From the IMG/VR virus record IMGVR_UViG_3300036790_000211, positions 1-64,000 of that record: DNA of 64,000 bases; one strand, 5' to 3'. This stretch comes from a virus. Below are positions 1-64,000 of this stretch, in pieces (the first letter of the stretch is position 1; every line of letters starts with the position of its first letter). The translations under genes and the position numbers were made by a program. The notes beneath the pieces were generated by a model. That model was not told the origin of the DNA and did no database searches. It worked only from the letters and a program-made list of their open reading frames with translations.

Positions 1-1
1 C

Positions 2-562
2 GCAGCGTCCAGGGATGAGATGCGGGCCAAGGGGGTGCTCTGCGGGATCCACGTCCGAGAGGACGGAGTCGCTGAGGCGACGGACGGACACCGCTTCCAC
101 CGCGCTCCCGTGGAGGGCTTCCCGGCCGGCCTGTGGCACCGGAAGACCGGGGCGGCGATCGGCATCCAGGCCGGGAGCAGGTACCCCGGCCTGGATGCCG
201 TCACGCCGATCGAGCCCGGAAACATGGAGGTCACCTGGGCCGAGGAGTTCGTCGCGGTCTGCTCGGCGGCTGTCGCCTACCACAAGATCCGCAAGACCGA
301 GTTCCCGGCGGTCCGGCTCGACCACCCCAGCGGCGTGATCACGCTGGACGCGCGCTACCTGCTCGACGCGCTGCGCATCGACCGGAAGCATCCCGAGCCG
401 GTGCTGTTCCGGGCCGACGGCCCCCATCTCCCGATCAGGTTCGACTTCTTGGGAGGGGCGCAGGCCCTGATCATGCCGATCCGCAGCGATGCGACGATCC
501 AGGGGCCGCGCTTCGACATCGACCCCGACGCGTTCCGGATCCTCGAAGAGGTGGCCGCGTGA
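2..562 (+). CDS. Beta sliding clamp-like protein (5' end cut by window)
   Basis: This looks like a DNA polymerase III beta-clamp family protein. The stretch ATDGHRFH matches the ATDGHRL signature of clamp domain 1, and the C-terminal ALIMPIR resembles the end of the third clamp domain. The frame is open from base 2, and the residues before the first in-frame ATG (base 20) already fit the clamp pattern, so the gene starts outside the window. What remains is about 186 residues, about half a bacterial clamp (about 370), so even with a short upstream part it may be a reduced phage clamp. It overlaps the next gene by TGATG. A clamp here would act with the DnaB and recombination genes further on. 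The family call is by motif only. Confidence 0.6.
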   Translation, partial: AASRDEMRAKGVLCGIHVREDGVAEATDGHRFHRAPVEGFPAGLWHRKTGAAIGIQAGSRYPGLDAVTPIEPGNMEVTWAEEFVAVCSAAVAYHKIRKTEFPAVRLDHPSGVITLDARYLLDALRIDRKHPEPVLFRADGPHLPIRFDFLGGAQALIMPIRSDATIQGPRFDIDPDAFRILEEVAA

Positions 563-1272
563 TGGCTGCCGTCGCAATCGAGAGCCCATACGGCCCGGCC
601 ATGCTCCCCTGCCAGTTCTGCGGGAGGCCCGTCGACATCGACGGGCCCGAGCTGGTGACCAGGACCAAGCGCCAGCTGCGCGGCGGGACCATGCCGGACG
701 TCAGCAGGATCACGTTCTGTTCCGAGGTGTGCGCTCAGCACCACGACCAGGGCGACGAGAAGCCCGAGCCCGAGCCGATCGTGGTCCCCGTGCGCCGCAA
801 GACGGCAGAGGAGATGGCGGCCGAGGCTGGCGAGAAGTTGCGGGTCCTGGCGCGGGAGCCCGAGCCCGAGCCCGTCGAGCAGGCACCGGGGCCCGAGCAG
901 CCGGAGGTGAAGGAGCGGAAGCGACCCAACTGGAGCCCGGAGCAGCGCGCCGCAGCCGCCGAGAGGATGAGCGAGCGCAACCGGCTCAAGGCAGAGGCCA
1001 AGAAGCAGGCTGCCGAGGGCATCCCCGAGCCCGCCGACGTGCGGGAGCGCCGACTCGCCATGGAGCCCACGCCGGTCGCCCCCTCTCCCCCACCCGACCC
1101 CGAGATGCAGGCGTCCGAGGACATCCTGGACGAAGCCAAGCGGGCGCGTTCTGCGGCAGCAGATCGATGGCGCCAGATCGATGAAGCGATCGCCGCCCTG
1201 GAAGCCGTGCGCGAGGCCGCTCGTCAGGCCGAGGAGTACGTTGCCGAACTGGTGAGGGAGGACGCGGCCTGA
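562..1272 (+). CDS. Zinc-finger protein with charged, proline-rich and coiled-coil regions
   Basis: I do not recognise this 236-residue protein. Its N-terminus carries CQFC and, about 35 residues on, CSEVC, a likely four-cysteine zinc site. The middle is rich in PEPEP and in Arg/Lys/Glu, and the last about 60 residues (DEAKRARSAAADRW onward) look like a coiled coil. The start is the ATG overlapping the TGA of the clamp-like gene, and the end overlaps the next ATG, so it is coupled into the operon. DNA binding is possible but only inferred. Confidence 0.65.
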   Translation: MAAVAIESPYGPAMLPCQFCGRPVDIDGPELVTRTKRQLRGGTMPDVSRITFCSEVCAQHHDQGDEKPEPEPIVVPVRRKTAEEMAAEAGEKLRVLAREPEPEPVEQAPGPEQPEVKERKRPNWSPEQRAAAAERMSERNRLKAEAKKQAAEGIPEPADVRERRLAMEPTPVAPSPPPDPEMQASEDILDEAKRARSAAADRWRQIDEAIAALEAVREAARQAEEYVAELVREDAA

Positions 1273-1463
1273 TGCGCACCCACCTGTGGGTGGCGCGGAT
1301 GACCCCTGTCGTCATAGCCGTGGTCGTGGCCCTGCATGTCATCTCGCATGCGAACGATGCGACCGAATGGATTCAGCCGCGCCTCAACCGAACCTGCTTC
1401 CGCCTTCAGCGGTTCCTCGACGCCGTCATTCGAGAGAACGCGCGGCGTCTGGACTCGCGCTGA
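1272..1463 (+). CDS. Small membrane protein (63 aa)
   Basis: A 63-residue protein with one hydrophobic segment near residues 10-23 (MTPVVIAVVVALHVI) and an Arg-rich C-terminus, suggesting a single-pass membrane protein with a basic tail. The ATG overlaps the TGA of the gene before it. Function is unknown. Confidence 0.45.
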   Translation: MRTHLWVARMTPVVIAVVVALHVISHANDATEWIQPRLNRTCFRLQRFLDAVIRENARRLDSR

Positions 1464-1566
1464 GAGCCCCGGAGAGCCCCGGACGGCGTCCGAGAGGTTC
1501 GGCGGGCCGTACCGGGCGGCAGCGGCCGCCACAGCTTGCACACGACCCCAATCCCAAGGAGACACC

Positions 1567-1863
1567 ATGCTCATAGCAGACATCACGTCACTCGCCGCGC
1601 TCAAGCGGCACCTGCGGCCCGGAGTCCGCTTCCGCTGCATCAATGCCGCCCACCCAGAGGTGAGTGGCTCCCGCACGGCGACCAAAGCACAGGGAAACGG
1701 CTTCCGCTTCGACGCCAAGTTCGACGACGGGAGGGAGATTCACAACGGCTTCACCGAGTACCCGAAGGCGCACCTGCTCGCGTTCAACGGCGATCGCGTG
1801 GGCTTCCTCGACGCTCCAGGCGGAAGGCCGGTGTTCACCTACATCTTCGGGGAAGCCGAGTGA
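1567..1863 (+). CDS. Hypothetical protein (98 aa)
   Basis: A 98-residue soluble protein of unknown function. The start at 1567 is chosen because AAGGAGA lies six bases upstream; the frame is open earlier but has no ribosome site there. It overlaps the following methyltransferase by GTGA. The composition (KFDDGREIHNGF, YPKAHLLAF) suggests a small beta-rich fold. About 100 bases upstream (1464-1566) hold no gene. Confidence 0.65.
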   Translation: MLIADITSLAALKRHLRPGVRFRCINAAHPEVSGSRTATKAQGNGFRFDAKFDDGREIHNGFTEYPKAHLLAFNGDRVGFLDAPGGRPVFTYIFGEAE

Positions 1864-2621
1864 AGGTCACCGACGACGTCCTCCTGGTCCTGACCAACTG
1901 CACCACCGACGGGACCGGCCTGGTCCTCCCCGAGCAGCTGGACCGCAAGCTCTACCTCTCCACGAACAAGGTGCTCGAGGCCGCCGGCGGAAAGTGGAAC
2001 CGAAAGGCCAAGGCGCACATCTTCGACGGGGACGCGGCCGACGCGATCGAGCAGGTCGTGCTCCGCGGTGAGGTGACCACCTTCTCCGACCTCGGCTACT
2101 ACCCCACTCCCCGCTGGCTGGCTGACCAGGTGATGCACCACACGGGCATACGAGAGGGGCACCGCGTCCTGGAGCCCAGCGCAGGGACCGGCGCTGGGCT
2201 CGCCGCGGCGGCGCTGAGGCGAGGCGCCACGGTCGACGTGATGGAGATCGACGAGAAGCGGGCGCGAATGTGTGTCGGCAAGGGCTTCAACAAGGTGCGC
2301 CGCTGCGACTTCCTGAAGCAGCACCCCTCCCCCACCTACGACCGGATCGTGATGAACCCTCCGTTCGCCAAGCAGCAGGACATCTCACATGTGATCCATG
2401 CGATGTCATTCCTGAAGCCGGACGGCTGGCTGGTGGCGATCATGTCGGCCGGGGTGGGCTTCAGGGAGAACCGCAAGACGGTCGAGTTCCGCGAGCTGAT
2501 CGACGACAGGGGCTACCTGCGACCGCTGCCCGAGGACGCGTTCAAGGAGTCCGGCACCACCGTTCGTACGGTGCTGGTGGTCATCGGCGCCGAGGCCGCC
2601 GAGATCGAGGAGGTCGCCTGA
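1860..2621 (+). CDS. DNA adenine-type methyltransferase
   Basis: A 253-residue class I SAM-dependent methyltransferase. Motif I is LEPSAGTG (residues 104-111), followed by an acidic end of strand 2 (VDVMEIDEKRA), and the catalytic motif is NPPF (166-169), typical of N6-adenine enzymes. The first about 75 residues form a separate small domain (LYLSTNKVLEAAGGKW) often found in front of such enzymes in plasmids and phages. The start is GTG overlapping the previous TGA. No cognate restriction enzyme is next to it, so it is probably an orphan enzyme that protects phage DNA or marks it for regulation. Confidence 0.85.
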   Translation: MKVTDDVLLVLTNCTTDGTGLVLPEQLDRKLYLSTNKVLEAAGGKWNRKAKAHIFDGDAADAIEQVVLRGEVTTFSDLGYYPTPRWLADQVMHHTGIREGHRVLEPSAGTGAGLAAAALRRGATVDVMEIDEKRARMCVGKGFNKVRRCDFLKQHPSPTYDRIVMNPPFAKQQDISHVIHAMSFLKPDGWLVAIMSAGVGFRENRKTVEFRELIDDRGYLRPLPEDAFKESGTTVRTVLVVIGAEAAEIEEVA

Positions 2622-3175
2622 TGTACCGAGCGCGCAGGGAGGCACGTGCCGATCGGCTGATGGACTGGGCGGAGAAGCGCCAGGTCGCGGCCGCGGCGAC
2701 GCTGGAGCGGGACCGGCACCTCACCGAGGACCACGCGTTCAACACGCAGCCGGGGCACATCCCGGAGCGGGCGCGGGTGATCGCCAGGGAGGACCGCGCC
2801 CACGAGAGCCTGGAGAAGGCCGGGCGCATGGAGCAGCGGGCGAGCGGCATCAAGGCCCAGCTCGACACCGCGATCTACAGCGACGACCCGGACGCGATCG
2901 AGCAGCTGGAGAAGCGCATCGCTGGCCTGGAGGCAGAGCGGGCGCGGATCAAGGCGTTCAACGCGTCCTGCCGCGCCGGCACGATCGACCTGAACGTGCT
3001 CCACGCGGCGCAGAAGCGCGACTACCTGAGCACGAAGAAGGCGTGCCCGTACATGATCGGCAGCAAGGGCGAGATGGCCGCGTACGTGCTCACCAACCTG
3101 GGCGGCAACATCAACCGCCAGAAGAAGCGGCTGGAGAGCCTGAAGCGGCGGAGAGAGCAGTCAGCTAACAGGTGA
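2621..3175 (+). CDS. DUF3560-like coiled protein
   Basis: A 184-residue charged, mostly helical protein. YRARREARADRLMDWAEKR and the motif HIPERARVIAREDRA resemble DUF3560 proteins of actinobacterial plasmids and phages, whose function is unknown. The middle has a coiled coil (EQLEKRIAGLEAERARIKAF) and the C-terminus is basic. It starts with ATGA-type overlap behind the methyltransferase, and methyltransferase plus DUF3560-like is a plausible functional pair. Confidence 0.65.
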   Translation: MYRARREARADRLMDWAEKRQVAAAATLERDRHLTEDHAFNTQPGHIPERARVIAREDRAHESLEKAGRMEQRASGIKAQLDTAIYSDDPDAIEQLEKRIAGLEAERARIKAFNASCRAGTIDLNVLHAAQKRDYLSTKKACPYMIGSKGEMAAYVLTNLGGNINRQKKRLESLKRRREQSANR

Positions 3176-3237
3176 TCGCATGTGCGATGTGATGGCATCA
3201 GGTATGCTCTCGCATGTCGTGTGCTATTGCATCGCAG
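3174..3237 (+). repeat. Palindrome-rich operator or partition site at the parA start
   Basis: The bases around the parA start hold stacked short repeats: TCGCATGTGCGA (inverted arms TCGCA/TGCGA), TCTCGCATG and TGTGCTATTGCATCGCA. Related words recur at 5411-5441, 15972-16002 and 61700-61772. Such sites beside parA are typically bound by the small partner protein to autoregulate the operon or act as the centromere. That role is inferred. Confidence 0.5.
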
Positions 3238-3989
3238 TCACCAACCAGAAGGGCGGGGTCGGCAAGACCGTGATCACGGCCAACGTCGGCGCCGCCCTCG
3301 CCGAGTCAGGGAGGCGCGTCCTCCTCGTCGACCTCGATCCGCAAGGACACCTCACCGCCGGTCTTGGCCTCCGGGAGATTCCCGTCGACGCCGAGATCCC
3401 CACGCTGGCAGGTGCCCTGATGGATCGGAAGGCGCCGGCGCCGCAGCCGATCGAGCGGACAGAGAACCTGTGGGTCGTCCCGAACTGCATGGACCTCTTC
3501 CAGGCCGAGAACCTTCTCCCGGCGCAGCCCGGTCGAGAGTTCCGCCTGAGCCGGGTGATCCCCAAGCTGGGCGAGTACGACTACATCCTCATCGACTGCC
3601 CGCCGAACCTCTCGGTGCTGACGGACAACGCGATCGTCGCCGCGAAGCGCGTCCTGGTCCCGGTCCAGCCGGAGGACTCCAGCATGCGAGCCCTCGACCT
3701 GCTCCTCGGCCAGCTCGCCTCGCTCCGCGACAACCTGGAGATCGAGGTCAACGTGCTCGGCTTTGTGACCAACTTCGTCGACGAGACGAAGGTGTCGCTG
3801 CGGGTCCTGGCCGAGATCGAGCAGTTGCCGCCGCCGAAGCTGGGGCGGATCCGCCGGCGGACCGTGATCCGCGAGGCGTGGGGGAGAGGGATGAGTGTGC
3901 TGGAGCTAGCTCCCCACGCCCCTGTGAGCCACGACTTCCGCAAGATCGCGACCGCCCTGCGCATTCAGTGTGAGGACCACCGCCAATGA
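3180..3989 (+). CDS. parA: ParA partition ATPase
   Basis: A ParA/Soj-type P-loop ATPase that positions low-copy DNA. The deviant Walker A box KGGVGKT is at residues 24-30, followed by LLVDLDPQGHLTAGLG (Walker A') and the Walker B stretch DYILIDCPPNLS. Length (269) fits the short, HTH-lacking type Ib ParA. The start is uncertain: in-frame ATGs lie at 3180, 3192 and 3204, all within a repeat-rich stretch. The last base pairs overlap parB (ATGA). With its small partner it should keep the genome as a plasmid or segregate it. Confidence 0.92.
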   Translation: MCDVMASGMLSHVVCYCIAVTNQKGGVGKTVITANVGAALAESGRRVLLVDLDPQGHLTAGLGLREIPVDAEIPTLAGALMDRKAPAPQPIERTENLWVVPNCMDLFQAENLLPAQPGREFRLSRVIPKLGEYDYILIDCPPNLSVLTDNAIVAAKRVLVPVQPEDSSMRALDLLLGQLASLRDNLEIEVNVLGFVTNFVDETKVSLRVLAEIEQLPPPKLGRIRRRTVIREAWGRGMSVLELAPHAPVSHDFRKIATALRIQCEDHRQ

Positions 3990-4333
3990 TCGATCCCCGA
4001 TCCGCCGCCCTCAGCCAGCGCTTCAAGAACCTGGAGGCGCCGCGCCAGCCGGGCAAGCGCCGGCGCCCGGCGGAGCCAGACGAGGATAAGCCGGAGGCCG
4101 GGCCGGTCGTGCGCAACACGTACACGCTGCCCACGGCGCTCAACGAGCTCCTGGTCAAGGAGTCCGACCGCCTCAGCTACGAGCTGGGCCGCATCGTCCA
4201 GTCGAACGTCGTCGCGGCCGCGATCCACCTGGCGCTGCGCAAGCACCCCGACGAGCTGGAGGCCCTGTTGAAGTCGCTTCCGCAGCACCCGCACGGGAAG
4301 GGTCGGCTGATGGACGACCTGGGGGATCAGTAG
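3986..4333 (+). CDS. Small ParB-like centromere-binding protein
   Basis: A 115-residue partner encoded directly behind ParA with a four-base overlap. The basic, disordered N-terminus (GKRRRPAEPDED) is followed by a compact segment NTYTLPTALNELLVKESDRL that fits a ribbon-helix-helix fold: a short strand, then two helices. Small RHH proteins of this kind are the usual centromere-binding partners of type Ib ParA. The assignment rests on position, size and predicted fold. Confidence 0.7.
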   Translation: MIDPRSAALSQRFKNLEAPRQPGKRRRPAEPDEDKPEAGPVVRNTYTLPTALNELLVKESDRLSYELGRIVQSNVVAAAIHLALRKHPDELEALLKSLPQHPHGKGRLMDDLGDQ

Positions 4334-4340
4334 GTACGCT

Positions 4341-4574
4341 ATGACCATGGCGCTGCCGCAGTTCCACCGCACGGCGGCCAGGTACGAGTACCGGCACGAG
4401 AAGGTCTACTACGGGGGCCAGTCGTACCTGGACATCTGCAACGCCCTCGGCAAGGAGGGCTGGGAGCTTGCCGCGTTCATCCCGATCGACGGGGCGCGCG
4501 TCTATCCACCGGAGCCGAACCTGGGCGGCGCCCTCGTGCTGAAGCGCGAGGTGTTCGGGAGCTTCGGCCCTTAG
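4341..4574 (+). CDS. DUF4177-like small protein
   Basis: A 77-residue protein with the pattern YEYRHEKVYYG...LGKEGWELAAFIP...LVLKRE, resembling DUF4177, a small fold of unknown role. The ATG at 4341 follows AGTAGG; the ATG at 4347 is an alternative. It ends four bases into the convergent Nudix gene. Confidence 0.6.
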   Translation: MTMALPQFHRTAARYEYRHEKVYYGGQSYLDICNALGKEGWELAAFIPIDGARVYPPEPNLGGALVLKREVFGSFGP

Positions 4575-5269
4575 CCGGTCCTGAGCTGCGCGGCCCGCTC
4601 GTTCACCGCCTCGGTGGCCGATCGGATGGCCGGGTCGCGCAGCGCCGGCGGCAGCTTTGCCGTCCAGTCCGCGATCAGCTCCTCGAGCGGAACCCACCGG
4701 ACCTCCTTCAACTCCTCGTGGTCGATGACCTCGATCTCGGCTGATCCGACGTCGACCAGGAGGTTGAAGGAGAGGTAGCCGTCCGAGAAGCGCGGCCCCC
4801 ACCAGCGCGACGCGTCGAGGTGGAGGTCGATGCGCTCCAGCGTGCGGACCACGCGGGGCCTGTCGATGACCAGCTCCTCGCGGAGCTCGCGGATCACCGC
4901 CTGCTCGGGAGTCTCGTCCCTGTGGACGTGTCCGCCGATCCATGAGTAGACCTTCTCGTCGCCTCGGACCCTGACGCTGACCAGGATTTCCGGGTATCCG
5001 TCAGGGTGGGGGACGACCGCCGCCACCATCACGTTCCGTCCGTCCTCGGTCTGCATACGCTCCTCCTGGGGAGTGATTCCGGGGTGCGGAGCGGCCTTCA
5101 ACTGAGGGCGCAGGGCCTGGGCGAGGTCTTGGCGATCGACATAGGTCTGGTTGCTGCCCGGCAGCTTGAACCGGCGCAAGCCGTGCTGCTTCACGATCCT
5201 GAACATCGTCCGCTGTGAGATCCCGTGCTCGCGTATCGCGTCCTGTAACGCGACGAGGCGGGACTCCAT
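4571..5269 (-). CDS. Nudix hydrolase with N-terminal DNA-binding-like domain
   Basis: A 232-residue Nudix protein. The Nudix box lies at residues 112-134 with GGHVHRDETPEQAVIRELRE and the catalytic REXXEE (RELREE). Residues 1-60 form a separate domain with a helix-turn-helix look (GISQRTMFRIVKQHGLRRF) followed by QTYVDRQDLAQAL, as in excisionase or MerR-type modules. It is a lone minus-strand gene within the + block, transcribed away from 5270-5549. It may hydrolyse a nucleotide or act as a Nudix-based sensor regulator; substrate is unknown. Confidence 0.8.
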   Translation of the reverse strand: MESRLVALQDAIREHGISQRTMFRIVKQHGLRRFKLPGSNQTYVDRQDLAQALRPQLKAAPHPGITPQEERMQTEDGRNVMVAAVVPHPDGYPEILVSVRVRGDEKVYSWIGGHVHRDETPEQAVIRELREELVIDRPRVVRTLERIDLHLDASRWWGPRFSDGYLSFNLLVDVGSAEIEVIDHEELKEVRWVPLEELIADWTAKLPPALRDPAIRSATEAVNERAAQLRTG

Positions 5270-5410
5270 GACCAGACCCTACCGCATCAGACCCTTCCTG
5301 GCACGAGAGTATCGTGCCAGGGCGTGCCACGGCAGGCGTTGGCATGGTAGGTTGTTCCTCACCGGCTTCGCAGCAACGTCCCTCTCCGATGCGATCACCT
5401 ACTCAACATC

Positions 5411-5441
5411 TTGCATGAGATCGCATCACACATGCTATCAT
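5411..5441 (+). promoter_or_regulatory. Extended -10 promoter with repeated word CACATGCTATC
   Basis: TGCTATCAT (5433-5441) is a good extended -10 (TGN-TATCAT), with TTGCAT at 5411-5416 as a distant -35 (19 bp spacing). It is embedded in CACATGCTATC (5429-5439), which recurs inverted and exact at 15985-15995. It would drive the leader peptide at 5550 and the membrane/FtsK operon. Confidence 0.5.
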
Positions 5442-5462
5442 CTTGCCAGCCGCACACATGTC

Positions 5463-5520
5463 GGCGGGAGGGGGTTCCGGTCCCAGCAAACGATCCAGCT
5501 ATCGGGACCCCTCCCTCGCC
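5463..5520 (+). promoter_or_regulatory. Long GC-rich hairpin in the leader of the FtsK operon
   Basis: GGGAGGG (5466-5472) and GTCCC (5480-5484) pair with GGGAC (5504-5508) and CCCTCCC (5509-5515), giving a bulged hairpin between the promoter at 5411-5441 and the leader peptide at 5550. There is no T-run, so it looks more like a leader structure or attenuator than a simple terminator. Confidence 0.4.
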
Positions 5521-5549
5521 TCCAATCAGTGAGTCGAAGGAGTTACGCG

Positions 5550-5597
5550 ATGCGCATTCGTCGTCCGTTCGCAGGGTTCGAGCGGGGAGGCGGGTAG
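5550..5597 (+). CDS. Leader peptide (15 aa, Arg-rich)
   Basis: A 15-codon ORF reading MRIRRPFAGFERGGG, with a strong ribosome site (GAAGGAG, about 6 bases upstream). Its stop codon directly abuts the ATG of the next gene. The arrangement suggests translational coupling or attenuation control. Four of the 15 residues are Arg. Confidence 0.45.
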   Translation: MRIRRPFAGFERGGG

Positions 5598-5978
5598 ATG
5601 GGTGGCAGCAAGGCCAAGGCGCTCCTCAAGGAAGTGATCTTGATCATGGTCGTCTGCTGGCTGCTGGTCTACCTGGTCATCCCGGACCTGTTCCAGACCA
5701 TGATCCCGGACGCCCTGAAGGAGGTCGGGGCCTCGGTCGAAACGCTCTACGCGTCGATCGTCTCGTTCGACCAGGGCACGGGCTGGATGATCGGCGTCAT
5801 CTGCGCCTTCATCGGCATGTTCTTCTTCATGCACCACGAGCACCACGGGAAGGGGTACGCGTACCTGGAGGGCGCGCTCATCATCATCGCCCTCTCGACC
5901 CTCGCGCCAATCGTCGGGTCGTATCTGCACGCCGCGCTCATGGCTATGGGCACGCACCTCCCGGCCGCGCCGGGATAG
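5598..5978 (+). CDS. Membrane protein, about three TM segments
   Basis: A 126-residue membrane protein with hydrophobic segments near residues 10-28 (VILIMVVCWLLVYLVIP), 58-75 (GWMIGVICAFIGMFFFM) and 89-112, joined by a His-rich loop (MHHEHHGKG). It is the first of three small membrane proteins leading into an FtsK-like ATPase, an arrangement like the transfer and spread genes of actinomycete conjugative elements. Role inferred from context only. Confidence 0.65.
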   Translation: MGGSKAKALLKEVILIMVVCWLLVYLVIPDLFQTMIPDALKEVGASVETLYASIVSFDQGTGWMIGVICAFIGMFFFMHHEHHGKGYAYLEGALIIIALSTLAPIVGSYLHAALMAMGTHLPAAPG

Positions 5979-5989
5979 GGGGGACCTCA

Positions 5990-6142
5990 ATGAAAGGAGT
6001 CAAGGACTTCGTGTGGATGGTCGTGGCCGCCGGGTTCCTCTGGATCACCTGGCCGTACCTCGGTCATCCGCTCATCATCTGGGGCTTCGAGAAGCTGGGC
6101 TCCCAGGGTGCCGCTGCGTTCCCCGGTGGACCGTTCGGCTGA
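5990..6142 (+). CDS. Small membrane protein (50 aa)
   Basis: A 50-residue protein with a hydrophobic stretch FVWMVVAAGFLWITWPYLG near residues 7-25, one TM segment. A purine-rich stretch (GGGGGGACC) precedes the ATG. Part of the membrane/FtsK operon; no known family. Confidence 0.55.
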   Translation: MKGVKDFVWMVVAAGFLWITWPYLGHPLIIWGFEKLGSQGAAAFPGGPFG

Positions 6143-6152
6143 GGAGAGAGAC

Positions 6153-6398
6153 ATGCACTTCTTCATCGACTTCATCCTGCCGGTGGCGATCGCCGTGCCG
6201 ATCGCTTGGGCGCTCGACCGCTGGCACATGCGGACAGAGAGGCTCCTGGCCGGGGAGATCGAGTGGGCCGTGACCAGCGATCGGATCGTGGCCGCGCTGG
6301 TCATCGTGGTGATGCTCCTAATTCTCTGGAAGTTCGGGTTCCTGGAGCCGATGGTGAACGCGTACTTGTCTCTCGCCAGGAGCGCCATCCATGGCTGA
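6153..6398 (+). CDS. Small membrane protein (81 aa, two TM)
   Basis: An 81-residue protein with TM segments near residues 4-20 (FIDFILPVAIAVPIAWAL) and 45-62 (IVAALVIVVMLLILWKFG). The start at 6153 is chosen because GAGGAGAGAG lies just upstream. It overlaps the ATPase gene by eight bases, so the two are translationally coupled. Confidence 0.65.
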   Translation: MHFFIDFILPVAIAVPIAWALDRWHMRTERLLAGEIEWAVTSDRIVAALVIVVMLLILWKFGFLEPMVNAYLSLARSAIHG

Positions 6399-7716
6399 GA
6401 CCAAGGAGTTCCGCACCATCGGCCAGCGCCTCTTCGCGGCGGCCAAGGCTGCGGCCAACTCCAACGGGTGGACGGCGGGCGGTGCCGTGCGCGGTGCCGC
6501 CCAGGCCGCCGCCCAGGCCGCGGGCTACCGGACGGTGCGGAAGCGCCCGGCCATCTCGATCAAGGCGCTGGTCGCCGCGTGGCCGACCATCACCGAGCCC
6601 AAGGAAGCCAGGGACGCAGGGATCGATCCGCTGATCGGCTCCAAGCTCACCGTGCGAGAGGAGACGGACAAGTACGGCGTGCTCAGCGTCCAGCTGCGCG
6701 GCGGCATGACCATCCAGAAGGTCGGACCCTGCATCCCCTCGCTGGAGTCGGTGTTCGACGCGGCGATGGGGGAGGGTGGCGCCGGCGTCGCGCCCGCCGC
6801 CATCACCGTCATGAAGGACCAGGGCCGGGCCTCGCGCCTGGTGCTCCGGGTGCTCAAGGAGGATCCGCTGTCGGTCGTGCCCGAGTTCCCGGAGGACCAG
6901 CTGATCACCGACATCTCCCAAGCGATGCCGATCGGCATCCGCGAGGACGGCAGCGTGGTCAAGCTGCGGCTGCACCCGAAGATGGGGGAGAGCAAGGGCA
7001 TCCTCATCGGGGGGCGGAAGGGGTCCGGCAAGTCGACCGGGGTCCACGTCCTGATGACCCACGTCTCCAACTGCGAGAACGCATGCCCGATCGGCGCCGA
7101 CCTGATGCACGGCAAGGAGTTCAACCTCTGGAAGCGCAGCTTCCACCAGGTCGCCACCGAGAGGGGAGAGGCCGCGGCCATGCTGTCGGGGATACTCGAG
7201 GTCGTCGACGAGCGCGGCCGGGAGCTGGCCCGCCGTGGCATCCAGTCCTGGAAGCCGACGCCGGAAGAGCCTGCGCTGGTCTTCTTCATCGACGAGCTCG
7301 CGGACCTCTCCGAGTGGATGGGCCAGGTCTTCGAGATCTGCCGGAAGTGCCGCGCCGTGGCCGTGATCCCGATCCTCGCCACGCAGCGCCCGACCGCCTC
7401 CGCGCTCGGTGACGGCGGTACGGACATGCGGGCGCAGCTGGACACGGTCATCGGCCTGCGCGCCCGCGTCGACGACACCAGCGTGATCTTCGGGCCCGGC
7501 TCCATCAATGAGGGCTGGGGGCTCGACAAGCTCGGCGGACCGGGCAGCTTCAAGATCCGTTCGGACGACGACGACCTGCCGTACCGCGCCCGCTTCTGGA
7601 ATCACTCGCCGGCGGCGATACGCCGGGCAGCGGCCAGGGCCAGGCGCCCGAACATCGACCAGCTCACGCACGAGGCATACGAGAGGGGATGGCTGAGAGG
7701 CGATCGCGTCAACTGA
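6391..7716 (+). CDS. FtsK/SpoIIIE-type DNA translocase (TraB-like)
   Basis: A 441-residue FtsK/SpoIIIE-family ATPase. The Walker A box GGRKGSGKST is at about residues 207-216, Walker B LVFFIDELADL at about 296-306, and ATQRPTA follows as in the family. It lacks the four-TM N-terminus of chromosomal FtsK, but three small membrane proteins are encoded just upstream. This layout matches the single-protein double-strand DNA transfer systems of actinomycete plasmids and integrative elements. It may move or segregate the phage genome; no relaxase gene is seen. Start ATG overlaps the gene before. Confidence 0.88.
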   Translation: MAETKEFRTIGQRLFAAAKAAANSNGWTAGGAVRGAAQAAAQAAGYRTVRKRPAISIKALVAAWPTITEPKEARDAGIDPLIGSKLTVREETDKYGVLSVQLRGGMTIQKVGPCIPSLESVFDAAMGEGGAGVAPAAITVMKDQGRASRLVLRVLKEDPLSVVPEFPEDQLITDISQAMPIGIREDGSVVKLRLHPKMGESKGILIGGRKGSGKSTGVHVLMTHVSNCENACPIGADLMHGKEFNLWKRSFHQVATERGEAAAMLSGILEVVDERGRELARRGIQSWKPTPEEPALVFFIDELADLSEWMGQVFEICRKCRAVAVIPILATQRPTASALGDGGTDMRAQLDTVIGLRARVDDTSVIFGPGSINEGWGLDKLGGPGSFKIRSDDDDLPYRARFWNHSPAAIRRAAARARRPNIDQLTHEAYERGWLRGDRVN

Positions 7717-8039
7717 GTCCTGATCTGGCTTCCGCGCTGCGGCAGGCACGGTATCGATCGGGCCTGTCGCAGCGTGTGCTTGCCCACAGGGCGGGGGTGT
7801 CACACGGACTCGTGGCGATGCTGGAGCTTGGTCTCCGCTCGCCTTCGACGGGGACCATCGGGCGGCTCTCGATCGCCCTGGTCCTCGACCGCGAGGTGCA
7901 TCGGCAGCTGGTGCGCCACGCGACACCGAATCGGGCGCGTCGTGCTCGCCGGCGCCTGTCGAATCAACTCCGCTGGAGGACCAAGGTGGCCGCGCGGTCG
8001 GCACCGAGGATCATCCGCGCATTCAAGAGAGGTCACTGA
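7689..8039 (+). CDS. XRE-type helix-turn-helix regulator
   Basis: A 116-residue DNA-binding protein. Residues 12-65 form an XRE/Cro domain (LRQARYRSGLSQRVLAHRAG, then VSHGLVAMLELG), with a very basic C-terminus (NRARRARRRLSNQLRWR). It overlaps the translocase gene by 28 bases and the next gene by ATGA. It probably regulates this operon. Confidence 0.75.
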   Translation: MAERRSRQLSPDLASALRQARYRSGLSQRVLAHRAGVSHGLVAMLELGLRSPSTGTIGRLSIALVLDREVHRQLVRHATPNRARRARRRLSNQLRWRTKVAARSAPRIIRAFKRGH

Positions 8040-8248
8040 TGCCCGACAAATTCTGGGAGTTCAAGGAAGGGGACGACTACCGCGTCAAGTTCCGGTGCAG
8101 GGACATCGGCTACGGGGTCGAACTGGGAAACGGAGTGCTCACCTACGACGGAAGGGATGGGAACAAGCATGCCTTCACGGTCGCCGGAGGAGACGAGCAC
8201 CTCTACCTCTTCGACGACGAGATCCGGTCGGCCGGGAAGGTTCAGTGA
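8039..8248 (+). CDS. Hypothetical protein (69 aa)
   Basis: A 69-residue, acidic, probably beta-rich protein (FWEFKEGDDYRVKFRCRD) of unknown function. Both ends overlap neighbouring genes by ATGA or TGATG, so it is coupled into the operon. Confidence 0.6.
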   Translation: MPDKFWEFKEGDDYRVKFRCRDIGYGVELGNGVLTYDGRDGNKHAFTVAGGDEHLYLFDDEIRSAGKVQ

Positions 8249-8904
8249 TGAACGTAGAGACGGCGCGCGAAGTGCTGGGCGTTTCTCCCGGCGCCGAGAG
8301 GGAGGCGATCGACGGAGCCTATCGGGCCCTGAGTCGGAAGTACCACCCGGACATCGCAGGGCCGGACGGTGAGGCTCGCATGAAGGAGATCACCGAGGCC
8401 AAGGCCGTCCTTGAGAAGCGCCCTGCGCCGGGCTACACGGTGCGCGAGCCACGTGCTGCCCGCCGCCCGGCCCCGCCCCGCCATGTGGGGCTCTCTGAGA
8501 GCGTCCCAGCGGTCGCCGTGGCACGGGATGGCGTTCGGAGTCTCGCGGTCGGTGATGGCCGCCCAGCGGTCGCTCTGGGCGTCTTGGTGGGGCTGATGGC
8601 GTTGATGCTCACTCACGCGGCCCCGCTGTCGACGGCGCTGCTCCTCGCCTACGTGCCCGCCTCGTTCCCGACCGGCATGCGCGTCTGGGTGGCGGCCGGA
8701 TCATGGACGGCTGGGGCCAAGCTCTGCCCGACTTGTGGTCGTCCTCTCGGCGAGATCGCGAGCGAGGGCCTGGTGTCGATGATGTTCCTCACGCTGATCA
8801 TCGGACTGATCGGTGCGGTGGGGTGCCCCTTCGAGACGGGATGGGTCATCGGAGAAGTAGCAGCTCGGCGGGTCGCGCCGAGGATCCCGTGGATCAGGGG
8901 TTGA
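8248..8904 (+). CDS. Membrane-bound DnaJ-domain protein
   Basis: A 218-residue protein with a J domain at residues 3-55 containing the HPD tripeptide (SRKYHPDIAG), so it should stimulate an Hsp70. After a Pro/Arg-rich linker come two hydrophobic segments (VALGVLVGLMALMLTHA and SMMFLTLIIGLIGAVG) and a CPTCG cysteine pair between them. A J domain plus membrane anchor suggests recruiting host DnaK to the membrane. Its 3' end overlaps the convergent gene by 11 bases. Confidence 0.7.
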   Translation: MNVETAREVLGVSPGAEREAIDGAYRALSRKYHPDIAGPDGEARMKEITEAKAVLEKRPAPGYTVREPRAARRPAPPRHVGLSESVPAVAVARDGVRSLAVGDGRPAVALGVLVGLMALMLTHAAPLSTALLLAYVPASFPTGMRVWVAAGSWTAGAKLCPTCGRPLGEIASEGLVSMMFLTLIIGLIGAVGCPFETGWVIGEVAARRVAPRIPWIRG

Positions 8905-9745
8905 GCCAGGCCCCAGGGACCGTGCGGTCGGTGCTGCGCGGCTTGGGAGTCGGCGTCGGCTTGGGAGTCGGCGTCGACGTCGGCGTGGCGACAGGGGTGG
9001 GAGCGGGGTTGGACGATTGAACGACAGGCTGAGGGACGACAGGCATCGGAGTGACCTGGGCAACCGCGTTGCCCAGGGCGGCCTTCGGGGTCGGGGTGGG
9101 TCCGGGAGTCGGGAGCAGGGTGACGATAGCTCCGTACCCGCCGCCAAACTCCTTCGACGAAGCCTGACCTTTCGGGGTCGGCGTCGGCTGCCCGGGGAGG
9201 GACAGGTGCCCCTGCTCGGCCAGCTGGAGGACCGGCTGTCGCATGGCGAGGAACATGGTTGCCACTGCTCCCGCCACGATCAGGATGCCGACGACTTGCC
9301 GAGTCGCGATGGAGCTTCGGACGGTGGCGATCCTCGCCTCGAGCCATGGGATGCTGTGCAGGTTGCGGTAGAGCTTCCTCAGCTTCCCTGTCTCGGCGAT
9401 GGTCACCGTGTCGACCAGATCGGCCAGGCTGTAGCCGATGCAGATCTCGGACACGGCGTTGAGCACGCGGCCGCGGACGGGTCCCTGCAGGGACTCCCAG
9501 CGGACTACCGCGGCCTCGTCGATCGGCTCAATGTCGCCGGCGGCGATGAGGTCGGCGAAGCGTGCGGCGAGGAGCCCCGCGAGTTCAACGCGGGTCAGAT
9601 TGGCGCGGGTGCGGAACTTGTAGACGGTGCTGGCGCAGGCCGCACGGTCGCGATGCTCTGCGGTCGCGCTGCCCACGGGAAGCGCCACCACATCTCCCCT
9701 GTCCTCACCCCTCTCGCCAGAAGGCGAGACCAACGTCGGACGCAT
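8894..9745 (-). CDS. RodZ-like HTH / TM / Pro-Thr-rich surface protein
   Basis: A 283-residue protein of three parts. Residues about 38-135 look like a cytoplasmic, HTH-like helical domain (ANLTRVELAGLLAARFADL). Residues about 150-169 are a TM segment (VVGILIVAGAVATMFLAM). The rest is an extracellular Pro/Thr tail with PTPTPK repeats. HTH, one TM and a low-complexity outer tail is the RodZ arrangement, though no homology is claimed. Its start overlaps the stop of the repressor-like gene upstream, so it belongs to the lysogeny-side operon and may be expressed in the lysogen. Confidence 0.6.
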   Translation of the reverse strand: MRPTLVSPSGERGEDRGDVVALPVGSATAEHRDRAACASTVYKFRTRANLTRVELAGLLAARFADLIAAGDIEPIDEAAVVRWESLQGPVRGRVLNAVSEICIGYSLADLVDTVTIAETGKLRKLYRNLHSIPWLEARIATVRSSIATRQVVGILIVAGAVATMFLAMRQPVLQLAEQGHLSLPGQPTPTPKGQASSKEFGGGYGAIVTLLPTPGPTPTPKAALGNAVAQVTPMPVVPQPVVQSSNPAPTPVATPTSTPTPKPTPTPKPRSTDRTVPGAWLNP

Positions 9746-10194
9746 CAGACTGCGGCTTGCACCTCCGAGTCTCCGTCGTCGAACGCTCCGATTTCCTCAA
9801 GCCTCCGCATTTGCGTGTCAAGTGTACGGATTGCTGCGGCTGCTTGTGGTTTGAAAAGACCCGCCAGGTCGACCAGCGCGGCGGCCTCGGCGCGGAGGGA
9901 GTCGGGGTCGTCGTCGAAGCGCTGGAGGGCGCGCCCGGCCAGTTCGCCGGGGGACGCCGCGGCCTGGGCGATGGCGCACATGAGAGCGGGAGCCGGCACG
10001 GCCGTCTTGCCCAGGCGCCAGTCGAGGATGGTGCTCCGGGAGACGGGGTTGGGCCGCTGCAGGGCGCGAGACAGGATGCGTGCGAGCTCCGCCTGCGAGT
10101 GCGGGTACGCGCTCACTGCCTCGTCGAAGAGCGAGGCCAGGAAGCGCCAGTACGGTGAGCCCCCTTGGGCCGTGTCCATATGTTCCGGAATCAA
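9745..10194 (-). CDS. Repressor-like helix-turn-helix protein
   Basis: A 149-residue DNA-binding protein transcribed divergently from a Cro-like gene. The N-terminal part holds a helix-turn-helix (SQAELARILSRALQRPNPVS then RSTILDWRLG), and the C-terminal half is helical, probably for oligomerisation. ATGs at 10194 and 10179 are both possible starts. Divergence across a 200-base control region is the classic immunity arrangement, so this is the candidate lysogeny repressor. Confidence 0.65.
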   Translation of the reverse strand: MIPEHMDTAQGGSPYWRFLASLFDEAVSAYPHSQAELARILSRALQRPNPVSRSTILDWRLGKTAVPAPALMCAIAQAAASPGELAGRALQRFDDDPDSLRAEAAALVDLAGLFKPQAAAAIRTLDTQMRRLEEIGAFDDGDSEVQAAV

Positions 10195-10276
10195 CCTCGA
10201 ACTCCTCTGCCTCTTGCCGACTATCCACTACCCCGATCCGAGGTATGTGCCCCTGGCGGACACCTCCGATCTTCCG

Positions 10277-10305
10277 TTGTTCGGATGTCGCCTGGCGGTT
10301 ATGAT
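10277..10305 (+). promoter_or_regulatory. Sigma70-type promoter in the immunity region
   Basis: TTGTTC (10277-10282) and TATGAT (10300-10305) are separated by exactly 17 bases and lie 90 bases before the Cro-like gene at 10395. This is the best sigma70-type promoter in the window. The short repeats around it (CCGATCTTCCG, GGTAGCCACCACC) are candidate operators for the divergent repressor. Confidence 0.65.
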
Positions 10306-10394
10306 ACTGTCCGGTTGGCGCTACAAACGGGGTAGCCACCACCCGGGGCGCTGTATACCACCAGTCGCACACCTGAGGAGCAAGCATAGGGCCG

Positions 10395-10685
10395 ATGAAG
10401 GGGCAGGATGCGTCAACGATCTGGATCTACGGCGTGGAGTACGCCATCGATCTGCCCCGGATTCGGGACCTCCTCGGCCGGCGCTCGCTAGAGCTGAACG
10501 TGGACAGCCTGACGGCCATGGCGCCGAAGATCGGCATCTCCAGGCAGACTCTCTCCAAGGTCGTCAACGGCGGGTGGGTGCCAGGCAAGAACCGCGGCGC
10601 GGTGCTGACGAGGCTCGTTCACTTCCTCGGCATCAGCTGGGACGAAGTGCTCTCCCCTGCGAACGAGAGCGCAGCCGCCGCGTAA
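10395..10685 (+). CDS. Cro-like XRE helix-turn-helix protein
   Basis: A 96-residue protein with one XRE domain spanning most of its length: IRDLLGRRSLELNVDSLTAMAPKIGISRQTLSKVVNGG is seen in the DNA at residues about 22-60. Divergent from the repressor-like gene and behind a good sigma70 promoter, it is the likely early or lytic regulator. Confidence 0.7.
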   Translation: MKGQDASTIWIYGVEYAIDLPRIRDLLGRRSLELNVDSLTAMAPKIGISRQTLSKVVNGGWVPGKNRGAVLTRLVHFLGISWDEVLSPANESAAAA

Positions 10686-10832
10686 ATCAGGTGCGAAATA
10701 GGTTGCTTTCGGGCCACACCTACTATCACATTTGTGGTAGAATGGTTACCAGTGAGAGCGGACGGGCCGCTGGCGGGAGGAGGAGGCAAAAAAAGAACGG
10801 CGGGTAGTCCCCCTTCGGGGAGTCGCCAGGGA

Positions 10833-10886
10833 GTGCCACCTCACCCAACGACCTACCCAGCCGCACACATGTGAGTCAGGAGAGAG
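10833..10886 (+). repeat. Start-associated element, copy 1
   Basis: GTGCCACC (10833-10840) is followed 20 bases on by CCGCACACATGTGAGTCAGG (10861-10880) and AGAGAG. The second half supplies the ribosome site of the leader ORF at 10891. The CGCACACATGTGAGTCAGGA word recurs in front of other transcription units. Confidence 0.6.
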
Positions 10887-10890
10887 CACC

Positions 10891-10935
10891 GTGGTGCGCT
10901 CGCCTAGGTGGCCGAGTCTACCACCCGGCAGGTAA
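10891..10935 (+). CDS. Leader peptide (14 aa) ahead of recT
   Basis: A 14-codon ORF (GTG GTG CGC start, MVRSPRWPSLPPGR) placed five bases behind CAGGAGAGAG of start-associated element copy 1, and 71 bases before the recT start. Like the leader at 5550 it is Arg-rich and lies within a structured 5' leader. Translation is plausible but unproven. Confidence 0.3.
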   Translation: MVRSPRWPSLPPGR

Positions 10936-10974
10936 TCCCTGTCAATCGATGGTTAATCGGCCAAGTTCCCCCCC

Positions 10975-11000
10975 GGTGCCACCCGGGATGTGAGCAGGAG
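10975..11000 (+). repeat. Start-associated element, copy 2 (recT)
   Basis: GGTGCCACCCGGGATGTGAG then CAGGAG. It closely matches the copy before the DUF2637 gene at 62711-62741 and gives the recT gene its ribosome site. Confidence 0.65.
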
Positions 11001-11006
11001 AAGCAG

Positions 11007-12104
11007 ATGTCGGACACAGCGCTATCCATTCGAACGGAGCCCCAGAAGGCGCGCCTCGCCACCAGGGCCGACCTGTCCTGGACCGAGGAACAGCTCCAGA
11101 TCATCAAGGACACCTTCGCCGGACAGAAGCTGACCAACCAGGAGTTCGGCGTCTTCATCGAGTACGCGCGGGCGATGCGCCTCGATCCTCTGGCGAAAGA
11201 GGTCTACGCCACCAAGCGGGACGGCAAGCTGACCTTCCAGACCAGCATCGACGCCTTTCGCCGCAAGGCGCAGGAGACGGGCGAGTACGGGGGGAAGGTC
11301 TCGGAGCAGTGGTGCGGAATAGACGGCGTCTGGAAGGACGTTTGGCTTTCCGACCAGCCTCCGGCCGCCGCCCGAGTGGCGGTCATGCGGCACGGCCACC
11401 TGGGCCCGACTGTGGCCGTGGCCCGCTACAAGTCCTACGTTCAGATGACCAACGACAACGGCCAGAGCCGCCCCAACTTCATGTGGCACAAGATGGCCGA
11501 CAACCAGCTCGCCAAGTGCGCCGAGGCCAAGGCTCTGCGCCAGGCGTTCCCCGAGCGGTTCGCCAGCCTCTACATCGACGACGAGATGGACCAGGCCGAC
11601 AACCCGCCGGCTCCGCAGCAGGGCGGGCAGCAGCTGCAAGGACCGGGCGACTGGCACCAGCGCAACCAGCAGCAGCAGGCGTCGACCCCGAACGTGTCGT
11701 CCGCCGCGAGCGCACCGTCGCCCTTCAACCAGCAGCAGGTCCAGTCCGTTCCGGCCGACGCGAAGCCGGTCGACCAGGCCCCGGCCCCGGCTCCCCCGGC
11801 GGACCCGGCCCCGGTCCCGGCCCCGGTCCCGGCCCCGGACGGCGTGGTGCCCGGCAGCGATCAGCGCCTGGCGCTGGTCAGTGCGGTGTCGGACCTGGCG
11901 AAGCACGTCGCCACTGAGGGCGGCGCGGCCAAGCTCACGGGCTGGGCGCGAGACAACATCCTCGACCCCGCCGTCAACAACATGAGCGTCGTCGAGCCAC
12001 TGGCGCTGCGCTGCGAGAACGAGCACGGCCCCGACTGCGCTGAGGGCACCAGGCTCGCCGCCGCCATCCACAAGGCGATGGGGCCTGCCGAGGCGGCCGC
12101 GTGA
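11007..12104 (+). CDS. Bet/RecT single-strand annealing protein
   Basis: A 365-residue phage recombinase of the Bet/RecT family that anneals complementary single strands. The core (residues about 20-200) carries DPLAKEVYATKRDGK, TSIDAFRRKAQETG and the conserved AKCAEAKALRQAFPERFASL. Residues about 205-300 are a Gln/Pro-rich linker (repeated PAPVPAPVPAP), and a helical C-terminus follows. The ATG at 11007 is set by GCAGGAGAAGCAG of the start-associated element. It overlaps its nuclease partner by GTGA, a standard annealase/exonuclease pair. Confidence 0.88.
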   Translation: MSDTALSIRTEPQKARLATRADLSWTEEQLQIIKDTFAGQKLTNQEFGVFIEYARAMRLDPLAKEVYATKRDGKLTFQTSIDAFRRKAQETGEYGGKVSEQWCGIDGVWKDVWLSDQPPAAARVAVMRHGHLGPTVAVARYKSYVQMTNDNGQSRPNFMWHKMADNQLAKCAEAKALRQAFPERFASLYIDDEMDQADNPPAPQQGGQQLQGPGDWHQRNQQQQASTPNVSSAASAPSPFNQQQVQSVPADAKPVDQAPAPAPPADPAPVPAPVPAPDGVVPGSDQRLALVSAVSDLAKHVATEGGAAKLTGWARDNILDPAVNNMSVVEPLALRCENEHGPDCAEGTRLAAAIHKAMGPAEAAA

Positions 12105-13453
12105 CACAGACCCTTGAACCCGCCGCCGCGGGAGCTTCTTCGAACGCTGAGAGTGGCATGGGAACGGAGGGGGCGGCGGCCCCCTCCCGCCCCGACGTCT
12201 GGGTCTGCCCAGGCTGCGGGCTCCCCCACCAGACGCACACCATGCACGGCCTCGACGCGGCCAACGATCACTGGCAGTTCTGCTCGAAGCCGACCGAGGA
12301 CATGATCAAGAGGCGCGAGCGGCGCGGCCTCGACGAGAGGATCGTTCCGATCTCTCCGACCGCGCTGGACGTCTTCGACATGTGCCCTCGCCAGTCCTGG
12401 GCGAAGTCGCACATGATCCAGCGCACGGCGTCGGGTAACGCGGCGAAGCTGGGCACGGCGCTCCACGCGTACGCGGAGACGGGGGTGGTCGACTTCCTGG
12501 CCGACCTCCCGGCCGAGGAGCTGGAGGAGTACTTCGAGTTCCTGCCGGCGGTGGACGCACTGAAGGCCGCAAGCCCCTTCGAAAAGGAGCCTGACCACAT
12601 CGAGTACGAGAGCGTGGTCAACGTCGAGTACCCCCTCTCGGACGGGCGCATCGGCCAGCTTCAGATGAAGATCGACCGCGTCTCCTTCTTCGGGACGGCC
12701 GCCGTCATCGACGACTGGAAGTCAGGACGGTTGGTGCCCGAGAACGCCACGCAGATGCAGGCCAAGAGCAACCAGAGCCGGTGCTATCCGGTCGCGGTCC
12801 TGCGCACGTGGCCGTGGGTCACGCACGTGGTGTTCCGCATCGGCGTGGTGCGGGAGAAGAAGGTCATCACCTCGCCGTGGTGGAGTGCCGACCAGGTTCG
12901 AGACATGGACGCGCTGATCGGCAAGAAGGTGGAGCGCTACGCGGCCGAGACGGAGTGGCGAGCGACGCCCGGGCCGCACTGCTCGAACATGTGCGACTTC
13001 GTGAAGCGGTGCCGAGGAGCGCACGACCTCCTCGACGGCTGGCAGCTGGTGACGGTGCTGGTTCCGGCGGACCTCAGCGTCAAGGAGAACCTGGTCAAGG
13101 CGGTGCAGGCATACGAGCTTGTCCAGGCTCAGCAGGAGTCGCTTCACAAGGCGATCAAGGAACGCGCCCTGACGAAGAACACCGGACCGGTGGGCCTGCC
13201 TGACGGGCGCGTGTGGGGCTGGGGGTCCGAGCCCAAGACCGAGATGCTCGACCCGCGGCGGTTCCTCGAGGAGGTGCTGCCGCAGCACGTGAAGGGGGAT
13301 GAGAGCCCCTACAAGTACGTCACCTTCAACCGCAAGGCGGCCGCGGTGAAGAGAGCAGAGGAGGCAGCGCCGGAAGGGGTCGTCAAGAAGGACAGCTATG
13401 GAGCCTGCAAGGCGCGGGATCCGCAGAAGCAAAAGTCAGAGGAGGCAGCGTGA
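12101..13453 (+). CDS. RecB/Cas4-like nuclease with probable Fe-S cluster
   Basis: A 450-residue PD-(D/E)XK nuclease that should make the single-stranded ends used by the Bet protein. An N-terminal zinc site (CPGC at 36-39, C61) precedes the nuclease domain: SPTALDVFDMCPRQSW (C95), GTALHAY (118-124), and a core IDRVSFFG...AVIDDWKSGR. A triad C294, C298, C304 (CSNMCDFVKRC) follows, so one upstream Cys plus three downstream gives the 4Fe-4S layout of Cas4/AddB/Dna2 nucleases. Start GTG overlaps the recombinase stop. Confidence 0.82.
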   Translation: MTQTLEPAAAGASSNAESGMGTEGAAAPSRPDVWVCPGCGLPHQTHTMHGLDAANDHWQFCSKPTEDMIKRRERRGLDERIVPISPTALDVFDMCPRQSWAKSHMIQRTASGNAAKLGTALHAYAETGVVDFLADLPAEELEEYFEFLPAVDALKAASPFEKEPDHIEYESVVNVEYPLSDGRIGQLQMKIDRVSFFGTAAVIDDWKSGRLVPENATQMQAKSNQSRCYPVAVLRTWPWVTHVVFRIGVVREKKVITSPWWSADQVRDMDALIGKKVERYAAETEWRATPGPHCSNMCDFVKRCRGAHDLLDGWQLVTVLVPADLSVKENLVKAVQAYELVQAQQESLHKAIKERALTKNTGPVGLPDGRVWGWGSEPKTEMLDPRRFLEEVLPQHVKGDESPYKYVTFNRKAAAVKRAEEAAPEGVVKKDSYGACKARDPQKQKSEEAA

Positions 13454-13794
13454 TGGGTAGCAGCATCACCGCGTTCGACGTCGACCCGGACCGGAAGCGG
13501 AGGGTCGAGGCGATCATCCGCTGGAGCAACATGCGCCGTGGAGGCCACTGGATCAAGGCCGACTGGGTAGACGCCGTGGTCGGTCTGAGGATCGACACCA
13601 AGGACCTGTTCCGCGAGATGGACAGGGCCTGGCGCTTCCCGAACCAGATCTACGCGCCGTCGCTCCTGCTCATCCGCCTGCAGGACCGGGAGTGCGCGAT
13701 CTTCAAGGGAGACACGCGGACCTACCGGCCTCGACACGGACTCGTCAAGGCCGGTCAGTTCGATCCGTCCGCGTTCGTGGCGGCGAGGGCGTGA
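13453..13794 (+). CDS. Hypothetical protein (113 aa)
   Basis: A 113-residue basic protein with no recognised motif (RWSNMRRGGHWIKADWVDAV; REMDRAWRFPNQIYAPS). GTG at 13450 or ATG at 13453 overlaps the nuclease stop, so it is the third gene of the recombination operon. Its 3' end overlaps the convergent regulator by 40 bases. Confidence 0.6.
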   Translation: MGSSITAFDVDPDRKRRVEAIIRWSNMRRGGHWIKADWVDAVVGLRIDTKDLFREMDRAWRFPNQIYAPSLLLIRLQDRECAIFKGDTRTYRPRHGLVKAGQFDPSAFVAARA

Positions 13795-14150
13795 CTCTCC
13801 ACGCCGAGGAATGCGTCGAGGTCCTGGGCGGTGATGCGTCGCATCTCCGTCTTGCCGCCGGCGGCGGAGGGGTTGAGAGACACGCAGCGCAGGAGCCCGT
13901 CGTTGATCAGCTTGTTGACGTGGCGGGGCGAGCAGCCGAGGCGGATCGCCAGGTCCTCGACGCGGTAGAGGTCGAGGTTCAGCTTGCCGAGCAGTTCGAG
14001 GTCGATGGTGGCCGCGTAGTCGGGCTTGAGGAGGCGCAGGACGGACACGTGAGAGACGCCCATGCGGTTGCCGATCTCCCGGGTGCTCAGGCCCTGGTCG
14101 CGCAGCGCGCGCGCCTGCTCTCGTCGTAGCTCAGTCTCAGGCTTGGTCAT
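13755..14150 (-). CDS. Double helix-turn-helix regulator
   Basis: A 131-residue protein (from ATG 14150; ATG 14162 is also possible) with two DNA-binding units. One is a resolvase-type HTH (LRDQGLSTREIGNRMGVSHV, residues about 14-35) and the other an excisionase/MerR-like HTH (YRVEDLAIRLGCSPRHVNKL, about 60-80, then a wing ending RRITAQDLDAFL). It is divergent from dnaB across only about 30 bases, so it probably controls the replication operon. Confidence 0.7.
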   Translation of the reverse strand: MTKPETELRREQARALRDQGLSTREIGNRMGVSHVSVLRLLKPDYAATIDLELLGKLNLDLYRVEDLAIRLGCSPRHVNKLINDGLLRCVSLNPSAAGGKTEMRRITAQDLDAFLGVESHALAATNADGSN

Positions 14151-14188
14151 GATGGTACCCATTCTAACACACGTAGGAGATGCGGTCG

Positions 14189-15553
14189 GTGCCTGACGTT
14201 CAACCACGGCTTATGCCACAGGACCTCGAAGCCGAGGCATGCGTGCTCGGAGCCCTACTGCTCGACCAGGGCGCGATCGCCAAGGTCTATGACGTACTCG
14301 ACCCTGACGGGGCCGACTTCTACCGCACCAACAACGGCCAGATCTACAAGGCCGCGATGAACCTGTTCCGCGATCAGAGTCCGATCGACAACATCACCCT
14401 GGCGGCGGAGCTGGAGAAGATGGGCATCTTGGAGCAGGTGGGTGGGCGCGCCAACCTTGCCATGCTCCAGGAGGCCACCCCGACCGCGGCCAACGTCCAG
14501 CACTACGCCGAGCGGGTCAAGGAGAAGGCCGGTAAGCGCAGCGTGATCGCCGCTGGCACTGCGGTGGTGGAAAAGGGCTTTGACGACTCTGTGACTGCCC
14601 GAGAGGCCGCCACGGAGGGCATGAAGCCACTGCTCACCGTCGTGCAGGAGGAGCGCCGCAAGGGGCTGGTCCGAGTGGGTGACCATCTCGGCGAGCTGCT
14701 CGAGGAGATCAAGGCGCGCAAGGGGGGGCAGCTTCCGGGGTTGTCGACCGGCTTCTACGACCTCGACCGGGTGACGGCCGGCCTGCGCCCCGGCGAACTC
14801 GTCGTGATAGGCGGCCGTCCGTCGATGGGGAAGACCTCACTTGGTATGCAGTTGGGGGTCACGGCTGCGGCGGACGACCACAAGGTCGCCGTGTTCAGCC
14901 TGGAGATGACTCAGATGCAGGTGGAGGAGCGGGCGCTCTGCACGATGGCGCACGTCGACTCCTACCGGCTGTCTCGCGGGATGTGCGGCTTCGATGAGCT
15001 GGCGAAGATCGAAGCGGCGATGCTCGACTTCGCCAAGTACGAGCTCTACATCGACGACTCCAGCACGCAGCGCACGATCGACCTCATCGCGCAGATGCAG
15101 TCGCAGCAGGCGGCATCGCCGGTGTCGCTGATGATCGTCGACTACCTGACCCTCGTCGACGGGACCCGCAACCGCGACAACCGCGTGGTCGAGGTGGGGG
15201 AGGTGAGCCGGGCGCTCAAGGCGCTGGCGAAGGACCTCGCAATCCCGGTCGTCGTCATCGCCCAGCTGTCGCGGGCACCGGAAGGGCGAGAGGACAAGCG
15301 ACCGATCCTCTCCGACCTCAGAGAGTCCGGAAACATCGAGCAAGACGCCGATCAGGTCTGGTTCCTCTACCGCGACGAGTATTACAAGAAGGAGAAGACC
15401 GCGGCCGAAGATCGAGGCATCGCGGAGGTGATCGTCGCCAAGAACCGCAACGGCGCGGTGGGCACGGTGAAGCTCCGGTGGGACCCGACCTACACGGAGT
15501 TCCAGAGCCTGGAGAGTCGCCAGCACGCTGGCACGGGAGGGCCCCAATACTGA
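14189..15553 (+). CDS. dnaB: Replicative DNA helicase DnaB
   Basis: A full-length hexameric replicative helicase (about 454-457 residues). The N-terminal DnaB domain starts with MPQDLEAEACVLGALLLD. The RecA-like ATPase has Walker A GGRPSMGKTS (residues 211-220 counted from 14180), SLEM (FSLEMTQMQ), Walker B MIVDYLTLV, and DLRESGNIEQDADQV near the C-terminus. GTG 14189 is chosen because AGGAG at 14175-14179 lies nine bases upstream, whereas the ATG at 14180 directly abuts it. It is coupled to the next gene by TGATG. Confidence 0.93.
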   Translation: MPDVQPRLMPQDLEAEACVLGALLLDQGAIAKVYDVLDPDGADFYRTNNGQIYKAAMNLFRDQSPIDNITLAAELEKMGILEQVGGRANLAMLQEATPTAANVQHYAERVKEKAGKRSVIAAGTAVVEKGFDDSVTAREAATEGMKPLLTVVQEERRKGLVRVGDHLGELLEEIKARKGGQLPGLSTGFYDLDRVTAGLRPGELVVIGGRPSMGKTSLGMQLGVTAAADDHKVAVFSLEMTQMQVEERALCTMAHVDSYRLSRGMCGFDELAKIEAAMLDFAKYELYIDDSSTQRTIDLIAQMQSQQAASPVSLMIVDYLTLVDGTRNRDNRVVEVGEVSRALKALAKDLAIPVVVIAQLSRAPEGREDKRPILSDLRESGNIEQDADQVWFLYRDEYYKKEKTAAEDRGIAEVIVAKNRNGAVGTVKLRWDPTYTEFQSLESRQHAGTGGPQY

Positions 15554-15972
15554 TGAAGCTCGCTATCAAGATGGGACGGTCGTCGCCGGCGGCGGCCGTC
15601 GAGGACTCGTTACCGGCGATGCCGGTGAGGGTTGGGGTGGAGCAGCTGGAGGAGGCGTACGAGCCTGCTCCCGTGGCCGAGCCCCCGGCCCCGGTCCGGG
15701 TGATCCCCCGCGACCCGAAGGACCACCGGAGCCCGTTCCTGGTGGAATGGCCGTTCGCGCTGAAGGCGTGGGACATCGCCAAGGAGCGCACGAGACTCGA
15801 CCCGATCGGCGTCCGCCTGCAGGTATCGATCCTCGATCGGATCTGCGACTTCACCCGCTCGACCCCGCCGCAGCCGGTCCACGTTAAGGACATCGTCGAC
15901 GAGGTGCTCGGGTCCAACTCGCAGGCCATCCAGGACCAGAAGGACGCGATCGCGATAGCTCGCCGTCGTTAG
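15553..15972 (+). CDS. Hypothetical protein downstream of dnaB (139 aa)
   Basis: A 139-residue protein with a Pro-rich N-terminal half and a helical C-terminal half (WDIAKERTRLDPIGVRLQVS onward) ending in basic ARRR. The position directly after dnaB with a TGATG overlap makes a helicase loader or primosome partner possible, but no family motif is seen. Confidence 0.6.
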   Translation: MKLAIKMGRSSPAAAVEDSLPAMPVRVGVEQLEEAYEPAPVAEPPAPVRVIPRDPKDHRSPFLVEWPFALKAWDIAKERTRLDPIGVRLQVSILDRICDFTRSTPPQPVHVKDIVDEVLGSNSQAIQDQKDAIAIARRR

Positions 15973-16002
15973 CATCACGCATGCGATAGCATGTGACATG
16001 CG
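15972..16002 (+). repeat. Operator-like repeat with GATAGCATGTG
   Basis: GCATCACGCATGCGATAGCA then TGTGACATGCG. It contains the inverted repeat CATGC-GATA-GCATG, and GATAGCATGTG (15985-15995) is the exact reverse complement of 5429-5439. It lies in the control region of the gene at 16045. Confidence 0.5.
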
Positions 16003-16030
16003 CCGTCATTCGTCCATCTGAATACAGGTA

Positions 16031-16056
16031 GGAGTGCCACCTCCATGTGTGAGTCA
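16031..16056 (+). repeat. Start-associated element, copy 3
   Basis: GGAGTGCCACCTCCATGTGT then GAGTCA. Both halves of the element are fused, and the ATG of the following gene lies inside it (ATGTGTGAGTC). Confidence 0.5.
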
Positions 16057-16344
16057 AAGACCACTTCGTCTCTCGACGCGCCCGCCCTTCCCGAGCGACA
16101 GGATCTGCCGCTAGAGGACATCCTCACCCACCTCTCCGCTGCCCGGTCGCACGTGCGCACGGCTCGCGACGCCGGCCTGAAGGCGATCGAGAAGATGCTC
16201 GAGTCCGGGTACTCGGACATGGGCCACGGCCTCTCCGCGCTGGTGATGGAGATGGACCAGCTGCTCTCCGACCTGCAGGCCGCGCACGAGCAGCGCATCA
16301 ACGAGCACGAGGCCAGCCGGAAGGCTCAGATCGAGGAAGGGTAG
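16045..16344 (+). CDS. Coiled-coil protein (99 aa)
   Basis: A 99-residue helical protein (DILTHLSAARSHVRTARDAG; ALVMEMDQLLSDLQAAHEQR) with heptad-like spacing, so probably a coiled-coil dimer. ATG 16045 follows TAGGAG with ten bases spacing. It starts a unit running to about 25.5 kb. Function unknown. Confidence 0.65.
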   Translation: MCESKTTSSLDAPALPERQDLPLEDILTHLSAARSHVRTARDAGLKAIEKMLESGYSDMGHGLSALVMEMDQLLSDLQAAHEQRINEHEASRKAQIEEG

Positions 16345-16704
16345 GTGGGTCTCACGACGGCCCAGAAGCGAGCGCTCGCGATCTCCAAGGGACGTCAGTT
16401 CGAGAACACGGTGATGAACCTGTGCCATCTGGCCGGGGCCAAGAAGTGGCAGCACCAGCGGCCAGGACTCACCGCCAGCGGACGGTGGATGACGGCGATC
16501 TCGGGGGACAAGGGCGCACCTGACCTTCAGATCGTCACTCGGACGGGGAAGTACCTGCTCCGGGAACTCAAGTCCGGGCACGGGAAGCTGAGCCCCGAGC
16601 AGAAGGAATGGATGGCCGAGCTCGTCGCCGCCGGCGTCGACGCCGCAGTGTGGATGGAGGCCGACGTGGACTCCGGACGCGTCTGGGAGGAGCTGACCGC
16701 ATGA
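16345..16704 (+). CDS. VRR-NUC-type nuclease
   Basis: A 119-residue PD-(D/E)XK nuclease of the VRR-NUC kind. The signature is GDKGAPDLQIVTRTGKYL then LRELKSGHGKLSPEQKEW, giving catalytic Asp (PD), Glu and Lys (ELK) and the Gln/W region. Standalone VRR-NUC proteins are common in phages, near helicases, and are proposed to cut branched DNA. Start is GTG directly after the previous TAG; it overlaps the next gene by ATGA. Confidence 0.8.
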   Translation: MGLTTAQKRALAISKGRQFENTVMNLCHLAGAKKWQHQRPGLTASGRWMTAISGDKGAPDLQIVTRTGKYLLRELKSGHGKLSPEQKEWMAELVAAGVDAAVWMEADVDSGRVWEELTA

Positions 16705-17174
16705 GGACCTACTGGTACTGCGAAGCGGTCGACTACCCGCACAAGCCCGACGAGGCCGACGTCGACTACAACGAGCGCGACAAGCGGATGCCGGTCCCCG
16801 AGCCGGACGCCAACCTCGTGAGCAGCCGCCTGTTCGAACCCGACGACGGGGACTGGCCGACCGAAGAGATGCACTGGCCGGTACTCGACATCGACAAGCC
16901 GCAGGGCGGACGCGATGCACTGACCCGACTCATCTGCGAGAAGTGCCCGGAGCTACGCGAGGCCGAGTGGAGCTGGATCCGCAGCACGACCCCCGGCAAC
17001 GGCCACCTCTTCATCGACGGGGTGGCGATCGGCTGGGTGCGCTACATGACCCTGCTCCACCACCTCGAACAGAGGGGCTGGCTGGAAAAGGGATTCGTCG
17101 ACGCAAGCCTGGCGCGGGGAGCCACGTTCGTTCGGAAGCCCGGACACAGGAAGGTCATGGAGGAAGTCGCATGA
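16701..17174 (+). CDS. Primase/polymerase-like protein (tentative)
   Basis: A 157-residue protein. The order of motifs resembles a minimal archaeo-eukaryotic primase (AEP) active site: WPVLDID (hhhDhD), then STTPGNGHLFI (small-x-H), then FVDASLARGATFVRKPG (a D and an R-x-PG tail before a Lys). Spacing is compressed compared with AEP enzymes. Neighbours are DnaB, a VRR-NUC nuclease and a ParB-like protein, so a replication role is sensible. The AEP call is an inference; the gene itself is certain. Confidence 0.7.
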   Translation: MRTYWYCEAVDYPHKPDEADVDYNERDKRMPVPEPDANLVSSRLFEPDDGDWPTEEMHWPVLDIDKPQGGRDALTRLICEKCPELREAEWSWIRSTTPGNGHLFIDGVAIGWVRYMTLLHHLEQRGWLEKGFVDASLARGATFVRKPGHRKVMEEVA

Positions 17175-17323
17175 CGGAGGACCCCGCTCGGAAGCTGCGG
17201 GAGAAAGAGACCACGATCGTCCACGCCCGGACCACCATGGACCAGGCGCTGCGAGCGATCAACGAGAACCGAATCGAGATGGCCCGGCTGCTCCTGGAGC
17301 AGGGCATCAAGGAGACCAGGTAG
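17171..17323 (+). CDS. Small helical protein (50 aa)
   Basis: A 50-residue charged helical protein (LREKETTIVHARTTMDQALR) overlapping the previous stop by ATGA and ending 5 bases before the ParB-like gene. Function unknown. Confidence 0.55.
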   Translation: MTEDPARKLREKETTIVHARTTMDQALRAINENRIEMARLLLEQGIKETR

Positions 17324-17328
17324 CCCAC

Positions 17329-18954
17329 ATGGCAGATCCCAACGTGTACTCGGTCGTGCTTGCGATCCCGCTGGACAAGCTGCACGACCACCCGCTGAAC
17401 CCACGACACGAGATCCCGGAGGACGACGCACTCCGGGAGATGGCCGCGAGCATGCAGGCTCACGGCGTGCTGGAGCCGTTGCTCGTCATACCGGATGGTC
17501 CGAGGGGTGGAGATTGGCTCCTGGTGGCCGGTCACCGGCGCCGGGCCGCGGCCAAGCTGGCCGGGCTGACCGAGGTGCCAGGCATTCCGCGCCCGGACCT
17601 GGCCGACAACATCGACGTGCTCGTGACCATGCTGTCCGAGAACGGCCACCGGAAGGACCTCTCCGCGATGGAGGAGGCCGAGGGCTTCAAGCAGCTGGAG
17701 CTTCTGGGACTCGACGCCGGTCAGATCAGCGATCGCGTCGGGACCGGAGCGGCCACGGTGAAGCGCCGCCTGAAGCTGACCGGGCTGCCCGAGCAGGTAC
17801 GCGAGCGCGTCCACGCCGGCCAGGTCACCCTGTCTGACGCCGAGGCGCTGACTGAGTTCAACGGCGACGAGAAGGCCGTCGAGGACGTCCTGAAGGCGTG
17901 GGAGACCTACCACAACATGTCGTGGGCCATCGAGAGCGTGAAGGGCAAGCGCGAGACTGCGGCAAAGAGCAAGGAGGCCAAGGCGGCACTAAAGGCCGAG
18001 GGCACGACGATCATCCCCGAGCCCAGGCAGTTCGGCTGGGGCAGCGTGGCGAAGTCCCTGGTTCAGATCCCGAACCCCGACTCCGCGGGCGGCCACTACA
18101 CGCCGGAGACGCACAAGGACTGTCCGTTCCATGCGGCGTTCATCGGTCCGGCCGGGGGCGCGATCTACGTCTGCACGAACCCGGAGGAGGCCGGCCACAA
18201 GGTGGACCGGTCGCAGCAGCCGCACGGGGGCATGTCGGAGGAGCAGCTCGCGAAGCGTGAGGAGGAGCACGAGGCTCTGATGGCGGCGCTGGAGCCCGCC
18301 CACAAGGTGAGGCGGAAGTTCCTCTCGGAGTTCATGAGCAGCCGCGACAAGGAGACCACGGCCAGGCTGTTGCGCAACTCCATCCCCGCCGTTGCTTCCA
18401 CGTACTTCCGGGCCGACGATGCCGATGACATCCGCCTGTTCTGCGACCTCGCCGGGCTCGATCTGCCCGACCTCTCGAAGCTGGAGCAGGCGGGCCAAGG
18501 CGATAGCTGGGTTCAGGCTCGGAATGCCATGCATGAGGTGTGGACGAAGGTCGGTCAGATCGAGGACCAGGCCAAGCTGGCTCGAGTCCTGATGGCTGTG
18601 TTCTGCTTCCGGCTCGAGAGAGGGGCCGGGGACTACTGGGGTTGGCAGCGGGGAGAGCAGGTCAAGTGGATCGAGAGCCTGCGAGACAAGTGGGGATACG
18701 AGATCACGCCGGAGGAGCAGGGCTTGATCGACGAATTCCACGGTCGGGCCGAGCGCTGCGAGGTCTGTGGAGAGGAGTACGGCGAGGACGGCGAGTGCGA
18801 CTGCGACGACGGACCGGAGGTAGGTGAGGAACTGGCGTCCGCAGAGGGGGAGGCGCTCGACGAGGACGGCGGCCCCGGGTCGGACGACGGCGAGGGCGAC
18901 GGCCTGGAGGAAGAGTTGATGGCGGCTGCGGCCGCGGCAGGAGGTCTGGGGTAG
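17329..18954 (+). CDS. Long ParB/Spo0J-domain protein
   Basis: A 541-residue protein. Residues about 10-115 are the ParB N-terminal domain, with the CTP/DNA box GHRRRAAA (68-75). Residues about 115-190 are the ParB-type helix-turn-helix region (GLDAGQISDRVGTGAATVKR). The remaining 350 residues hold a Cys site (CPFHAAF...CTNPEEAGH), a helical middle, a second Cys cluster (CEVCGEEYGEDGECDCDDG) and a very acidic tail. It is far larger than a plasmid ParB (about 300) and unlinked to parA, so it is more likely a ParB-like nuclease or regulator. Confidence 0.8.
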   Translation: MADPNVYSVVLAIPLDKLHDHPLNPRHEIPEDDALREMAASMQAHGVLEPLLVIPDGPRGGDWLLVAGHRRRAAAKLAGLTEVPGIPRPDLADNIDVLVTMLSENGHRKDLSAMEEAEGFKQLELLGLDAGQISDRVGTGAATVKRRLKLTGLPEQVRERVHAGQVTLSDAEALTEFNGDEKAVEDVLKAWETYHNMSWAIESVKGKRETAAKSKEAKAALKAEGTTIIPEPRQFGWGSVAKSLVQIPNPDSAGGHYTPETHKDCPFHAAFIGPAGGAIYVCTNPEEAGHKVDRSQQPHGGMSEEQLAKREEEHEALMAALEPAHKVRRKFLSEFMSSRDKETTARLLRNSIPAVASTYFRADDADDIRLFCDLAGLDLPDLSKLEQAGQGDSWVQARNAMHEVWTKVGQIEDQAKLARVLMAVFCFRLERGAGDYWGWQRGEQVKWIESLRDKWGYEITPEEQGLIDEFHGRAERCEVCGEEYGEDGECDCDDGPEVGEELASAEGEALDEDGGPGSDDGEGDGLEEELMAAAAAAGGLG

Positions 18955-19388
18955 TGCGGATCGGACTGGTGGGGTGCGGCGGGCAGAAGCTCGCCGCACC
19001 GGCGGCGGCGAAGGACCTCTACACCTCAACGCTGTTCAAGAAGAAGCGCGCGTACGTGGAGCGCTACTGCGACGGCTGGTGGGTCATCTCGGCCAAGCAC
19101 GGGCTGCTCGACCCGGAGCAGGTCATCCAGTCGTACGACCTGTCTCTGGCCTCTCTGACGCCCACCGATCGCTACCGGTGGGCATTCCGCGTCGCGGAGC
19201 AGGTCGACCTACAGCTGGAGCGCGGGACCACGATCGAGATTCACGCCGGCAACGACTACGCCCTGAACCTGAGCTCCGCGCTGCACGCACGGGGGTTCAT
19301 CGTCCTGCGTCCACTGTGCCGGGTGCCGATCGGGCTTCAGCTCCAGTGGTACACACAGCAACTCGCCAAGGCTGAGGAGGCCGCCTGA
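18954..19388 (+). CDS. DUF6884-like protein
   Basis: A 144-residue protein with a GCGGQK N-terminal loop, KDLYTSTLFKKKRAYVE, and WWVISAKHGLLDPEQV, the pattern of DUF6884 proteins found in actinobacteria and their phages. The fold appears Rossmann-like; the biochemical function is not known to me. GTG start overlaps the previous TAG. Confidence 0.7.
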   Translation: MRIGLVGCGGQKLAAPAAAKDLYTSTLFKKKRAYVERYCDGWWVISAKHGLLDPEQVIQSYDLSLASLTPTDRYRWAFRVAEQVDLQLERGTTIEIHAGNDYALNLSSALHARGFIVLRPLCRVPIGLQLQWYTQQLAKAEEAA

Positions 19389-19389
19389 C

Positions 19390-19698
19390 ATGCAGATCAC
19401 CATCTACGGCGCCAGCGACGACCTGATCGAGATCGAGGGAGACATCCGCGAGGAGTTCAGCCTCGACAACATGGACGACAACGGGGACCTGCTCGCCTTC
19501 TCGGACGGGACGGTGCTCCGGATCGCCTACAAGAGCAGCGGCGTGTGGCGCATCACCAAGGTCTTCGAGGGGACCGCGACCATCGAGATCAACCAGGCTC
19601 CGGAGGCCGACGAGGACAACTACAGCGACCGGGCCACGGTGACCGGAGATCCGCTCGTGTGGGTCGTCCACGGCATCGACTTCAAGAGGGCCGCCTGA
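19390..19698 (+). CDS. Hypothetical acidic beta-rich protein (102 aa)
   Basis: A 102-residue acidic protein (MQITIYGASDDLIEIEGDIR, LLAFSDGTVLRIAYK, GVWRITKVFEG). The alternating pattern suggests a small beta barrel. It overlaps the next small ORF by TGATG. Function unknown. Confidence 0.65.
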   Translation: MQITIYGASDDLIEIEGDIREEFSLDNMDDNGDLLAFSDGTVLRIAYKSSGVWRITKVFEGTATIEINQAPEADEDNYSDRATVTGDPLVWVVHGIDFKRAA

Positions 19699-19805
19699 TG
19701 GACAAGGAGGTCAAGCACGGCCTGGGCTGTCTCCTGGAGGCGCTGGCGCTGGCGATCATCATCGCCGCGCTCAGCATTCCGTGGGGGAACCTGTTCCATG
19801 GCTGA
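19698..19805 (+). CDS. Small single-TM protein (35 aa)
   Basis: A 35-residue protein, half of it hydrophobic (CLLEALALAIIIAALSIPWG), starting on the ATG that overlaps the previous TGA and overlapping the next gene by 8 bases. Tight coupling on both sides supports it as real. Confidence 0.45.
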   Translation: MDKEVKHGLGCLLEALALAIIIAALSIPWGNLFHG

Positions 19806-20070
19806 GACGCCCGCGGAGCTGCGCCAGTTGCTGATCGAGGCCCTGGTCGACGAGTACCCGGACGGCTTCACTCTCAACGACATCGCCAAGATCGCTGACC
19901 GCCTCTGGGGCTGGATGGAGGCGAACTACGATACGCCGAGCTTCGCCCTGGTCCAGGAGAACGAGCGGCTGCGAGTGCGAGCGCAGAAGGCCGAACGGGA
20001 GTTGAGGGAACTGGAGGCGCGGGACGCCTTCAGTTCAATGGACAGCCCATCAGACCGAGGTGATGTGTGA
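19798..20070 (+). CDS. Helical protein (90 aa)
   Basis: A 90-residue protein, with an N-terminal helix-rich half and a coiled-coil segment (ENERLRVRAQKAERELRELE) near residues 55-74. Function unknown. Confidence 0.55.
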   Translation: MAETPAELRQLLIEALVDEYPDGFTLNDIAKIADRLWGWMEANYDTPSFALVQENERLRVRAQKAERELRELEARDAFSSMDSPSDRGDV

Positions 20071-20203
20071 CCACCAACCCCCGTGAGTCCGGCGACCTGC
20101 TTGGCCCGACTGGCACCTCGACTACTGGGCCGAGACCGAGAGGCTCCTCTGCCCGGATTGCTACTCGAAGGTGCTCGCGGCGGAAGACGAGGGGGCGCAG
20201 TGA
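20063..20203 (+). pseudogene. Interrupted small zinc-ribbon gene (in-frame TGA)
   Basis: In the frame of ATG 20063 the product begins MCDHQPP, meets TGA at 20084-20086, then stays open with protein-like sequence (WPDWHLDYWAETERLLCPDC, then YSKVLAAEDEGAQ) to a TGA at 20201-20203 that overlaps the GTG of the next gene. CDH plus CPDC would make a zinc ribbon. No start codon follows the internal TGA early in the frame. It looks like one small gene broken by a nonsense change, or a read-through or sequencing error. Confidence 0.4.
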
Positions 20204-20454
20204 GCGAGCCGCAGTACACCGCAGGCGCCATCCTCCGCGTCAACGGCCGCTGGAGCCTGACCCACTTGTTCAGGCGCGCCGTCCCCGAACTCGTGACGAA
20301 GTGCGGGCTGACCTACGACGTCAGCGAGCTCTACGACGGTGAGGAGGAGGTGGAGTGTTTCCGCCGCGAGCATCCGGGCGAGCCTTCGTTCCTGCGCTGC
20401 GGCGAGTGCTTCCCGGACGGGACGGGAAGTGTGGGCCGCTCGATTTTGCTGTGA
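20200..20454 (+). CDS. Zinc-site protein (84 aa)
   Basis: An 84-residue protein from GTG 20200, which overlaps the preceding TGA (GTGA). It contains C...FRREH...FLRCGECFPDG, so a likely zinc site in its C-terminal half (CFRREH and CGEC). Function unknown. Confidence 0.6.
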   Translation: MSEPQYTAGAILRVNGRWSLTHLFRRAVPELVTKCGLTYDVSELYDGEEEVECFRREHPGEPSFLRCGECFPDGTGSVGRSILL

Positions 20455-20470
20455 TCTTGAGGAGGCAGCC

Positions 20471-20992
20471 ATGACCACCGAACCCCGCCAGCCCGATGAG
20501 CAACTTGTTGAGGGGTCATCGCCGGACCCGCAAGTTTGTCATAACCAGCCCGACGGCTTCGAGGAGTGGTGGGACGGCGCCATAGACTCCGCGTCCGACG
20601 TGGAAGGGATGCGCGCCGCCTGGGAGGCCGGAGCCCGCGCCGAGCGGGAGCGGGTGGTGCCGGGGGCCGCCGCTGGCCTGACCGAAGTGATCCTGAAGGC
20701 GCTGGAGGATGAGGCGACTGATCATGGCCGGGGATTCTTCGTAGACCGTATCGAGCGACATAAGTGGGACCTCATGGCTGGGTACATCGTCTCCGCCGTC
20801 CAGCCCTTCATCGACCGGGAGCGGGGGCGGTATGAGGCGCTGGCGGCACAGCTTGACAAGGATATGTATTGGGAACCGGACGAAACCGCCGACTGGCTCC
20901 GCGTGAAGTATCAGGACGGCCACATCCCAGAGCCCATCGCCGCCGCGCTGAGGGAGCACCCAGACCTGCCCGAGGAGGAGAAGGATGGCTGA
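20471..20992 (+). CDS. Hypothetical protein (173 aa)
   Basis: A 173-residue acidic protein. ATG 20471 follows GGAGG. It contains EEWWDGAIDSASDVEGMRAA and a helical core (LTEVILKALEDEATDHGRGF), then VKYQDGHIPEPIAAALREHP. No known family. Confidence 0.6.
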   Translation: MTTEPRQPDEQLVEGSSPDPQVCHNQPDGFEEWWDGAIDSASDVEGMRAAWEAGARAERERVVPGAAAGLTEVILKALEDEATDHGRGFFVDRIERHKWDLMAGYIVSAVQPFIDRERGRYEALAAQLDKDMYWEPDETADWLRVKYQDGHIPEPIAAALREHPDLPEEEKDG

Positions 20993-21269
20993 GCCCTACG
21001 TCCCCAACCCCGCGCTCGACGAGTGGGAGAAGGACAAGGGTCCAACCCTGCTCTACGCGGACGGCCAGGAGATTCGCGTGGGCGACGTCGTGGACTTCGG
21101 GTTCACGGGAGGCCGCCTGTTCGAGGTCGACGACGATTGGCCTGGCGATGTGATGAGGGTTGGAGCCGACTACGTAGTGGTGGACACCCACCTGAACAGC
21201 TGGGAGCGATTCGATCCGGAGAAGTTGAAGCTTCTGGAGCGGGAGAAGGAACAGTCAACAGACGTCTGA
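20985..21269 (+). CDS. Hypothetical protein (94 aa)
   Basis: A 94-residue acidic protein with a GQEIRVGDVVDFGFTGGRLF stretch suggesting a small SH3-like beta fold. It overlaps the previous gene by 8 bases and ends the run of coupled genes before the secreted-protein unit. Confidence 0.6.
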   Translation: MAEPYVPNPALDEWEKDKGPTLLYADGQEIRVGDVVDFGFTGGRLFEVDDDWPGDVMRVGADYVVVDTHLNSWERFDPEKLKLLEREKEQSTDV

Positions 21270-21368
21270 CCTCAATGCTCACAGAGCCTACGCAATTCAG
21301 CGTACCCGTGAAAACCCGCAGAAATACGCGTAACCATTCCGCTCCGTTAATCGTTTCCGCTGAGCCGA

Positions 21369-21410
21369 GCTGCACACACACACGTGAGTCATCTGTCTGT
21401 TGGGAGGAGC
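21369..21410 (+). repeat. Start-associated element, copy 4 (secreted protein)
   Basis: GCTGCACACACACACGTGAG then TCATCTGTCTGTTGGGAGGAGC. The GCACACACGTGAGTCA half is conserved, and GGGAGGAG gives the ribosome site seven to eight bases before ATG 21418. The 21270-21368 stretch upstream is relatively AT-rich and probably holds the promoter. Confidence 0.5.
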
Positions 21411-21417
21411 ATCGTCC

Positions 21418-22311
21418 ATGCATAAATTCGTTCGTGCCTTAGTGCCTGCGATCGCCGCCAGCGCCTTAGCCGTCTTCTTCGGCGGAGCGGCGGCCAGCGC
21501 AGACACCGCAACGCCGATCTCCTGCACCGCCAACCCCGTCGTCGGCGAGTACGAAGTCAACTACGCCAACGCCCTCACCATCCGCGACACCCCCTACGTC
21601 ATCACCGGAGGCGACACCGTCGACCAGGTGCTCCAGAGCGATGGCGTCTGGGAGCAGATCACGTCCGTCGGGGGATACGTCGACACCGGCGTTGTGACCC
21701 CGGAAGCTCCGCTCTCGCAGCTGGGCACCTTCTCCGTCCAGGGCAAGGGGCCGATCGAACTGAACATCTGGATCAATGCCGACGGCGGCAAGATGTTCAC
21801 CTGGAAGGGCACCTCCTACGAGGGCCCCGGCAACGACGACTACGGCCAGATCGAGGCCAGCCTGATCCACGGACAGATCTCGGTCGACGACTCGACCATG
21901 ATCCACTGGCTCGGCGGCCCGCTCGACGGAACGCCTGACGTCTCCCTGGGCTCTCTGGAAGCCGGCACCGTCGTCAGCGGCGCCAACACCATCACCGGCA
22001 AGACCAAGTTTCAGCTGTGGGCTGGCACCGTCCTCCCTGGCGCCGGGAAGTCGGACGTGACCATAACCAGCATCGACGGCGACAACACCACGACCTGCAC
22101 CGCGGCGACTCCGACCCCGTCCGCAACCCCCCCGCCGCCCTCGGCCACGCCGACCCCGAAAGGCTCCCCTCCGACTCCGACTCCGTCGACCAGCACGAGC
22201 GGCACCGGCTCCTCGAGCAGCGGCAGCGCAACCCCCGGCCTTCCCGACACCGGCCATCCGGCCGTATCGTGGTGGCAGGACATCGCGGACTTCCTAACCG
22301 CGCACATCTGA
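21418..22311 (+). CDS. Secreted protein with sortase-like LPDTG motif
   Basis: A 297-residue secreted protein. Residues 1-28 are a signal peptide (basic HKFVR, hydrophobic core, AAASA cleavage site). Residues about 30-225 form a Gly/Thr/Asp-rich, probably all-beta domain. A Pro/Thr/Ser linker (about 228-270) ends in LPDTG (275-279), a sortase-type motif, but the following 18 residues are only mildly hydrophobic and lack a basic end. It sits alone between its own 5' element and a terminator, as expected of a gene expressed in the lysogen. Exclusion or adhesion roles are guesses. Confidence 0.7.
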   Translation: MHKFVRALVPAIAASALAVFFGGAAASADTATPISCTANPVVGEYEVNYANALTIRDTPYVITGGDTVDQVLQSDGVWEQITSVGGYVDTGVVTPEAPLSQLGTFSVQGKGPIELNIWINADGGKMFTWKGTSYEGPGNDDYGQIEASLIHGQISVDDSTMIHWLGGPLDGTPDVSLGSLEAGTVVSGANTITGKTKFQLWAGTVLPGAGKSDVTITSIDGDNTTTCTAATPTPSATPPPPSATPTPKGSPPTPTPSTSTSGTGSSSSGSATPGLPDTGHPAVSWWQDIADFLTAHI

Positions 22312-22330
22312 ATCTCTCCCCCGCAGCCAT

Positions 22331-22377
22331 GCTCGGTGGAGGGGCGGTGAGCGAGAGCTCGCCGCCCAGCCCCGAGC
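22331..22377 (+). terminator. Extended stem-loop after the secreted-protein gene
   Basis: GGCGGTGAGC (22343-22352) pairs with GCTCGCCGCC (22357-22366) around GAGA, enclosed by GCTCGG/CCGAGC. It has no T-run. It may help end transcription together with the hairpin at 22424. Confidence 0.4.
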
Positions 22378-22423
22378 GGCCGGGAGCCTTCCGTATGACA
22401 TCGATCCTCTACGCAACGCTGAC

Positions 22424-22460
22424 GCCCGCCCCCGCCCTCCGGGGGTGGGCTTCTTCTATT
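22424..22460 (+). terminator. Rho-independent terminator
   Basis: GCCCGCCCCC pairs with GGGGGTGGGC across a short loop, followed by TTCTTCTATTT. This is a good intrinsic terminator on the + strand, ending the secreted-protein unit and lying 17 bases before the next ATG. Confidence 0.7.
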
Positions 22461-22476
22461 TCAGGAGAAACGTTTG

Positions 22477-22686
22477 ATGCACAGCCGAAAGAACCTCGTG
22501 ATCCGCTGGATGCGGGAGACCGAGGGGACCCTCGAAGAGGAGTTGGAGTCGCCCAGGTGGATATGGGTGAAGCTGGGCGTCGCGGCACTGGTCGTCCTGG
22601 CGGAGCTCGCGCTGTACCACCATCTGTCGCCGCCGGCCCCGACTCCGTTCATGCGAGTGGCGATGTTGGTGAGGAGGATCAGCTGA
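22477..22686 (+). CDS. Small single-TM protein (69 aa)
   Basis: A 69-residue protein with a charged N-terminal half and one TM segment near residues 28-48 (WIWVKLGVAALVVLAELALY), then a short basic tail. ATG 22477 follows CAGGAGAAACGTTTG. Overlaps the next gene by TGATG. Confidence 0.6.
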   Translation: MHSRKNLVIRWMRETEGTLEEELESPRWIWVKLGVAALVVLAELALYHHLSPPAPTPFMRVAMLVRRIS

Positions 22687-23000
22687 TGTCCGACTTCTCC
22701 ATCATTCGGGATGGCGCATTCGAGGCCAGCATGAAGGCGACTGATGTCGAGCTCGACATCAAGTACCCGGAGATCCCGTCCGGGACGCCGTACGTCGATG
22801 CCATCCGAGAGGTGTCGGGGGCCATCACGTGGGAGCCGACCCCGGAGTGGGACCGGTGGTGGAAGCTGCAGGTGGTGATCAGGCTGCGCGATGACCTGCT
22901 CCTGCTGGCGCGGATGACGCTGCTCGATCCGCTCCAGCTCGCCCGTGAGTTTCCGCAGGACGCGGTGAGAGCCGGGCTAGTCGACGAGGAGAGCAACTGA
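22686..23000 (+). CDS. Hypothetical protein (104 aa)
   Basis: A 104-residue protein with SDFSIIRDGAFEASMKATDV at its start and a WKLQVVIRLRDDLLLLARMT core. No recognised motif. Overlapping ATG/TGA at both ends. Confidence 0.6.
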   Translation: MSDFSIIRDGAFEASMKATDVELDIKYPEIPSGTPYVDAIREVSGAITWEPTPEWDRWWKLQVVIRLRDDLLLLARMTLLDPLQLAREFPQDAVRAGLVDEESN

Positions 23001-23236
23001 TGCGCATCTTCGCGAAGCCGTCGGACGGAGAGGAGTTCGAGGTTGAGGACCTGTTCTGGTTCGAGGAGCACGGCGTCCACGACTTTGAGGGTGAGGGCGA
23101 CTACTTCGAGCGGTACTCGTTCAGGTTTGAGCCCGACGAACGGCCGGCGCCTCGCGTGCTTCCCCCATACCGACCCATCAGAGAAGCGATCGGCTACATC
23201 GAGAAGGGCCAGCGACGCCCCAAGGAGAGCAGCTGA
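23000..23236 (+). CDS. Hypothetical acidic protein (78 aa)
   Basis: A 78-residue protein rich in Glu and Phe/Tyr (EEFEVEDLFWFEEHGVHDFE), with a basic C-terminus. Unknown function; stop/start overlaps join it to its neighbours. Confidence 0.55.
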   Translation: MRIFAKPSDGEEFEVEDLFWFEEHGVHDFEGEGDYFERYSFRFEPDERPAPRVLPPYRPIREAIGYIEKGQRRPKESS

Positions 23237-23454
23237 TGGACGGTGATCGCTGCCGCTACTGCTCGACGCCGCTGTGGGCATCCGCGAGCAACGTCAGGTG
23301 CGACACCTGCGGGGCGCCGATGCCCCACCCCAAGCCGCCACCGCCCGATCCGAACCTGCTCGCCATCCAGTACGACGCCTACCTCGTCGCGCACCTCATG
23401 ATCGACGGGCGCTTCAAAGAGATCGTTGGGGTGACTCGCGACAATGATTCTTAA
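23236..23454 (+). CDS. Zinc-ribbon protein (72 aa)
   Basis: A 72-residue protein with CRYC and CDTC, 12 residues apart, a clear zinc ribbon at residues 6-24, followed by a Pro-rich linker and a short helix. Probably nucleic-acid or protein binding. Confidence 0.6.
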   Translation: MDGDRCRYCSTPLWASASNVRCDTCGAPMPHPKPPPPDPNLLAIQYDAYLVAHLMIDGRFKEIVGVTRDNDS

Positions 23455-23474
23455 CGTCATACAATGGAGTGGAG

Positions 23475-23669
23475 ATGAGACGAACCGCACCGATGAACGC
23501 CAAGCCTCTGACCAGAGCCACGTGCTGGCACACCTGGCTGTCCCGCCAGGAGGACGACACCAGAATCGCCCACACGTGCATGCTGCCGACCGACCACTCG
23601 GGTCCGCACCGCTGCGGGACTCAGTACCGCGGGCTCGTGTGCGGCGAGGAGAAGGACCCCGATGCCTGA
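23475..23669 (+). CDS. His/Cys-rich small protein (64 aa)
   Basis: A 64-residue protein with C..H..., HTC, HSGPH and C residues (CWHTW; HTCMLPTDHSGPHRCG), a probable zinc site. GTG 23469 or ATG 23493 are alternative starts. It overlaps the next gene by 8 bases. Confidence 0.5.
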   Translation: MRRTAPMNAKPLTRATCWHTWLSRQEDDTRIAHTCMLPTDHSGPHRCGTQYRGLVCGEEKDPDA

Positions 23670-23903
23670 CCGACCGCTTTGGGAGGAGCTGAACGAGGGG
23701 GGCGCCGCCATCGACCGCGCCGTCGACGAGATGGAGGACCGCGACGATCGACTGATTGAGCTACAGCGAACCAGCGATGCCAAGCTGGCTGAGATCCTGA
23801 GAACGGGATCAACTCGTTCTGGGCTTACACGGCGCGAGACGTCGCCTCGATGCGGGACGCGTGCGTCTTGACCATCCTGCGCCACGAGGAGAAGGAGGGG
23901 TGA
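23662..23903 (+). pseudogene. Small gene with apparent -1 frameshift
   Basis: From ATG 23662 the frame codes a normal acidic helical protein (LNEGGAAIDRAVDEMEDRDD, SDAKLAEIL), but past about 23800 it turns to a low-complexity Arg/Ser/Thr tail ending at 23871. The -1 frame is open from 23793 to a TGA at 23901-23903, reads protein-like (ENGINSFWAYTARDVASMRD, then ACVLTILRHEEKEG), and stops three bases before the next ATG. A frameshift between 23793 and 23800 (GATCCTGAGAACGGG) would restore one about 80-residue protein. Confidence 0.45.
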
Positions 23904-23905
23904 GC

Positions 23906-24169
23906 ATGGACCACGAATGCTCCGTCTGCTACCAGAAGGTGAGCCAGCACGACGAGACGTGCTGGGCGAACGGTGTCGAACACCGACACTGGCCCGCGCT
24001 GTGCTGCCCAGGCTGCGTCTGCCAATCGTTCGAGGCTGCGCACTCTGAACTCCACGAGCCCTTCAAGGATCCCGAGCCGTCCAACGCGTCGGAGGAGTAC
24101 GCGATGGTCAAGGAGCGGCATCGCATCTACTGCGACATCGAAGAAGGCCCCGACGTGGGGGCGCTGTGA
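23906..24169 (+). CDS. Cys/His-rich protein (87 aa)
   Basis: An 87-residue protein with CSVC, C, CCPGCVC and several His in its first 50 residues, a likely multi-zinc site. It overlaps the integrase gene by GTGA. Function unknown. Confidence 0.55.
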   Translation: MDHECSVCYQKVSQHDETCWANGVEHRHWPALCCPGCVCQSFEAAHSELHEPFKDPEPSNASEEYAMVKERHRIYCDIEEGPDVGAL

Positions 24170-25197
24170 TTCCGGAAGACGCCGACCTGTCCTATTGGCA
24201 CGGCGAGGCGATCGAGCCGGTCGGCGATGATGTGCTGGCCGCGAGGATGGAGGCGCGGCGGTTCGGGCTCGACCGGAGCCCGCCGCACGTCTACCTGGCT
24301 ACGCTGGCCGAGTCCGGGCGCCGATCTATGCGCGTCGCCCTCGACTGGCTGGCCCAGGCCGTAGACCCCGACATGCGCTGGGACACCTTCCCGTGGGAGC
24401 GCGTCCGCTACGAGCACGCCGTCGCCCTCGTGACCAGGCTGATGGAGTCCGACCTGTCGCCGGCGACGTGCAACACCTACCGGGCCGCGCTGCGCGGTGT
24501 GGTGAAGCAGGCGTGGCTGCTCGGGCTCATGACGGCCGAGGACCTCGCGAAGATCAATGCCGTCAAGCCGGTCAAGGGCTCCCGTCTCCCGCGCGGCCGC
24601 GCGCTTACCACCGGCGAGACGATCAGCACCTTCCGCGTGCTCGAGGACGACGACAGCACGTGCGCCCGCCGCGACGCCGCCCTGTTCGCGGTGGCCCTGT
24701 CGTCGGGCGGCGTCCGGCGGGCCGAGCTGGCCGCGCACCAGCTGGAGGACCTGGACCTCGACTCCGGCCGTCTTCGGGTGATCGGCAAGGGCAACAAGGA
24801 ACGCGAGATCCACCTCGGTGATGTCGCGGTGGGGGCGCTGCGGGACTGGCTCGCCGTGCGCGGCACGGAGCCGGGGCCGCTGTTCCTCCCGATCGACAAG
24901 GACCGCGTGAATGTCATCCAGGGTCGGCACCTGGCGACGTCGACCATCTGGCTCGCCTGCCAGCGTCGGGCAATGATGGCCGGGGTCAAGAGGTTCAGCC
25001 CCCACGACCTCCGCCGTACGTCCATCTCCGACGGCCTCGACCAGTCCGGAGACCTGGGCCTCGTGTCCAGGATGGCCGGACACGCCAACCCGAACACGAC
25101 GGCGAAGTACGACCGGCGCCCAGACGAGGCCGTGCGCAAGGTCGCCCTCGGAATCCACATCCCCTACCACCCAAGGAGCAGGTCCGATGCTGAATGA
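24166..25197 (+). CDS. int: Tyrosine recombinase (integrase)
   Basis: A 343-residue tyrosine integrase. An N-terminal SAM-like core-binding domain (about 45-130) is followed by the catalytic domain with R184 (GGVRRAEL), K208 (GKGNKER), H280-x-x-R283 (SPHDLRRT), H306 (GHANPNTT) and the nucleophile Y315 (KYDRR). All six conserved catalytic positions are present. GTG start overlaps the previous stop. It should integrate the genome at an att site; no tRNA-derived attP could be identified. Confidence 0.92.
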   Translation: MIPEDADLSYWHGEAIEPVGDDVLAARMEARRFGLDRSPPHVYLATLAESGRRSMRVALDWLAQAVDPDMRWDTFPWERVRYEHAVALVTRLMESDLSPATCNTYRAALRGVVKQAWLLGLMTAEDLAKINAVKPVKGSRLPRGRALTTGETISTFRVLEDDDSTCARRDAALFAVALSSGGVRRAELAAHQLEDLDLDSGRLRVIGKGNKEREIHLGDVAVGALRDWLAVRGTEPGPLFLPIDKDRVNVIQGRHLATSTIWLACQRRAMMAGVKRFSPHDLRRTSISDGLDQSGDLGLVSRMAGHANPNTTAKYDRRPDEAVRKVALGIHIPYHPRSRSDAE

Positions 25198-25480
25198 CGA
25201 GAGCCTCGACGCGATCGCCGAGGTCGCCCGGAAGATGCGGGAGACGCCTCTCAAACCCATGGCAGTCACACAGCTGTATGGAATCGTGGTCGCCCTGGCC
25301 CAGGATCTAAAGGAAGTCCACGCTAGGCTGCAGGCGCTCGCCCCGGAGTTCGAGGAGAGGCACGACGTCCAGCCGATCTTTCCCGGCGGAAGTCTGAGGG
25401 TGGGGGCTAGCCAGTACCTCATCAACGGCCACGACGTCAGCGAGGAAGAGTACCGGCACCGGTACAAGGAGGGGCAATGA
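25187..25480 (+). CDS. Hypothetical protein downstream of integrase (97 aa)
   Basis: A 97-residue protein, helical at the N-terminus (LDAIAEVARKMRETPLKPMA) with a C-terminal SEEEYRHRYKEG tail. It overlaps the integrase by 11 bases. It does not look like a classic excisionase. Unknown. Confidence 0.55.
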   Translation: MLNDESLDAIAEVARKMRETPLKPMAVTQLYGIVVALAQDLKEVHARLQALAPEFEERHDVQPIFPGGSLRVGASQYLINGHDVSEEEYRHRYKEGQ

Positions 25481-25569
25481 TGCCTCGCTCCAGGTGGCGG
25501 CGCCGGATGGCACGTCGCCGGCGGATGGTGGGCTTCCTCGTCTTCCTCCGGCTGTTCGGCCTGAAATGA
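25477..25569 (+). CDS. Arg-rich small peptide (30 aa)
   Basis: A 30-residue ORF (start ATGATG) overlapping the previous stop by ATGA. Residues 4-16 are almost all Arg/Met (RSRWRRRMARRRR) and the rest hydrophobic (MVGFLVFLRLFGL). It could be a small basic membrane peptide. It is the last + strand ORF before the hairpin. Confidence 0.35.
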   Translation: MMPRSRWRRRMARRRRMVGFLVFLRLFGLK

Positions 25570-25575
25570 AAAGAA

Positions 25576-25629
25576 GCCGCCCCCGCATAGAAGGGACGCG
25601 AGCGCGCGTGTCCTCTATGCGGGGGCGGC
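25576..25629 (-). terminator. Strong hairpin between convergent operons
   Basis: A 16-bp perfect stem, GCCGCCCCCGCATAGA with TCTATGCGGGGGCGGC, extended inside by GGGAC/GTGTCC. On the minus strand it is followed by TTCTTTTCATT, so it ends the late operon. For + strand transcription it would act as a stem without a T-run. Confidence 0.85.
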
Positions 25630-25648
25630 CGGGAGGGGGGGAGGAGTT

Positions 25649-26212
25649 TCAGGAGGAGGGCGAGCCTGCGTTTGTAACGCCGTCAGATAGCAGTTCGGTT
25701 ACGGCTGGATCGACGCCCGCGTTCGCCTGGCCCGGAGCCTGGGTCACGACCGATCCCCTGGTGGCGGCGGCAGCGGCGATCGTCTTTGCCGAGACCGGGG
25801 GCGAGGGCGGCGGGGTGGGCGCGCTCACAGCGGCGAAGAGCTGCTTGATCTTGGTCAGAGTGCTGGATTCCAGACTGCCGACGTTGGCGACCGCTGCGGC
25901 CACGAGAGCCGTCTGGAGAGCCTGCACCGGGTCGGCACCGGTCGCGAGTGCGGTAGCGACCGCACCGCCCGCCACGACGGCCACACGGCTGTTCCAGAAG
26001 TCGGCCTTGACCGATCCGACCAGGCCAGCGAAGCCGACGAGGCGGATCGCGGCGATCAGGCCAGCCTTGCGCTGGGCGCGGGCGGCCTTGACGTCGAGGG
26101 CGAAGTCGAGCAGGTCGTTGCCGGCCAGGTAGACGGCGGCGGCCCAGAGGATGACGGGTATGGCTGGCGCGATGTGCTGGCCCAGCTGCTCGATCACGGT
26201 GGTGGGGTCCAT
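25649..26212 (-). CDS. Holin-like membrane protein (187 aa)
   Basis: A 187-residue protein with several hydrophobic segments: about 14-32 (APAIPVILWAAAVYLAG), 50-68 and 75-110 (AVVAGGAVATALATG). A Pro/Ala-rich tail follows. It lies at the 3' end of the late operon, two genes beyond the endolysin, so a holin or lysis-accessory role is likely. It resembles no single holin family by eye. Confidence 0.55.
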   Translation of the reverse strand: MDPTTVIEQLGQHIAPAIPVILWAAAVYLAGNDLLDFALDVKAARAQRKAGLIAAIRLVGFAGLVGSVKADFWNSRVAVVAGGAVATALATGADPVQALQTALVAAAVANVGSLESSTLTKIKQLFAAVSAPTPPPSPPVSAKTIAAAAATRGSVVTQAPGQANAGVDPAVTELLSDGVTNAGSPSS

Positions 26213-26228
26213 GTGGTTGGGGGGCTCC

Positions 26229-26591
26229 TTACTTTCCTGGGTTGATCTTCTGGGCCAGCTCGATCAAGAGGTAGATCAGGCTGGCGAAGCTGGCGAAGCC
26301 GCCTACGGCGCCGAAGAACACGCCGGGTCCGGACTTGAGGACCCTTCCGAACGAGACCATCGGGTTCGCGTTGAGGGCCTTGACCTCGTCGACCAGGGCG
26401 TCGACCTTGGCGCCGAGGGCCTGGTTCGACTGGTTGATCTGCTCCGGCAGGTGGACGAGGGTGTCATTCAGGGTGTGGATCTCGTCCGTCAACTGCTGCC
26501 AGGCCGCGGTCTGTCGCACGGCATAGTTGAGGTCGATCCAGCTGCCGGGCGGCGCGCTTGGAGGCTGCGCGGGGCGCTGCTCATCGGTCAC
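26229..26591 (-). CDS. Lysis-cassette protein, coiled coil plus TM
   Basis: A 120-residue protein with a coiled-coil middle (LTDEIHTLNDTLVHLPEQIN, ALGAKVDALVDEVKALN) and a C-terminal hydrophobic segment near 93-113 (FFGAVGGFASFASLIYLLIE). Such proteins in phage lysis cassettes are usually holins or holin accessory proteins. Starts where the previous gene stops (ATGA). Confidence 0.6.
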   Translation of the reverse strand: MTDEQRPAQPPSAPPGSWIDLNYAVRQTAAWQQLTDEIHTLNDTLVHLPEQINQSNQALGAKVDALVDEVKALNANPMVSFGRVLKSGPGVFFGAVGGFASFASLIYLLIELAQKINPGK

Positions 26592-27007
26592 TCGATCAGC
26601 TCCAGTAGCCCATGGATCAGAGTGCCGACCGTTCCGAGCAATCCGCCAGAGCCGCCCCCTGTGGGGGGTGGGGTCGGTGTCGGCTCCTTGGTCGCTGGTC
26701 GGGCTGGAGCGGCTGTGGGGTGCTCCACGGGCGCGGGCGCGGGTGCTACAACGTGAGTGCTGGGACGTGGCTCGGACGGAGCTTGCGGGGTGGCCGGGGA
26801 TGATGCTGTTGCCCGTGGCCGAGGCGTGGCCGTCGAGCCTGGGCAGAACAGGATCTCGGGGCTGGGTGATGGGTACGGGTACTTCCTGACCTGGACGATC
26901 TCACCTCCGGAGAAGTGGAGGGCGAGCGCGGCCGCGCCGAGCGCGAGCGTCATGGACAGGACGATCGCGCCGACTAGGAGTCCAGGACCCCAGCGTCGGC
27001 GGACCAT
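26588..27007 (-). CDS. Membrane-anchored Pro/Thr-rich protein (139 aa)
   Basis: A 139-residue protein with a basic start and one TM segment at about 9-31 (GLLVGAIVLSMTLALGAAAL), then an extracytoplasmic Pro/Ala/Thr-rich region and a mildly amphipathic C-terminus (LLGTVGTLIHGLLELIE). Located beside the endolysin; a spanin-like or accessory lysis role is possible but unproved. Confidence 0.5.
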   Translation of the reverse strand: MVRRRWGPGLLVGAIVLSMTLALGAAALALHFSGGEIVQVRKYPYPSPSPEILFCPGSTATPRPRATASSPATPQAPSEPRPSTHVVAPAPAPVEHPTAAPARPATKEPTPTPPPTGGGSGGLLGTVGTLIHGLLELIE

Positions 27008-27010
27008 GGG

Positions 27011-27934
27011 TCAGATGTCCCCGATCAGCTTCGTGAGGTCTGCGCTGGCCTGGGCCTGCTGTGCCGCGGACAGGACCGGGGGGGCGCTGCTCACGGCCGG
27101 GATCGCCGCGATCAGCTTCGCCATGAGCGCCTGAAAGCTGTTCTGCACGATCGACTCGTACAGGGCGACGTCGACGGCCATCACCTGCCAGCCCTTCGAC
27201 GTGTAGGGCGTCTCGTCGGAACCGTCGGGGATCCCGGTCACACTCGGCCCGTCCACGATCTGGGCCGGCAGGTTGGGGGCGGTCATGATGTAGCCCATCT
27301 CTTCCTCCTGGGGCGCTGTGGTGGCGCTGGCCGGGTCGACCAGCATCTCGTCGGTGTCCACGCCGCCGGCGATGCCGGACACCTTTCCGCTGTCCGAGCT
27401 CTGCCAGATGGCGACACGGGACCATCCGGAGGGGGCCGCGGGCGCGTCCGCCTGGTAGGCGGCGAGGATCAGCGGGTACTTGCTGGCGACGTCGCTCGAG
27501 CCGGTCAGGCCGTGCGGCTGCATGAACCAGAGGCCCGAGTAGAGGTAGTCGTCGTCGTCGGGTTCCTTGAGCCCAGCCGCGACGGCCTCCATGAAGGCGT
27601 CGATCGCGGGCTCGACGTTGCCGCTGGCGGCGGTGTCCTCTCCGTCGCACATGGTCCCGTCGACGCCGGGCCGGAACGCTGGGACCGCCTGCTTGACGAC
27701 GGCGAGGAACCATGTCGCCTGCGCCTGGGCGGTCAATGCCGCGTGCCAGTAGTGGTAGGCGATGCAGGGCAGACCGGCGGACCGCGCGTTGCGCCAGTTG
27801 ATGAAGAACTGCGGGTCGACGAAGCCCACGCCTTCGGTCGCCTTGATCTCGGCGAACTCGACGCCGCCCGCCTTCGCCTCGGCCCAGTTGATCGTTCCCT
27901 GGTAGGCCGATACGTCAACGCCCTTCTTGGTCAC
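27011..27934 (-). CDS. GH25 lysozyme endolysin
   Basis: A 307-residue endolysin of glycoside hydrolase family 25, which cuts peptidoglycan between MurNAc and GlcNAc. Diagnostic features are the start GVDVSAYQGTINWAEAK, the FAEIKATEGVGFVDPQF strand, the acidic loop MCDGED, and YSGLWFMQPHG with VAIWQSSDSGKVSGI later. The catalytic domain covers about 1-200. The last 100 residues hold a second region without a recognised cell-wall-binding motif. No signal peptide, so release needs a holin. Confidence 0.88.
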   Translation of the reverse strand: MTKKGVDVSAYQGTINWAEAKAGGVEFAEIKATEGVGFVDPQFFINWRNARSAGLPCIAYHYWHAALTAQAQATWFLAVVKQAVPAFRPGVDGTMCDGEDTAASGNVEPAIDAFMEAVAAGLKEPDDDDYLYSGLWFMQPHGLTGSSDVASKYPLILAAYQADAPAAPSGWSRVAIWQSSDSGKVSGIAGGVDTDEMLVDPASATTAPQEEEMGYIMTAPNLPAQIVDGPSVTGIPDGSDETPYTSKGWQVMAVDVALYESIVQNSFQALMAKLIAAIPAVSSAPPVLSAAQQAQASADLTKLIGDI

Positions 27935-27944
27935 CGGGGTCCTC

Positions 27945-28664
27945 CTATTTGGTTGGGCCGACGTAGAAGCCGCTGAGCTGGCAGGCGGACGGCGAGTCCG
28001 ACACCTGCAGGTAGACCGCGGCCGAGGCGTCGGTCTCGACCGAGAGCGTGTCGCCGGCGTTGAGGTGGACCAGGCCCGCCCAGGTGAAGCCGACGTAGTA
28101 CGTGGTCGGGATCTGCCAGTCGCCGCACGTCTCGGCCGACGATCCGTTGACGTAGAGCGCGACCTGGCTGCTCGTCTGCGAGACAGGGGGCTGCGACTTG
28201 AGGTGCAGGTTGACCTGGTACATGCCCTCGGCCGGGGCCGTCCACGTGTTGTTGGCCGTGCTCCACGCGCCCCACGGGTCCTCGATGACGCTGTTGAATG
28301 GAACCGCGCCCCAGGAGCCGGACGGCAGGCTGTGCGTCGTCGTCAGGCGGACCTTGAAGTGCGGCTTGAAGGGGTGGACCAGCGGGTAGGCGACGTAGCC
28401 GTAGACGTCGTCCTGGCGGATCATCTCGACGCGATCGCCCACCTTGGGCACGTAGTCGGTGACCGCACATATCCACTCGCCAGCGGATGCGCCGCCCCCG
28501 TTGAGCGGGGCCACCGTGACCACGCCGAGGCCGAAGTTGCTGACGTCGGTGATGATCGCCGAGAACATGCGATTGCCGATGTAGCTCGCCCAGGGCTCCG
28601 AGTTGAGGATCTGGACCACCCACTGGTGGATGACTCCCGCCAACTGCTTGCTCTTGACCTTCAC
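27945..28664 (-). CDS. Tail-tip / receptor-binding protein
   Basis: A 239-residue structural protein. The N-terminal half contains an OB-like segment (VGDRVEMIRQDDVYGYVAYP), and the C-terminal half a jelly-roll pattern like C1q/receptor-binding heads (VALYVNGSSAETCGDW, GLVHLNAGDTLSVETDASA). GTG start overlaps the previous stop (GTGA). Last structural gene before the endolysin, so probably at the distal tail tip. Confidence 0.6.
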   Translation of the reverse strand: MKVKSKQLAGVIHQWVVQILNSEPWASYIGNRMFSAIITDVSNFGLGVVTVAPLNGGGASAGEWICAVTDYVPKVGDRVEMIRQDDVYGYVAYPLVHPFKPHFKVRLTTTHSLPSGSWGAVPFNSVIEDPWGAWSTANNTWTAPAEGMYQVNLHLKSQPPVSQTSSQVALYVNGSSAETCGDWQIPTTYYVGFTWAGLVHLNAGDTLSVETDASAAVYLQVSDSPSACQLSGFYVGPTK

Positions 28665-29929
28665 GCGATCATCTCCGAGCCGGTGACCTGGGTCAGTACG
28701 TGGGAGGTGGCGCCGGCGGTGGAGCACTGGTGCGTCCAGCCGATCTCCAGGAACTTGGCGTTAATGAGCCCGTGGTCAGGCGTGTCGATGATGCACTGGT
28801 AGATGTCGTAGTTCTGTGACACCGGCCAGGGGAAGGTGTTGAGGGTCCACTGGTTGAAGACCAGCGCGTACTGCTGTGCGAGCGTCTTCGCCTTCGCCGC
28901 GGCGACCGCAGCGTTCGGAATGCTGTTGTCGTTGATCGCGATCAGCTTCGGATGCCAGTTGGGCACAGAGATAGGCGAGGTGGGGTCGTTGTTCTGATAG
29001 ACGTAGTTGAAGTAGCTCTTGTAATTGAATATCGGCTTCCCGTTGAACGTAGCGACCCTGGGATCAGCGCCGACGATGAGGACCTGGTTGTAGGCGTTCG
29101 AGAGGTCCGTCTTCAGCTGCAAGGGGTAGCCGATGATGCTGTTGTCACCGGTCCCGTCGAAGGTGAAGGACGGCGTCAGGTTCGCGTAGTTGGGGATCGG
29201 GTTCGAGCGCAGCACTCCGAGCTCATCCGCCCAGAGGTCCTGATAGTTGACCGTCTCCAGGAGGTCGTTGATGATGGTGAGCCGCGACGTGCCTGCGTCC
29301 CACGTCTGCGAGGCTTGGAGGGACTGGTTGGCCGCCTGGATCTGGATGTCGAACTTGTAGGAGCCGCCGTACGTGTTGATCACGTTGCGGACCGCGTCGA
29401 TGTAGCCGGTGCCCGCAGGTACGGTCCAGGTGATCGGGACGGCCGCGTCGACGAGCAACTGGAGGACGTCGGTCCCTGCGCACTGGATGAAGCTGAACCC
29501 GGGGTTGATCTCGAGGTCGGGGATGGTGAGGACGAAGGTGCCGAGTACCCAATCCAGCCATCCGCCGTCCGGCGTTTGCAGCTGGTAGTGGAAGCGGATC
29601 AGGTCCTTGAGCGGGTTGAGGGTTACGTTTCCCTCCAAGCGCATCGACAGCTGCCGCTTCACTGACTGCGTGGTGTCGTGGGTGATGGTGGCGACAGAGG
29701 CCGAGGAGCGCTGGCCCGACACAGGTGCCATCTGGTTGCCGTTGATGGTCGCCGTGTTGGTCATGGCGCCCATGTCGACCCAGTTGCTGATGTCGGCCTC
29801 GAACTGGCCCTGCATGTTGAGCCGGTCCACGACCCACTGCTCGGAGTTGTCATTCTGGGTCAGGAAGGCGGCTACCTGGGCGGCGCTGTAGGACGTGCCG
29901 ATAGAAGAGCGCTGCGCGAGTGACTGCAT
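28661..29929 (-). CDS. Minor tail protein (baseplate hub-like)
   Basis: A 422-residue minor tail protein. The sequence shows typical hub-like segments (SVKRQLSMRLEGNVTLNPLK, DLIRFHYQLQTPDGGWLDWV, LGTFVLTIPDLEINPG), as in siphovirus tail-associated proteins that follow the tape measure. Followed by the receptor-binding gene with GTGA overlap. Confidence 0.65.
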   Translation of the reverse strand: MQSLAQRSSIGTSYSAAQVAAFLTQNDNSEQWVVDRLNMQGQFEADISNWVDMGAMTNTATINGNQMAPVSGQRSSASVATITHDTTQSVKRQLSMRLEGNVTLNPLKDLIRFHYQLQTPDGGWLDWVLGTFVLTIPDLEINPGFSFIQCAGTDVLQLLVDAAVPITWTVPAGTGYIDAVRNVINTYGGSYKFDIQIQAANQSLQASQTWDAGTSRLTIINDLLETVNYQDLWADELGVLRSNPIPNYANLTPSFTFDGTGDNSIIGYPLQLKTDLSNAYNQVLIVGADPRVATFNGKPIFNYKSYFNYVYQNNDPTSPISVPNWHPKLIAINDNSIPNAAVAAAKAKTLAQQYALVFNQWTLNTFPWPVSQNYDIYQCIIDTPDHGLINAKFLEIGWTHQCSTAGATSHVLTQVTGSEMIA

Positions 29930-29962
29930 CTGAGTCTCCGGGGCCGCCGGTGAGCGGCGAGG

Positions 29963-32900
29963 TCAGGCTGCGGGGTTGTAGACCGCGCTCGACTCCACGA
30001 GGTTGAGCTCGTGGTTGATGTAAAGCGAGTGCTTGGAGCCGTGCTGCAGGTCGATCCCGCAGTAGATCACGTACCCCATCAGATCGCGGTAGCACATCTG
30101 ATAGGTGTTGGCCTGCACCAGCTGTATGAACGCGTCGAGCGGGTCGATGAGCTCCTGGTCCTGGGAGAGCTGGATCTGCATCGTCCGGTACGAGTAGACG
30201 CCGTACCGGGTGCTGCCTCCCTTCGCCCCGAAGGTGATCGTGTTCTGAGCGTCGATCACCCGGTTGAAGGTCGGTTCATCCACCATGTAGACGCCGACGC
30301 GCATCGTGTCGGCGCTGGCGCCCAGGCTGTTCCCGTCGGCGTCGAAGCCGGCCACGTGCAGCATGCCGTGGAAACCGCCCTCGTCGAACTGGTAGCTCGG
30401 GCTGATCGTGATGCCGGTCGGACCGGTGGCGATCGGGGACTCACCGCCGTCGGAGGTGACCCCGGAGACGCCGAAGTCCAGCGCCTGCATGAACGGGAGC
30501 TGGTCCATGTACTTCGAGGACTGCGCTGAGCCGATGACAGCCACCACGTCGTCCCGGAGCAGGTTCCAGGTCGCCTGACCCGTCGCGCGCCAGTAGACGC
30601 GGTTCTCGACCGCCGTGGAGCCCGTGGAGTTCTCCCACCCGACGGTGACCCATCCGTTGACGGGATCCGCCACGGCGGTGACGTCGACCGGGGTGTCCGC
30701 GGCAGGGACGCCGATGGAGATATCGGTGTTGGTGACCTGGGTCTGGTTGGTCGACACCCCATCGTTCATCGGGACGTCGAGGCTCTGGGCCTGGGCGATG
30801 AGCGTGAGCGGGTTGGGGACCTGGTTGAGGTGCGGCGTCTCCGTGGCGACGTAGCTGTTGAGCTGGTCCTTCACCCATCCGGTGTCGATCTGGGTCACGC
30901 CGTCGTCGTCGATCACCTGGAAGCGGTAGATCGTCTCGCCCAGCCCGCCCGCCCCCGGAGTGAAGGTGAAGCTCAGGGTGGGCTCGGCCGAGTCCGTGGA
31001 GGCTCCCTGCGCCGGCGAGAGGCTGGCGATGGTCGGGGGCTGCCCGATGTTGATGATCGTGCTCTCGACGTCCGAGGGATCGCCGTTGCCGTCCCAGAAG
31101 TAGATGTCTACCTGGATGCGCGTCCCGTCGGCGATCCCGTACTTGGCGAGGTAGTTGACGGTGCCCTGTGGGGAGCTCGCCGCCATCTCGCCGAGGCCGA
31201 CGTAGAAGACGAGCTCCTGCCCGTTCTTAACCGCGGTGATGGAGGCGCCGATCCCGAGGTCGGAGACATCCAGCGCGACCGGGGTGTTGTCCCCGTAGAA
31301 GCTGGACGTGGCAAGGGCCGGGTCGTAGGTGATGACGCTCATCGGACCCCCGGACCCGCCATCCGCGCCGCCACCGCTGCCGAGAGAGAGCACGCCCACG
31401 TAGTTCTTGAGGGGAGTCTCCGAGCCGCTGCCGTACGGCTGCCAGGATGCGCCGGCGAGATAGCACGCGGCCCCCTCTGCCATGTTTGCGGGCAGCGTCC
31501 CCGAGGAGTTCCAAGCGGTCCCGCCGACGCTGCTCGCCGGTAGCCACCAGGAGGTGGTGGTGCCTCCATCCGTCTTCGTGTTGTGACCACCGAAGACGTA
31601 GAGGTTGGCGGCGAACGCTCCCTCGGTCGGGCCGGAGGGAGTCCACCAGTGCGCCAGGTATCCCCCGTTGGCCGCGAAGGCGAAGCGTGACCGGGCGGAC
31701 GGGAGGCCCGTCGAGACGGACGCGAAGTTGCCGGTCGGCGCGCCGGTCGTGACGCTGAACCCGGTCTTGTAGATGGTGGTCTGTGGGACTCCGCTCCCGT
31801 TCTCGCCGCCAATGTAGTAGGCGTAGCCGGTGGGGTCGAGCCAGAGGGCTCCCCACGAGACGACCGCCGGGATGTCGATCTGAGAGTAGGAGGCGAAGGA
31901 GCCGTCCGGGTTGACCACGTGGCAGTTGACCGGTTCGTTCGATCCGCCGTTGTTGTAGATGGCCCAGAGGACGCCGCCCTGCTGGTTGCCAAAGTCGAAG
32001 CCGCACATCGTGTTGCCGGCATAGACCGTCACGGTGTTGGTGAAGAGGGACCACGCGCCGAGGGTTCCGTCGCCCTGGAGGGCGGCGTACATGATCCCCT
32101 GCGTGCTCTGCGTATACAGGTTGCCGTTGATCACGGCGAGCGCACCTGGCGCGCAGATGTCGGCGTTGGTGATCTGCGGGACCGGACTCTCGAACCGCCA
32201 GGAGCCCAGGAAAGGACCGCTCGAGGGGCAGGATATGATGATCCCGCTGATCCCGGAGAGCGGGAACGGGCTACCGGAGGTCTGGTCCGAGCCGATCAGC
32301 ACATACATGCGGTTCGCGTACCAGACCGCCGCGTTCGGGCCGATGCAGAGGTCCGTCTGGTAGAGCTCGAAGGGGATCGCGTTGGTCTCGGGCGTGTCCA
32401 CGCAGCCGGAGTCCCAGAGTGGCGTGGAGGCCATGGTGACGCCGTTGAGGCCGATGCGGGACACGACCGCTCGAAGGCCGCCGATGCCCACCGACGACGC
32501 GCTCTTGTAGAGGAGGTCGAGCTTGATCCCGTCGTCGCTCGTGTCGACGGTGGGCGGCGACGACGGACCCTGGCCCCCTTGCGTCTTGGTCGTGAGGACG
32601 GCGCTCGCGGCCCCTCCGGAAGTGTCCTCGTCGGCGAAGTCGCCGAGAGTCACCGTGGCGGGGGCCGCGGTCAGGTAGAAGCTGACGGCATAGACGTCTG
32701 CTCGGAGCCCCGAGAGGGACGCCGTGATCTCCTGTCCGGCCGTGATGGTGATCTGCGCAGACGGGCCGGGGAGGGTCTGACATCCGTAGTCGAGGGCGTT
32801 CCACAGCGCCAGGTACACGGCCTTGACGGTGTACTGGCCGGCGGGCAGGTTGGTCCCGCTCCCGGACGCCGCGAGTGTCGGCGCCGCAGGAGTCGGGAGT

Positions 32901-32983
32901 GGCCCGCCGGTGGTGCCATGGCCGTTGCACAGCATTCCCGCCTGGGCGGGAACGGCGAAGACTGGTGCGAGAGGACCAGGCAT
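29963..32983 (-). CDS. Large tail-tip protein with kelch-like and Fn3-like regions
   Basis: A 1006-residue virion protein. Residues about 195-540 carry repeats with the look of a beta-propeller (LYVFGGHNTKTDGG, GGYLAHWWTPSGPTEG, GVLWAIYNNGG). Residues about 660-800 contain two Ig/Fn3-like domains (TIASLSPAQGASTDSAEPTL; DVTAVADPVNGWVTVGWENS), and the last 150 look like a DUF-type tail domain with YGVYSYRTMQIQLSQDQEL. Directly behind the tape measure, so a tail-tip or fibre protein that may bind cell-surface sugars. Confidence 0.6.
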   Translation of the reverse strand: MPGPLAPVFAVPAQAGMLCNGHGTTGGPLPTPAAPTLAASGSGTNLPAGQYTVKAVYLALWNALDYGCQTLPGPSAQITITAGQEITASLSGLRADVYAVSFYLTAAPATVTLGDFADEDTSGGAASAVLTTKTQGGQGPSSPPTVDTSDDGIKLDLLYKSASSVGIGGLRAVVSRIGLNGVTMASTPLWDSGCVDTPETNAIPFELYQTDLCIGPNAAVWYANRMYVLIGSDQTSGSPFPLSGISGIIISCPSSGPFLGSWRFESPVPQITNADICAPGALAVINGNLYTQSTQGIMYAALQGDGTLGAWSLFTNTVTVYAGNTMCGFDFGNQQGGVLWAIYNNGGSNEPVNCHVVNPDGSFASYSQIDIPAVVSWGALWLDPTGYAYYIGGENGSGVPQTTIYKTGFSVTTGAPTGNFASVSTGLPSARSRFAFAANGGYLAHWWTPSGPTEGAFAANLYVFGGHNTKTDGGTTTSWWLPASSVGGTAWNSSGTLPANMAEGAACYLAGASWQPYGSGSETPLKNYVGVLSLGSGGGADGGSGGPMSVITYDPALATSSFYGDNTPVALDVSDLGIGASITAVKNGQELVFYVGLGEMAASSPQGTVNYLAKYGIADGTRIQVDIYFWDGNGDPSDVESTIINIGQPPTIASLSPAQGASTDSAEPTLSFTFTPGAGGLGETIYRFQVIDDDGVTQIDTGWVKDQLNSYVATETPHLNQVPNPLTLIAQAQSLDVPMNDGVSTNQTQVTNTDISIGVPAADTPVDVTAVADPVNGWVTVGWENSTGSTAVENRVYWRATGQATWNLLRDDVVAVIGSAQSSKYMDQLPFMQALDFGVSGVTSDGGESPIATGPTGITISPSYQFDEGGFHGMLHVAGFDADGNSLGASADTMRVGVYMVDEPTFNRVIDAQNTITFGAKGGSTRYGVYSYRTMQIQLSQDQELIDPLDAFIQLVQANTYQMCYRDLMGYVIYCGIDLQHGSKHSLYINHELNLVESSAVYNPAA

Positions 32984-32986
32984 TGG

Positions 32987-35900
32987 TTAGGCTCCGAGAC
33001 GCGCCGCCATGGGCGCAGCGGTGGGGATGTCCGCGTTGACCTGGATCAGCTGGATGAGCATCTGCTGCATCGTGTTGGCCTGCTTCTGGAGCGCCGCAAC
33101 GATCTGGGTCAGCTGCGGGTTCGCCTGGTACTGGCCGGACGCCGCGGTGCTGCCCGAGCGCGCCGCCAGGGCGGTTGCGATCTGAGTTGCGAACTGCTGA
33201 GCGCTGGTGCTGCTGGAGCCGCTGGTGAGCGACGTCGGCAGCGGCGAGATCCCGCCCCCGCTCTGCTGAAGCAGGGCCTTGGGGATGACCGCCTCCGGAC
33301 CCGCCTCGCCGACGAGGGCGAAGGTGGGCTTGTTGACGATGCCGCCGGCGGCGAGGTGTGTGATGCCGAGGTGCTGGGCCACGGAAGCCGCGTCGCCTCC
33401 GATCCCGGAGACGGCGCCACCGACGGCGCCTGAGATGGCCGAGCCCAGCCCGGACAGGGCTCCGGTGATCCCTTTGAGGATTCCCTGGCCCACCTGCTTG
33501 GCCGCGTTTCCGACCTGGCCCACCATGTTGACCAGGATCGAAACGACCTTGCCTGGAAGCTGCTGAAACCACTGGACGATGGAGTTGATCAGGTCGGGGA
33601 TGATGGAGTGCCCGACCAGGGTGTCGAACAGATTTTCGGCCGCCCCGATGATCCCGGAAACGAATCCGGTGATCAGGTGAAGCACGATGGAGACGAGGCC
33701 GCCGATCAGGTCGACGATCAGGTTTTTGAGGTTGCCGAGGACGGAGAGGAGGTCGCCCGCGACGTTGACGACCATGTTCTTGGCGTCGGTCCAGGCTTCG
33801 GCCCAGTGGCCGTGCAGGAGGTCGGCGACGACCTCGACGATCCCGGTGAAGAGATCGACCCAGACCTTGAAGACCGACCCCAGGAGATTGATGACGTCGA
33901 TCGCGACCTGGATCGCTACGGGTATGGCGACCCCCAGGGTCGTGATCAGCGCCTTGAAAACGCCGCCGATCAGCACCGCCAGAATGGCCGCGACCACGCC
34001 GAGGACGATCGCGAGGATCTTCAGCCCTTCCTCTAGATAGGTCAGGGCTTGGCCGGCCCCGTGGATCTGGCCCAGCCCTTTGGCGAGGGTCTTCCAGAAG
34101 CCCTCTGCCAGCTTGACCCCGGAGTTGAAGGCGACCCCCAACATAGCGATCCCCTTGCGGAGTCCATCTAGTAGCGGCACCACGACCTTGAAGGGCACTC
34201 CGAGATGGAGGAGCCCGACCCCCAGGGCTTCGACCGGATCGTGGAACTGCTTGAAGTCAGCGATGGCCGCCTTGACCGCCCCGGTGACGGTGGTCAGGGC
34301 TCCGGACACATCGGACTTGATCTGTCCGAAATGGGACTTGATCGCAACCCCGACGATGAAGGCCACGGCAGCGAGGGCGGCGATGATGAGGATCACCGGA
34401 CCGATCGCCGCGATCAGGGTGCCCATGGCACCGAGGATGGCCGGACCGATCGCGCCCAGCCCGGCGAGGATGGCCGGACCCAGCTTCAGGAACAGGCCGG
34501 GGATACCAGAGATCAGGCCGGGGATCTTCCCGAGGAGCCCGATGAGGTTGGAGGGGTTGAAGAGGTCGAACACTCGGCCGACGGACTTGAGATCCGTAAC
34601 CGAGTGGAAGAGGTCCTTGACCGCAGTGACCGGGCCCTGGAGACGGAAGGCCATCTTGAACTCGGAGCCGAGGCCGCCGATGATGGTCTTGGCTACGCCC
34701 AGGTGCTCGATCCCGTCGAGCAGCTTGTCGAACCCTGCGCCGCCGATCTCCGCGATCTTGACCCCGAAGTCAGAGGCTGCCTTTCCAGCAGTACCAAGCC
34801 CGTCCTTCATCAGAGAGAAGACAGTCCCGAGCCCGGACATCTTGGAGCGAACCGTGGACCCGGCACCTGCCAGCCCTTCCAATCCGCCGGCCAGCCCTTT
34901 GAGCACGCCGCCGATCGGCGTGACCAGGAACTTGAACGGACCGAACACGCCGAGCAGCCGCATGACGGTGCCGCCGAGGAAGGTCGCCGCCCCGCTGATC
35001 ATCATCATGGCGCCGCCCAGGAGCAGGAAGGTTGCCAGCCCCTCGGCCACCTCGCCCACCAGCTTCTCGTGGGCCATGACCCAGGACAGGATCCCGGTCA
35101 CGATCGGGACCATCTTCTGCACGAGCACATCGAGCAGGGGGATGAACGCCTGGCCGAGGGCTACATCGATGGACTGGAGCCCGGCGTGGATCTGCTGGAG
35201 GCCGAACGCCGGGTCGTTGCGGATGAAGGTCATCCACGAGTTGGAGAAGTCTCCCGTCGTGCCGGTGAGGTCCTTCTCCTTCTGCTGGAGGCTGCCGAGG
35301 TTTGCGACCAGGGAAGCGATGCCGGTACCGGACCGGATGCCGCCGAACGCGGCACCGAGGAAGGAACCGAACTGCTGGGTGCTCAGGCCGGCCGCGAGCA
35401 TCTTCTGCTTGAGCCAGTCGAGGGTCTGACCCAGAGATCCTGTCGAGCGCAGCTTGGCTGCGACCATGGACTGGTTGATCCCGGCGGCGGCCAGGGTGGA
35501 CGAGAATGTCGCCACCTCGGTAGCGGCCTGGGCGTTGCCGACGCCCAGCGCCTCGAGCGCGGTGTTCGCCGCGGCCGACGGCATGGTGATCTGGATCAGG
35601 GCCGAGCGCAGGTAGGTGGCCGCGCGGCTGGCCGGGATCGAGAGGTCGGTCAGCGTCGCCATGGAAGCGCCGAGGGACTGAATGCTCACCCCGGCCTGCT
35701 GTGCAACCGGGAGGATGCCGGACCCCAGCGCTGTGGCGAACTGGGAGAACGTCATCTCGCCAAGGCCGGTCGTCTTGTTGAGGACGTTCATGACCGTGTT
35801 GACAGCGGTCCCGGTCTTGCCGTAGGTCGACAGGACGGCGAGGACGGCCTTGAGCGTGGTGGTCAGGTTGGCGTGGCCGATGTCAGCGAGCTTTGCCGAC

Positions 35901-36349
35901 TGAGCGAGGATGTTCTCCTCACCCGCTACGTTCTGCATCGGCTTCGGCAGCGAGGTCACTGCGGACTGGACGACGTAGAACGCGTCGGCCAGAGAGTCAG
36001 GGCCGATGCCGACCTTGGGGGCCAGCTGGATCAGGTAGTCCCCGACCGGCTTCATGGCATTGAGCGCCAGCCCTGCGTGGGTGACGACCATCACCATTTC
36101 GCTGTCGAAGGCGGCCGCGGCCTTGGCGGCTTCGTACATCCCTCCCACGAGGACGCCGCCCGCTGTGACCATCCCGGCGCCGACCTTCATCATTGAGAGG
36201 CCGACGTTCTGGAAGATGCCAGCGATCGAGTCGCCGCTGGCCATGACGTTCTTCTCCAGGTTCTTGATCGCGTTACCGACCTGTGAAGCGATCCCGCTCA
36301 ACAGGTCGTACCCGATGAATCGGATTACGAGGCTGTCTGTGAGGCTCAC
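32987..36349 (-). CDS. Tape measure protein
   Basis: A 1120-residue tail tape measure protein of the TP901-like kind, with a helical N-terminus (IASQVGNAIKNLEKNVMASG), long hydrophobic stretches near 430-470, 620-680 and 780-830, and a Gly/Ala-rich C-terminus with GPEAVIPKALLQQ (a motif common in such proteins). At about 0.15 nm per residue it would give a tail near 165-170 nm (inference). Position after the chaperones is canonical. Confidence 0.93.
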   Translation of the reverse strand: MSLTDSLVIRFIGYDLLSGIASQVGNAIKNLEKNVMASGDSIAGIFQNVGLSMMKVGAGMVTAGGVLVGGMYEAAKAAAAFDSEMVMVVTHAGLALNAMKPVGDYLIQLAPKVGIGPDSLADAFYVVQSAVTSLPKPMQNVAGEENILAQSAKLADIGHANLTTTLKAVLAVLSTYGKTGTAVNTVMNVLNKTTGLGEMTFSQFATALGSGILPVAQQAGVSIQSLGASMATLTDLSIPASRAATYLRSALIQITMPSAAANTALEALGVGNAQAATEVATFSSTLAAAGINQSMVAAKLRSTGSLGQTLDWLKQKMLAAGLSTQQFGSFLGAAFGGIRSGTGIASLVANLGSLQQKEKDLTGTTGDFSNSWMTFIRNDPAFGLQQIHAGLQSIDVALGQAFIPLLDVLVQKMVPIVTGILSWVMAHEKLVGEVAEGLATFLLLGGAMMMISGAATFLGGTVMRLLGVFGPFKFLVTPIGGVLKGLAGGLEGLAGAGSTVRSKMSGLGTVFSLMKDGLGTAGKAASDFGVKIAEIGGAGFDKLLDGIEHLGVAKTIIGGLGSEFKMAFRLQGPVTAVKDLFHSVTDLKSVGRVFDLFNPSNLIGLLGKIPGLISGIPGLFLKLGPAILAGLGAIGPAILGAMGTLIAAIGPVILIIAALAAVAFIVGVAIKSHFGQIKSDVSGALTTVTGAVKAAIADFKQFHDPVEALGVGLLHLGVPFKVVVPLLDGLRKGIAMLGVAFNSGVKLAEGFWKTLAKGLGQIHGAGQALTYLEEGLKILAIVLGVVAAILAVLIGGVFKALITTLGVAIPVAIQVAIDVINLLGSVFKVWVDLFTGIVEVVADLLHGHWAEAWTDAKNMVVNVAGDLLSVLGNLKNLIVDLIGGLVSIVLHLITGFVSGIIGAAENLFDTLVGHSIIPDLINSIVQWFQQLPGKVVSILVNMVGQVGNAAKQVGQGILKGITGALSGLGSAISGAVGGAVSGIGGDAASVAQHLGITHLAAGGIVNKPTFALVGEAGPEAVIPKALLQQSGGGISPLPTSLTSGSSSTSAQQFATQIATALAARSGSTAASGQYQANPQLTQIVAALQKQANTMQQMLIQLIQVNADIPTAAPMAARLGA

Positions 36350-36367
36350 CGGAGCGTCCCCTTGCCG

Positions 36368-37119
36368 TTACCGGCGTTGCTTCGGGTACTTGGACTGCTT
36401 GGCCTCTTCCTCGGCCTTCTTCTGCTCCAGCTCCTGGAGTTCGTCGGCGTAGATCGCGTACGAGCTCAGGACTTGGAAGTCGCGGGGGTGTGCGAGGAAC
36501 TGGCGGTAGACCTTCGACGGCCGAATGCCCTTCTCGAAGGCCCAGCCGACCAGGAAGGTGAGCGTGGACAGGGCGGGGTACTTCGGCACCATCCGCCCTG
36601 TCGGCTCACCGGCCGCGTCCGTCTCCTCGACGCGGACTCGGCTTAGCCGAAAAGCTCGAGGTCTTCCGGCCGGTCCTCGGTGCCCGAGATCTTGGCGATG
36701 TGGCGCGAGAGCTCGGTCATGCGCCCGCCCAACTGCTTCCGCAGCTCGGAGTGGACGACACACCGAGTCCCAGGAAGGGGCGCGCCGGACGGGGAGAGCC
36801 GGCCCGCGGCCTTGTTCAGGCTGTAGGCACAGATCATGTCCTTGGCGACCATCAGGTCCGGGCGGCGTTTCCCGCCCTCCCCCTTGCGAGTCGCCATCTT
36901 CACGATCGCGCTCTGCTCGCCGTCGGTGAGCGCGGCGCAGAGGATCCGCTTCTCCACGCCGAGGTGTACGAAGCGGAACCAGTCGGTGACCTGGTCGTCC
37001 GCCATGCCGAGGAACTCCTCGATGGAGACCTCCTCGGCGGGGTCGACCGGAGCAGCGACCACGTCCTCGCCGTCGACGTCCTCGACGACAGTGCCGGTGT
37101 CTTCGTTGTGGCGGACCAT
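36368..37119 (-). CDS. Tail assembly chaperone GT-type (-1 frameshift product)
   Basis: This is the extended chaperone made when ribosomes shift by -1 near 36649-36654 (CTTTTC on the minus strand, just before the G-type stop). The shift would read LELF then RLSRVRVEETDAAGEPTG and continue for about 93 residues to the stop at 36368 (ending KAEEEAKQSKYPKQRR). The extension has no start codon or ribosome site of its own in the right place. The shared N-terminus is the gene at 36643-37119. It resembles the lambda G/GT arrangement. Confidence 0.75.
36643..37119 (-). CDS. Tail assembly chaperone G-type
   Basis: A 158-residue protein between tail tube and tape measure, where the G-type tail chaperone lies. 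It has an acidic N-terminus (VVEDVDGEDVVAAPVDPAEE) and a helical core (ADDQVTDWFRFVHLG). It ends LELFG-stop on a CTTTTC run, giving the GT frameshift product. Start ATG overlaps the TAA of the gene before (TAATG). Confidence 0.8.
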   Translation of the reverse strand: MVRHNEDTGTVVEDVDGEDVVAAPVDPAEEVSIEEFLGMADDQVTDWFRFVHLGVEKRILCAALTDGEQSAIVKMATRKGEGGKRRPDLMVAKDMICAYSLNKAAGRLSPSGAPLPGTRCVVHSELRKQLGGRMTELSRHIAKISGTEDRPEDLELFG

Positions 37120-37475
37120 TACCTGCTCTCCTTGTCCGCCTGGGCAAGCTGCATCAGCTTCTGGCGGAGGTATGCGTTCTGTTCGCGGAGCTGCTCGCCC
37201 TGTGCGTCCTGGACCAGGCGCCGCAGAGTGGTGAACTGCTGCGGGCTGCTACACAGGAGCTCGCAGTAGTCGAGGATCAGCTTCTGGTGCTTCCAGAAGA
37301 TGCCTCTGAGCTCTCCGCTCATCTCCATTGCCTGTGCCGAGGCTCCCTGGTGGGTGCGGTGCTCTGTAGCCACGCACGTCTCACCAGGGGGCTCGGGGTC
37401 GATGTTCTCGACTTTCGCAGGGTTCCTCTGGAGTTCCTTGGCGATTGCCAACTGGCGCTCTGAGACCAGTCCCAT
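37119..37475 (-). CDS. Hypothetical tail-region protein (118 aa)
   Basis: A 118-residue helical protein (GELRGIFWKHQKLILDYCEL; EQLREQNAYLRQKLMQLAQA) between tube and chaperones. ATG 37475 is chosen for GAAGGAGAGTCGG upstream; the frame is open to a TTG at 37496. Function unknown, perhaps a tail assembly factor. Confidence 0.6.
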   Translation of the reverse strand: MGLVSERQLAIAKELQRNPAKVENIDPEPPGETCVATEHRTHQGASAQAMEMSGELRGIFWKHQKLILDYCELLCSSPQQFTTLRRLVQDAQGEQLREQNAYLRQKLMQLAQADKESR

Positions 37476-37517
37476 CCGACTCTCCTTCAGGTCCAAAAGG
37501 ACAGTGACCTCAGTCGG

Positions 37518-38000
37518 TCACTGACCCATGATGTCCTCAGCGGTAAAGGTCACCGACTCGGTGGTGAGCTTGTCGGCGCTCCAGTTGTTCGTGTCCTTAC
37601 CGAGGACCACGTTGATGAAGCGAAGCGAGGGCGGCGGCACAGTGCCTCCGTACTCGGCGGTCGGCACCATAATGATCTGGTACCTGTTGAACGCAGCCTG
37701 GCTCAGATACATGGAGCTGGCGTTGCCCGCAGCGGTCGGGCTCGCCGCTCCCTGCAGCATCGCTCGGAGGGTGCCGTTCAACCAGTAGCCCTTGATGGTT
37801 CCGGCGACTGCATAGCGGCCCCGCCGGTAGCCGGTGATCCGGCTACCCATGACAGGAACGCCTTCGATCATCTCGTCGGCGTCGTAGTCGATCTCGCTGA
37901 TCTCAGCGATGTCGACCCACGTGCCGCCGGAGAAGACCTGCAGCTGGAGCTCAGAACCATGGGCAACGTTCTCCGGCTGAATCGGGTTCAGCGAAGTCAC
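37518..38000 (-). CDS. Tail tube (major tail) protein
   Basis: A 160-residue tail tube protein of the XkdM-like type, with LQLQVFSGGTWVDIAEISE, VMGSRITGYRRGRYAVAGTI and KGYWLNGTLRAMLQG. GTG 38000 is preferred because GGAGG lies five bases upstream within the start-associated element; the upstream GTG at 38018 lies inside that element. No sheath gene accompanies it, so the tail is non-contractile. Confidence 0.78.
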   Translation of the reverse strand: MTSLNPIQPENVAHGSELQLQVFSGGTWVDIAEISEIDYDADEMIEGVPVMGSRITGYRRGRYAVAGTIKGYWLNGTLRAMLQGAASPTAAGNASSMYLSQAAFNRYQIIMVPTAEYGGTVPPPSLRFINVVLGKDTNNWSADKLTTESVTFTAEDIMGQ

Positions 38001-38005
38001 GTCGT

Positions 38006-38026
38006 CCTCCTGACTCACGTGTGCGG
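38006..38026 (-). repeat. Start-associated element, copy 5 (tail tube)
   Basis: Minus-strand CCGCACACGTGAGTCAGGAG then G. Near-identical to copy 1 and used as the ribosome site of the tail tube gene. Confidence 0.65.
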
Positions 38027-38071
38027 ACGGAGCGCCGGTGCGCCCCCTGTCGGCCCTGTTGGCTCAGGGCG

Positions 38072-38617
38072 TTAGACGTCGACGCTCATCACGGCGGAGC
38101 CGGTGACGATGAGCTCGAACGTGAAGAGCTGCGCCCCCTGCTGCCACAGCGGCCGGGCCATCAGCACGGCGAGGTGCTGGAAGGCCGAGAGCCGGTTGCA
38201 GTTGTAGAGAACGCACCCCTGGACCTGAGAGGCCAGGGCTCTCGCCGCATCCATGCCGCCGAGCTTCTGGTCGCAGACCGGGCTCACAGTGATGCGGGGG
38301 GTCAGGCGCTTCCCGCGCCTGGTCGACCCGGGCGCGGTGCCGGGGCCGAAGTTCTGACCCATCCGAGCGGCTACCTCGGGCGGGGTGGAGGTGTAGTCGT
38401 AGACGCAGATCAGGGGCTTCACCATCTGGCCGTCGGGGCCGATGAGCGAGGTCCCATTGGTGTCTATCTCGATCTGCGTGATGTCTTGCCAGGGCCATCC
38501 GGTCTGTACCTGGACGCCGTTCTCGACCGGGTATCCCGGGAGGAACGCGGGCGAGAAGTCCCAGTCGCGGAGCGCGGCCAGCAACTGGCTCACGCATTCG
38601 TCGATGCCACCGGCCAT
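38072..38617 (-). CDS. Tail terminator / tail completion protein
   Basis: A 181-residue protein in the slot between the HK97-gp10-like gene and the tail tube, where the tail terminator is encoded. Features: DECVSQLLAALRDW start, WPWQDITQIEIDTNG, and a C-terminal beta segment (GAQLFTFELIVTGSAVM). ATG 38617 is set by GGAGG; GTG 38620 is an alternative. Confidence 0.55.
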   Translation of the reverse strand: MAGGIDECVSQLLAALRDWDFSPAFLPGYPVENGVQVQTGWPWQDITQIEIDTNGTSLIGPDGQMVKPLICVYDYTSTPPEVAARMGQNFGPGTAPGSTRRGKRLTPRITVSPVCDQKLGGMDAARALASQVQGCVLYNCNRLSAFQHLAVLMARPLWQQGAQLFTFELIVTGSAVMSVDV

Positions 38618-39114
38618 CACCCTTCCTCCGCTTCGTCGACGAGGCTCTCCAGGACGGACTTGAGCGCGGCGGGCGCGAGGTCGTCAAAGAGGAGCTTCTC
38701 CAGCTCGAGGAAGGTGTGCGCCCAGAAGAGGCGCGCGAAGTGGCCGGGCCCGGGGCTGTCGACGCCCTTCTCGGTGAAGATGCCGTAGGGCTTGCCCTTG
38801 GGGTTCCCCTCGACGTTCGAGTTGAGGACTCCCTGCGAGATGTAGATCTCTCCGGAGGCGATGCCCAGCCCGATCTTGTTCTTGATCTGCGGGGCTTCCT
38901 GGAGGGTCATCGTCCGCTGGTACTCGGCCGGCTGGTACTGGTTGTAGACGTACTCGTCGATCATCGAGCGGGCGATGTTGATGCCCTCGGCGGTGGCCTC
39001 CTCGGTCATCTCCGTGGCCGCGGTCAGGATCTTCACGTCCGTGTTCAGGTAGCGATCGACGCGGGCGTCCCAGCGCTTCTGATCGATGTTGATTTCGAGG
39101 AGGGAGTTGCTCAT
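38617..39114 (-). CDS. HK97-gp10-like connector protein
   Basis: A 165-residue protein in the connector block. The helical N-terminal half (ATEMTEEATAEGINIARSMI) and the segment KGKPYGIFTEKGVDSPGPGHFARLF with a C-terminal helix resemble HK97 gp10-like tail-completion proteins. Overlaps both neighbours by ATGA. Confidence 0.6.
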   Translation of the reverse strand: MSNSLLEINIDQKRWDARVDRYLNTDVKILTAATEMTEEATAEGINIARSMIDEYVYNQYQPAEYQRTMTLQEAPQIKNKIGLGIASGEIYISQGVLNSNVEGNPKGKPYGIFTEKGVDSPGPGHFARLFWAHTFLELEKLLFDDLAPAALKSVLESLVDEAEEG

Positions 39115-39572
39115 TTCTGGCTGATCGCCTCGAAGGTCCACATGGCGTTGTCGGGCGAGATCACGGGGTTGATGACCTGGAGCCGCGTCCCGTCCGGCGC
39201 GACCATCCAGTCCTGGTCCTGCATCGTCACGGGGTTGCCGTCGACGTCGAGCGCGGCCATCTGGCCCTTCATCCGCTGCATCCAGGCCCCCATCGCCACG
39301 GAGTCGCCGGCGTCGTTGGCTCCGACGCGCAGCTCCTGGGGAGTCCACGTCGCCCAGACGTAGGTGTCGCTGGTGGGCTCGCTGTCGTCCGTCCGGTACT
39401 GCGTGGCCTGCACGAACGTGGTGTTGTACTGCGCGTTGCCCTCGCCACCCGTGTTGACGGTGACGGTGCCCTCCGGGGACCGGCTCTTGTAGAGCAGCGG
39501 ACCGATCCCGTTCTCGATGCAGGTGTCGCGGTGGAGGCGCAGGATCTCCAGCTGCGCCCGCGTGGCGCTCAC
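39111..39572 (-). CDS. Head-tail connector / stopper protein
   Basis: A 153-residue structural protein in the connector block (RAQLEILRLHRDTCIENGIG; a beta-rich middle with TDDSEPTSDTYVWATWTPQE; LQVINPVISPD). Position suggests the head-closure (stopper) role. ATGA overlaps on both sides. Confidence 0.5.
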   Translation of the reverse strand: MSATRAQLEILRLHRDTCIENGIGPLLYKSRSPEGTVTVNTGGEGNAQYNTTFVQATQYRTDDSEPTSDTYVWATWTPQELRVGANDAGDSVAMGAWMQRMKGQMAALDVDGNPVTMQDQDWMVAPDGTRLQVINPVISPDNAMWTFEAISQK

Positions 39573-40741
39573 TCCGAGCCTCGGGCGATGATCGGAACCG
39601 CCATGCCGAGGGCGAGCTCCGTCCGGCTACGGACCTGCTGTGCCAGCTGGAGCAGCGCCAGCGGCGACGAGGCGCGCTGGACGATGCCGCTCTTGACGCT
39701 GGTCGACCGGCTGGCGCTGGTGGCCTCCGACTCGAGGACCAGCGCGTACAGGAGGTCGCCAAAGAGACGCTTCTGGTACTCGGGGACACTCGGGTAGCTG
39801 GTGCCGCCGGCGCCGTCGTCGAGGCTCACTGGCGCGTGCCAGGCCGTGTACCGCACCAGGAGAGGGATGCCCCCCTCCTGCGGGACCGGATCGAGGTCGA
39901 CGCACGGGAAGCCGTTGATGTCGCGCTCCTCCCGCCAGTCGCCCACTCCGTAGTGGTCGAGCTCGGCGAGGAAGTTGTTGCGCAGCACGCGCGTGCTCTG
40001 CGCCGTCGGGTCGAGCACGAAGCGGCCCAGCGGCGAGCTTGGGATGAGCAAGAAGAACGCCAGGTCCGCGCCGGCGAGGATCTGCTCGCCGATCCGGTAG
40101 AGGACGTCGACGACGCTCATCACCGGGGGCAGGCCCAGGCCCGACATGTAGGTGGGGTTCAGGCTGTAGCGCTGCTGGTAGGCGACCGTCTGGAGCGGTG
40201 AGGAGTAGGGGTCGTCGCCGGGGCTGCCGAGCACGAAGTCGCCCAGCGGAGAGAGGCGGCTGAACTCCTCCCCGATCCCCTCGCACACGGACTCGTACGT
40301 GGCGTCGGGCACCACCTGGTAGGGCGGCGGGTCGACGTCGCGCATGAGGCCGCGGACGTAGCGGGCGGCATCCCAGGCGCTCGGTCCAACGAGGCAGCGG
40401 AAGGCGTCGGCGGCGCCGGTGATCTGGACCCAGAGGCCGGTGTCGCTGCTCGGGAAGCTCTCTTGCGCTCCGCCCGAGAAGGTGACCACCCAATAGGCGA
40501 TGTAGCGGCCCGGGGTCATGGTGTCGCCCGAAGCCCAGGCGTAGCTGACCTGACCCTTCGTGGCGTTCGCGATGGTGGCCGTCGCGTTGATGACCTGCGC
40601 GCCGGTCGCGTAGTTGACCAGCACGAAACTGACCGAGGCCCCGCTAAGGTCGACCGCGTTTCCGTCGCCGTCCTCGAGAGTGAAGGCGGCAACGGGCGCG
40701 GTGTCCGTCGTGCGGATGGTGAGGTCTGGGGAGGGCTGCAT
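39569..40741 (-). CDS. BppU-like domain fused to connector-type protein
   Basis: A 390-residue protein. Residues 1-105 follow the baseplate upper protein N-domain pattern (AFTLEDGDGNAVDLSGASVS, GRYIAYWVVTFSGGAQESF, then a WVQI strand). The rest is a distinct alpha/beta region with ARYVRGLMRDVDPPPYQVV and a central LGLPPVMSVVDVLYR, as in adaptor-type structural proteins. In the connector block; the fusion is unusual. Confidence 0.5.
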   Translation of the reverse strand: MQPSPDLTIRTTDTAPVAAFTLEDGDGNAVDLSGASVSFVLVNYATGAQVINATATIANATKGQVSYAWASGDTMTPGRYIAYWVVTFSGGAQESFPSSDTGLWVQITGAADAFRCLVGPSAWDAARYVRGLMRDVDPPPYQVVPDATYESVCEGIGEEFSRLSPLGDFVLGSPGDDPYSSPLQTVAYQQRYSLNPTYMSGLGLPPVMSVVDVLYRIGEQILAGADLAFFLLIPSSPLGRFVLDPTAQSTRVLRNNFLAELDHYGVGDWREERDINGFPCVDLDPVPQEGGIPLLVRYTAWHAPVSLDDGAGGTSYPSVPEYQKRLFGDLLYALVLESEATSASRSTSVKSGIVQRASSPLALLQLAQQVRSRTELALGMAVPIIARGSE

Positions 40742-43059
40742 CAGGTGGGCACCGCCTGGTTGCTACCGCCGTTCGACGGGATGGCTTGGTTCGATCCGGA
40801 GCTGGTGGGGATCGCCTGATTGCCGGTGTTGATGGCGACCGCCTGAGTCGGCCCCTTGACCGGAGTGCCGAGGCTGCCGTTGTTCCATCCGCCGGGCAGC
40901 GATGTGACCGGCACAGAGCCGATCTGCGGCCCGACGACGACGGGCCCGGCTCCGTGGCCGTACGCGAGCGATTCGATCGCCACGGCGCCCGACACGGGTC
41001 GCACGCTGGCCGCTCGGGCAATGAGCGCCGCCAAGCTGGCGACGGGCACCGTCTGGACCGCCGCGCTCGCGGTCTGGGGTGCGCCGCCGCTGTGCCATGC
41101 TCCGGCCACGCTCGTGACAGGGACCAGCTGCGCGGACGGGTCGACGGCGACCGCGCCGGGCACCGCCCTGGCCGCTTCGCTGGTCACGAGGACCTGCTGC
41201 ACGGACGGGCGAGAGATCTGCGGAGCGTCCGCCGCCTGCCAGGCTCCCGGCAGGCTGGTGACCGGGACCGTCTGGATGTCGGGCTCGACGGCCACGGCAC
41301 CCGGTACGACCCCTGCCGCTTCACTCGTGACGGGGATGGTCTGGACGGACGGAGAGGCGATCTGTGCGGCCCCGGACCCGACCCACTCCCCGTCCAGGCT
41401 GACGACCGCAACGGTCTGGATGGAGGGCTCGGCCACTACCCCGCCCGGTGCGGCGTCGGCTGCTTCGCTCGTGACCGGCACCGACTGCGCCGTGAGAGCC
41501 ACGCTGCGGCCCCCGGTGGCGATCAGCGCGGAATCGCTCGTGACCGGGATCTGCTGGGCGCTCGGGGCGGCGTGGACCGCGCCGGGCACCACATACGGGG
41601 TGGGGCTCGTGACGGAGACCGCCTGAATGGTGGGCTTGACGTCGACGGCGCCGGCGGCGGCCTTGGCGCTCAGGCTCGTGACCGAGATGGTCTGGACCGT
41701 CGGCGTCCCGGTCTGGGGCGATCCGCCAGAGGCAGGCTTGAACGCTTCGACCCAGCCGACGTAGGGGGCGCCGACGCCGTTGGTGTTGCCCCAGTTGACT
41801 TCGACCTCGTTGGTCCCGGTCCCCGTCGGGCCGTTGAGTGCGACCCAGGTCTGAACGGGTGCGGTGGTCGGCGGCGAGGAAGTGCCGATGAGCGTCTGGA
41901 GCTTGCCGGCTCCCACGCCGAGGCCGCCCGAGTCGGTCGCGTACCCCATGAAGGGGCCCAGGAGGAGATCGCCTGCGGCCGCGCCTGTCACGGCGGCACC
42001 GCCCGACTGGTTGGGGCTGGTGGTGGCCGAGTCGACGTAGCCGCTGACATCGACGCCATCGCTGTCGGTGACCATCACCAGGTCGATCGAGGCAGAGCCG
42101 TCGGTGCCTGCGGTGTGGGTTGCGGTCACGGTGAGCGCGCCCTCGGCGATCGCCGACGAGGCGGTGGCACCCCAGACCGACTGACGGATGTGGTTGTTCC
42201 CGTTGGCCTGATCGGCAGAGTCGTGGAGCTGGGCCCAGGTCAGGCCGCCCCCGGAAACCGCGGTGACGTGCCCTGCGGTCCCCGTGTACCCGGTATCCGA
42301 GGCGCGCAGACGGAGGTATGCCCCGGACGGGATCGCGGCGAGGGAGTTGGTGACGGTCGGGCTGGCGCCAGAGTCGTCGAGGTTCTGGCCGAGAAGGGTC
42401 GCCGTCGCCGTCGGCGTGCCCGCGCCTCCACCACTCGGGTTCAGCGAGAGGGCAAAGCCGACGAAGGTGCCGCTGGAGAAGCTGCCGCTGGAGGTGGCGG
42501 TGACGTTCGCTCCCGCAGCCGCCCCGTTCGAGTCGAACCAGGCCATCGGGCTCGACGAGGAGCGCGCGGTCAAGCCGGTCGGGGTGCCGTAGGTCTGGTT
42601 GCTCACCGAGTAGGGCACCAGCCCGCAGACGAACCAGTTGCCGTTCTGCACCTGGATTGGCTGCGTCGTGATGTCCGATCCGCTCTCGTTCTGCCCCCAG
42701 GCCGTTGCGTAGTCGTTGGAGGTGTAGGGGGTCGTGTTGTCGGCCCCGACGTACCCCCCGATCTCCAGGCCGTTGTAGCAGGAGGTCGAGGTGCCACCGT
42801 TCGAGAAGTGGAAGACTGGCGCGGCCGCGCTGCCGAGAGCCCAGTAGAGCGAGCCCCGCAGCCCGCCGTTGTTGACGCCGCCGTTGATGAGGGTCCAGCC
42901 AGTCGGAGCGGCCGGGACGTCAGGCGCGGTGCTCGCGTCCCAGTACACGAAGGCGAAGAGGACGTCGGTGCTGACCGTTCCCGAGGGCTTGGTTCCGGTG
43001 ACGCTGGCGGTGTTGGCAAAGCCGTCCTGGGTCCAGCCTCGAAACCCGATGTCAGGCAC
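40741..43059 (-). CDS. Repetitive virion surface protein (772 aa)
   Basis: A 772-residue protein. Residues 1-210 and 220-440 are two Gly/Ser/Thr-rich beta domains (FRGWTQDGFANTASVTGTKP; AYLRLRASDTGYTG). Residues about 445-745 are an array of roughly eleven 23-25-residue repeats with consensus x-P-S-x-Q-T-V-P-V-T-S, followed by an AA.PGAVA segment. The tail is Asn/Gln-rich (NQAIPSNGGSNQAVPT). Very poor in Lys/Arg. Lies two genes beyond the glycosyltransferases, so it is a candidate decorated fibre. Confidence 0.6.
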   Translation of the reverse strand: MPDIGFRGWTQDGFANTASVTGTKPSGTVSTDVLFAFVYWDASTAPDVPAAPTGWTLINGGVNNGGLRGSLYWALGSAAAPVFHFSNGGTSTSCYNGLEIGGYVGADNTTPYTSNDYATAWGQNESGSDITTQPIQVQNGNWFVCGLVPYSVSNQTYGTPTGLTARSSSSPMAWFDSNGAAAGANVTATSSGSFSSGTFVGFALSLNPSGGGAGTPTATATLLGQNLDDSGASPTVTNSLAAIPSGAYLRLRASDTGYTGTAGHVTAVSGGGLTWAQLHDSADQANGNNHIRQSVWGATASSAIAEGALTVTATHTAGTDGSASIDLVMVTDSDGVDVSGYVDSATTSPNQSGGAAVTGAAAGDLLLGPFMGYATDSGGLGVGAGKLQTLIGTSSPPTTAPVQTWVALNGPTGTGTNEVEVNWGNTNGVGAPYVGWVEAFKPASGGSPQTGTPTVQTISVTSLSAKAAAGAVDVKPTIQAVSVTSPTPYVVPGAVHAAPSAQQIPVTSDSALIATGGRSVALTAQSVPVTSEAADAAPGGVVAEPSIQTVAVVSLDGEWVGSGAAQIASPSVQTIPVTSEAAGVVPGAVAVEPDIQTVPVTSLPGAWQAADAPQISRPSVQQVLVTSEAARAVPGAVAVDPSAQLVPVTSVAGAWHSGGAPQTASAAVQTVPVASLAALIARAASVRPVSGAVAIESLAYGHGAGPVVVGPQIGSVPVTSLPGGWNNGSLGTPVKGPTQAVAINTGNQAIPTSSGSNQAIPSNGGSNQAVPT

Positions 43060-43063
43060 CGGT

Positions 43064-43537
43064 TTAGATCTCGAAGACGACGCCGTCAGTGGCCGTGCTG
43101 TCCCACTCGAAGGTCACCGACCCGCCGTTGGTGGCGATGCTGCCGCCCGAGTCCTTGTACGTGACCAGGAAGCTCAGGGAGTCGCTGGCTCCCTTGATGT
43201 AGAGCACGATCGCCTTCACGGTCGGGCCGGAGCTGGCCGGCCCCAGGGCGCTCCACTCCGGGTCGTCGACGGTGAACTTGATCACGCCGTCGGTGTCGTC
43301 CTCGGTGAGGGTGGCCCCGACGATGTTCATGCCGCCTTCGGTGTATCCGGTGGTGCTCAGCTCGACGAAGCCGCTCGCGGCCTTGAGGTCCGCCAGGGTC
43401 TTGTCCGTGTGGGCTGGCGTGTAGGTGCTGGTCGAGTCGATCAGGAGCGCGTAGATGTCGGAGTTGCTGTCGAGGTCGTACCCGGATGTGCCCTTGAGCG
43501 CGCCGAGCTTCCAGCCGTTGTAGACAAAGTCGGCCAT
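43064..43537 (-). CDS. Hypothetical virion protein (157 aa)
   Basis: A 157-residue acidic, beta-rich protein (SDIYALLIDSTSTYTPAHTD; VKAIVLYIKGASDSL; VTFEWDSTATDGVV). Its pattern (short strands and Thr/Ser-rich loops) resembles phage head-decoration or minor structural proteins. Adjacent to the repeat protein. Confidence 0.55.
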   Translation of the reverse strand: MADFVYNGWKLGALKGTSGYDLDSNSDIYALLIDSTSTYTPAHTDKTLADLKAASGFVELSTTGYTEGGMNIVGATLTEDDTDGVIKFTVDDPEWSALGPASSGPTVKAIVLYIKGASDSLSFLVTYKDSGGSIATNGGSVTFEWDSTATDGVVFEI

Positions 43538-43573
43538 GGGGACTCCCCTGATCTATCTCGTCGACGCGGAGCG

Positions 43574-44329
43574 TCAGACGGCGATCGGTAGGTGCTTGAG
43601 CCAGATCTGGCGGAAGCGAGCGGTGGCGTGGGCGTGGATGCCCTGGTCGCCGCCGTACTGGCGAGCGAAGCGCTCGTACTCAGGCGAGGCGCCGCCTCCT
43701 CCGTAGTGGCGGCAGCGGATCGGCACCACCCAATTGCGGCGCCCGGCGAAGTGAGCGCGGAGGCTCAGGTCGATGTCGTAGAAGTGGTGGATGAACTCCT
43801 CATCCATCCCGCCCAGGCGCTCCCAGAGGCCGCGCTCGCAGCACATGGCGAGGCCATCGAGGACCGCGACCGGGACCGGGCCGGCGGCCTCGTAGCCGTG
43901 GACCTGCCAGTCCTCGAGCGACGAGTAGAACTGGCCCCTGGTGACGTGGCCCATACTCCTTCCGCCGGCGAACCCGACCATGCCGGGGTTGGGGAGCGTC
44001 TTCATGAAGCCGACCAGCTTGCGGTCCCACTCCTCCTCCCTCATGTGGAGGTCGCAGTGCATGGAGGCGAAGAACTCGCCGGTCGCCAGCTCGGCCGCTC
44101 GGTTCATGGCGGCGGCGGATCCGACAACCTTCGGCAGGAAGGTGGCGGACACCTCGACGCCGCGGCCGGACAGGGCCTCGTAGACGTAGTCCGCCTCTCC
44201 GCGGTCCATGCCGTTGAAGCAGATGCAGACCTCGACGTCGGAGCTGGCGAGCCTGACCGTGTTCTCGGCCCACGCCGCTGCCTGATCTGGCCGGCCACAA
44301 CAGGCGGTGATGATCGAGAGCGTGCTCAT
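43574..44329 (-). CDS. Glycosyltransferase family 2-like enzyme
   Basis: A 251-residue GT-A enzyme. It begins STLSIITACCGRPDQAAAW and has an acidic nucleotide-sugar site region (FFASMHCDLHM), GGMDEEFIHHFYDIDLSLR, and HYGGGG. The motif GGMDEEF..D.DLSLR is the typical C-terminal GT2 acceptor segment. Last gene of the cassette; overlaps the methyltransferase by ATGA. Likely transfers a sugar to a virion protein; acceptor unknown. Confidence 0.78.
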   Translation of the reverse strand: MSTLSIITACCGRPDQAAAWAENTVRLASSDVEVCICFNGMDRGEADYVYEALSGRGVEVSATFLPKVVGSAAAMNRAAELATGEFFASMHCDLHMREEEWDRKLVGFMKTLPNPGMVGFAGGRSMGHVTRGQFYSSLEDWQVHGYEAAGPVPVAVLDGLAMCCERGLWERLGGMDEEFIHHFYDIDLSLRAHFAGRRNWVVPIRCRHYGGGGASPEYERFARQYGGDQGIHAHATARFRQIWLKHLPIAV

Positions 44330-44862
44330 GCGACCCCCCAGGCGAGGTAGTCGATGCGCTCGTGGTAGCGGCCGCCCTTCGAGGCGAACCATTCGTCCGC
44401 GACCTGGGTCACCCCGAAGTCGCACCCGGTCCTGCCGTAGTCGTGGAAGGCGATCCATCCACCCCACCGAACCAGCGGCTTCACGAGCTCCAGATCGCGC
44501 CGCACGCTCTCCTCGTCGTGCTGGCCGTCGATGAAGCAGCCGTCGAAGACCGGGACCGGGTGCCGCTCGGCCAGCACCGGGAGGATGTCCTCGAAGCGGT
44601 GCGGAAGGATCGAGACTATGGGCTCGACCTGGTACCGGCGGATGTTGTTCATGAACGAGTCGTACGTGTTGCCGAGGCCGGCGTGGACATCCCCCTCGAA
44701 CCAGTCGACGGTCGACACGCGCCGGGCAGAGGAGGCAAGGACCACGGTCGAGAAGCCGTGGTGCGCGCCCAGCTCGAGGACAGTATTCCCCCGGGCCAGC
44801 ATCGCCAGCTTGATCGCCTCGGCGCGGGAGAGGGCGGTCGGGATGTCGTTGGGGATGATCAC
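44326..44862 (-). CDS. SAM-dependent O-methyltransferase
   Basis: A 178-residue class I methyltransferase of the Methyltransf_24 type. Motif I is VLELGAHHGFSTVVLA, followed by VDWFEGD (strand 2) and CFIDGQHDEESVRRDLE, the FIDGDH-like motif of sugar and small-molecule O-methyltransferases. GTG 44862 overlaps the previous TGA. Encoded between two glycosyltransferases, it may methylate the attached sugar. Confidence 0.72.
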   Translation of the reverse strand: MIIPNDIPTALSRAEAIKLAMLARGNTVLELGAHHGFSTVVLASSARRVSTVDWFEGDVHAGLGNTYDSFMNNIRRYQVEPIVSILPHRFEDILPVLAERHPVPVFDGCFIDGQHDEESVRRDLELVKPLVRWGGWIAFHDYGRTGCDFGVTQVADEWFASKGGRYHERIDYLAWGVA

Positions 44863-45533
44863 CGCCTGGGGCCTCCGTTGAACGGGGTGGTGAAGCTCTC
44901 GGATCCTGGCTCCCCTCCCCACTTGCGGACGTAGTAGCGCTTGTTCGCTTCGAAGCGCTTCCCTCGCCCGGCGATCTCCTCCTCCCGCTCCGGAGTGGTG
45001 TTGCGGGTGGTCGAGCCGTAGTGGTAGAAGGGCGCCCAGCTGGCCCCCTCGTAGCCCGCCAACCTGATGCGGCGGTGCATGTCGTTGTCCTCGAAGTAGG
45101 CGGGCACGAACGCATCGTCGAACTCGCCCACGATCTCGAAGAGGCGGCGGTCCACGCAGTAGCAGGAGAAGTCGGCGGCTCCGATTGCGAGCTCGCGGAA
45201 GTTGCGGTAGAACGGCCTCTCTTCAGGACCCGGCCTCTCTTGGAAGTCGCGGATGTTGCGAGCGGTGACCATGAGAAGGTCCTCGCGCTCGGCCAGCTTG
45301 GCGGCCAGCTCCTCGCCCGTCTCGGGGAACAGGAGGCAGTCGTCATTGGGGACCACGACGTAGTCGAAACCCTCGTCGACCAGCCGGCGGATGCCGTAGT
45401 TCCAGGCCGCGGCCAGGCTCCAGCACATCTGCGAGGTGTCGACGACGAGAAGCCGCGCGCCTTCGGGGATCGTGTGGATCGTCTCGACCAGGCGGGCGCC
45501 GCTCCAGGTGGCGATGCAGTAGGCGATCTTCAT
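44859..45533 (-). CDS. Glycosyltransferase-like protein (GT2/GT-A)
   Basis: A 224-residue GT-A-type protein: MKIAYCIATWSGARLVETIH start, VVVPNDDCLLFPETG (NDD, DXD-like metal site), and FVPAYFEDNDMHRRIRLAGY in the acceptor segment. These are the marks of WcaA/GT2 enzymes. GTGA overlap with the methyltransferase. Confidence 0.78.
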   Translation of the reverse strand: MKIAYCIATWSGARLVETIHTIPEGARLLVVDTSQMCWSLAAAWNYGIRRLVDEGFDYVVVPNDDCLLFPETGEELAAKLAEREDLLMVTARNIRDFQERPGPEERPFYRNFRELAIGAADFSCYCVDRRLFEIVGEFDDAFVPAYFEDNDMHRRIRLAGYEGASWAPFYHYGSTTRNTTPEREEEIAGRGKRFEANKRYYVRKWGGEPGSESFTTPFNGGPRR

Positions 45534-45832
45534 CAGGAGGCCCCCTGCTGCCTGATCAGCCTCGCCCCGGCCTCGAAGACCCGAGCAACGTACTCGCGCT
45601 CGTCCGCCGTGAGGGGCGGGTTCTCGCGGCCGCCGAGGCGATATCCGACGGCCAGGTTCCCGCGCCGGGGATTCTCCTGGTCGGTGGTCATCCAGGCGGT
45701 CACGCTCGCTTCCTGGTCGACGACCTCCGTTGGAAGGGACTCGGTGCCGAGGGATCCCGTCGGGACCGGCCTCGTGTCGTAGCGGACGACGTACTCGTCG
45801 CCTTCCATGCGGGCCGACTTGACCTTCCCCAT
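45533..45832 (-). CDS. Hypothetical protein in glycosylation cassette (99 aa)
   Basis: A 99-residue protein of unknown function (VKSARMEGDEYVVRYDTRPV; WMTTDQENPRRGNLAVGYRL). Overlaps its neighbours by ATGA on both sides, so it is coupled to the glycosyltransferases. Confidence 0.6.
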   Translation of the reverse strand: MGKVKSARMEGDEYVVRYDTRPVPTGSLGTESLPTEVVDQEASVTAWMTTDQENPRRGNLAVGYRLGGRENPPLTADEREYVARVFEAGARLIRQQGAS

Positions 45833-47091
45833 CACAGGTACTCCTCGACGACCTTGAGCACGGAGAGCCCCTGGTCCGCGAGCGTGTGGTTGGCCCGCAC
45901 GTACTCGGCCGCGGCCTGACCCTTCCCGCACCCGCCGCGCCACAGCGCGTAGGCGTCGCGCAGCTGCTTCACACCGTCCTTCTCTGACGGGATCCACCAG
46001 TTGCCGACGTCGCCGTACCGAGACACGTAGTCGGCGCCGAAGCCCCTGGGCGGACCGGCGTACTCCTTGCCCTCGGTCTTGATCGGGTAGGACCACTTCG
46101 GATCGAGGTAGGCGCGCATGCCCGAGTTGTCGGCGCAGACGACCTCCATGCCCGTGCTCATCGCCTCGATCGGCGGCAGCCCGGTCCCCTCACCCTTCGA
46201 GGGCCAGAGAAAGCAGTGGTGCTCGTGGTAGAGCTGGCGGACGTGCTCGGGCGGACTGTCGCCCTGGATCAGCCTGATCCGGCGGTCCTTCAGGGCCTCG
46301 GCGGTGATGTCGTGGATCGCGACGGTGCGCCGTGTCTTGATGGTGAGCTCCCAACTCTGGTCGCCCTCACTGGCCGCTTGGAAGATCCGGATCGCACCCT
46401 GCCAGTTCTTGCGCTCGGTCAGCGCGCCGAGGATGAGTACCCGGAAAGGGCCTTCGTTGGAGCGCTCGGTGTAGGAGAAGTAGTCGGTGTCGACTCCAGC
46501 CGTCAGGACCGAGATGGGGCATCGCACCCCCGCCTTCTTCCAGATCGGCACCTGAAACGGGCTGGTCGTGATGAGGTGATCGCATCGGTTGACCTGCTCC
46601 GCGTGGAAGTCCGGGATCCGGTCGGTCTCGAACTGCGTGATCGCGATCTTGGCGAGGCTCTGGCTGTCCCAGATCATGTCGTCGTAGGGCACCGTCATCG
46701 CCAGGGCGACCTTCGCCGGCAGCGCCGCGTTGTTCGCGTTCCGCTGGGCGATCACGTCGGCGTCGAGGTAGCTCCGGTCGACGAAGTGGCCGGGGTTGCG
46801 CAGGCGCGCGTCGGCACCGAGGAGCCGCATCGCCCGCCAGATGTCGAGGGCGTGCCTCCCGTACCCGTCGATCACGGACAGCGGAGCCCAGAAGTCGAAG
46901 TAGGGGCGTCCGTCGCCAGTCGTCGAGCGGAGCTCGTCGGCCATCTGCGAGAAGTCGAAGTGCAGGGAAGGGCCGCCGTACAGTTCGACAAAGCCCCTGG
47001 GCACCCGCGTGGGGACTCCCTCCTGGAGCGTGATCTCCCCGTAGCGCATCGGTCCCTTCGCGTTGCGCGTGACGGTGATGTAGTCGTCCAT
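45832..47091 (-). CDS. Glycosyltransferase family 4/1 (GT-B)
   Basis: A 419-residue GT-B glycosyltransferase. The C-terminal domain contains VLILGALTERKNWQGAI and the nucleotide-sugar loop LWPSKGEGTGLPPIEAMSTG (EX-type E..GLPPIEAM), with an N-terminal domain (SYLDADVIAQRNANNAALPA onward) for the acceptor. First gene after the capsid gene and a hairpin. Probably adds the first sugar of a virion glycan. Confidence 0.82.
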   Translation of the reverse strand: MDDYITVTRNAKGPMRYGEITLQEGVPTRVPRGFVELYGGPSLHFDFSQMADELRSTTGDGRPYFDFWAPLSVIDGYGRHALDIWRAMRLLGADARLRNPGHFVDRSYLDADVIAQRNANNAALPAKVALAMTVPYDDMIWDSQSLAKIAITQFETDRIPDFHAEQVNRCDHLITTSPFQVPIWKKAGVRCPISVLTAGVDTDYFSYTERSNEGPFRVLILGALTERKNWQGAIRIFQAASEGDQSWELTIKTRRTVAIHDITAEALKDRRIRLIQGDSPPEHVRQLYHEHHCFLWPSKGEGTGLPPIEAMSTGMEVVCADNSGMRAYLDPKWSYPIKTEGKEYAGPPRGFGADYVSRYGDVGNWWIPSEKDGVKQLRDAYALWRGGCGKGQAAAEYVRANHTLADQGLSVLKVVEEYL

Positions 47092-47127
47092 TGATCCTCA
47101 GAGGTCCATCGATCCAACGAAGAGGGG

Positions 47128-47153
47128 CTGGGGGCGGCCGAAGCCGCCCCCAG
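47128..47153 (-). terminator. Perfect hairpin between capsid and glycosyltransferase genes
   Basis: CTGGGGGCGGC / CCGAA-type loop / GCCGCCCCCAG, an 11-bp perfect stem. On the minus strand it is followed only by CCCCTCTTCG, so it is weak or partial, as expected after a highly expressed capsid gene. Confidence 0.65.
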
Positions 47154-47180
47154 CTGGGGGAGTGGGCTACCTGACTCGGA

Positions 47181-48575
47181 TCAGGTCCACTGACCGAAGC
47201 CCGCCGTCGGCCCGTAGATGAGCTGGAAGGCGTAGGGCTTGGTCACCACCTCGGCCGACCGCTCCCGAAGCGTCCGCGTCCATGCGTCCACGTTCTGGAA
47301 GTTGCCGGTGGAGGGGTCGTAGTCCGCGTAGACCTTCGGCCCGGCCTGGACCGGGACGTAGGGGGCGTACACGTGCCCAGCGCGGAGGGGGTCCGGGTTC
47401 GGGACGTACATGATCGCCACGTTGTCGGGAAGGAACTCGGTGCCGACGATCTGCCAGCGGGCAGCGTAGGAGCCGTAGTCCGTGATGCCGACGCTCGACA
47501 TGTCGCCCGGGTCCGGGTTGCCGACGGCGGTCGCGGTGTTCAGCTTCTGGAGGAAGCCGGCCATCGAGTAGCCCGCGATGATCTTGCCGGGCATGCGCCG
47601 GTTCGCCCGGTTGAACTGCGTCGCGCCGTCGACCAGGGAGGCGAAGATCGCCTGCTTGTAGTCGACCAGCGTCCCGCTGCCGATCTGCGACAGGTTCGGC
47701 ATCTGGATCGGGGTGAGAGCACCCTGCCACACGCCGGGCAGGTCGCTGCCCACCGAGGGGTTCCAGTTTCCCTGAGCCGCGTTGAAGATGGTGCCCAGGT
47801 GCCGGCCGAAGAGGTCGCGGACGACCTCCTCTCCGGTCGCCGCCATCATCTCGGACTCGACCGAGAAGTTGAGCAGCGCCTTGGCGTCTTCCTCGGCCTC
47901 AGTCGTCCAGGTCGCGCCGACCATCAGCTTGACGGCGTTGATGATCTGGCGGACCAGCTTGAGGTTGACCTTCGCCGGCACCCCGAGCTCGGGGGTCAGG
48001 AGGTCGTTGTACTCAAGCGAGAGGAAGTTGGTGGGCGGGGTCAGGGTGGTGAGCGTCCCGTTCTGGTACGCATTGGCCCTGAGGTAGTCCAGCCAGAAGA
48101 CGTACGAGCTGGGACCGGACATGGTCTGGACCCGGCTGATGTCGTTCTGGAGGACGATCGCGTAGAGACGCCGAACGATCGGCATCACTTCGCGGGTGGG
48201 CAGAGCCTCGGAGCCGGTCGTGGTCTCTCCACCGGCCTGCTCGAGGTAGATCTTGACCCGCTCTCCGCGGATCTCGGCGACGGCGTACTGCTCCTGGTCC
48301 TTCTGGAAGAACCGCTGGTTGTCCAGGATCAGGGCCATTTCGCCGATCTGGTAGTCGCCCTTGAGCTCCGGGCAGTTGACCTTGCTCAGCTTCTCGTGGA
48401 AGCGCTTCGCCTGGTCAGACTTCGCGTGCTCCTGGTTGAGCCATCCGGCCGCGCCCCACTTCTCCACGAGGTAGCCCTTGTAGGCGTCTCGCTTCTCTGT
48501 GGTGTCGAGGCTCATGCCGAGGGCGACCCGCTGCATATCGGCAGCCGAAAGCGGCTCCTGGGTTGCAGTGGTCAC
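47181..48575 (-). CDS. Major capsid protein (T4 gp23-like)
   Basis: A 464-residue major capsid protein. The central segment MPIVRRLYAIVLQNDISRV then QTMSGPSSYVFW parallels T4 gp23 (RR-hydrophobic-IVGVQPMTGPTG-IF). The end segment YAPYVPVQAGPKVYADYDPS matches the gp23-type P-domain. So the shell is an HK97 fold of the gp23 branch. GTG 48575 is set by AAGGAGAACACAC within the start-associated element, giving it its own expression signal. Confidence 0.88.
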   Translation of the reverse strand: MTTATQEPLSAADMQRVALGMSLDTTEKRDAYKGYLVEKWGAAGWLNQEHAKSDQAKRFHEKLSKVNCPELKGDYQIGEMALILDNQRFFQKDQEQYAVAEIRGERVKIYLEQAGGETTTGSEALPTREVMPIVRRLYAIVLQNDISRVQTMSGPSSYVFWLDYLRANAYQNGTLTTLTPPTNFLSLEYNDLLTPELGVPAKVNLKLVRQIINAVKLMVGATWTTEAEEDAKALLNFSVESEMMAATGEEVVRDLFGRHLGTIFNAAQGNWNPSVGSDLPGVWQGALTPIQMPNLSQIGSGTLVDYKQAIFASLVDGATQFNRANRRMPGKIIAGYSMAGFLQKLNTATAVGNPDPGDMSSVGITDYGSYAARWQIVGTEFLPDNVAIMYVPNPDPLRAGHVYAPYVPVQAGPKVYADYDPSTGNFQNVDAWTRTLRERSAEVVTKPYAFQLIYGPTAGFGQWT

Positions 48576-48581
48576 GTGTGT

Positions 48582-48628
48582 TCTCCTTGACTCGGTTCAC
48601 GTGTGCGGCTGATCCCCGGGGGTGGCAC
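48582..48628 (-). repeat. Start-associated element, copy 6 (capsid)
   Basis: Minus-strand GGTGCCACC (plus 48621-48628, as GTGCCACC) followed by CCGCACACGTGAACCGAGTC then AAGGAG (48608 down to 48582). Two bases are inserted relative to copies 1 and 5. Confidence 0.6.
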
Positions 48629-48640
48629 CCCGGGACGGGA

Positions 48641-50284
48641 TCAGTCGGGGAGGTTGGCCTGGATCGAGAGGTCGGGCACCTTGGACCCGTTTCCGGATCC
48701 GCCGTCCTGGTCGATTCCCTGGCCGGGCTGGCCGTTGCCGGAGCCGGCCATCAGCGCCTGCAGGACCTCCTGCCGGATCGCCTCCGGGGTCGGCGCCGCG
48801 GGCGCACCGGCCGCTGCGACGGGGACCTGGAGCATCAGGTCAGCGACGAGAGCGACGGCCTCGCCCTTGGTCTTGCCCTGGACCAGCTGCTTGAGCAGCG
48901 GCCTCTTGTCCTCGGGCAGCCGGGCGCCGGCCTTGTCGAGGAACGCCTCGAGCTCGATCTTCTCGACCTTCGCCTCGGCAGCGCGCCGGCGCTCCTTCTG
49001 CTTGGTCAGCTTCTCCTCGAGCTCGACGACTCGGGTCTGCAGAGGCTCCTCGATCGCCTGCACCAGGTCCTGGTGGTCGGAGCGAAGGGCCTCCAGAGTG
49101 AGGTTCACGTTCGGTTCCTCCTCGTGAGGTGGGGTGGCGGGGTCGTCCTGCGGCAACGGAGCGATGTCGATCGCCTCGTTGAGGATCTGGACGCCCCATG
49201 TGGGCTGAGCCGGCCCGTCGGGAGCGAAGTCGATGCCGCTGGGGCACATGTCTTCGCAGACCAACATCGGCTCGCCGTTCACCTTCTGGAGAGCGAGCTT
49301 GTAGCCCGGCTTTCCGTCAGGGGCGGTGGGCGCTGCTCGGAGCGATACCGAGTTCAGCTTCCCTGCTCGCGCGAGGACCTGGATGTCCTTCCCGTCCGTC
49401 GTGGGCTCGATTTCGAGGACTGCGTAGCCAACGCGCCCCTCCTGCACAACGTCGACGACCGCACCCGGCGGGAGGTGCTGGCCGTCGTGAGCGTGTGCGT
49501 GCCGGCCGTAGACGGTCAGGTGCTGCTTCTGCTGGGCGAGGATGCCCTTCATCCGCTCGACAGTTCGAGGGATCACCGACTCCTGCCAGAGGATCGGGTA
49601 GCGGAAGCCCTGCGCGTTCGCCTTGGATCCCCCCACGTAGAAGGGGACCTTCATCCGCATGCTGCCGGACTCGCCGGCTGCGGGCTCCTGGAGGATGGTT
49701 ACCCCAGGGATCTGGTCGGAGTCGAGGGTGAGGAAGGTCTGGAGGGTCGCCCCCTCCTGGTTCAGCTTCTTCTTGCCCTTCTTCGCCTTCGGACCGGGCT
49801 TGCCGTTGGGCTCGACATAGTCGTCGTCCTTGTCGCCCTTCCCCGTCTTGGGGTTGTACGGCTGGGTGTCGTTGTCTCCGTCCTTGTCCGGATCCGGATC
49901 CGGATCCGACGGCTGCGGGGGTCGGCCCCCGCGGGTGCCTGGCCGCGCCAGCTTCCGGCGCACCATCGGGGGCGCCGCCGACTGGCCGATGCCCCACCCT
50001 TTCGGGAGCATCGACGTCTTGCCCAGCGCGCGAGCCCGCTTGACGATGTGAGCCTTGATGGAGCTGTGCGCGTTCTTCGTGCCCCGCCCGATCGCGTGGA
50101 TCGCCTTGCGCAGGAACGCGGGGTTGGGGATCGGGTAGCTGCCGTCCTTCATGGCGACGCCCTGGCCGGCCCAGCGGCGGCGGTTGGCAGTGCTGAGCCT
50201 GACGCTCTCGCACCAGATCGTGAAGTCCGGTTCCTCGACCTGCCTCCACGGCATCGGCGGCGTCGCTGTGGCTGTGAGGCTCAT
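48641..50284 (-). CDS. Prohead protease fused to scaffold
   Basis: A 547-residue fusion of three parts. Residues about 28-100 resemble DUF6582 (KDGSYPIPNPAFLRKAIHAI, LPKGWG). After an acidic DPDPDPDKDGDND linker, residues about 190-345 form the maturation protease, with a candidate His in VYGRHAHAHD and Ser in LNSVSLRA. The last 150 residues are a coiled-coil, acidic scaffold (VVELEEKLTKQKERRRAAEA). A GATCCG triple repeat lies in the DNA of the linker (49891-49915). Upstream of the capsid gene as usual. Confidence 0.78.
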   Translation of the reverse strand: MSLTATATPPMPWRQVEEPDFTIWCESVRLSTANRRRWAGQGVAMKDGSYPIPNPAFLRKAIHAIGRGTKNAHSSIKAHIVKRARALGKTSMLPKGWGIGQSAAPPMVRRKLARPGTRGGRPPQPSDPDPDPDKDGDNDTQPYNPKTGKGDKDDDYVEPNGKPGPKAKKGKKKLNQEGATLQTFLTLDSDQIPGVTILQEPAAGESGSMRMKVPFYVGGSKANAQGFRYPILWQESVIPRTVERMKGILAQQKQHLTVYGRHAHAHDGQHLPPGAVVDVVQEGRVGYAVLEIEPTTDGKDIQVLARAGKLNSVSLRAAPTAPDGKPGYKLALQKVNGEPMLVCEDMCPSGIDFAPDGPAQPTWGVQILNEAIDIAPLPQDDPATPPHEEEPNVNLTLEALRSDHQDLVQAIEEPLQTRVVELEEKLTKQKERRRAAEAKVEKIELEAFLDKAGARLPEDKRPLLKQLVQGKTKGEAVALVADLMLQVPVAAAGAPAAPTPEAIRQEVLQALMAGSGNGQPGQGIDQDGGSGNGSKVPDLSIQANLPD

Positions 50285-50397
50285 GCCTTGCTCCCCTTCT
50301 TCTTGCCGCCCTTCTTGCCCTTCTTCCGCTTCTTGAGCGGGCCGGGCGGCAGGCGAAGATCAGCGGTGGTGTTGGTCGTACCGGCGGTGTCGGTCAT
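50281..50397 (-). CDS. Lys-rich basic peptide (38 aa)
   Basis: A 38-residue ORF: MTDTAGTTNTTADLRLPPGP, then a Lys-rich tail (LKKRKKGKKGGKKKGSKA). ATG overlap with the protease gene. An Arg/Lys-rich head peptide between portal and protease could bind DNA or the shell interior; unproved. Confidence 0.55.
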   Translation of the reverse strand: MTDTAGTTNTTADLRLPPGPLKKRKKGKKGGKKKGSKA

Positions 50398-50406
50398 GCC
50401 TGGCTC

Positions 50407-52242
50407 CTACTCGGGCTGCCCTTCGTCCCGCTGCGTCTGGGGACGGGGCTGATCCGGCTCCCCGGTCGGCGGGCCGGGCGAGTGGACGATGGTCACCGGC
50501 CCCGCAACCTTGTGGTTGTGGTTGTGGGTGACCTCGCCCCTGTGCAGGGTCACGACCGGGTGACCCGCGATCGGGTCGTACGGAACGGGCGGCAGGTCCT
50601 GCTGAACCGGCTTCTTGCCGGGGGCGCCGGCGGGGGCCGCGGGCTTGCCCTTGGGCTGCACGGATCCGGCCGCCTTGGCCGTCTTGACCTGGGTCTTGCC
50701 CTGGGTCTTCGCCATCGCCATCTGGTGCTGGTTGGCCTGGTCCGCCTGGTCCGCCTGCTCCTGCTGCTGCTGGTCGTGCTGCTCTTGGAGCTTCGCCAGC
50801 TCCTCCTCGATCTCGTCGGGAGGCATCTGCAGGATGTTCGCCATGACCCACTCGGGAGTCACGACCGGGGTCATGTTCATCTGGGACGCGCCCAGGAAGA
50901 TGCCGACGGCCTGCGCCCGGGCGAACAGCGCCTGGGCTGCGCTGAGCTCGTCGGCGGCCTTCAGCGCGGGCCAGGTGATCCGGTAGGTGACCTTGGTCGG
51001 GTCCTTCCCGGCGAGGATGAACGCCAGGTTGTAGATCGGCTCGAGCACCTGGGTTCCGGCGTCCTGCTGGAGGCCGCGGAGGAAGCGCACGTACTGGACG
51101 TCCTGCTGGGTCAGCGTCGCCTTGGCGTTGATCTCTTTCTCGAACCCGAGGTGCGCCGGCGGGACGTGCGTCGTGCTGATGAGCTTCTTCTGCAGGAAGA
51201 TCACGTCGTCGATCTGGTGCAGGTCGCCGTTCTGCGGGTCGATCGTGTCGATCTTCGACAGCTGCGGCACCGGAGTTCCGTTGAAGTTCACGGTCCCGGT
51301 CGTCACGAAGAAGTCGGTCAAGACCTGCATCTGCGCGTCACGGCGGTTGTCGAGGCGCCCCTTGGTCTGGACCGCCTCCTTGTAGGCGCTGACCGCCTTC
51401 CGCTTCTCGGCCGGCCCCAACCCTGACGTGTCGATGTAGTAGACGAGCTTGAGATAGGCCCTGGTCAGGCGAGCGACGACCATCGCCTCCTGCAGGGCGC
51501 GGAGCTGCTTCCACGTGTTGCGGCTGACCCGGCCGAGGGCCTGTCCGTAGGGGCTGAACCCGTCCCAGTTGAGCCGGGCGTGGATCAGCTGCCACGGGAA
51601 GAAGGCCGCGACGACCTTCTGCTCCTCCTCCGAGTCGCGCTGGTCGAACGCGCACTCACCGGGCTCGTTCTCACACTTCCCGTTCGCGTATCGAGGCCTG
51701 CCCATGAGCAGGTTGCCCTTGGGGTCCTGGTTTCGCCAGATCGTCTTGGGCGGCAGTTGCTTGACCGCGACCAGCTGGAGGTCGGCGTCCACCTTGTTGA
51801 CCACGGGCTCCGTGAACGAGTCGCCGTACTTGACCAGGTTTCGGACGATGCTCTTGATCGCCCGGTGCATCCCCAGCTTCGCGTTCGCGTCGTCGATGAC
51901 CGCCTGGTCCTCGGGGTTCTCCGCGATGACCTGGAAGCTCTCCTGGGCTCCGTCCTCGCTCGACACGACGTTGTTCGCGATCGTGTCCAGCGCGACCGAG
52001 AACTCCTCGGAGAGCCGGTCCATGTCCTCGCAGTCCCAGTACACGTCCCAGCGGTTGTCGCCGAGGTTGAACTGGCCGCTGACCTTGGACGTCGCGGCGT
52101 CCATGACGACACCGCTCTGGGTGGTGTTGCGCTCCTCGACCTGGGGGCCGAGGTCGTGCTGGTAGTTCGCCCAGCGCGCCATGACCCGAGCCACGAGCCG
52201 GGGCACGCGACGCGAAGTGAGCTGCGAGGGGTCAATGGACAC
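50407..52242 (-). CDS. Portal protein
   Basis: A 611-residue portal, in the canonical slot between terminase and protease. Supporting segments: LGDNRWDVYWDCEDMDRLSE, FEKEINAKATLTQQDVQYVR, and NFNGTPVPQLSKIDTIDPQN, the last of T4 gp20-like character. A Gln-rich coiled region (EELAKLQEQHDQQQQEQADQ) and a proline-rich tail follow. Start GTG with GGAGAAGTCC upstream. Confidence 0.82.
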   Translation of the reverse strand: MSIDPSQLTSRRVPRLVARVMARWANYQHDLGPQVEERNTTQSGVVMDAATSKVSGQFNLGDNRWDVYWDCEDMDRLSEEFSVALDTIANNVVSSEDGAQESFQVIAENPEDQAVIDDANAKLGMHRAIKSIVRNLVKYGDSFTEPVVNKVDADLQLVAVKQLPPKTIWRNQDPKGNLLMGRPRYANGKCENEPGECAFDQRDSEEEQKVVAAFFPWQLIHARLNWDGFSPYGQALGRVSRNTWKQLRALQEAMVVARLTRAYLKLVYYIDTSGLGPAEKRKAVSAYKEAVQTKGRLDNRRDAQMQVLTDFFVTTGTVNFNGTPVPQLSKIDTIDPQNGDLHQIDDVIFLQKKLISTTHVPPAHLGFEKEINAKATLTQQDVQYVRFLRGLQQDAGTQVLEPIYNLAFILAGKDPTKVTYRITWPALKAADELSAAQALFARAQAVGIFLGASQMNMTPVVTPEWVMANILQMPPDEIEEELAKLQEQHDQQQQEQADQADQANQHQMAMAKTQGKTQVKTAKAAGSVQPKGKPAAPAGAPGKKPVQQDLPPVPYDPIAGHPVVTLHRGEVTHNHNHKVAGPVTIVHSPGPPTGEPDQPRPQTQRDEGQPE

Positions 52243-52259
52243 GGACTTCTCCTGGGGCG

Positions 52260-52679
52260 CTACACCTCGTCGATGTGAACGCCGAAGATCTGCCAGATGA
52301 CCCGCGGGTCATCCATCTCGTGAGGTTCGAATTCAGGGCCCTGCTCGCCTTGCACGTAGGGCGCGGCGCCGAGCACGTTCCGTCCGCCGGCGCCGAAGAT
52401 GCCGGACAGGCGGGTGAAGACGTCGATCAGGGGCCAGGAGGCGTCGAGGCCGTTGGTCTCGCTCGCTACTGGCTGTAGCGCCCCCTCGGTTGGCCGAGCG
52501 CGCGTGGGGATGGGCCGACTGGCGTCGACAGCACTGATAGCTCCGGTTCGTTCCCCACTTCCTGGCCGAGGCTTTCGGCCCCAGCGCAGAGATATCGGAG
52601 AGCGTCGAACATGTGGCTCGCCATGTTGTGCTTCGGCCGGTCGAGCAGCTTCTCCTCGTCCGTCCTGTCCTGGTCCCAT
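52260..52679 (-). CDS. Short ORF overlapping the terminase 3' end (start unclear)
   Basis: A protein-like frame ends at 52260 with ASWPLIDVFTRLSGIFGAGG, EPHEMDDPRVIWQIFG and VHIDEV. The only ATG in frame is at 52679, 214 bases inside the terminase gene, and no start codon lies near the terminase stop (52466). Either it starts early and overlaps heavily, or it is reached by a -1 shift at the G5 run 52481-52485 as a C-terminal extension of TerL. Real coding is likely only from about 52465 down. Confidence 0.45.
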   Translation of the reverse strand: MGPGQDGRGEAARPAEAQHGEPHVRRSPISLRWGRKPRPGSGERTGAISAVDASRPIPTRARPTEGALQPVASETNGLDASWPLIDVFTRLSGIFGAGGRNVLGAAPYVQGEQGPEFEPHEMDDPRVIWQIFGVHIDEV

Positions 52680-53851
52680 ACGTACCTCTTGCGGTAGTCG
52701 ATGAGGTGTTCCACGCCGCGGAGCACCTTGAGGCGGCCGCCGGTCAGCCGCTCGTAGACCAGGTCGATCCCGGCCCGAACGGTGGAGCGCGGATCGATGG
52801 CCGACTTCGCGGATCCGGGCAGGCGGGCGGCGCGCACCGGGTAGCCCAGCGTGTTCGCCCGGAGCATCAGCTCCTTCCCCTCCGGATCCCCGAAGGCGAG
52901 GTCGGTGCCCTGAGCGAGGCCCATCTCGCCCCAGCGGCGCACGTGCTCATCGATCGTCTCTCCGCCGAGCTCGTACTCAGCGACGACGTAGAGGACGTCG
53001 TGCTCTTCATCCAGCCGGGCCCAGAGGCCAATCGTGGGGTCGTTGACACCCCAGTCGTGCCCGGAGAGGCACGGCCAGTCGGGCGGCATGTCGAAGGGCT
53101 CGACGATGAGGTCGCGGTCGTCCGGGCGCGGGTAGATCAGGCCGAACGCCCGGCTCCAGTCGCCCTCGTAGAAGGCGGCGAACTTCTCCGGCCGCATCGT
53201 GGCCCGCGCCCGCTCGATCGAGTCGCGGTCGTACTTCAGGTTGTCCTGGGTGCGGCACTTGACCCACTCGATGCCCTGGTCGCCGGCTTCCCAGCGGTCG
53301 AAGACATGGCTCTTCAGCCAGTTCTCGAAGTACGGGACGGTGGTGATCAGGATCGGAGTGGCGTGGGTGTTGGTCCTGCGGAGGGCGACCTCCCACGCGA
53401 GCAGCGCCATCATGCCGGCCTCGTCGATCCAACAGAAGCCGTCGAGGTGGGGCCCCTCGAGCGAATTGGGGTTCTCGCTGGAGCCGAGGAGGATCTGAGC
53501 CTCGTTGGGCAGCGTGATCGTCCCCTCTCCCTTGTTGAGCTCGGCGTTGCAGCCGATCTCGTGGAAGAACTGCATCAGCTCGTAGACCATCACGCGCTGG
53601 ACGTGCCTTTGGTAGCCCGTGCCCAGGGCCATGCCCCGGGCGCCCCACTTAAGAGTCCCCTTCGCCTCGTCGATCAGGTGCTTCCAGCACCACAGGGGCG
53701 CCATCCACGTCTTCCCCGAGCCCGTCCCCCCCACCAGGGCCGTGATCCTGCGCTGGGAGTAGTAGGCGCGGAGCTGGTGAGCGTAGAGGAGCGGGTTGGC
53801 CCTGCTCGGCGATGATTCGCGCTGCGGTGGGGTCGTCTGGGTGGGGGGCAA
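52466..53851 (-). CDS. Terminase large subunit (TerL)
   Basis: A 461-residue packaging ATPase/nuclease. Walker A is GGTGSGKTW (residues 41-49), Walker B GFCWIDEAG, and the nuclease part contains LSGHDWGVNDPTIGLWA with Asp residues, and LAFGDPEGKEL. NPLLYAHQLRAYYSQRRI precedes the P-loop as in many TerL proteins. The only start is a weak TTG (53851) without ribosome site, and it overlaps TerS by about 200 bases out of frame. Confidence 0.9.
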   Translation of the reverse strand: MPPTQTTPPQRESSPSRANPLLYAHQLRAYYSQRRITALVGGTGSGKTWMAPLWCWKHLIDEAKGTLKWGARGMALGTGYQRHVQRVMVYELMQFFHEIGCNAELNKGEGTITLPNEAQILLGSSENPNSLEGPHLDGFCWIDEAGMMALLAWEVALRRTNTHATPILITTVPYFENWLKSHVFDRWEAGDQGIEWVKCRTQDNLKYDRDSIERARATMRPEKFAAFYEGDWSRAFGLIYPRPDDRDLIVEPFDMPPDWPCLSGHDWGVNDPTIGLWARLDEEHDVLYVVAEYELGGETIDEHVRRWGEMGLAQGTDLAFGDPEGKELMLRANTLGYPVRAARLPGSAKSAIDPRSTVRAGIDLVYERLTGGRLKVLRGVEHLIDYRKRYVWDQDRTDEEKLLDRPKHNMASHMFDALRYLCAGAESLGQEVGNEPELSVLSTPVGPSPRALGQPRGRYSQ

Positions 53852-54293
53852 TGTTGATCACCACGGCCAGCTGGTTGGGCTGGGAGTTCTGCTGCAACTG
53901 GCCTGCGGCAGTGAACCCGAACATCTCGCGCAGCGAGTCGACGGCCTTGAGACCGACCTCGGCCGACCGCGGGTTGCCGGAGAGGATCCCCCTCTGCAGG
54001 CTGTTGAAGATCAGGTCTATGCGGCCGACGAGGAGCATCTTCATCTCCTCGGCGTCCTCTCGATCGAGCGCCCGCATGTACTTGATGCCGAGGTTCCAGT
54101 ACCAGCTGGGCTCCATCGGCTCCTCGCCGGCGCGGAGCCGCTCGGCGTTCAGCTTGTCCGCGATCTGCCGGGCCCGGAAAGCGCTGATCCTGGCCTCGTA
54201 GACCTTCTTGCCGATCTCGCGCTCCTCCGGAGTCATGATCCGATCGCTGACGGCGGGAACGTTGGAATCGCGGTCGGCTCGGTGTCCGGCCAT
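53649..54293 (-). CDS. Terminase small subunit-like (TerS)
   Basis: A helical protein of about 214 residues upstream of TerL. Features: a helix-rich N-half (KKVYEARISAFRARQIADKL), RALDREDAEEMKMLLVGRID, and NPRSAEVGLKAVDSLREMFG. The protein-like sequence ends near AARIIAEQG (about 53800), after which the frame continues 150 bases in shadow-like sequence to 53649. ATG 54293 overlaps the previous TGA. Confidence 0.6.
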   Translation of the reverse strand: MAGHRADRDSNVPAVSDRIMTPEEREIGKKVYEARISAFRARQIADKLNAERLRAGEEPMEPSWYWNLGIKYMRALDREDAEEMKMLLVGRIDLIFNSLQRGILSGNPRSAEVGLKAVDSLREMFGFTAAGQLQQNSQPNQLAVVINIAPHPDDPTAARIIAEQGQPAPLRSPAPRLLLPAQDHGPGGGDGLGEDVDGAPVVLEAPDRRGEGDS

Positions 54294-55618
54294 CAGGCGG
54301 CCTCCTGGTCGAGAAAGCTCCTCTTCTCCCCCGTCGAGGAGAGGATCGGCAGCGTGCCGGTCACCTCCTGGTATCGGCGGAGGATCAGGTCGCACGACCG
54401 CGGCTCCAACTCCATCAGGCATGCGACGCGCTTGTGGAGGTCGGCGGCTATCAGCGTGGTCCCGGTCCCGCCGTAGGGGTCGAGGACCAGGTCGCCGGGC
54501 CGGGAGCAGGCGAGGATGCAGCGGGCGGGGAGTTCGATCGGGAAGGGTGCGGCGTGCTCGGCGTTGTGCGCCGGGTTCATGTCCCAGACCGAGCACCATC
54601 CCTTGATCTCAGGGGTGTCGTTGAAGAGGAAGTCGGCGCCCTTGTAGAGCCAGTAGATCCGCTCGTCGGAGGGGATGAACATGCGGGCGTTGACGGCCAC
54701 GCCGCCCGGTCGCCGCCACACGATCTCCTGGCGGAAGCGGAACGGACCAGGGAGCCACTGCAGGGGCGAGATGAGCTCCTTGTCTCGGAAGCGGTTCTTG
54801 TGGTTGTAGAACATGCTCCCGCCGTCTACGAGGATCTCGTTCCACTCCAGGAGGGCGGCGCGCTGCTGCTGCTGGTACTCCTCCTCGTCGAGGGAGTCGG
54901 AGTAGGCGACGTTCGCCATCTTGGCCACGAACTTGTCGCCGTCGCGAGCGAATCGGCCTGACGCCTTGAACTGATCGAGGCGCTGGTTGTAGGGCGGGCT
55001 CGTGACGATGAGGCGGGCCTGGCGGCCGTCGAGCAGGCGGGCCAGGTGATCGGCGTCCGTGCCGCTACCGCATAGGAGCCGGTGCGGACCCAGGATCCAG
55101 AGGTCGCCGGGCATCGTGGTCGCGTCGCCTGCCTCGCCGGCGCCGGTCTCGTTGGCCTTGTCGTAGCCGATCGCCGGGGTCTGGGCGTTCTCCGCGATCA
55201 GCTCCGCGAGGAACTTGTCGTCGTAGAGGGAGCCGTCGAGCTCTCCGGTGGAGTCTCGGATCCCGGTGAGCAGCTGCTCGAGGAGCCCATTGTCCATCCG
55301 AGATCCCTCGTGGGCACGGTTCTCGGCGGCCAGGATCTCCCGAGCCTGCGGGTCATCGTGATCGAGTGGAATCCGGTGAACAGCAAACGACCCATCCGGA
55401 TCCGCCTCCATGGCCGACATGTAGGTGTGATTGCCGAAGAGGATGTAGCCGTCCTGGCTGATGCCGATCGCCCGGAACTGGCCGTGAGCGGCGAGGCTGC
55501 GGCCGATCTTGTCCGTGTCGCCGTTGTTCGGGTTGTCCGGGTGCGGGCGCAGGGACGAGAGCGGGACGACCTCGGTCCAGCGGACCAGGTCCTCGGGGGT
55601 GATCTTGATGCGGCGCAT
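54293..55618 (-). CDS. ParB-N / DNA methyltransferase fusion
   Basis: A 441-residue enzyme. Residues about 14-100 are a ParB-like N-domain (VVPLSSLRPHPDNPNNGDTD, ISQDGYILFGNHTYM). Residues about 165-430 are a DNA methyltransferase of beta order: TSPPYN at 206-211 (motif IV) precedes DPYGGTGTT near 380-388 (motif I), typical of N4-cytosine/N6-adenine enzymes. ParB-N plus methyltransferase fusions are known in phages. It overlaps TerS by ATGA and may mark DNA at packaging. Confidence 0.82.
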   Translation of the reverse strand: MRRIKITPEDLVRWTEVVPLSSLRPHPDNPNNGDTDKIGRSLAAHGQFRAIGISQDGYILFGNHTYMSAMEADPDGSFAVHRIPLDHDDPQAREILAAENRAHEGSRMDNGLLEQLLTGIRDSTGELDGSLYDDKFLAELIAENAQTPAIGYDKANETGAGEAGDATTMPGDLWILGPHRLLCGSGTDADHLARLLDGRQARLIVTSPPYNQRLDQFKASGRFARDGDKFVAKMANVAYSDSLDEEEYQQQQRAALLEWNEILVDGGSMFYNHKNRFRDKELISPLQWLPGPFRFRQEIVWRRPGGVAVNARMFIPSDERIYWLYKGADFLFNDTPEIKGWCSVWDMNPAHNAEHAAPFPIELPARCILACSRPGDLVLDPYGGTGTTLIAADLHKRVACLMELEPRSCDLILRRYQEVTGTLPILSSTGEKRSFLDQEAA

Positions 55619-55634
55619 CGGGGCTCCGGAAATG

Positions 55635-55658
55635 AAAAGAGCCGCCCGAAGGCGGCTC
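55635..55658 (-). terminator. Rho-independent terminator upstream of the terminase operon
   Basis: Stem GAGCCGCC (55639-55646), loop CGAA, GGCGGCTC (55651-55658). On the minus strand it reads with a TTCG loop and is followed by TTTTCATTTCC, a strong intrinsic terminator that ends the accessory minus-strand operon before the methyltransferase/terminase genes. Confidence 0.85.
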
Positions 55659-55679
55659 CTGCCACATGGAATCGGACCT

Positions 55680-55841
55680 CTACGCGGCGACGCGCCCCTC
55701 TGCGTGCTCAGGGCAGCACGGGTAGCCGCGGCGGTCCTTGGCGTCCAGATAGATGGTGTGGTGGGTGGGGTCGCCGCAGATCCAGCACTTCTGCTCGAAC
55801 ATCGGCATCCCCTCGACCAGGGCGAAGACCTTGCGCTTCAT
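55680..55841 (-). CDS. Zinc-ribbon protein (53 aa)
   Basis: A 53-residue protein with CWICG and YPCCPEH (two C-pairs about 20 apart plus His), a zinc site. ATG 55841 overlaps the previous TGA. Function unknown. Confidence 0.55.
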   Translation of the reverse strand: MKRKVFALVEGMPMFEQKCWICGDPTHHTIYLDAKDRRGYPCCPEHAEGRVAA

Positions 55842-56107
55842 CGAACACGCATTCTACGGGCCCGGAGAGAGACGGGCGGCGCGCCGGACCATCCGCCCTC
55901 TGCTTCGGGCATGGACGCCTCGGGCCGCGTCCCCCGTGAAACCGAGTGATGCGCGCTCTTGTCTGCGGATCGGCCCGCCTCTCTCCGAACGCGGAGCCGG
56001 TCCCGCTCGGCCTCGAAGTCGTCGTAGCGATCGCTGAGGGCAACGGCCCGGTAACCGAACGCGTCGACCAGGACGTCTTCGAGGTCGCGGAGCCGGACCT
56101 CAGACAC
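55838..56107 (-). CDS. Hypothetical charged protein (89 aa)
   Basis: An 89-residue protein, helical and acidic/basic (RLRDLEDVLVDAFGYRAVAL, EAERDRLRVRREAG), with an Arg-rich tail. GTG start overlaps the previous stop by 8 bases. Unknown function. Confidence 0.5.
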   Translation of the reverse strand: MSEVRLRDLEDVLVDAFGYRAVALSDRYDDFEAERDRLRVRREAGRSADKSAHHSVSRGTRPEASMPEAEGGWSGAPPVSLRARRMRVR

Positions 56108-56279
56108 CGACCCGCTTCGCCTTGCAGTCCTCGCACCAGTGGAACGGCTTGACCTTGCCCCGAGCCTGTTCGCGGTTCTTGATGCTGAGGAGGGGCACGC
56201 CGCAGTCGGTCGCGCCGCCGGCCGGGGGGATCGAGTGGATCAGGCCGGTGGCCGAGTCGAGCTTGACCTTGCCGGCCAA
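56100..56279 (-). CDS. Small zinc-site protein (59 aa)
   Basis: A 59-residue protein from TTG 56279, preceded by GTGGAGG seven bases upstream. It reads AGKVKLDSATGLIHSIPPAG with a CxxC pair near the end (HWCEDCKAKR). No ATG exists, but the strong ribosome site and gene-to-gene overlap support it. Confidence 0.5.
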   Translation of the reverse strand: MAGKVKLDSATGLIHSIPPAGGATDCGVPLLSIKNREQARGKVKPFHWCEDCKAKRVGV

Positions 56280-56280
56280 A

Positions 56281-56358
56281 TCAGAACCTCCACACGAGGA
56301 TGGTGATCAGCTGGGTCGTGTTGCCCCAGACGACTCGGACCGTCTCCCAGATCCACAT
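56281..56358 (-). CDS. Very small membrane-type peptide (25 aa)
   Basis: A 25-residue ORF (MWIWETVRVVWGNTTQLITI, then LVWRF). Trp-rich and hydrophobic, probably membrane-associated. It fits exactly between the flanking genes (starts behind a TAG and ends 1 base before TTG 56279). Confidence 0.35.
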   Translation of the reverse strand: MWIWETVRVVWGNTTQLITILVWRF

Positions 56359-56685
56359 CTACCAGGCCTCCCCGACGCGCTCCGGCCAGTGCCAGGTGCC
56401 GCCCGGCTTGCCGATGTCGTTGAGGAAGACGCGCCGGTTGAAGAACATCCCCTCCGGGTTCATCACGGCCAGGTCGACCGAGAACATGTCGGTGACGGCG
56501 GTGATGATCGCGGCGCGGCAGACCGACTGGTACTCCCCGCCAGGGGTGCCGTAGCTGACGTAGTGGACGATGCGGCCCACCGTCGGCATCGGCTCTTTCT
56601 CGGCCTTGGAGACGGCGCGGACGGCCTCGTCCGGGTCGCCGAGGTCGCTTCCGCAATGGGGGCAGAGGAAGCGGGAGCTACTCAC
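56359..56685 (-). CDS. Hypothetical protein with zinc knuckle (108 aa)
   Basis: A 108-residue protein. It opens with an N-terminal CPHCG zinc site, then VGRIVHYVSYGTPGGEYQSV, CRAAIITAVTD, LAVMNPEGMFFNRRVFL and GGTWHWPE. This pattern recurs in small phage and actinobacterial proteins I have seen, with no known role. GTG 56685 overlaps the previous TGA (GTGA). Confidence 0.65.
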   Translation of the reverse strand: MSSSRFLCPHCGSDLGDPDEAVRAVSKAEKEPMPTVGRIVHYVSYGTPGGEYQSVCRAAIITAVTDMFSVDLAVMNPEGMFFNRRVFLNDIGKPGGTWHWPERVGEAW

Positions 56686-57047
56686 TGACACGCCTCGCAG
56701 ACGTCGCCATCCGGCTCTTCGACCGGCATCGCGGCGACGTACACGGAGAAGTGGTCCTGCGACCAGTTGCCGGTCGGCTTGCCGGGGAACGGGTTCCCGT
56801 GACCGGACAGGCTCACGCTGAACCGCTGGAGCCCCTGCTCCTTGACCAGCCAGAGGGCGGCACCGAGAGCCTTCGCCGCGGCCGACATCTGGGCCTCGTG
56901 CATCTCCTCTTCGATCTCGTCCGGCAGTCGACCGCCAGGCCGCGTGAAGCACGCCTTCCAACCCCTGCGGGCCTCGGCGATCGCGGCGTGGCCCAGCTCT
57001 TCGAGGGTGTCGGGGGTGGAGTCGGAGACGGAGATCGAGAAGGACAT
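56682..57047 (-). CDS. Hypothetical protein (121 aa)
   Basis: A 121-residue protein with PDTLEELGHAAIAEARRGWK, a helical middle and RFSVSLSGHGNPFPGKPTGN, ending in CEACQ. No family recognised. Overlaps the next gene by GTGA. Confidence 0.55.
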   Translation of the reverse strand: MSFSISVSDSTPDTLEELGHAAIAEARRGWKACFTRPGGRLPDEIEEEMHEAQMSAAAKALGAALWLVKEQGLQRFSVSLSGHGNPFPGKPTGNWSQDHFSVYVAAMPVEEPDGDVCEACQ

Positions 57048-57443
57048 TCAGGCGCTCCTTGGGGCGGATTCGGGGAGTGACTCGACGGCGCTGCGGCGGC
57101 AGAGCCGGATGAGGCCGTCCCAGCCGGACGCGTTGAGGCGGCAGCAGGCATGGGTGACGGGCTCAGGGGTGTAGTCGGGGCGGTTGCGGCGCGGGTTCTC
57201 GTCCCAGAGGAAGCAGGCCGTCATCAGGCCGTTGGTCACGCTCATGGGGAGGATCGGGTCGGCCCGCCGCCAAGAGTCGGTGATCTGCTGCCAGTGCCGG
57301 TCGCAGATGAAGCGCCCGGGCCGGACCTTGCTGAATCCACCGTGGCGGGGCATCGGCCAGGGACGGGTCAGGCGACCGATGTTCTCCGCCACCTGGCGCC
57401 GGCTCATGCCGCCCAACCAGAGGCGCGTCTCTTCGTTGGTCAC
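57048..57443 (-). CDS. Hypothetical Cys/Arg-rich protein (131 aa)
   Basis: A 131-residue protein. Residues 8-24 (LGGMSRRQVAENIGRLT) look like a short helix-turn-helix, and the rest has FICDRHWQQITDSWRRADPI and CCRLNASGWDGLIRLCRR. Possibly DNA binding. GTG 57443 overlaps the previous TGA. Confidence 0.5.
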   Translation of the reverse strand: MTNEETRLWLGGMSRRQVAENIGRLTRPWPMPRHGGFSKVRPGRFICDRHWQQITDSWRRADPILPMSVTNGLMTACFLWDENPRRNRPDYTPEPVTHACCRLNASGWDGLIRLCRRSAVESLPESAPRSA

Positions 57444-57613
57444 TCCCAGGCGCCCTCGGCCCACCGCTGGTAGGCGAATCGGTCGATGCGGTGGACGTCG
57501 GCTTCGAGCTCGACCTCGTGGGACTTCTCGTCGCGAGCGATGTGCTGGTTGACCGGGTTGCGGCGGAGGACCTGGAAGTAGCCGATAGGGTCGCGCTCCT
57601 TGGCCCAGCGCAT
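57440..57613 (-). CDS. Hypothetical protein (57 aa)
   Basis: A 57-residue basic/acidic protein (MRWAKERDPIGYFQVLRRNP; SHEVELEADVHRIDRFAYQR). ATG 57613 and TTG 57625 are both possible; no ribosome site decides. Its 3' end overlaps the next GTG. Confidence 0.45.
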   Translation of the reverse strand: MRWAKERDPIGYFQVLRRNPVNQHIARDEKSHEVELEADVHRIDRFAYQRWAEGAWE

Positions 57614-57678
57614 GAACTCGCGCAAGGTTGCTGGAGGCCGTGTATCTGTTATCGGCCGGTCGTGGTCGTCCGCGCAGT

Positions 57679-58335
57679 TCAGGAGGGGGGCAAAACAGTC
57701 CAATCCAGCTGCTCCAGGCGTGTTTTTGGCCGGTTTCGGGACGTAGTGGTGCGATTTGGGCCGGTTTTGGCCTGAAAACGGGCTCGTTCCCGCCGGATCC
57801 GCGCGATTTCGCGCTCCGCGGTGCGCGCTGCGGAGGTCTTGGTGGCGATCGGCGCGGCCTCGCGGCGCACGGTCCTCGAGGCTCGCTTGAGCGCGTGCCG
57901 GACGCTGCCCGCATCCCATGGGCGGCGGCCTTCCGGGGCCATCACGCGGGCGATCTCGTCGAGGTCGATGCGCATCCCTTCGACGCCGTATCCGTCCATG
58001 AGCGCGACGAACGCGGCCAGGTGCGACTTCGGGAGCGTGGACAGGGCGCGCAGCACGTCGAGGCGGAAGTTGATCGCGGCGAACGGGTTGCTCGTCGACT
58101 CGGGGACGTCGAGCTGGCTCAGCTCTGCGATCCACTCCCAGGTGCAGAGCGCGGCGGGCCGGGGCAGGTCCGCCGGCTCCTCGACCCCCTCGGAGGTTTG
58201 CCGGGAGACGTGGGCCGCGTTGCGCTCCGACCAGTCCTTGAAGCGCCGGGTGTTCTCCCAGGCGGCTCCGAAGTAGAGCGCGTCGAGCTCGAATGCGACG
58301 CCGGCGAGCGGGCCGCCGGTGAAGCGGTCAGGCAT
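57679..58335 (-). CDS. Hypothetical helical protein (218 aa)
   Basis: A 218-residue protein. ATG 58335 overlaps the previous gene by eight bases (the longer upstream frame reads like a shadow). Core segments: WEWIAELSQLDVPESTSNPF, LPKSHLAAFVALMDGYGVEG, and VMAPEGRRPWDAGSVRHALK; the last about 70 residues are Arg-rich and disordered. Possibly DNA binding; no family recognised. Confidence 0.6.
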   Translation of the reverse strand: MPDRFTGGPLAGVAFELDALYFGAAWENTRRFKDWSERNAAHVSRQTSEGVEEPADLPRPAALCTWEWIAELSQLDVPESTSNPFAAINFRLDVLRALSTLPKSHLAAFVALMDGYGVEGMRIDLDEIARVMAPEGRRPWDAGSVRHALKRASRTVRREAAPIATKTSAARTAEREIARIRRERARFQAKTGPNRTTTSRNRPKTRLEQLDWTVLPPS

Positions 58336-58597
58336 CGCCAACTCCTTGCGCCGCCACCTCTGCGGCAGTCGGGGCATCTTCCGGATGGTGCTTTCGACAG
58401 ACAACCCAGGTCGTCCCGTCGACCTGGTGCCGACCGACCCTCCAGCACCCCTTGATGTGGCAGGTGTGGCGCCAGTAGAGCGTGAACGCCGCCCCGAGGA
58501 GGCCGAGATCTCCAGCGACCCCGCTCCACCACGCGTACCAGGGGCCACTCACGTTCGTGATGCCGAGGACGTTCAGGATCGCCCCCAACGCGGCCAT
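58328..58597 (-). CDS. Membrane protein with Cys/His site (89 aa)
   Basis: An 89-residue protein. N-terminal hydrophobic stretches (MAALGAILNVLGITN, WSGVAGDLGLLGAAFTLYW) are followed by HTCHIKGCWRVGRHQVD and VCRKHH, a possible Cys/His metal site. ATGA overlap with the VIT-like gene upstream. Confidence 0.55.
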   Translation of the reverse strand: MAALGAILNVLGITNVSGPWYAWWSGVAGDLGLLGAAFTLYWRHTCHIKGCWRVGRHQVDGTTWVVCRKHHPEDAPTAAEVAAQGVGDA

Positions 58598-59049
58598 CAG
58601 GCGAGTCCTCCGAGATGTGCGGCTCCCCATGCCGCCCCGCCGGCGGCGATGAGCAGGGCAAAGGTCTGGGCGTAGGCGCGGATCCCGGCGTGGTCAGGGC
58701 GCAGATGCGAGATGACGATGGCGGCGGCTCCGATCACAACCGCGGCCAGGGCGATCCCGAGCGCACCCGGGAGAAGTGCGTATGGGAGGGCGGGCGCGAG
58801 CGCTCCGAGCAAGGTTGCTACCCCCATCACTGCGGCCCGCCGGACTCGGCCCGGCCCTCCCCTGTCGCCGAGGTACTGGCCTGACGCCATGCTCACCGCG
58901 TTCCCCGCGGCGCCCGCTGCGCAGGCACCGAGGACGATCCCCGGCGAGGCATGCGTGGCGATCAGGCCGAGCAGCACCCCCATGGTGCCGCTCAGCCCGT
59001 CGAAGCCGCCGAATGCGGCGTCGCCCAGCTCCTCAGCGGTCAGGTTCAC
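58597..59049 (-). CDS. VIT1/CCC1-like membrane protein
   Basis: A 150-residue membrane protein with about four TM segments. The N-terminal half reads DAAFGGFDGLSGTMGVLLGL, then GIVLGACAAGAAGNAVSMAS and GQYLGD, close to the VIT1/CCC1 pattern (a D-G near the start of TM1, S-M-A-x-G-x-Y after TM2), a family moving Fe2+/Mn2+. It is shorter than cellular VIT proteins (about 230) and lacks the long cytosolic Glu-rich loop. GTG 59049 overlaps the previous stop. Confidence 0.6.
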   Translation of the reverse strand: MNLTAEELGDAAFGGFDGLSGTMGVLLGLIATHASPGIVLGACAAGAAGNAVSMASGQYLGDRGGPGRVRRAAVMGVATLLGALAPALPYALLPGALGIALAAVVIGAAAIVISHLRPDHAGIRAYAQTFALLIAAGGAAWGAAHLGGLA

Positions 59050-59339
59050 GCGGCGGCGGCCTCTGCGGGTGCGGGGGTGAAGCTCTGCGCGAACGAGGCG
59101 TCCGGCACGGGCAGGGCGCCCTTGGCCGTCTCCACGACGCGCGAGTTGAGCTCCACCGGCTCCCACTTCCGCGAGGTGCTGTTGAAGACCTCGACCTGCG
59201 GGGCGTCGGCCATTCCGGTCGTGATCGCCCGCGCCGGGATCCCCAGCCCGTCCAGATCGGCGAGCAGGCCGTCGTAGGTGGTGATCACGTCGGTCGCCCT
59301 GACCTTGACGGGGATGTGAACGAAGTCGCTGAACTGCAT
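59046..59339 (-). CDS. Hypothetical protein (97 aa)
   Basis: A 97-residue protein (MQFSDFVHIPVKVRATDVIT; a middle with VEVFNSTSRKWEPVELN; an Ala/Pro tail). Start ATG 59339 follows AAGGAG. Unknown function. Confidence 0.6.
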   Translation of the reverse strand: MQFSDFVHIPVKVRATDVITTYDGLLADLDGLGIPARAITTGMADAPQVEVFNSTSRKWEPVELNSRVVETAKGALPVPDASFAQSFTPAPAEAAAA

Positions 59340-59350
59340 GCGTGTGCTCC

Positions 59351-59692
59351 TTATGGCGAGGTGTCGTCCGCCCGTGTATCGGGAGGACCCCAGAAGAGGT
59401 GCCCGATCAGCGACCCGGCCGCGATCAGGCCAATGCCCATCCACCAGGGATGCGTGTGCCACGTCTGCCTGGTGCGCTGAGTAATGGGCTTCCACGCCGT
59501 CCAGAGGGCGGCGCTCTCGTAGGCGAGGAAGGGGACCGACCCGGCCAGGGCGAGCGATGCTGAGCCGTAGAACGCGGTGTCCTCGGCGGGCGTTGCTTCG
59601 ATCCCCTTCTTCGCGGCGAGCGCAGAGAGCAGGGCCGCGGCTCCCGCAGCAGCTGCGAAGGAGATCGCCCCGGTGGCGTTGCGCTGCCTCAT
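59351..59692 (-). CDS. Membrane protein (113 aa, about three TM)
   Basis: A 113-residue membrane protein with hydrophobic segments near 8-28 (GAISFAAAAGAAALLSALAA), 44-65 and 89-104 (WWMGIGLIAAGSLIGHLFWG). ATG 59692 overlaps the previous TGA. Confidence 0.55.
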   Translation of the reverse strand: MRQRNATGAISFAAAAGAAALLSALAAKKGIEATPAEDTAFYGSASLALAGSVPFLAYESAALWTAWKPITQRTRQTWHTHPWWMGIGLIAAGSLIGHLFWGPPDTRADDTSP

Positions 59693-60054
59693 CAGCACCG
59701 CCTCCCGTCGCTGCGCCACCGACAGCGCAGCCCCACCCCTTCGTAGGCTGCATGGAACGTCAGGTCGTCGAGGTGCCAGAAGAGATGTTTGCCGCCGCGC
59801 TCGATGTGTAGCAGCCAGTAGTGAGGCTCGAGCACGAACGTCGGCGTTTCCCACGGCTCGATCCACAGGTCGCTATCGGTAGACAGAGATGTCCTCGGGG
59901 CGGTGGTGTAGCCCTTGCAGATCGGGAAGGCCGACACGGCCGCGGTCCCTCTCCTGCAGAAGCCCAGGAACTCCCGGATGTCCTCGCCGTTCTTGCCGTC
60001 GAAGTAGATCGCATCGACCTCCGGGGACTGTCGGAGCCGGAACTTGCTCCTCAC
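59692..60054 (-). CDS. Hypothetical protein (120 aa)
   Basis: A 120-residue protein: FRLRQSPEVDAIYFDGKNGE, WIEPWETPTFVLEPHYWLLH and HLFWHLDDLTFHAAYE. The last resembles small phage proteins of unknown function. GTG 60054 overlaps the previous TGA (GTGA). Confidence 0.6.
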   Translation of the reverse strand: MRSKFRLRQSPEVDAIYFDGKNGEDIREFLGFCRRGTAAVSAFPICKGYTTAPRTSLSTDSDLWIEPWETPTFVLEPHYWLLHIERGGKHLFWHLDDLTFHAAYEGVGLRCRWRSDGRRC

Positions 60055-60401
60055 GGCTTGACGTCCTCCTTGGCGGGGATTAGAAGCAGGATCTGGCCGT
60101 CGTACTCGCCGTCGAAGTCGTCGAGCAGGGCAGCGATCCCGTGGAGCTTCATCTGCTCGGGCTTCCACTCCTTCGGGTCTTGGTGCGGCGCACCCTTGGC
60201 GCGGAAGAAGGCGAAGTCCGGCTTGTGATAGCCGGCCGTGTCCCACTCCTCGAGGGATGCCTGCTCCTTGGACTCGTCTCGCTCGCTGAGGATCCCGACC
60301 TGGAATCCCGCCTTGCGCAGCCCCTTGGCGATCGGGCCCAGGAGCTCCGGGAAGGCCAGCGCGGTCCCGTCGAGGTCGAAGGCGACGCGTGCGGCGCTCA
60401 T
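60051..60401 (-). CDS. HAD-like phosphatase
   Basis: A 116-residue HAD-fold protein with motif I FDLDGTA (DXD) at residues 8-14, GILSERDESKEQ in the motif II position (a Ser), and LLDDFDGEYDG at the C-terminus (motif IV-like DD). It is short, without a full cap, like phage 5'(3')-phosphatases. ATGA overlap with the small TM gene. Confidence 0.7.
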   Translation of the reverse strand: MSAARVAFDLDGTALAFPELLGPIAKGLRKAGFQVGILSERDESKEQASLEEWDTAGYHKPDFAFFRAKGAPHQDPKEWKPEQMKLHGIAALLDDFDGEYDGQILLLIPAKEDVKP

Positions 60402-60538
60402 CGGCCCATCGCCTTGATCACGACCTCCCCCACGGCGAGCACGAAGACCATGAGCAGGCAGGCGACGCCGAGGACCTTGATCGCCAGGTCGAGGGCGGCG
60501 TTTACCCGCGTCAGCCGCATGCGAGTGCGCAGCTTCAT
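60398..60538 (-). CDS. Small single-TM protein (46 aa)
   Basis: A 46-residue protein: basic start (MKLRTRMRLTR), one TM (LAIKVLGVACLLMVFVLAV), and a short tail. Both ends overlap neighbours by ATGA, which supports a real gene. Confidence 0.5.
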   Translation of the reverse strand: MKLRTRMRLTRVNAALDLAIKVLGVACLLMVFVLAVGEVVIKAMGR

Positions 60539-60759
60539 CGGACGTGGACGTAGCCGAGGAGGACCAGGATCACGACGACGGCGACGGCGACGAGGGCCAG
60601 TGCGGCGACCCGCGTCGCGTTCTTGACGATCGCCTCGGCGGCCACATACAGGGCGACCATGGCGAGGACCACAGCGATGCCGAGGAGGGCGAATGGAGCG
60701 GTCACGCAGACCAGCAGCAGGAAGGCCGCAGACCGGCCGACCGAGCCCCAGCCTTTCAT
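60535..60759 (-). CDS. Small membrane protein (74 aa)
   Basis: A 74-residue protein with two TM segments (SAAFLLLVCVTAPFALLG and VAALALVAVAVVVILVLLG). Start ATG 60759 overlaps the previous stop. Function unknown. Confidence 0.55.
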   Translation of the reverse strand: MKGWGSVGRSAAFLLLVCVTAPFALLGIAVVLAMVALYVAAEAIVKNATRVAALALVAVAVVVILVLLGYVHVR

Positions 60760-60869
60760 AGCCAGCCCCACAGGGCGCGGCCGAGGATCACGACCCCAGC
60801 GACCGCGACGGCACCGATGAAGACCAGACCCCAGTAGGCCGTCCAGTGTTTCCGGGAGATCTTGCTCAA
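60756..60869 (-). CDS. Small membrane protein (37 aa)
   Basis: A 37-residue protein starting on TTG 60869 (AAGGAGGCGGC just upstream, overlapping the VTC stop). One TM segment: YWGLVFIGAVAVAGVVILG. The strong ribosome site decides the TTG. Confidence 0.5.
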   Translation of the reverse strand: MSKISRKHWTAYWGLVFIGAVAVAGVVILGRALWGWL

Positions 60870-61417
60870 GCCGCCTCCTTCGCGGGGATGGATCGGAGTG
60901 CCCACCCGAGCTTCGAGCTCCAGTTGGGCTTGCTCAGGTGGAGCCAGGTGGGCGGCTTGCCCATGGTCTTGGCCTCGACGATGTGGTGCTTGAGCTGGGC
61001 CGCGGGCTTGCGGTCCTTCTCGCCGGCGAAGCTGCGCACGTTGCGGTCGACGGTGATGCGCACGCCCTCGTGCTCCCACTCGGTGCGGTGGTAGCGGACG
61101 ACGGCCAGGGGGGTGAAGCCCTGCTTGGCGATCTCCGCCCGGTTGGCTCGGGAGCGCTCCTTGTGGACCGTCCGGCCGACCTTGGTCTTCTCCTCGTAGA
61201 ACCAGGGACCGGCGCCGTTGTAGCGGCGTAGGCGGCAGTTGACGCCGGGCTTCCCTGGGTGCGCGAGGTAGACCGTCTGGACGTGGTAGCTCCGCGTCCT
61301 CGCCCGGCCTCTCAGGTCTTTGAGGAGGCTCTGGGCGCGGTCAGGCGCAACGCGCCACCGGCGCTCCCGGCGGACGAACAGCTCCTGAAAGAGCTGAACC
61401 TCACCCGGGTTGGGCAC
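60866..61417 (-). CDS. VTC-domain (polyphosphate polymerase-like) protein
   Basis: A 183-residue protein matching the VTC domain over its length. Landmarks in order: RRERRWRV, TVYLAHPGKPGVNCRLRRYN, FYEEKTKVGRTVHKERS, AVVRYHRTEWEHEGVRITVD and HIVEAKTMGKPPTWL. VTC proteins are tunnel enzymes that make polyphosphate from ATP; the R/K/E pattern lining the tunnel appears present. It is shorter than cellular VTC (about 240). GTG 61417 has no ribosome site; a short ORF (61401-61469) overlaps it. Confidence 0.75.
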   Translation of the reverse strand: MPNPGEVQLFQELFVRRERRWRVAPDRAQSLLKDLRGRARTRSYHVQTVYLAHPGKPGVNCRLRRYNGAGPWFYEEKTKVGRTVHKERSRANRAEIAKQGFTPLAVVRYHRTEWEHEGVRITVDRNVRSFAGEKDRKPAAQLKHHIVEAKTMGKPPTWLHLSKPNWSSKLGWALRSIPAKEAA

Positions 61418-61469
61418 GGTCGCACACGGCTATCGGGGCAGGGGTGGCACCCTGCGTCCGGCTCTCCAT
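61401..61469 (-). CDS. Possible upstream ORF of the VTC gene (22 aa)
   Basis: ATG 61469 starts a 22-codon ORF (MESRTQGATPAPIAVCDRAQ, then PG) that ends 14 bases inside the VTC gene, which itself lacks a ribosome site. It may couple translation of the VTC gene. It contains GGTGCCACC (minus, plus 61443-61450), the first half of the start-associated element. Confidence 0.3.
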   Translation of the reverse strand: MESRTQGATPAPIAVCDRAQPG

Positions 61470-61482
61470 GACTCGCCGCGGA

Positions 61483-61511
61483 CTTTAGCAGGAGCATCGA
61501 ATAGTTTGCAA
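61483..61511 (-). promoter_or_regulatory. Candidate minus-strand promoter over a GTTTGCAAAC palindrome
   Basis: TTGCAA (61511-61506) and CTAAAG (61488-61483) are 17 bases apart. The -35 lies inside the perfect palindrome GTTTGCAAAC (61504-61513), suggesting repressor control. It would start RNA only about ten bases before the ATG at 61469. Confidence 0.35.
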
Positions 61512-61636
61512 ACAAACTTTCTGGCAGGAGCCCCCTGGGGCGGACCGGTTCGGGCCGCTTGCGGTTGCTCACCACGCGCGCGCGCGCAGAACTGCGCATG
61601 TGCGCGAGGCAGGAATCCCAGGCTGGGGGCAAAGGA

Positions 61637-61673
61637 AAGGCCCCGTCCAGGGGAGAAACCTGGACGGGGCCTT
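61637..61673 (-). terminator. Intrinsic terminator between accessory units
   Basis: A 15-bp perfect stem: AAGGCCCCGTCCAGG (61637-61651) and CCTGGACGGGGCCTT (61659-61673), loop GGAGAAA. On the minus strand it is followed by TCCTTTG. It separates the DUF2637/zinc-protein unit from the VTC unit. Confidence 0.8.
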
Positions 61674-61699
61674 GGTCGTGTCGCGGGTGTAGCAGTCCG

Positions 61700-61772
61700 C
61701 GATGAAGCTCCTACATCGTATCACTCATGCGCACGATGCGAGCGCATCAGATGTGTGCTCACATCACGCATT
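61700..61772 (-). promoter_or_regulatory. Repeat-rich control region beyond the 61759 gene
   Basis: On the minus strand it reads GATGTGAGCACACATC (an inverted repeat), then GATGCGCTCGCATCGTGCGC and ATGAGTGATACGATG. GATACGAT resembles a -10. The words are related to those at parA (3174-3237) and at 5411-5441. It lies just past and partly over the end of the gene at 61759. Confidence 0.4.
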
Positions 61773-61977
61773 CGGGGATCGGCTCCAAGCCGTTATCCCT
61801 GCGGCAATCGTTGATGTAATCGCGGACTCCGGCGCGCCCCCAGCACTCGGGGCACGCCTTCTCGGCGATGGCCCAAGAGGGCTCCTGGCGGCCCGTGGCG
61901 CGATGGATCTCGACCACCAGCTCGAGGCACGGCTTCCACTCGTGGCAGAACTCGCAGACGTGATCGACGAGATTCAT
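61759..61977 (-). CDS. Cys-rich zinc-type protein (72 aa)
   Basis: A 72-residue protein with CEFC (residues 8-11), CLEL, CPECWGR and INDC, a likely zinc site, with a Glu/His-rich body. ATG 61977 overlaps the DUF2637-like stop (ATGA). Confidence 0.55.
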   Translation of the reverse strand: MNLVDHVCEFCHEWKPCLELVVEIHRATGRQEPSWAIAEKACPECWGRAGVRDYINDCRRDNGLEPIPECVM

Positions 61978-62708
61978 GCGGCTTCTCCCTCGGCCTGCAG
62001 GGAGGACCGGACGCGCTGGACGGTGGAGGTGCCGATGCCCAGATGCTTGGCGATCGCGGCGTCGCTCTTGCCGGAAGTCCACGGCTGGCCCAGGGCCTCC
62101 GCGGCCAGCTGGGCGGCGCCCGGCTGGGTGGGTCGGGCGGTGTTGCCCTTGTCGGTCTGCCCATCGCCCACCTGCCCAGACTCGTTGCCCTTGGGCAGCC
62201 GCTTGGGCGGATCCTTGGGCAGGTCCTGGTCGCGGGTGGTGGGCGGTTGGGTGGGCTGCGCCTGCTCACGGTTGGGCAGGTGGTCAGCGATCGCCTGGGC
62301 AGGGTTCCACTTCGCATGCCGGCCGTGGAGCATCCAGTACCAGCAGCCCAGGGCGAGGAGCGGGGGGAACGTGTGGGCGTAGAAGGCGAGCGGGTTGCCC
62401 ACGTGGTGGAAGACGTTGAACAGGATCGAGGTGCCCGCGCAGAAGGCGGCGAGTGCCCAGGCGCCCCAGCTGGGCGTGTTGCGGGTGGCCGACTCTCGGG
62501 CGAGGAACACGGCGACGAGCTCGCCCAGGTCGGTGATCGCTCCGACCCCGCGGGCCTCCCAGAGGGTGTAGCCCAGGGTCGAGACGCTGGCGACCTGGGC
62601 GAAGTAGCTCACGCCCATGGCTATGACGGTGATCGCCCAGACCCCCAGCTCGGCGGAGTAGCTACGCCAGGTCGTCTTGCCGACGACGGCGCGCTTCGGC
62701 TTGCTCAT
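61974..62708 (-). CDS. DUF2637-like membrane protein with C-terminal HTH
   Basis: A 244-residue protein. Residues about 20-130 contain about four hydrophobic segments (LGVWAITVIAMGVSYFA; ALAAFCAGTSILFNVFHHV; PPLLALGCWYWML) as in DUF2637 (spread-type) proteins of actinobacterial mobile elements. After a Pro/Gln/Lys linker, residues about 210-235 form a helix-turn-helix (SDAAIAKHLGIGTSTVQRVR). ATG 62708 has AGGAGAGA upstream. A membrane-tethered regulator or spread protein is plausible. Confidence 0.7.
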   Translation of the reverse strand: MSKPKRAVVGKTTWRSYSAELGVWAITVIAMGVSYFAQVASVSTLGYTLWEARGVGAITDLGELVAVFLARESATRNTPSWGAWALAAFCAGTSILFNVFHHVGNPLAFYAHTFPPLLALGCWYWMLHGRHAKWNPAQAIADHLPNREQAQPTQPPTTRDQDLPKDPPKRLPKGNESGQVGDGQTDKGNTARPTQPGAAQLAAEALGQPWTSGKSDAAIAKHLGIGTSTVQRVRSSLQAEGEAA

Positions 62709-62710
62709 GG

Positions 62711-62741
62711 TTCTCTCCTGACTCACTGGCCCGGGTGGCAC
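62711..62741 (-). repeat. Start-associated element, copy 7 (DUF2637 gene)
   Basis: Minus-strand GGTGCCACCCGGGCCAGTGA then GTCAGGAGAGA. Nearly the same as copy 2 before recT. Confidence 0.65.
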
Positions 62742-62756
62742 CGGGGTGGACGTGGC

Positions 62757-63059
62757 TCAATCTTCGATGCCCAGCGCGGCCTTCTTCTCCCGCTCGTACC
62801 TGGCGACGGCAGTGGCCTTGTCGATAGCGTCGATCTCGGCTCGGCGCTGCTCCGCTCTCGGCAGGAGCTCCGGGACCGAGTGCTCCTCTCCCCTGCGCCG
62901 GCGGACCCAATCGGAGTCTGCGGCCCACTCATCCCAGTTCTCGAGCGCCAGCCGGACCTCAGCAGCATCCGGGCGCCCGTTCTCCTGCGCCCGCTTGTGC
63001 AGTCGCTCCCGTAGCGCGGTTGGCACTCTCACTATCATGCGGTTGTCGTTGTCTGCCAT
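62757..63059 (-). CDS. Ribbon-helix-helix (Arc-like) regulator
   Basis: A 100-residue protein (ATG 63059; ATG 63065 alternative). The first 48 residues fit an Arc-type RHH DNA-binding domain (NRMIVRVPTALRERLHKRAQ, then ENGRPDAAEVRLALENW). A charged C-terminal helical segment follows. It is the first minus-strand gene, directly behind an inverted repeat that is probably its own operator. Confidence 0.75.
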   Translation of the reverse strand: MADNDNRMIVRVPTALRERLHKRAQENGRPDAAEVRLALENWDEWAADSDWVRRRRGEEHSVPELLPRAEQRRAEIDAIDKATAVARYEREKKAALGIED

Positions 63060-63078
63060 TGGCATGCATTGTATGCCA
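63060..63078 (-). promoter_or_regulatory. Operator-like inverted repeat at the RHH gene start
   Basis: TGGCAT (63060-63065) and ATGCCA (63073-63078), separated by GCATTGT, straddle the start of the RHH regulator. RHH proteins bind such repeats, so autoregulation is likely. Confidence 0.5.
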
Positions 63079-64000
63079 TTTTCTCATCAGGATGTTGGTT
63101 CAGGATTTTCAGGAATTGAGGATGTTGGGAAGTTCTTCAGTCGAGAGAGGAGGGACCCCTTTCCTGTTTTTGACACACCGCGGCATATAAAAAGCCCCCC
63201 CGGCCCCGAACAGGCGTACGGCAGGTGGCCGGCTTGTGCTGAGGCTCCTCATCTTGTTGCGTGGTGAATATTGGCAGGTCTCAAATTGGCGGTTGGCTCC
63301 CACGTGGTGGTGGTCTGCCAAGTGGGAGCTCGACATCATGTGCGTGCATGCATGCGTGGCGTGTGGATATGTAAAGCCAGGCTCGACATGACGGCTATTG
63401 AATACCCACATCTGTACTCAGGCATGGCTCGATGTCTGGATATGGGTTTGCTCCAATTACGTAAAGTAGTGCTTTACATATTGATTGCGGGCGCCATAGT
63501 TTCGTTTATGTATGCGTCGCTTTCGTTTCTGGAATTGCTCCCCCGCGTACGTGCGTCCAATTCGCGCGTACGCGTGTGCGATATCCGGGGTTACTACTAC
63601 ACCGTTCCTGACAGGTACATCAGCAAGCGGGCATGCCCGGTCTTTCGGGCCGGTCCGCTTGCTGTCTACGTATCCACTTGACGAAGAGGAGACAGAGAGC
63701 GCTCTCGGTACGGGAGCGATCCGTTGGGGTTGCCCGATCCGCCACGGACGTGGCTTGACGGGCTACCGGGGACGGGGGGGACGTCTACCACCGCGCGCGG
63801 GTGCGAGCGTACGGGCGCACACGGAGCGCACACGGCCACGGAGCCGGACGCGGGAGCGTAGCGCGAGCCATCCCCGCCAGCCGCCCATCCGTGGCCGTAC
63901 GCTCGATCTGAGAGCCCCAGAACGCCCGTTCCCCAAACACCCGTACGTCTTAACAACTCTTTGCAACTTCCGGGACAAGTTGCTCCCAAAACGGCCCACA
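63079..64000. other. Non-coding, repeat-rich right end (no supported gene)
   Basis: This 920-base stretch has lower GC than the rest up to about 63.7 kb. ORFs on both strands look like chance frames. It holds inverted repeats GCTCCCAC/GTGGGAGC (63296-63303 with 63322-63329), GTAAAG/CTTTAC near 63460-63476, and CAGCAAGCGG/CCGCTTGCTG (63621-63664), plus GTACG-rich and GCGCACACGG direct repeats (63545-63840). An origin, packaging site or attachment region is possible, but none is shown. Confidence 0.5.
63621..63664. repeat. Large inverted repeat near the right end
   Basis: CAGCAAGCGG (63621-63630) pairs with CCGCTTGCTG (63655-63664), with an inner CCCGG/CCGG-type pairing. It is a strong hairpin without a T-run. 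Confidence 0.55.

Follow-up and report, generated by a model that had tools for sequence, protein, structure and literature searches.

A compact VTC-family tunnel protein and a VIT1/CCC1-family transporter core in one operon of an uncultured tailed phage

The phage and its operon

IMGVR_UViG_3300036790_000211 is an uncultured virus record of 70,511 bases with a GC content of about 67%; the window analysed here, to which all phage positions refer, is its first 64 kb (64,000 nucleotides). Leftward genes at 27-54 kb encode terminase, portal, capsid, tape measure and endolysin, and rightward genes encode ParA and DnaB, identifying the record as a tailed phage. The terminases of the phages listed are at most about 27% identical to its own, and searches of IMG/VR with portal, DnaB and capsid, which reach close relatives only, detected no related virus. 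An actinobacterial host, and with it the name "actinophage", is plausible.

Several genes outside the operon deserve mention. Persistence as a plasmid is possible, given a ParA-type ATPase (3180-3989, plus strand) and a ribbon-helix-helix protein (62757-63065, minus strand) that resembles partition-associated families. Beside the terminase, the product of the minus-strand gene at 54293-55618 joins a ParB-like domain to an N4/N6 DNA methyltransferase, as judged from Pfam N6_N4_Mtase (104 bits) and from the PHROG families for DNA methyltransferases and ParB-like proteins. Within the structural module, between capsid and tail genes, lie a glycosyltransferase-like gene (45832-47091; phrog_2170) and two neighbours (44326-47091 in all, minus strand), with a possible role in virion or DNA glycosylation.

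The operon under study is described in Table 1. The VTC gene stands at its head, behind a strong terminator-like hairpin just upstream, which has a U-rich tail and was not listed by the terminator consensus scan; three tiny membrane proteins come next. From the VTC gene on, successive genes overlap start-to-stop with the single exception of an 11-base gap, in agreement with the tightly coupled minus-strand run described in an earlier, sequence-only reading of this DNA, which mentions neither the hairpin nor the three small membrane ORFs. Seven genes separate VTC from VIT.

Table 1. Features of the minus-strand operon and of the hairpin preceding it.
Position	Strand	Feature	Basis
61637..61674 (approximate)	-	Strong intrinsic-terminator-like hairpin, 15 bp, then UUUCCUUU	RNA fold -32.5 kcal/mol, z -6.6
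60866..61417	-	Compact VTC-family triphosphate tunnel protein P0001, 183 aa	Pfam, hhalign, tunnel model, conserved columns
60756..60869	-	37-aa protein, one predicted membrane helix	Sequence, hydropathy
60535..60759	-	74-aa very hydrophobic protein, two to three predicted membrane helices	Sequence, hydropathy
60398..60538	-	46-aa protein, one predicted membrane helix	Sequence, hydropathy
60051..60401	-	Small HAD-like protein, 116 aa	DxDGT motif; Pfam Acid_phosphat_B 19.9 bits, cut-off 27; phrog_4256 E 0.0023
59692..60054	-	120-aa protein	No Pfam match; weak phrog_36935
59351..59692	-	113-aa membrane protein	No Pfam match
59046..59339	-	97-aa protein	No Pfam match; stop overlaps VIT start
58597..59049	-	VIT1/CCC1-family transporter core P0002, 150 aa, five helices, no metal-binding domain	Pfam VIT1, 6iu3, bacterial VIT alignment, model

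The TTG start of the 37-aa ORF overlaps the VTC stop and is preceded by AAGGAGG, and the starts of the 74- and 46-aa ORFs each overlap the stop of the preceding gene; none of the three matches a family in Pfam or PHROG. The HAD phosphatase previously placed between VTC and VIT is no more than plausible as a small HAD fold: a DxDGT motif and a later DD motif are present, but the Acid_phosphat_B score lies below the cut-off. Just upstream of the operon, a minus-strand gene (61974-62708) encodes a membrane protein that carries a helix-turn-helix at its C terminus and is weakly similar to DUF2637 and to phrog_733 "excisionase"; its product is possibly a membrane-bound regulator.

A minimal VTC-family protein

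The P0001 frame begins with GTG and displays phage-like codon use. The initial proposal that it encodes a VTC domain was supported by the match to Pfam VTC (PF09359; 28.8 bits, E 1.2e-6, cut-off 23), CYTH staying under its own cut-off (19.3 bits against 23.2), and by a profile-profile comparison (hhalign) with six VTCs, five bacterial and yeast Vtc4, which gave a probability of 95.5% and an E of 1.3e-8. Searched against the PDB at E<=1, a profile built from P0001 and bacterial VTCs, dominated by the bacterial rows, matched only Vtc4, Vtc2 and Vtc3 and no CYTH enzyme. The tunnel fold expected for such a domain was also recovered: a single-sequence AlphaFold model of moderate confidence (pTM 0.59, mean pLDDT 62) has 8-9 strands in tunnel order, a fold shared with the yeast Vtc4 polymerase domain (PDB 3g3q/3g3r). 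A fold search of the PDB with this model gave, at E of about 1e-4, matches to Vtc3 and Vtc4 as well as to other tunnel enzymes; an archaeal triphosphate tunnel enzyme and adenylate cyclases were among the matches. Based on these sequence profiles and the predicted structure, P0001 is a VTC-family triphosphate-tunnel domain.

P0001 is the smallest VTC in this comparison. Two absent parts, the stretch following the second strand and the helical insert in the middle, account for its being shorter than every other VTC in the set, and it leaves little room for a C-terminal plug helix. Relative to yeast Vtc4 it is about 100 residues shorter and has neither an SPX domain nor membrane helices of its own; the bacterial VTCs, to which it is 21-27% identical, have 222 aa or more. 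Part of the shortened middle is common to P0001 and the compact bacterial VTCs. The latter, 222-245 aa long, form an actinobacterial subfamily in which the central insert is shortened (loci L133, 4093-5816; L134, 3880-4614; L135, 4090-4827), and the L133 member adjoins DUF4956 and a Cthe_2159 carbohydrate-binding protein.

P0001 keeps all of the 18 columns that are invariant among six bacterial VTCs, and so has them in common with the bacterial proteins encoded next to DUF4956 (e.g., Pseudobutyrivibrio WP_243143622.1). In the alignment with Vtc4 (chain numbering), R62, R64, K77, K86, R111, R120, E148, K150 and K169 of P0001 correspond to R264, R266, K281, K294, R361, R373, E426, K428 and K458, respectively; the exception among the catalytic residues is K200, which is replaced by Arg20. 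The residues mutated to inactivate VTC in yeast, R264, R266 and E426 (PMC9911596), thus all have counterparts in P0001, and the C-terminal Ser-Lys of VTC is retained as Ser168-Lys169.

A further distinction is offered by the four-Glu acidic patch, present in tripolyphosphatases and absent from Vtc4 (PMC4641920). By our own matching of positions, AtTTM3 Glu171 has Lys150 as its counterpart and Arg16 takes the place of the first Glu in ExExK, a pattern as in the VTC polymerases (PMC4641920). Of the three positions mapped, two are therefore basic (R16, K150) and the third keeps its glutamate (E18), the same combination as in bacterial VTCs. Judged from the alignment, this pattern leans towards the VTC type, which does not in itself prove polymerase activity.

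Which reaction may P0001 catalyze?

We give about an even chance to the reading in which P0001 is a minimal VTC-type tunnel enzyme that makes polyphosphate from ATP, the downstream VIT being an independent exporter. P0001 would bind ATP-metal in its tunnel and, working in the direction of a polymerase, not of a hydrolase, would lengthen a polyphosphate chain in the infected cell's cytoplasm by adding to it the terminal phosphate of ATP. The benefit to the phage would lie in a polymer acting as a phosphate/ATP sink or as a polyphosphate signal, and the VIT would export Fe2+/Mn2+ without regard to P0001. Counted against polymerization are the replacement of K200 by Arg20, the retention of Glu18, the missing helical insert, the lack of DUF4956 and the moderate quality of the model. 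We know of no phage VTC with an established activity. Nor do the sources consulted show polymerase activity for a bacterial VTC.

In yeast the membrane partner of VTC is Vtc1 or the enzyme's own helices, and where the neighbours of bacterial VTCs were read, DUF4956 (in some cases recognized by eye) adjoins, sometimes with CotH. For P0001 neither DUF4956 nor CotH was found: a family search of the flanking genes detected neither, and a search of the whole record no DUF4956, the latter a result of little weight as that search also overlooked the VTC identified by hmmscan. It is conceivable, although improbable, that the three coupled tiny membrane proteins replace DUF4956/Vtc1 and constitute, with the minimal VTC, a self-contained membrane-linked polyphosphate polymerase; in that event polyphosphate would be made or moved during infection. 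Phages commonly carry small membrane genes, so a VTC-partner role for these ORFs, whether as anchors of P0001 or in passing on the chain, is offered only as a hypothesis.

A possible but more doubtful explanation is that P0001 is a tunnel enzyme of VTC ancestry that carries out another reaction, the hydrolysis of tripolyphosphate, NTPs or other triphosphorylated molecules, perhaps removing a signal or altering nucleotide pools. Tunnel enzymes of this fold catalyze diverse reactions (PMC4641920), CYTH also scores, the fold search mixes Vtc3/Vtc4 with the archaeal triphosphate tunnel enzyme and the cyclases, the acidic patch retains Glu18 and the DUF4956 partner was not found. On the other hand, the VTC score exceeds that of CYTH, the patch glutamates that hold a second metal are replaced by Lys150 and Arg16, and the C-terminal Ser168-Lys169 is that of VTC. 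We consider it improbable that P0001 is a non-enzymatic binder of polyphosphate, a nucleotide or a second messenger (e.g., a sponge against a host defence signal). Its very small size, the lack of a detected partner and its place among other small uncharacterized genes of an accessory-type operon would suit such a role, whereas the metal-binding Glu148 and the full phosphate-binding basic set are more than binding alone needs.

A VIT-like transporter core without the metal-binding domain

The P0002 frame also begins with GTG and has phage-like codon use, with a weaker frame score than that of the VTC frame. Its attribution to the VIT1/CCC1 family was confirmed: Pfam VIT1 (PF01988) matched with 32.9 bits (E 7.3e-8, cut-off 28.1) and EgVIT1 (PDB 6iu3) with an E of 3.5e-6 in two collinear stretches. 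As to the VIT topology expected, the model contains five helices at low confidence, and a fold search with it was uninformative. The membrane part is 30-39% identical to actinobacterial VITs in the alignment, and Asp43 and Met80, which belong to the transport path (PMC10794610), have counterparts in D17 and M54.

P0002 differs from classical VITs in that the alignments reveal no cytosolic metal-binding domain, the segment between helices 2 and 3 being missing, and in that the position of EgVIT1 Glu72 is occupied by Gly. Plant VTLs are VIT forms that likewise lack this domain and have Gly at the Glu72 position (PMC10794610), and the bacterial VITs aligned here carry Gly there too. Actinobacteria have open frames of about 184-200 aa that match P0002 continuously; these are compact VITs, and forms devoid of the domain apparently occur in bacteria too. 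P0002 is therefore not a "classical VIT1" but still falls within the wider family, and by family membership it is likely an Fe2+/Mn2+ exporter.

VTC and VIT as neighbours

The sequence-only reading had linked the two proteins as a single system manipulating host polyphosphate and metal stores, as in acidocalcisomes. Both genes do belong to the same coupled operon, and polyphosphate binds metals. Nevertheless, a joint function is very unlikely: seven genes intervene, the phage VIT lacks the metal-binding domain, and VTC and VIT1 were neighbours in none of the 30 actinobacterial genomes searched for both, a small test given that these genomes were chosen for having VTC and are related to one another. 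VIT1 was present in 29 of them (28 over the cut-off), and by coordinate comparison the closest pair on a shared contig lay about 44 kb apart, with a VIT match below the cut-off. Many early operons of phages bring together accessory genes that are unrelated to one another.

VTC and VIT in other phages

VTC and VIT genes are very rare in phages. Pattern searches, a method that finds only close relatives, gave no relative of P0001 or P0002 in IMG/VR, phage and plasmid records and none of P0001 in GTDB contigs; among 396 actinobacterial genomes no convincing relative of P0001 was found. Three VTC motif patterns run over IMG/VR returned 38 distinct loci, and among those read out there was one genuine VTC, of the ordinary bacterial type, on a 6.6-kb metagenome contig (L106); the others were chance matches or other genes. 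VTC matches were also found in human fecal "Bacteriophage sp." records and may be bacterial. The VIT in "Acinetobacter phage MD-2021a" is probably contamination, as its surroundings include dusB, rffE and other bacterial genes.

No canonical VTC matches a PHROG, and the literature search found no phage VTC. A VTC has nonetheless been annotated in phages before: the best viral fold match to P0001 in BFVD (E 6e-6) is A0A6J5KVM0, "PolyPPase_VTC_like", from an uncultured Caudovirales phage, which has 538 aa and is 18% identical to P0001.

Implications

Phosphorus genes have been reported on phages from metagenomes, namely ppk1/ppk2 (PMC13188868) and ppx (PMC10987575), and a phage VTC-type enzyme would be another route to change host phosphate. 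A VTC domain of 183 aa is useful for finding what the fold needs for polymerization. The function of bacterial VTCs is poorly described, and a small member without a membrane part of its own provides a convenient test case.
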